Shown: positions 1-13,111 of the stretch, in pieces
Numbering within the stretch: position 1 is the stretch's first letter
How the letters are laid out: each line of letters starts with the position of its first letter
DNA from: a bacterium
GTDB taxonomy: Bacteria; Planctomycetota; J058; JAJDCP01
Direction: 5' to 3'
Length of the DNA: 13,111 bases
Assembly: GCA_030428695.1 (NCBI GenBank)
Contig: JAUIEM010000284.1
Location: forward strand, 1-13,111
Translations under genes and position numbers: made by a program
Notes under the pieces: model-generated
Told to the model about the DNA's origin: nothing
The model's database searches: none
Seen by the model: the letters and a program-made list of their open reading frames with translations, nothing else

Positions 1-1158
<1,158 letters not shown>

Positions 1159-1172
1159 CATCCCTCCTTCGA

Positions 1173-1186
1173 CCGGCCGCGGCCGG
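1173..1186. repeat. 14-bp perfect palindrome upstream of the response-regulator gene
   Basis: CCGGCCGCGGCCGG is fully self-complementary. It lies in the 75-nt gap between the cinA stop and the regulator's ribosome-binding site. It could be an operator or a hairpin in the leader. In DNA this rich in G and C, such a palindrome also arises easily by chance. Confidence 0.3.
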
Positions 1187-1233
1187 ACGCCCGTCCACCT
1201 TGCCTGATCGGCCGAGACGCCGCAAGCCCGGTT

Positions 1234-2445
1234 CTACAGGTCCGGCAGCCCGAGGACCGCGCGCCGCAGCATGTCGAGCGCGGTCTGGCTCGCCGCCCGC
1301 CGCACCCGCGCCCGGGTTCCGCCGAAGCGGCGCTCGAGCACATAGCTGCCCGCCGCCCGCGCCAGGCCGAGGTGGACCAGACCGACGGGCTTCTCCGGCG
1401 TCGCCCCGCCCGGCCCGGCGATGCCGGTCAGCGAGACGGCGAGGTCCGCCCCGAAGGCGCGCCGGGCTCCCTCGGCCATCGCCCGGGCGACCGGCGCGCT
1501 GACCGCGCCGTGGGCGACGAGCAGCTCCTCCGGCACGCCGAGCTGCGCGCGCTTGGCCTCGTTGGCGTAGGCGACCACGCCCCCGAGCACGACCGCCGAG
1601 CTGCCGGGCACGCCGGTCAGCGCAGCGCACACCAGGCCCCCGGTGCAGGACTCGGCGCAGGCGACGCGCACGCCCCGCTCGCGGGCGCTGTCGATGACCA
1701 GCGCCGCGAGGTCGGCGTCACCGCTCTCGAGGGCGCGCGGACCGAACTCCGCCAGGATCTTCGCCCGCGCCTCGGCGAGAGCCTCGGCCCTGCGGGAGCG
1801 CAGGCGGACGCGGATCCGGGCGCCGCCGGAGACGGTTCCGACGCGCACATCCTCCGGCAGCCCCAGCGCAGCGATGCGCTCGTCGAGGAGGGACTCGGAC
1901 ACGCCGACGATCGCGAGGGTCGCCTCGGGCATCGGGTCGCGGGCGGGGAACGGCCGCCCCTCGGAGACCATCGCCCGCAGCTCGGACGGCACCCCGGGGA
2001 AGACGTAGACCTCGCTGCCGCCGATGCTCGCGACGAAACCGGGCGCCGTCCCGTTCGGGTTGGCGAGGGGCCGCGCCCCTTCCGGCCGGTAGACCTGGCG
2101 CCGGTTGCTCTCCGGCATCGTCCGGCCGTGGGCCTCGTAGCGCGCGCGCAGCGCCTCGAGCTGGACCTCGTCGAGGGCGAGGGGCACGCCCGCCACCCGG
2201 GCGACGGCCTCGCGGGTGCGGTCGTCCCGGGTCGGGCCGAGGCCGCCGGTGACGACGATCAGCCCCGCCCGCCCGACCGCCTCGGACAGCGCCCCGGCGA
2301 TCGCGTCCTCGTCGTCGGACACGACGCAGACGCGGGCGACCAGCCAGCCCAGACGGCGCAGCTCGGTCGCGAGGAAGGCGGAGTTGGTGTCGGTGACGGC
2401 GCCGGCGAGCAGCTCGTCGCCGGTCGCGATGATCTCGGCGCGCAC
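1234..2445 (-). CDS. cinA: CinA: NMN amidohydrolase / COG1058 nucleotide-binding domain fusion
   Basis: This is a 403-residue, full-length CinA. The N-terminal part (about 1-170) is the MoCF-type COG1058 domain: TGDELLAG (8-15), DTNSAFLA (19-26), TGGLGPTRDD (66-75) and FPGVPSEL (149-156). The C-terminal part (about 245-403) is the PncC-type nicotinamide-mononucleotide deamidase: ACAESCTGG (262-270), VAYANEAK (291-298) and TGIAGPGG (340-347). The family converts NMN to nicotinate mononucleotide in pyridine-nucleotide recycling, and the N-terminal domain has been linked to ADP-ribose hydrolysis. The start is taken as GTG at 2445, with GGGGG 7 nt upstream. A TTG at 2451 in the same frame is the alternative. 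The GTG begins only 2 nt after the stop of the upstream argG-like gene, so translation is probably coupled. No truncation or frameshift is seen. Confidence 0.93.
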   Translation of the reverse strand: MRAEIIATGDELLAGAVTDTNSAFLATELRRLGWLVARVCVVSDDEDAIAGALSEAVGRAGLIVVTGGLGPTRDDRTREAVARVAGVPLALDEVQLEALRARYEAHGRTMPESNRRQVYRPEGARPLANPNGTAPGFVASIGGSEVYVFPGVPSELRAMVSEGRPFPARDPMPEATLAIVGVSESLLDERIAALGLPEDVRVGTVSGGARIRVRLRSRRAEALAEARAKILAEFGPRALESGDADLAALVIDSARERGVRVACAESCTGGLVCAALTGVPGSSAVVLGGVVAYANEAKRAQLGVPEELLVAHGAVSAPVARAMAEGARRAFGADLAVSLTGIAGPGGATPEKPVGLVHLGLARAAGSYVLERRFGGTRARVRRAASQTALDMLRRAVLGLPDL

Positions 2446-2447
2446 GC

Positions 2448-3647
2448 TCAATCCCCCAGCCAGTGGGCGGTCTCCGATTCCCGGGAGAAGGCGAGCAGGT
2501 CGAGGAAGCCCTTGGTCGCGTCCGTCGCGTGATGGCTGCGCCGCAGGTTGTCGCTGAGGGAGGGCTGGTAGCGCGAATACATCGACTGCACGCCGGTCGC
2601 CCAGCAGCGGCCACGTTGCACCTGGAGCCGCACCTTGCCGGTGACCCGGCGCTGGCTGGTCGCGAAGAAGCTGTCGAGGCTCTTGCGCAGGAGGGAGAAC
2701 CACATCCCGTTGTAGATCACCTCCGCGTACTTCTGCGAGAGGTAGACCTGGAAGCGCCGCAGCTCGTCACCGAGCACCAGGCCCTCGAGCGCCTTGTGGG
2801 CGGTGTGCAACAGGTCGGCGGCGGGGGACTCGTAGAACTCGCGGCGTTTGACCCCGATCAGCCGGTTCTCGACGATCTCGAGCCGACCCACGCCGTGCTC
2901 GGCGCCGAGCTGGCTCAGCTTCTGCAGGATCTTGACCGGGCGCAGCTTCTGCCCGTCGATCGAGCGCGGCACCCCCTCCTCGAAGCCGATCTCGACCGAG
3001 GCACCCGCCGCCGGAGCGGTCGCCGGGTCGACGGTGAAGCAGTAGATGTCGTCGGGCGCGAGGTCCCAGGTGTTCTCGGCGCAGTGCCACTGGGTGCTGA
3101 TCCCCCACAGGTTGCGCAGGCGCACGAGGGCTTCGGAGGCCGGCTCTTCGTCGACCGGCAGGTCGTACTTCTCGGCGTAGGCGTGCTGGTCCTTGCGGGT
3201 GGTCAGGCGCGCCTCCTGCAGCGGGGACAGGATCTCGAGACCCGGGTCGAGCATCGCGACCGAGGTCGCGAAGCGCAGCTGGTCGTTGCCCTCGCGGTCG
3301 TAGCCGTGGGCGAGCTGGCGCGCGCCCTCTTCGCGGGCGATGCGGACCATCGACTCGACGATCAGCGGGCGCGCGAGGGCGTTGGCGAGATGGGAGCCGG
3401 AGACCGAGATCGCCCCGGCCCGCAGGGAGGGGAAGATGTACTGCTGGGCGAAGCGCTCGCGCAGGTCTTTGACCTTCGAGACGTCTGCGCCGCCCTCGAT
3501 CGCGAGCTCTGCGCGGGGCTCGAGCGATTCCTCCTGGCCGATGTTCGGGATGAACGCGATGACGCGCTTTCCCATCTTGAATTTGAGCCAGTGGACGCAG
3601 ATCGCGGTGGAGAGCAGTCCGGAATAGGCGAGGACGACGGTTTCCAT
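2448..3647 (-). CDS. Argininosuccinate synthase-like protein with degraded active site
   Basis: The 399-residue protein has the length and overall sequence of argininosuccinate synthase (ArgG), the ATP-dependent enzyme that joins citrulline and aspartate. The scaffold is well kept: ALARPLI (90-96), GNDQLRF (120-126), HGVGRLEIVENRL, KYAEVIYNGMWFS and RVTGKVRL. The catalytic motifs are not. The ATP pyrophosphatase loop SGGLDTS reads SGLLSTA (9-15). The HG(C/S)TGKGND segment reads HGYDREGND (114-122). The E after VRF is A127. The YPL segment reads SHL (85-87). The citrulline-site YSIDENLWGRS region reads LVRLRNLWGIS. This is probably a non-canonical or inactive paralogue rather than the arginine-pathway enzyme, so no symbol is given. 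ATG 3647 is chosen because family members begin a few residues before this loop. An in-frame TTG at 3734 would add 29 residues with no family match. No good ribosome-binding site is visible at 3647. cinA follows after 2 nt. Confidence 0.85.
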   Translation of the reverse strand: METVVLAYSGLLSTAICVHWLKFKMGKRVIAFIPNIGQEESLEPRAELAIEGGADVSKVKDLRERFAQQYIFPSLRAGAISVSGSHLANALARPLIVESMVRIAREEGARQLAHGYDREGNDQLRFATSVAMLDPGLEILSPLQEARLTTRKDQHAYAEKYDLPVDEEPASEALVRLRNLWGISTQWHCAENTWDLAPDDIYCFTVDPATAPAAGASVEIGFEEGVPRSIDGQKLRPVKILQKLSQLGAEHGVGRLEIVENRLIGVKRREFYESPAADLLHTAHKALEGLVLGDELRRFQVYLSQKYAEVIYNGMWFSLLRKSLDSFFATSQRRVTGKVRLQVQRGRCWATGVQSMYSRYQPSLSDNLRRSHHATDATKGFLDLLAFSRESETAHWLGD

Positions 3648-3740
3648 AGGCCGGAGGTCTGGGGCCGGCAGAGGAATCCGCCCGCCACGTTTCCAAGAAT
3701 GGTACACCGAATCGCGCCGCGCTTCATCCTCCAAATTCCA

Positions 3741-3768
3741 CGACGCTGCATCGCGTCATGCAGCGTCG
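3741..3768 (-). terminator. 10-bp hairpin straddling the tatC stop codon
   Basis: CGACGCTGCA (3741-3750) and TGCAGCGTCG (3759-3768) are perfect inverted repeats around an 8-nt loop. The tatC TGA is in the loop, and the upstream arm is the last codons of tatC. On the minus strand it is followed by TGGAATTTGG, which has no proper T-run. It may therefore be a weak or Rho-assisted terminator, or a 3' stability element, rather than a classical intrinsic terminator. It separates tatC from the argG-like gene. Confidence 0.5.
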
Positions 3769-4886
3769 GACGCCTCTTCGGGGGCTGTCACGGGTTTTCC
3801 GAACAGCTGCACGAGCACGATGCCGATCTCGTACAGGAGCACCATCGGCACCGCCATCAGCACCTGGGTGATCGGATCGGGCGGCGTCAGCACCGCCGAC
3901 AGGACGAAGGCGAGCAGGATGAGATAGCGCCGGCCCTTGCGCAGCCGGGGCGGATCGACCAGGCCGATCTTGCCGAGGAAGAGCAGGATCAAGGGGAGCT
4001 GGAACACCAGGCCGAGGAAGACGGTCAGGAGGATGAACAGCGAGAGGTAGTCCGACAGCGTGATGCCGAGGGCGAGGTACGACGGATCGCCGTAGGTCGC
4101 CATATAGCTCAGGCCGATCGGGATCAGGATGAAGTAGCCGAACAGCGCGCCGCCGACGAACAGGAAGAAGCTCGCCGGCGCGAAGATCACCACGTAGCGG
4201 CTCTCGTGCGCGTACAGGCCCGCGGCGACAAAGCTCCACAGCTCGCGCCCGGCGAGGGGCGAGGCGAAGAAGATCGCCAGGATCAGGGCGACCTTGAAGT
4301 GCGACAGGAAAGACTCGGGATAGCGCAGGACCCGCAGCTTCGGGTCGACCTCGAGCACCTTCTCCTCGCTCTCGGGCAGGCGCGCACGCAGCCCCTGCGC
4401 GACCTCCTGCTCGAAGGTGCGCACCGCGGTCCGCCAGCGATCGAGGGCGGAGATCAGGCCGGGCAGCGCGGTCGAGTCGGCGCCCGCCTGATAGCTCGCG
4501 AGCGCCCGCTCGAAGGCCTGGGCCGCCGCCGTCGCGCTGTCGGCGAGCACCTGGCCACGGACCACCTCGGCCCGGACCGCGTCGAGGGCCTCGGCGGGCA
4601 GCTCGGCCTCGGCCGTCTGGAGCCGCTCACGGGCGTTGGAGAGGGCCGCGAAAACCTCTTCGACCTCCGGGGCCGCCGTCGCGAAGCGGCGCTCGAAGGC
4701 CTCTCCGCGCAGCCGCCCGCTGATCGTCTCGATCGCGGACACGTGCGGCTGGACGACCAGGGTCATCAGCTCGGCCTGGAACCAGAACGCGACGACGAAG
4801 GCGGCGAGAATCCAGAGGAGCGCGCGCAGGATGCGCATACGCAGCTCTTCGAGGTGCTGGCCGATGGTCAGCTTGCGGGAGTCCAT
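3756..4886 (-). CDS. tatC: Sec-independent protein translocase TatC with enlarged first periplasmic loop
   Basis: TatC is the inner-membrane subunit that recognises twin-arginine signal peptides and exports folded proteins. The conserved parts are present: HLEELRMRI (11-19) before TM1 (about 20-42), PESFLSHFKVAL (190-201), LYAHES with the signal-peptide-site Glu (224-229), LTPPDPITQ (333-341), and six hydrophobic segments in all. Length is 376 residues against about 250 usually. The excess is a single block between TM1 and TM2: the first external loop runs from about 44 to 190, some 115-120 residues longer than in E. coli. The insert is rich in A, E, R, Q and L and looks helical. ATG 4886 has AGGAG 4 nt upstream, and a sigma-70-type promoter lies just before it. 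No tatA or tatB is adjacent. The 3' end overlaps a hairpin. Confidence 0.95.
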   Translation of the reverse strand: MDSRKLTIGQHLEELRMRILRALLWILAAFVVAFWFQAELMTLVVQPHVSAIETISGRLRGEAFERRFATAAPEVEEVFAALSNARERLQTAEAELPAEALDAVRAEVVRGQVLADSATAAAQAFERALASYQAGADSTALPGLISALDRWRTAVRTFEQEVAQGLRARLPESEEKVLEVDPKLRVLRYPESFLSHFKVALILAIFFASPLAGRELWSFVAAGLYAHESRYVVIFAPASFFLFVGGALFGYFILIPIGLSYMATYGDPSYLALGITLSDYLSLFILLTVFLGLVFQLPLILLFLGKIGLVDPPRLRKGRRYLILLAFVLSAVLTPPDPITQVLMAVPMVLLYEIGIVLVQLFGKPVTAPEEASDAA

Positions 4887-4919
4887 GGATCTCCTGTGCG
4901 CGGCCGTCGAGGGCTCCCG

Positions 4920-4948
4920 AGCTTACGCCTGGGGCCGGGTAGCGTCAA
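4920..4948 (-). promoter_or_regulatory. Sigma-70-type promoter of tatC
   Basis: On the minus strand, TTGACG (4948-4943) and TAAGCT (4925-4920) are separated by exactly 17 nt. Transcription would start near 4913, giving a leader of about 26 nt that contains the tatC ribosome-binding site. The -35 side, TTGACGCTACCCG, is nearly the same as in the rho promoter. Confidence 0.75.
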
Positions 4949-5130
4949 GGGGATGCGGGCCGCCGGGGAAGCGGGCGGTCGCGCACGGCGACCCGACATC
5001 CTCCGAAGGTCCGTTCGAGGCACCGGGATCCCCTGCTGCGACCCGGACACTGCCGATCCCGGGCGTTCCACGGCGCTCGCCCTTCGCGACGAGTCGCAGC
5101 GACCGGGATGCTCCTGCCGCCCGATGCGAA
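4949..5130. other. Non-coding spacer between the BRCT operon terminator and the tatC promoter
   Basis: About 180 nt with no convincing gene. The minus-strand open frame across it overlaps both the terminator hairpin and the promoter, and its residues look random and rich in Arg, Pro and Ser. Short CCGGGAT-like words recur in both orientations, with no regular spacing that could be established. Confidence 0.5.
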
Positions 5131-5150
5131 GACCCCGCCGGAGCGGGGTC
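5131..5150 (-). terminator. Terminator hairpin with UNCG-type tetraloop after the BRCT operon
   Basis: GACCCCGC (5131-5138) and GCGGGGTC (5143-5150) form a perfect 8-bp GC-rich stem. Read on the minus strand, the loop is TCCG closed by C-G, an exceptionally stable UNCG-type tetraloop, followed by TTCGCATC. It starts 24 nt after the stop of the second BRCT-like gene. The T-run is poor, so termination strength is uncertain. Confidence 0.6.
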
Positions 5151-5174
5151 GTGGTCACGGCCTGGAGGTCGCGC

Positions 5175-6611
5175 TCAGCGGCGCAGGAACTTGAGCAGGT
5201 CGCGCTCGCGCATGATGTTGATCCCGAACTGGAGAGCGGTCTCGAACGCGGTCGATTCCTCGGCGCGCTCGATCGCGATCACGAAGTCGGTCTCGATCGT
5301 GACCTCGTCCTCGACGCGGCCCCCGATCTCCTGGATCTTCAGGGTCAGCTCACGCATGCTGTAGTGCGGGTTGGTCAGGTTCTCCCCGACGAACACGAAC
5401 ACCGGCTCCTCCTCGGGATCGAAGAACGGGCTGCGGATGCGGTCGCCCTTGATGATCGGGTTGAGGTAGCGCGGCAGCTCGATCTTCTCCTGCAGCTCGG
5501 GGTCGTAGATCGTGTACCCCTCGATGATGCTCGCCTGGCTGCGGTCGTCGTGCACCTCGCGGATCTCGACCATGCCCTTGACCTGCTTCCGGCCGCCCTT
5601 GAGGATCGAGAAGACCTCGAACTTCATGCCGGGCCGGGCGCCGTGGTTGTGGCCGAGGTCGACCCAGGCGTAGCCGAGCGACTCGTCGACGTGGATCACC
5701 TCGCCGTCGGCCGCGGTCTCGCTCTGCGTCTTCTGCCGCTTGCGCAGGAGGTCGGCGATGCGGGAGCTCAGGACGGCGATCTGGGCCTGGATGTCGGCCT
5801 GCTCGCGGACCGCCTTGGCCTTCTCCTCGCCGAGCTGCTCGCGGTAGCCGGCGAGCTCGGTGCCCAGGTTGGCGATCGTGACGTTGCGCGAGCTGATCTC
5901 GTTGGTGTACTCGCGCTCGAGATCCTTCAGCCGCTCGCGGAAGTCGTCGATCGAGTCGCGGTCGGTCTGGATCAGAGCCTGGTTGTTCGTGATGTGGTCG
6001 TGGGCGACCTGGTACATGTTCCCGCGCTCATCGCGCCGCTCGTTGAGGAACTTCGTGCAGGCGCGGATGATCTCGACCATGTCCTTGTGGAGGTTCCGGG
6101 TGTGCGCGTAGTACGGCGTCTGCGTCTCCTCGTCGACCTTGACCTCGAGGTTGAGGTTGTACTGCGACAGCGCGGACTCTTCCTGGGCCGCCTGGGCGAC
6201 GAAGCCCGGGAAGGTCTGCTCGTAGCCCGGGCCGAGCTCGATGTTCTCGCTCGCCGCCCACTCGCGGAGCCGACCGGGTGCGCCGTCCCGACCCCACTCG
6301 TCCTCCGTGACCAGCGCGGTCAGCATCGCCATGTCGGGGATGTACCGCGTCCCGTACGCGGGATCGAAGGACATCACCTCATGCAGGCTGCCGCCGAGCG
6401 CCTTGCGCATCTCGGCGATCTCGCGGCGCTTGATACGGAAGTCCTTCTCCGCATTCTCCAGCGCCTGCTCGGCTTCACGCAGCTCGACCCGCGCGCCCTT
6501 CTTCTCCTCTTCTACATCGTTGTAGAGCTGGTAGGCCAGCAAGGCACAAGCGAAGAAGATCAGGATCGAGGCGATCAATGGGCCGAGGCCCGTTCCCCTG
6601 CGATGACGCAT
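5175..6611 (-). CDS. Membrane-anchored coiled-coil protein with beta-barrel-like and BRCT-like C-terminal domains (second of tandem pair)
   Basis: A protein of 478 residues and unknown function. A short basic N-terminus (MRHRR) precedes one hydrophobic segment (about 9-30), predicting N-in, C-out orientation. Residues 31-72 and about 215-297 are charged, heptad-like coiled coil, with a less regular helical region between. Residues about 303-362 (YAWVDLGHNHGARPGMKFEV, then KGMVEIREV) resemble the small beta-barrel repeats of extracytoplasmic proteins such as MreC or FlgT. Residues about 402-478 have the pattern of a BRCT domain: VFVFVGENL, IGGRVEDEV, TDFVIAI, ALQFGINIMRERDLLKFL. The upstream neighbour shares the whole layout. 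ATG 6611 is chosen over an in-frame GTG at 6617 because GGAG lies 7 nt before it. That ribosome-binding site abuts the stop of the upstream gene, leaving an 11-nt gap, so translation is likely coupled. The gene is real with high confidence; the domain names are by-eye assignments. Confidence 0.85.
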   Translation of the reverse strand: MRHRRGTGLGPLIASILIFFACALLAYQLYNDVEEEKKGARVELREAEQALENAEKDFRIKRREIAEMRKALGGSLHEVMSFDPAYGTRYIPDMAMLTALVTEDEWGRDGAPGRLREWAASENIELGPGYEQTFPGFVAQAAQEESALSQYNLNLEVKVDEETQTPYYAHTRNLHKDMVEIIRACTKFLNERRDERGNMYQVAHDHITNNQALIQTDRDSIDDFRERLKDLEREYTNEISSRNVTIANLGTELAGYREQLGEEKAKAVREQADIQAQIAVLSSRIADLLRKRQKTQSETAADGEVIHVDESLGYAWVDLGHNHGARPGMKFEVFSILKGGRKQVKGMVEIREVHDDRSQASIIEGYTIYDPELQEKIELPRYLNPIIKGDRIRSPFFDPEEEPVFVFVGENLTNPHYSMRELTLKIQEIGGRVEDEVTIETDFVIAIERAEESTAFETALQFGINIMRERDLLKFLRR

Positions 6612-6622
6612 GTGCACTCTCC

Positions 6623-7969
6623 CTACGGCTCGATGAACTTGTAGATGTCATCTTCGTCGATGAACGTGATACCGAACTGCGCGGCGCGCTGATAGCCGTC
6701 GTCGTTCTCCGGCTTGAGCCGGGTGATGACGAAGTCGGTGCGGGCCGAGACCTGGTTCTCGAGGATCCCGCCCGCGCGACGGATCATGCGGTCGATCTTG
6801 TCGATGCCGTCGGTCGCCGTGCGGTAGAGCGGATTCTTGAAGTCCTCGCCGACGAACACGAACACCGGGCGCCGGCTCGGGCTGTAGAACGGCGTGCGGA
6901 CCAGGTCGCCCTGGACGATCGGCTCGTACTCCTCGGGCAGCGTGTGCCACTGCCCGGTCTCGTAGTCGCGCATCCGGACGCCCGGGATGATGATGCACTG
7001 GGCCTGGGACTCGTCCATGCGCTGGACCTCGATCAGGCCCTTGATGTGGCGCCGCCCGCCTCTGGCGAAGGCGAACACCTCGAAGCGCTGCCCGAGCCGC
7101 AGCCCGTGGCGCGACCCGAGGTCGATCCAGACCTTGCCGAGGACCAGGTCGGAGTGGTCGATCCGGCCCTGGGGCTCGAGGTCGGCGATGGTCGTCAGCT
7201 CGCGTTCGATCAGCACGCGGATCGAGTCGGCCTTGAACGACAGCGCGGTCTTCAGGCTGCTCAGCGCGCGCTGATTGTCGCGCTCGGCCCGGCGGATATC
7301 GCGCTTCTCGGCCTCGATGTCCTTGCGCAGGTCGGAGATGCGGTTGTCGAGATCGCGGGTCTCGCTGCCGATGCGCGCGGTCCAGTTGTCCGCCTGGGTC
7401 TGGATCTCCTCGCGCAACGACTTGAGGCGCTGCTGGGTCTCGACCCGCTGCGCTTCGAGCTTGTCGCCGAGCTCGGTGACGCCCTCGACGACGAGGTCGG
7501 CCTGGCGCACCTGGAACAGCAGGTGCGCGGCCTCGACCGTCAGCAGATGGTTCATCTGCCGCAGGTCCTCGTACTCGCCGTAGGAGTACTCGAGACCCTC
7601 GTAGGGGTTCGTTCCCCCGAGCGCCGCGATGACGTTCGGCGGCAGCGTCTCGTCGTTCAGGATCATCTTGAAGCCGGGGACGTCGTCGATCTGGTCCTTG
7701 AAGACCTTCTTCCACTCGCCCTCGTCGTTGCTCGAGAAGGGCTGTCCGCGCCGATCGCGACCGGTGAGGATCGCGCGCAGGCGGGTCGACTCCTCGAGCA
7801 GGTCGGCCTGCTGACCTTCGATCAGCGTCCGCTCGATGTCGAGCCCTTCGGCCTTCGCGGTCAGGCGTGCGTGCTCCGACGAGTAGTGGAGGGTCACCAG
7901 CAGGGAGCCGATGGTCAGCGTGACGAAGACCACAGTGGGGATCGTCATGTCCAGCTTTTTCTTGGCCAT
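6623..7969 (-). CDS. Membrane-anchored coiled-coil protein with beta-barrel-like and BRCT-like C-terminal domains (first of tandem pair)
   Basis: A protein of 448 residues and unknown function, paralogous to the next gene. MAKKK then a hydrophobic segment (about 9-29) predicts a single-pass, N-in anchor. Coiled-coil-like stretches occupy about 31-66 and 145-265, with a G/P/Y-containing region between. Residues about 268-328 (VWIDLGSRHGLRLGQRFEVF, then KGLIEVQRM) match the beta-barrel-like region of the partner. Residues about 368-448 match its BRCT-like end: VFVFVGEDFKNPLY, AGGILENQV, TDFVIT, AAQFGITFIDEDDIYKFI, with about five extra residues before the GG turn. ATG 7969 has GGAG 5 nt upstream; an in-frame GTG at 7975 is less likely. 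This is the first gene of a two-gene operon facing away from rho. A divergent regulatory region with four GTCA repeats lies upstream. An obvious -35/-10 pair with normal spacing was not found. Confidence 0.85.
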   Translation of the reverse strand: MAKKKLDMTIPTVVFVTLTIGSLLVTLHYSSEHARLTAKAEGLDIERTLIEGQQADLLEESTRLRAILTGRDRRGQPFSSNDEGEWKKVFKDQIDDVPGFKMILNDETLPPNVIAALGGTNPYEGLEYSYGEYEDLRQMNHLLTVEAAHLLFQVRQADLVVEGVTELGDKLEAQRVETQQRLKSLREEIQTQADNWTARIGSETRDLDNRISDLRKDIEAEKRDIRRAERDNQRALSSLKTALSFKADSIRVLIERELTTIADLEPQGRIDHSDLVLGKVWIDLGSRHGLRLGQRFEVFAFARGGRRHIKGLIEVQRMDESQAQCIIIPGVRMRDYETGQWHTLPEEYEPIVQGDLVRTPFYSPSRRPVFVFVGEDFKNPLYRTATDGIDKIDRMIRRAGGILENQVSARTDFVITRLKPENDDGYQRAAQFGITFIDEDDIYKFIEP

Positions 7970-8017
7970 ACCCACTCCGATTGCGTGCGATCTGGGGGCG
8001 ATTTTTGAGGCTACATT

Positions 8018-8057
8018 GTCACTCGGAGTGTCATCCTCGTGTCACCCCGCGGGTCAC
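8018..8057. repeat. Four helically phased GTCA(C/T) direct repeats
   Basis: GTCAC at 8018, GTCAT at 8030, GTCAC at 8041 and GTCAC at 8053 lie in the same orientation at steps of 12, 11 and 12 bp, close to one DNA turn. They sit 50-90 bp upstream of the first BRCT-like gene and about 55 bp before the rho -35 element. They could be binding sites for a regulator, most plausibly of the minus-strand operon. On the minus strand the second unit reads ATGACA, but the best -10 after it (TAGCCT) is only 15 nt away. Confidence 0.45.
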
Positions 8058-8110
8058 GCGGACCGGTTTCCGCACCCTCCTTCCACGCGCCCCCGCGCCC
8101 GAAGTTTTGC

Positions 8111-8139
8111 TTGACGCTTCCCGCGGTGAGGTGTAGCTT
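8111..8139 (+). promoter_or_regulatory. Sigma-70-type promoter of rho
   Basis: TTGACG (8111-8116) and TAGCTT (8134-8139) are exactly 17 nt apart, with TG directly before the -10. Initiation near 8146 would give a leader of about 114 nt before the rho ATG. Confidence 0.75.
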
Positions 8140-8145
8140 TGCGGT

Positions 8146-8186
8146 ACCGACATCCGTCCCTCCCCAACGAATCCTCAGGCCCACCC
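8146..8186 (+). promoter_or_regulatory. C-rich, G-poor rho leader, possible rut site
   Basis: The first 41 nt after the predicted start contain 22 C and only 5 G, unlike the G-rich surroundings, with many pyrimidine-C steps. Rho loads on unstructured C-rich, G-poor RNA, and E. coli rho is autoregulated by termination in its leader. A similar autogenous loop is inferred here. Confidence 0.4.
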
Positions 8187-8259
8187 GGTGCGCGTTCGTT
8201 CCGCTCCGGAAGGCAACCCGCTTCCAGCCAGATCCGAACCGACATCAGGAGCCCGAGCT

Positions 8260-9633
<1,374 letters not shown>

Positions 9634-9641
9634 GCTTCTGA

Positions 9642-9658
9642 GCGTCCCGCGCGGACGC
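9642..9658 (+). terminator. Short hairpin after rho
   Basis: GCGTCC (9642-9647) and GGACGC (9653-9658) form a 6-bp stem with a CGCGC loop, 8 nt after the rho stop, in the gap between convergent genes. There is no T-run on either strand, so it is at best a weak bidirectional terminator. Confidence 0.3.
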
Positions 9659-9706
9659 GCCCTGCTGCTTCCTATCAGCCGGGCTCCCCTCACCGACACA
9701 CGAGCG

Positions 9707-9937
9707 CTACGTCGATGCCGGACTCAGGTCGTCGACGCTGGTGATGTGCATCATCGCGAGCTGCTTGACGTCTTCGGGAACCTCGACACCTGTGGGGTAG
9801 GCGAGCATCAGGTAGTGCCGGGTGACGAAGAACACTTCGGGATGTGTCACCTCGAAGCTGCGTCCGTCCGACATGTGGACGCGGAAGGGGCGGAACGGCC
9901 GGGCGCGCTGCATCTCCCGGAGTTTCTCGGCACGCAT
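9707..9937 (-). CDS. Small conserved-type hypothetical protein (76 aa)
   Basis: A soluble protein of 76 residues with no membrane segment, signal peptide or cysteines. The N-terminal pattern (KLREMQRARPFRPFRVHMSD, then GRSFEVTHPE) recalls a family of short uncharacterised bacterial proteins with a 'PFRPFRLHLADGR.F.V.HPE' signature. That recognition is from memory and assigns no function. The alternating hydrophobic pattern suggests a small beta-rich fold. The ATG is supported by GGAGG 8 nt upstream. It follows mutS2 on the same strand after 84 nt, with a hairpin between them, and converges with rho. No promoter of its own could be called. Confidence 0.75.
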   Translation of the reverse strand: MRAEKLREMQRARPFRPFRVHMSDGRSFEVTHPEVFFVTRHYLMLAYPTGVEVPEDVKQLAMMHITSVDDLSPAST

Positions 9938-9999
9938 GGGTAGTCCCTCCAGTTGTGGCTACGAGGAGGTTCGCCGATGCCCGTTCGCGTGCCAAATCA

Positions 10000-10023
10000 A
10001 AAAGCAGACATCTGAATGCTTTT
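10000..10023 (-). terminator. AT-rich hairpin at the mutS2 stop codon
   Basis: AAAAGCA (10000-10006) and TGCTTTT (10017-10023) pair over 7 bp with a 10-nt loop. On the minus strand the stem begins inside the mutS2 TAA stop and ends in TGCTTTTTGATTT, a real T-run. The stem has only two G-C pairs and is weak. The stretch about 9991-10024 is strikingly AT-rich for this window. Confidence 0.45.
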
Positions 10024-12100
10024 ATGCGCGCCGTTCGATCTCCTCGGTCCCGATCCACGACACGTCGCTGAAGTCGGTGTCGACCGTGATCGGCCCGCCG
10101 AAGTTGACGCTGAGGCGCTCGCGGCCCTTGTTGATGCGGGTCACCGTGCCGACCTTGCCGTAGCTGATCACGAAGGTCTTGCGCCCCTTCTTCAGCTTCT
10201 GGGCCCACGCCTTGCGCCGCTCCTCGAAGGGGCTGCGCTCGAGGGCGGTCAACAGCCGGTAGCGCAGCTGCTCGACCTCCTCGCGCCAGCGCCGCGGCAT
10301 CTGCTCGAGCCAGTGCAGCTTGTCGTCGGACAGCACCTGCCGCAGCTCGCCGCCGAGCTCCTCGGCCTCGCGGTCGAACTCCCGGGCGACGGTCTCGCGT
10401 CGGGAGGCCGCGGCCGCGCGCTCCTTCTCCGCCGCCTCCCGCTCCAGCTCGGCCTCCTCGAGGGTGCGGGCGGCGGCCTCGCGGTCGGCCTCGGCGTCCT
10501 GGGCGAGCTCGCTCATCTTCTCGACCAGCTCGGCGTGCAGGGTGTCGGAGGTCTCGAGCAGCTCGCTGGCGCGCTCGAGCACGCTGTCGGGGATGCCGAG
10601 CCGGCGGCAGATGCTCAGCGCGTTGGAGTTCCCCGGCTGGCCGAGCAGAAAGCGGTACGTCGGCCGCAGGGTCTCGGCGTCGAACTCGACCGAGGCGTTC
10701 ATCGCCCGCGCCTCGGCGAGGCAGAAGTCCTTGAGCTCGCCGATGTGGGTCGTGATCAGGCAGCGCGCCCCGCTCCGCACCAGGTGCTCGAGGATCGCCC
10801 GGCTCAGGGCCGCGCCCTCCTTGGGATCGGTGCCCGAGCCGAGCTCGTCGAGCAGCACCAGCGAGCGCCGCTCGGCCGCCGCGATCGCCTGCTTCAGCCG
10901 CACGACGTGGGAGGAGAAGGTGCTCAGGCTCTGCTGCAGCGACTGCTCGTCCCCGATGTCGGCGTAGAAGTGGTGGAAGATGCCGACCTGCGAGCCGTCG
11001 CTCGCCGGGATCGGCAAGCCCGACTGCACCATCAGCTGCAGGAGCCCGACCGTCTTCAGGGCGACCGTCTTGCCGCCGGTGTTCGGGCCCGTGATCAGCA
11101 GCATGTCGAAGTCGTGGCCGATGCGGATGTCCGCGGGCACGACCGCGTCCGCATCGCCGTCGGCGAGCTTGAGCAGGATCGGATGCCGCGCGCCGATCAG
11201 CTTGAGCGAGGCCTCTTCGCGCAGCTCGGGCACGACCATCGCGTGCTCCCGGGCGAGCACCGCCTTGGCGTGGATCGCGTCGAGCTCGCCGCAGCGCGCG
11301 CTCAGCCGCTCGATGTCCGGCGCGACCTCGAGCAGGCCGCGGGTCAGGTCGCGCAGGATGCGTTCGACCTCCTGGCGCTCGGCGAAGATCGCCTCGGCGA
11401 CGGAGTTGCCGAGGTCGACCAGCTCGGCCGGCTCGACGTACAGGGTCTGGCCGGTCTGGGAGATGCCGTGGAGGATGCCGGGGACCATGCCGCGGAAGTT
11501 CTTCTTGACGATCAGCACCGTGCGCTCGCCGCGCAGGGTCGGCTTGCGGTTCTGCAGGGCCTTGGCGAGATGCGGCTGGTTGAGGAGGCGCTCGAGCACC
11601 TTCCGGTGCCGCTGCCGCGCCCGGACGATCGTCGCCCGCAGCTTCGGGAGCTTCGGGGAGGCGCTGTCGAGCACGGTGCCGTCGCGGCCGATCGCGGTCG
11701 TGATGCGCTTCTCGAGCTCCGGGAAGGTCGGCATGTCCTCGCCGAGCGCGCGGATCCGCGGGAAGCGTCCCTCGTCGAGGCCGGTCAGCAGCACCGCCAG
11801 CTCGCGGCTCGTGCGCAGGGAGATCGCGGCGGCGAGCAGGTCTTCGGCCTCGAGCAGGCCGTCCTTGCGGGCCTCGCCGAGCATCGCCGCGAGGTCCGCC
11901 AGCCCCGTCAGCGGCAGGCGCTCCCGCTCGCCGAGCAGGGTGCTCAGCTCGGCGACCTCGGCCAACCAGGCGCGGATGGTCGCCGCCTCGGTGACCGGCT
12001 CGAGGGCGAGCAGGCGCGCGCGGCCGAGGGAGCTCGAGGCGTACTCGGCTGCCCAGGCGAGGACTTTGGGATACTCTAGCACCGACGCGAAAGCGGACAC
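10022..12100 (-). CDS. mutS2: MutS2-family ATPase lacking the C-terminal Smr domain
   Basis: A protein of 692 residues. The N-terminal helical core and clamp region (about 1-320) leads into the MutS ATPase: Walker A GPNTGGKT (338-345), signature STFSSH (393-398), Walker B LVLLDE (414-419), TTHIGELKDF (450-459) and a GNSNALSICRRLGIP motif (490-504). A long charged coiled coil (about 516-590) and a KOW-like beta segment (about 646-683, YGKVGTVTRINKGRERLSVN) follow, and then the protein stops. Family members are usually about 780 residues and end in an Smr nuclease domain. None is encoded here or in any frame of the short spacer after the stop. MutS2 has been tied to suppressing recombination and, in Bacillus subtilis, to rescue of collided ribosomes. 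GTG 12100 is chosen: GGAGG lies 7 nt upstream and MutS2 similarity begins at once. The open frame continues upstream to 12451 but only antisense to tilS. Confidence 0.93.
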   Translation of the reverse strand: MSAFASVLEYPKVLAWAAEYASSSLGRARLLALEPVTEAATIRAWLAEVAELSTLLGERERLPLTGLADLAAMLGEARKDGLLEAEDLLAAAISLRTSRELAVLLTGLDEGRFPRIRALGEDMPTFPELEKRITTAIGRDGTVLDSASPKLPKLRATIVRARQRHRKVLERLLNQPHLAKALQNRKPTLRGERTVLIVKKNFRGMVPGILHGISQTGQTLYVEPAELVDLGNSVAEAIFAERQEVERILRDLTRGLLEVAPDIERLSARCGELDAIHAKAVLAREHAMVVPELREEASLKLIGARHPILLKLADGDADAVVPADIRIGHDFDMLLITGPNTGGKTVALKTVGLLQLMVQSGLPIPASDGSQVGIFHHFYADIGDEQSLQQSLSTFSSHVVRLKQAIAAAERRSLVLLDELGSGTDPKEGAALSRAILEHLVRSGARCLITTHIGELKDFCLAEARAMNASVEFDAETLRPTYRFLLGQPGNSNALSICRRLGIPDSVLERASELLETSDTLHAELVEKMSELAQDAEADREAAARTLEEAELEREAAEKERAAAASRRETVAREFDREAEELGGELRQVLSDDKLHWLEQMPRRWREEVEQLRYRLLTALERSPFEERRKAWAQKLKKGRKTFVISYGKVGTVTRINKGRERLSVNFGGPITVDTDFSDVSWIGTEEIERRA

Positions 12101-12161
12101 CGGGCTGCCTCCGGTTGCGACCCGCGGGGGTCCAGGGGAGCCGCCGCGGCGGCCGGCGCGG

Positions 12162-12190
12162 AGTATAGGAGGTCGCCCGATCGCGGACAA
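12162..12190 (-). promoter_or_regulatory. Predicted sigma-70-type promoter of mutS2, overlapping the tilS start
   Basis: On the minus strand, TTGTCC (12190-12185) and TATACT (12167-12162) are 17 nt apart: 4 of 6 and 5 of 6 consensus matches. The start would be near 12155, with a leader of about 55 nt to the mutS2 GTG. The element covers the ribosome-binding site and first codons of tilS on the other strand. Confidence 0.55.
12167..12182 (+). promoter_or_regulatory. Ribosome-binding site pointing to an ATC start for tilS
   Basis: AGGAGG (12167-12172) is the strongest ribosome-binding sequence in the region. Counting 7 nt on lands on ATC (12180-12182), in frame with TilS. No in-frame ATG, GTG or TTG lies between the site and the SGGHDS motif. 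The next candidate, CTG 12207, is 34 nt away. ATA 12165 overlaps the site itself. Confidence 0.5.
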
Positions 12191-13111
12191 GCCCGGACCG
12201 GCCTCGCTGGCCGCCCTCCCGCCCGGCACCTGCCTGCTCGCCTGCTCGGGTGGGCACGACTCGACCGGCCTGCTCGCCCTGCTCGCGGCCCGGGGGGCGT
12301 CCCTGGTCATCGGCCACGTCGCCCACGGCTGGCGCTCCCCGCAGGAGGAGGCCCGCGACCTGCGCGCGGTGCGGGAATGCGGCCGCCGGCTCGGCATCGC
12401 GGTGCACCGGGTGCGGGCCGCGCCGTCGCGCAGCGAGGGCGCGGCACGCACGGCGCGCTACCGGGCGCTGCGCGCGCTCGCCGGGGAGGTCGGCGCCGCC
12501 GCGATCGCGACCGCCCACCACCGGGACGACCAGCTCGAGAGCGTGCTGCTCGCCCTCCTGCGCGGCAGCGGCCCGCGCGGCCTGCGCGGCATCGCGGCCC
12601 GGCGGCCCCTCGCCGGCCTGCCGCTCGTGCGCCCGGCGCTCGCCCTGCCGCGGACGGCGCTGGTCGCGGCGATCGGCGGCCTGCCGGTGTCCGAGGACGC
12701 GAGCAACCGCAGCCGCATCCCCCGGCGCAACTTCCTGCGCCACGTCGTGCTGCCCGGCCTCGGAGAGCCCTCGCGGCGCGCGCTCTGGCGCCTGCGCGCG
12801 GCGGCGGCGGCCTGGGTGGAGGCGGCGGAGCGCGCGCTTCCCCCACCGCAGCGCGGGAGGCTCCCGGCGGAGGCGGCGGGCTGGCCGCTGCTGCTGCTCG
12901 GCGAGGCTGCGCGCGGGGCGCTCCCGGAGGTGCCGCTCGACCTCGCGGCGGTGCGCCGGCTGCGGCAGGTCGCACGCCGGCGCAGCCGGGCGTGCGAGCT
13001 GCCGGGGGGAGGACAGGCCGCGCCCGCCGGGGACGGCGTCGCCCTGTGGGCCGGGGCGGCGCCGGCGTGCCCCGAGGGGGAGCTGCGGGTGCCGGGGACG
13101 CTGGCGCTCGG
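12180..13111 (+). CDS. tilS: tRNA(Ile)-lysidine synthetase TilS, C-terminus cut by window edge
   Basis: TilS uses ATP and lysine to convert C34 of the minor tRNA-Ile to lysidine, so that the tRNA reads AUA and is charged with Ile. Visible motifs: pyrophosphatase loop SGGHDS (23-28), HVAHGWR (46-52), ARTARYRAL (89-97), AHHRDDQLE (112-120) with LLRGSGPRGLRG after it, and EDASNRSRIPRRNFLRH followed by LPGL, the usual DxSN...RN(xxR) signature. About 310 residues are present and the frame is open at the window end. The C-terminal part becomes very rich in Ala, Arg and Gly and is poorly recognisable. The start is inferred as ATC 12180 from a strong AGGAGG. It is divergent from mutS2 with a gap of 79 nt. 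No clear promoter could be called on the plus strand; it may overlap mutS2 coding sequence. Confidence 0.88.
   Translation, partial: MADKPGPASLAALPPGTCLLACSGGHDSTGLLALLAARGASLVIGHVAHGWRSPQEEARDLRAVRECGRRLGIAVHRVRAAPSRSEGAARTARYRALRALAGEVGAAAIATAHHRDDQLESVLLALLRGSGPRGLRGIAARRPLAGLPLVRPALALPRTALVAAIGGLPVSEDASNRSRIPRRNFLRHVVLPGLGEPSRRALWRLRAAAAAWVEAAERALPPPQRGRLPAEAAGWPLLLLGEAARGALPEVPLDLAAVRRLRQVARRRSRACELPGGGQAAPAGDGVALWAGAAPACPEGELRVPGTLAL

Follow-up and report, generated by a model that had tools for sequence, protein, structure and literature searches.

BRCT domains, as described to date, act on DNA or phosphoproteins. The 13,111-nucleotide stretch of planctomycete DNA analyzed here (the window) encodes two adjacent proteins, P0001 and P0002, in which a BRCT-like segment appeared to follow a transmembrane (TM) helix, a coiled coil, and a small barrel, which raises the question of what such a domain does on a membrane-anchored protein, and on which side of the membrane it lies. 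The initial annotation, made from the sequence alone, recognized no described family in this architecture, likened it to MreC, and suggested an envelope scaffold. We addressed the question computationally, and describe here the architecture, fold, paralogy, gene order, and presence through the phylum of what proves to be a family of such proteins; a periplasmic location, dimer or heteromer formation, a docking function, and an envelope role are what we infer. In keeping with the first of these points, no listed Pfam or NCBIfam family spans the whole of either protein. No paper on the family was found in the open-licence literature, where titles and abstract starts were searched for BRCT with Planctomycetes, periplasm, transmembrane, and FlgT. 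What is known are the component folds; what is new is their combination, their predicted location, and their conservation through the phylum.

Locus and domain architecture

Both genes are encoded on the minus strand, and their start and stop codons confirm the span 5175..7969 originally assigned to the pair: P0002 runs from an ATG at 7969 to a stop at 6623, and P0001 from an ATG at 6611 to a stop at 5175. The gap of 11 nucleotides between them is consistent with translational coupling. The two proteins share 34% identity over 268 residues (E 3e-46), in agreement with their proposed paralogy. The features of the locus are as follows, with residue numbers counted from the ATG.

3756..4886, minus strand: tatC, a frequent downstream neighbor, with a long periplasmic P1 loop
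5175..6611, minus strand: P0001, downstream paralogue, 478 residues counted from the ATG, architecture as in P0002
5178..5432, minus strand: P0001 BRCT domain, residues 394-478
5424..5711, minus strand: P0001 FlgT_C-like barrel, residues 301-396
5718..6101, minus strand: P0001 long helix/coiled coil, residues 171-298
6531..6587, minus strand: P0001 TM helix, about residues 9-27
6612..6622, minus strand: intergenic gap, 11 nt; GGAGAG, ribosome-binding-like, precedes the P0001 ATG
6623..7969, minus strand: P0002, upstream paralogue, 448 residues; TM helix, coiled coil, FlgT_C-like barrel, and BRCT domain
6626..6889, minus strand: P0002 BRCT domain, residues 361-448
6887..7189, minus strand: P0002 FlgT_C-like barrel, residues 261-361
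7205..7564, minus strand: P0002 long helix/coiled coil, residues 136-255
7883..7945, minus strand: P0002 TM helix, about residues 9-29
8260..9633, plus strand: rho, a frequent divergent upstream neighbor, likely ATG at 8260

Downstream of the pair, the minus strand of the window carries tatC, argG, and cinA, and mutS2 lies beyond rho. A scan of 4850-8300 found no promoters or terminators above chance.

The proposed layout of TM helix, coiled coil, barrel, and BRCT domain is supported by profiles, heptad periodicity, and predicted structures. The heptad signal in the 110 residues preceding the barrel reaches z 4.4 in P0001 and z 5.8 in P0002, and exceeds z 2 in 55 of 63 family members. The AlphaFold models of P0001 and P0002 are of moderate confidence (pLDDT 71.8 and 72.1, pTM 0.35 and 0.43, respectively).

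The C-terminal domain is a diverged BRCT domain

The BRCT assignment, first made from motif spacing, now stands on profile scores, matches to solved structures, and a predicted fold. P0001 scores 24.6 bits against Pfam PF00533, above the curated cut-off of 21.3, as do four of six further members, and P0002 falls under it at 16.2 bits, together with P0004 (21.1) and the second copy of L003 (18.1). At E ≤ 1, PF00533 matches all 16 of the diverse members compared. Searched against the PDB, the family profile finds the BRCT domains of DNA ligase (1l7b, E 1.6e-9) and RFC1 (1e-6), which are its closest solved relatives by sequence, and the models of both P0001 and P0002 show the C-terminal order β-α-β-β-α-β-α. 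The Gly-Gly/Ala turn after the first BRCT helix is also present, with G430 found in 66/67 members and followed by Gly in 38/67 and Ala in 19/67.

In ten of the planctomycete genomes, a search with the Pfam BRCT model at E ≤ 0.001 recovered family frames in only six; each of the ten also yielded a frame of 681-888 residues, taken for LigA, and one genome (G204) yielded one other frame of 630 residues. Of the 14 well-known genomes searched in the same way as controls, 12 gave a match, counted together. Together with the score of P0002 under the cut-off, the recovery of the family in six of ten genomes indicates that its BRCT domain is diverged. One 843-residue frame likewise taken for LigA (L010, G001:C330) carries two BRCT matches side by side.

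In BRCT domains of the LigA, RFC1, and BRCA1 type, a Ser or Thr preceding the Gly after strand 1 is a phosphate-binding feature. The Gly is near-invariant in the family (66/67), but the residue preceding it is Ala, Leu, or Val in 59/67 members and Ser or Thr in only 2/67, whereas the aligned ligase BRCT domains have Thr. With the Ser/Thr missing in 65/67 members, canonical phosphate binding at this site is unlikely, and the domain would therefore most likely serve in docking or dimerization rather than act on DNA or phosphoproteins. The BRCT domain is what the family has in common with LigA (PF00533; PDB 1l7b; integrative model 9a6z). Unlike LigA, these proteins are membrane-anchored, lack the Thr of the Thr-Gly site, are predicted to lie outside the cytoplasm, and contain no ligase; the full-length NCBIfam LigA model was not matched (22.4 bits against a cut-off of 444.45).

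The barrel resembles FlgT

The predicted models contain the barrel fold of FlgT_C (PF16538), and among the structural matches listed, the best solved match of the barrel is the C-terminal domain of FlgT, a periplasmic flagellar ring protein. At the sequence level the likeness is weak: P0001 reaches 13.2 bits against PF16538, under the cut-off of 27, the best printed score (P0005, 19.4 bits) is still under it, and 8 of 16 diverse members match at E ≤ 1. The resemblance is confined to the barrel (PF16538; PDB 3w1e, 8z5n), as no further FlgT domain is listed for these proteins, a BRCT domain follows the barrel, and the neighbors of P0001 and P0002 in the window are not flagellar.

MreC has a TM helix, a coiled coil, and a β domain, and this general layout, to which the initial annotation had pointed, is common to P0001 and P0002. 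The comparison does not extend to the barrel itself, whose nearest solved match listed is FlgT_C, or to the added BRCT domain. At E ≤ 5, Pfam lists MreC for neither P0001 nor P0002, and we therefore set an MreC-like barrel aside in favor of an FlgT_C-like one; the absence of MreC among the 50 fold matches listed carries no weight as exclusion.

Distribution and repeated duplication

The family is widespread in Planctomycetota. At E ≤ 1e-12, the family model (A3) matches 303 of 392 genomes sampled from the phylum, and the C-terminal model (A7), which unintentionally includes one full-length row (L054:7595-8914), matches 343 of 392, a count based on at most four scored candidates per genome and including the weakest matches, near 1e-13, uninspected. 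Two peptide patterns searched in one genome per species returned four relatives, all titled Planctomycetota, and searches of protein databases (~8000 candidates scored) returned two, four, and six proteins, with P0001 and P0002 themselves among the first two sets.

Gene order was compared in 49 loci with a family member, window included, chosen from the A3 matches for spread and not at random, some of them cut short. Tandem pairs occur in 11 of the 49 loci and a single copy in 38, a count that includes truncated loci and is to be read knowing that one genome (G015) has two copies on separate contigs. The pair is hence not general, and nor would a heteromer be. A tree built from 67 C-terminal regions places the pairs at different points according to lineage. 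A single clade of all second copies is rejected (p 1.6e-62), as is one of all first copies (p 4e-7), in tests for which both groups were named after the tree, in which two long branches are flagged, had been seen. These rejections indicate that diverged pairs have originated, and been retained, on more than one occasion; parsimony gives six changes between tandem and single on the 56 of 67 rows that are labeled (11 are not). Such repeated duplication would fit heteromer formation. At L044:10664-12109 and L049:10810-12264, proteins of ~480 residues, 55% identical to each other and unmatched by Pfam at E ≤ 1e-4, are encoded directly upstream of the tandem pair. A partner gene shared upstream across the lineage with old tandem pairs was considered and rejected, as L044 and L049 were the only loci to share the 482/485-residue protein among the frames compared.

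Gene order and a possible Tat connection

Of the 42 loci with at least 1.5 kb of sequence downstream, 30 have a same-strand tatC no more than 2.5 kb away on that side, and a divergent coaE or rho is found in 30 of the 43 loci with at least 1.5 kb upstream, a number from which the strand-overlap limit drops the coaE seen in the layouts of L057 and L069. By hand count, the 40 loci with room on both sides comprise 25 with both links, 3 with tatC only, 5 with coaE/rho only, and 7 with neither. In L051, polA sits between coaE and the family gene.

This arrangement could mean that the protein is a Tat accessory factor, its periplasmic coiled coil acting on the translocon or on folded cargo, perhaps via an extended P1 loop of TatC. 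The place upstream of tatC is that of tatA/tatB in many other bacteria; no Pfam TatA/B match is listed for P0001 or P0002 at E ≤ 5. In PMC3827258, a table row for Planctomycetia/Phycisphaerae (5 genomes) reads C <-> A^2, which is taken to mean that tatC is apart from tatA; on this reading, the family gene fills the position upstream of tatC in this phylum. In the TatC of the window, an insert extends the periplasmic P1 loop to about 145 residues. Among the 19 of 32 TatC frames whose loop was delimited by hydropathy, 8 have loops of 145-231 residues (the window's included), but 4 have 68-99 residues and 7 only 22-37, so that a strict tie between a long loop and presence of the family was discarded. 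Moreover, 12 of the 42 loci are unlinked to tatC, including all three loci with room, of five, in the old-tandem lineage (L044, L049, L050, L053, and L054), which shows neither link where there is room, and gene order can persist without common function. We consider a Tat accessory role unlikely, and prefer a structural role in the envelope.

Membrane topology

The proteins have one hydrophobic helix, and no further hydrophobic segment occurs in any of the 56 members for which a start codon was chosen. Within 15 residues of the helix, the N-terminal flanks of these members together hold 93 Lys/Arg and 26 Asp/Glu, and the C-terminal flanks 145 Lys/Arg and 159 Asp/Glu. The N-terminal flank is the more positive in 39 of the 56, the less positive in 7, and equal in 10, in a sample of mutually related members with start codons picked by rule. 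The charge rule thus predicts the N-terminus inside and the C-terminus outside the inner membrane, which would make the BRCT domain periplasmic; the extracytoplasmic placement originally suggested is favored by this rule, as a prediction. The cysteine content of the family (0.25%) compares with 0.21% for cytoplasmic Rho, which is equally Cys-poor, and so lends no support to the predicted topology.

If the C-terminus were instead cytoplasmic, the BRCT domain could tether DNA, or a repair or replication protein, to the membrane as a nucleoid tether. This would accord with the activity of known BRCT domains on DNA and phosphoproteins, with DNA ligase and RFC1 being the nearest solved relatives by sequence, and with neighbors such as rho and, in L051, polA. 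It is, however, at odds with the 39 to 7 balance of the charge rule, the absence of the phosphate-binding Ser/Thr in 65/67 members, and the resemblance of the barrel to FlgT, and we regard it as improbable.

In 12 of the 56 members (L057, L059, L061, L062, L064, L067-L070, and L073-L075), a motif R-G-[A/S/I/N] lies within the first 24 residues, close before the TM helix; we take it to resemble the prepilin-peptidase motif of GspK/TadE-type proteins without Glu5. A pilin-like or secretion-associated protein cut by prepilin peptidase is nevertheless very improbable, because this motif is missing in the other 44, P0001 and P0002 among them.

Proposed role

We thus return to the reading that we consider best, and to which we give an even chance, namely that P0001 and P0002 are membrane-anchored periplasmic scaffolds or adaptors with a barrel-BRCT head. 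Both would belong to a family of envelope proteins of the Planctomycetota and be anchored in the inner membrane by a single N-terminal helix, with the N-terminus inside as the charge distribution suggests. The coiled-coil rod would project into the periplasm, bearing a head for which profile matches and structural models indicate a FlgT_C-like barrel and a BRCT domain. This rod may form dimers, probably heteromers in two-copy genomes, and the BRCT domain would most likely be a protein-protein docking or dimerization module. The most likely role is then that of a structural scaffold or adaptor of the envelope, in many lineages encoded beside tatC. A more elaborate version, in which a phosphate-independent, extracytoplasmic BRCT docking head belongs to a phylum-specific envelope scaffold, repeatedly duplicated to heteromeric pairs and working with the Tat translocon, is doubtful as a whole.

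To the best of our knowledge, a BRCT module outside the cytoplasm would, if true, be an unusual case. Cell division in planctomycetes proceeds without FtsZ, and their envelope is unusual. With matches in 303-343 of 392 sampled genomes, the family is a concrete candidate for missing planctomycete envelope biology; for Planctopirus limnophila, the essential-gene study PMC10632474 reports 108 phylum-specific essential proteins of unknown function.

Divergent relatives

A few relatives depart from the common architecture. A short one at L013:288-1241, in the genome of L001, combines a TM helix and barrel with a degenerate BRCT-like end, and adjoins what is presumably a PP2C-type phosphatase gene. 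At L004:2210-3868, on a low-coverage contig, a frameshift breaks the family gene in two. Finally, P0013 (263 residues) has a TM helix, a coiled coil, and a similar barrel with no BRCT domain, which possibly hints at a broader family without BRCT.
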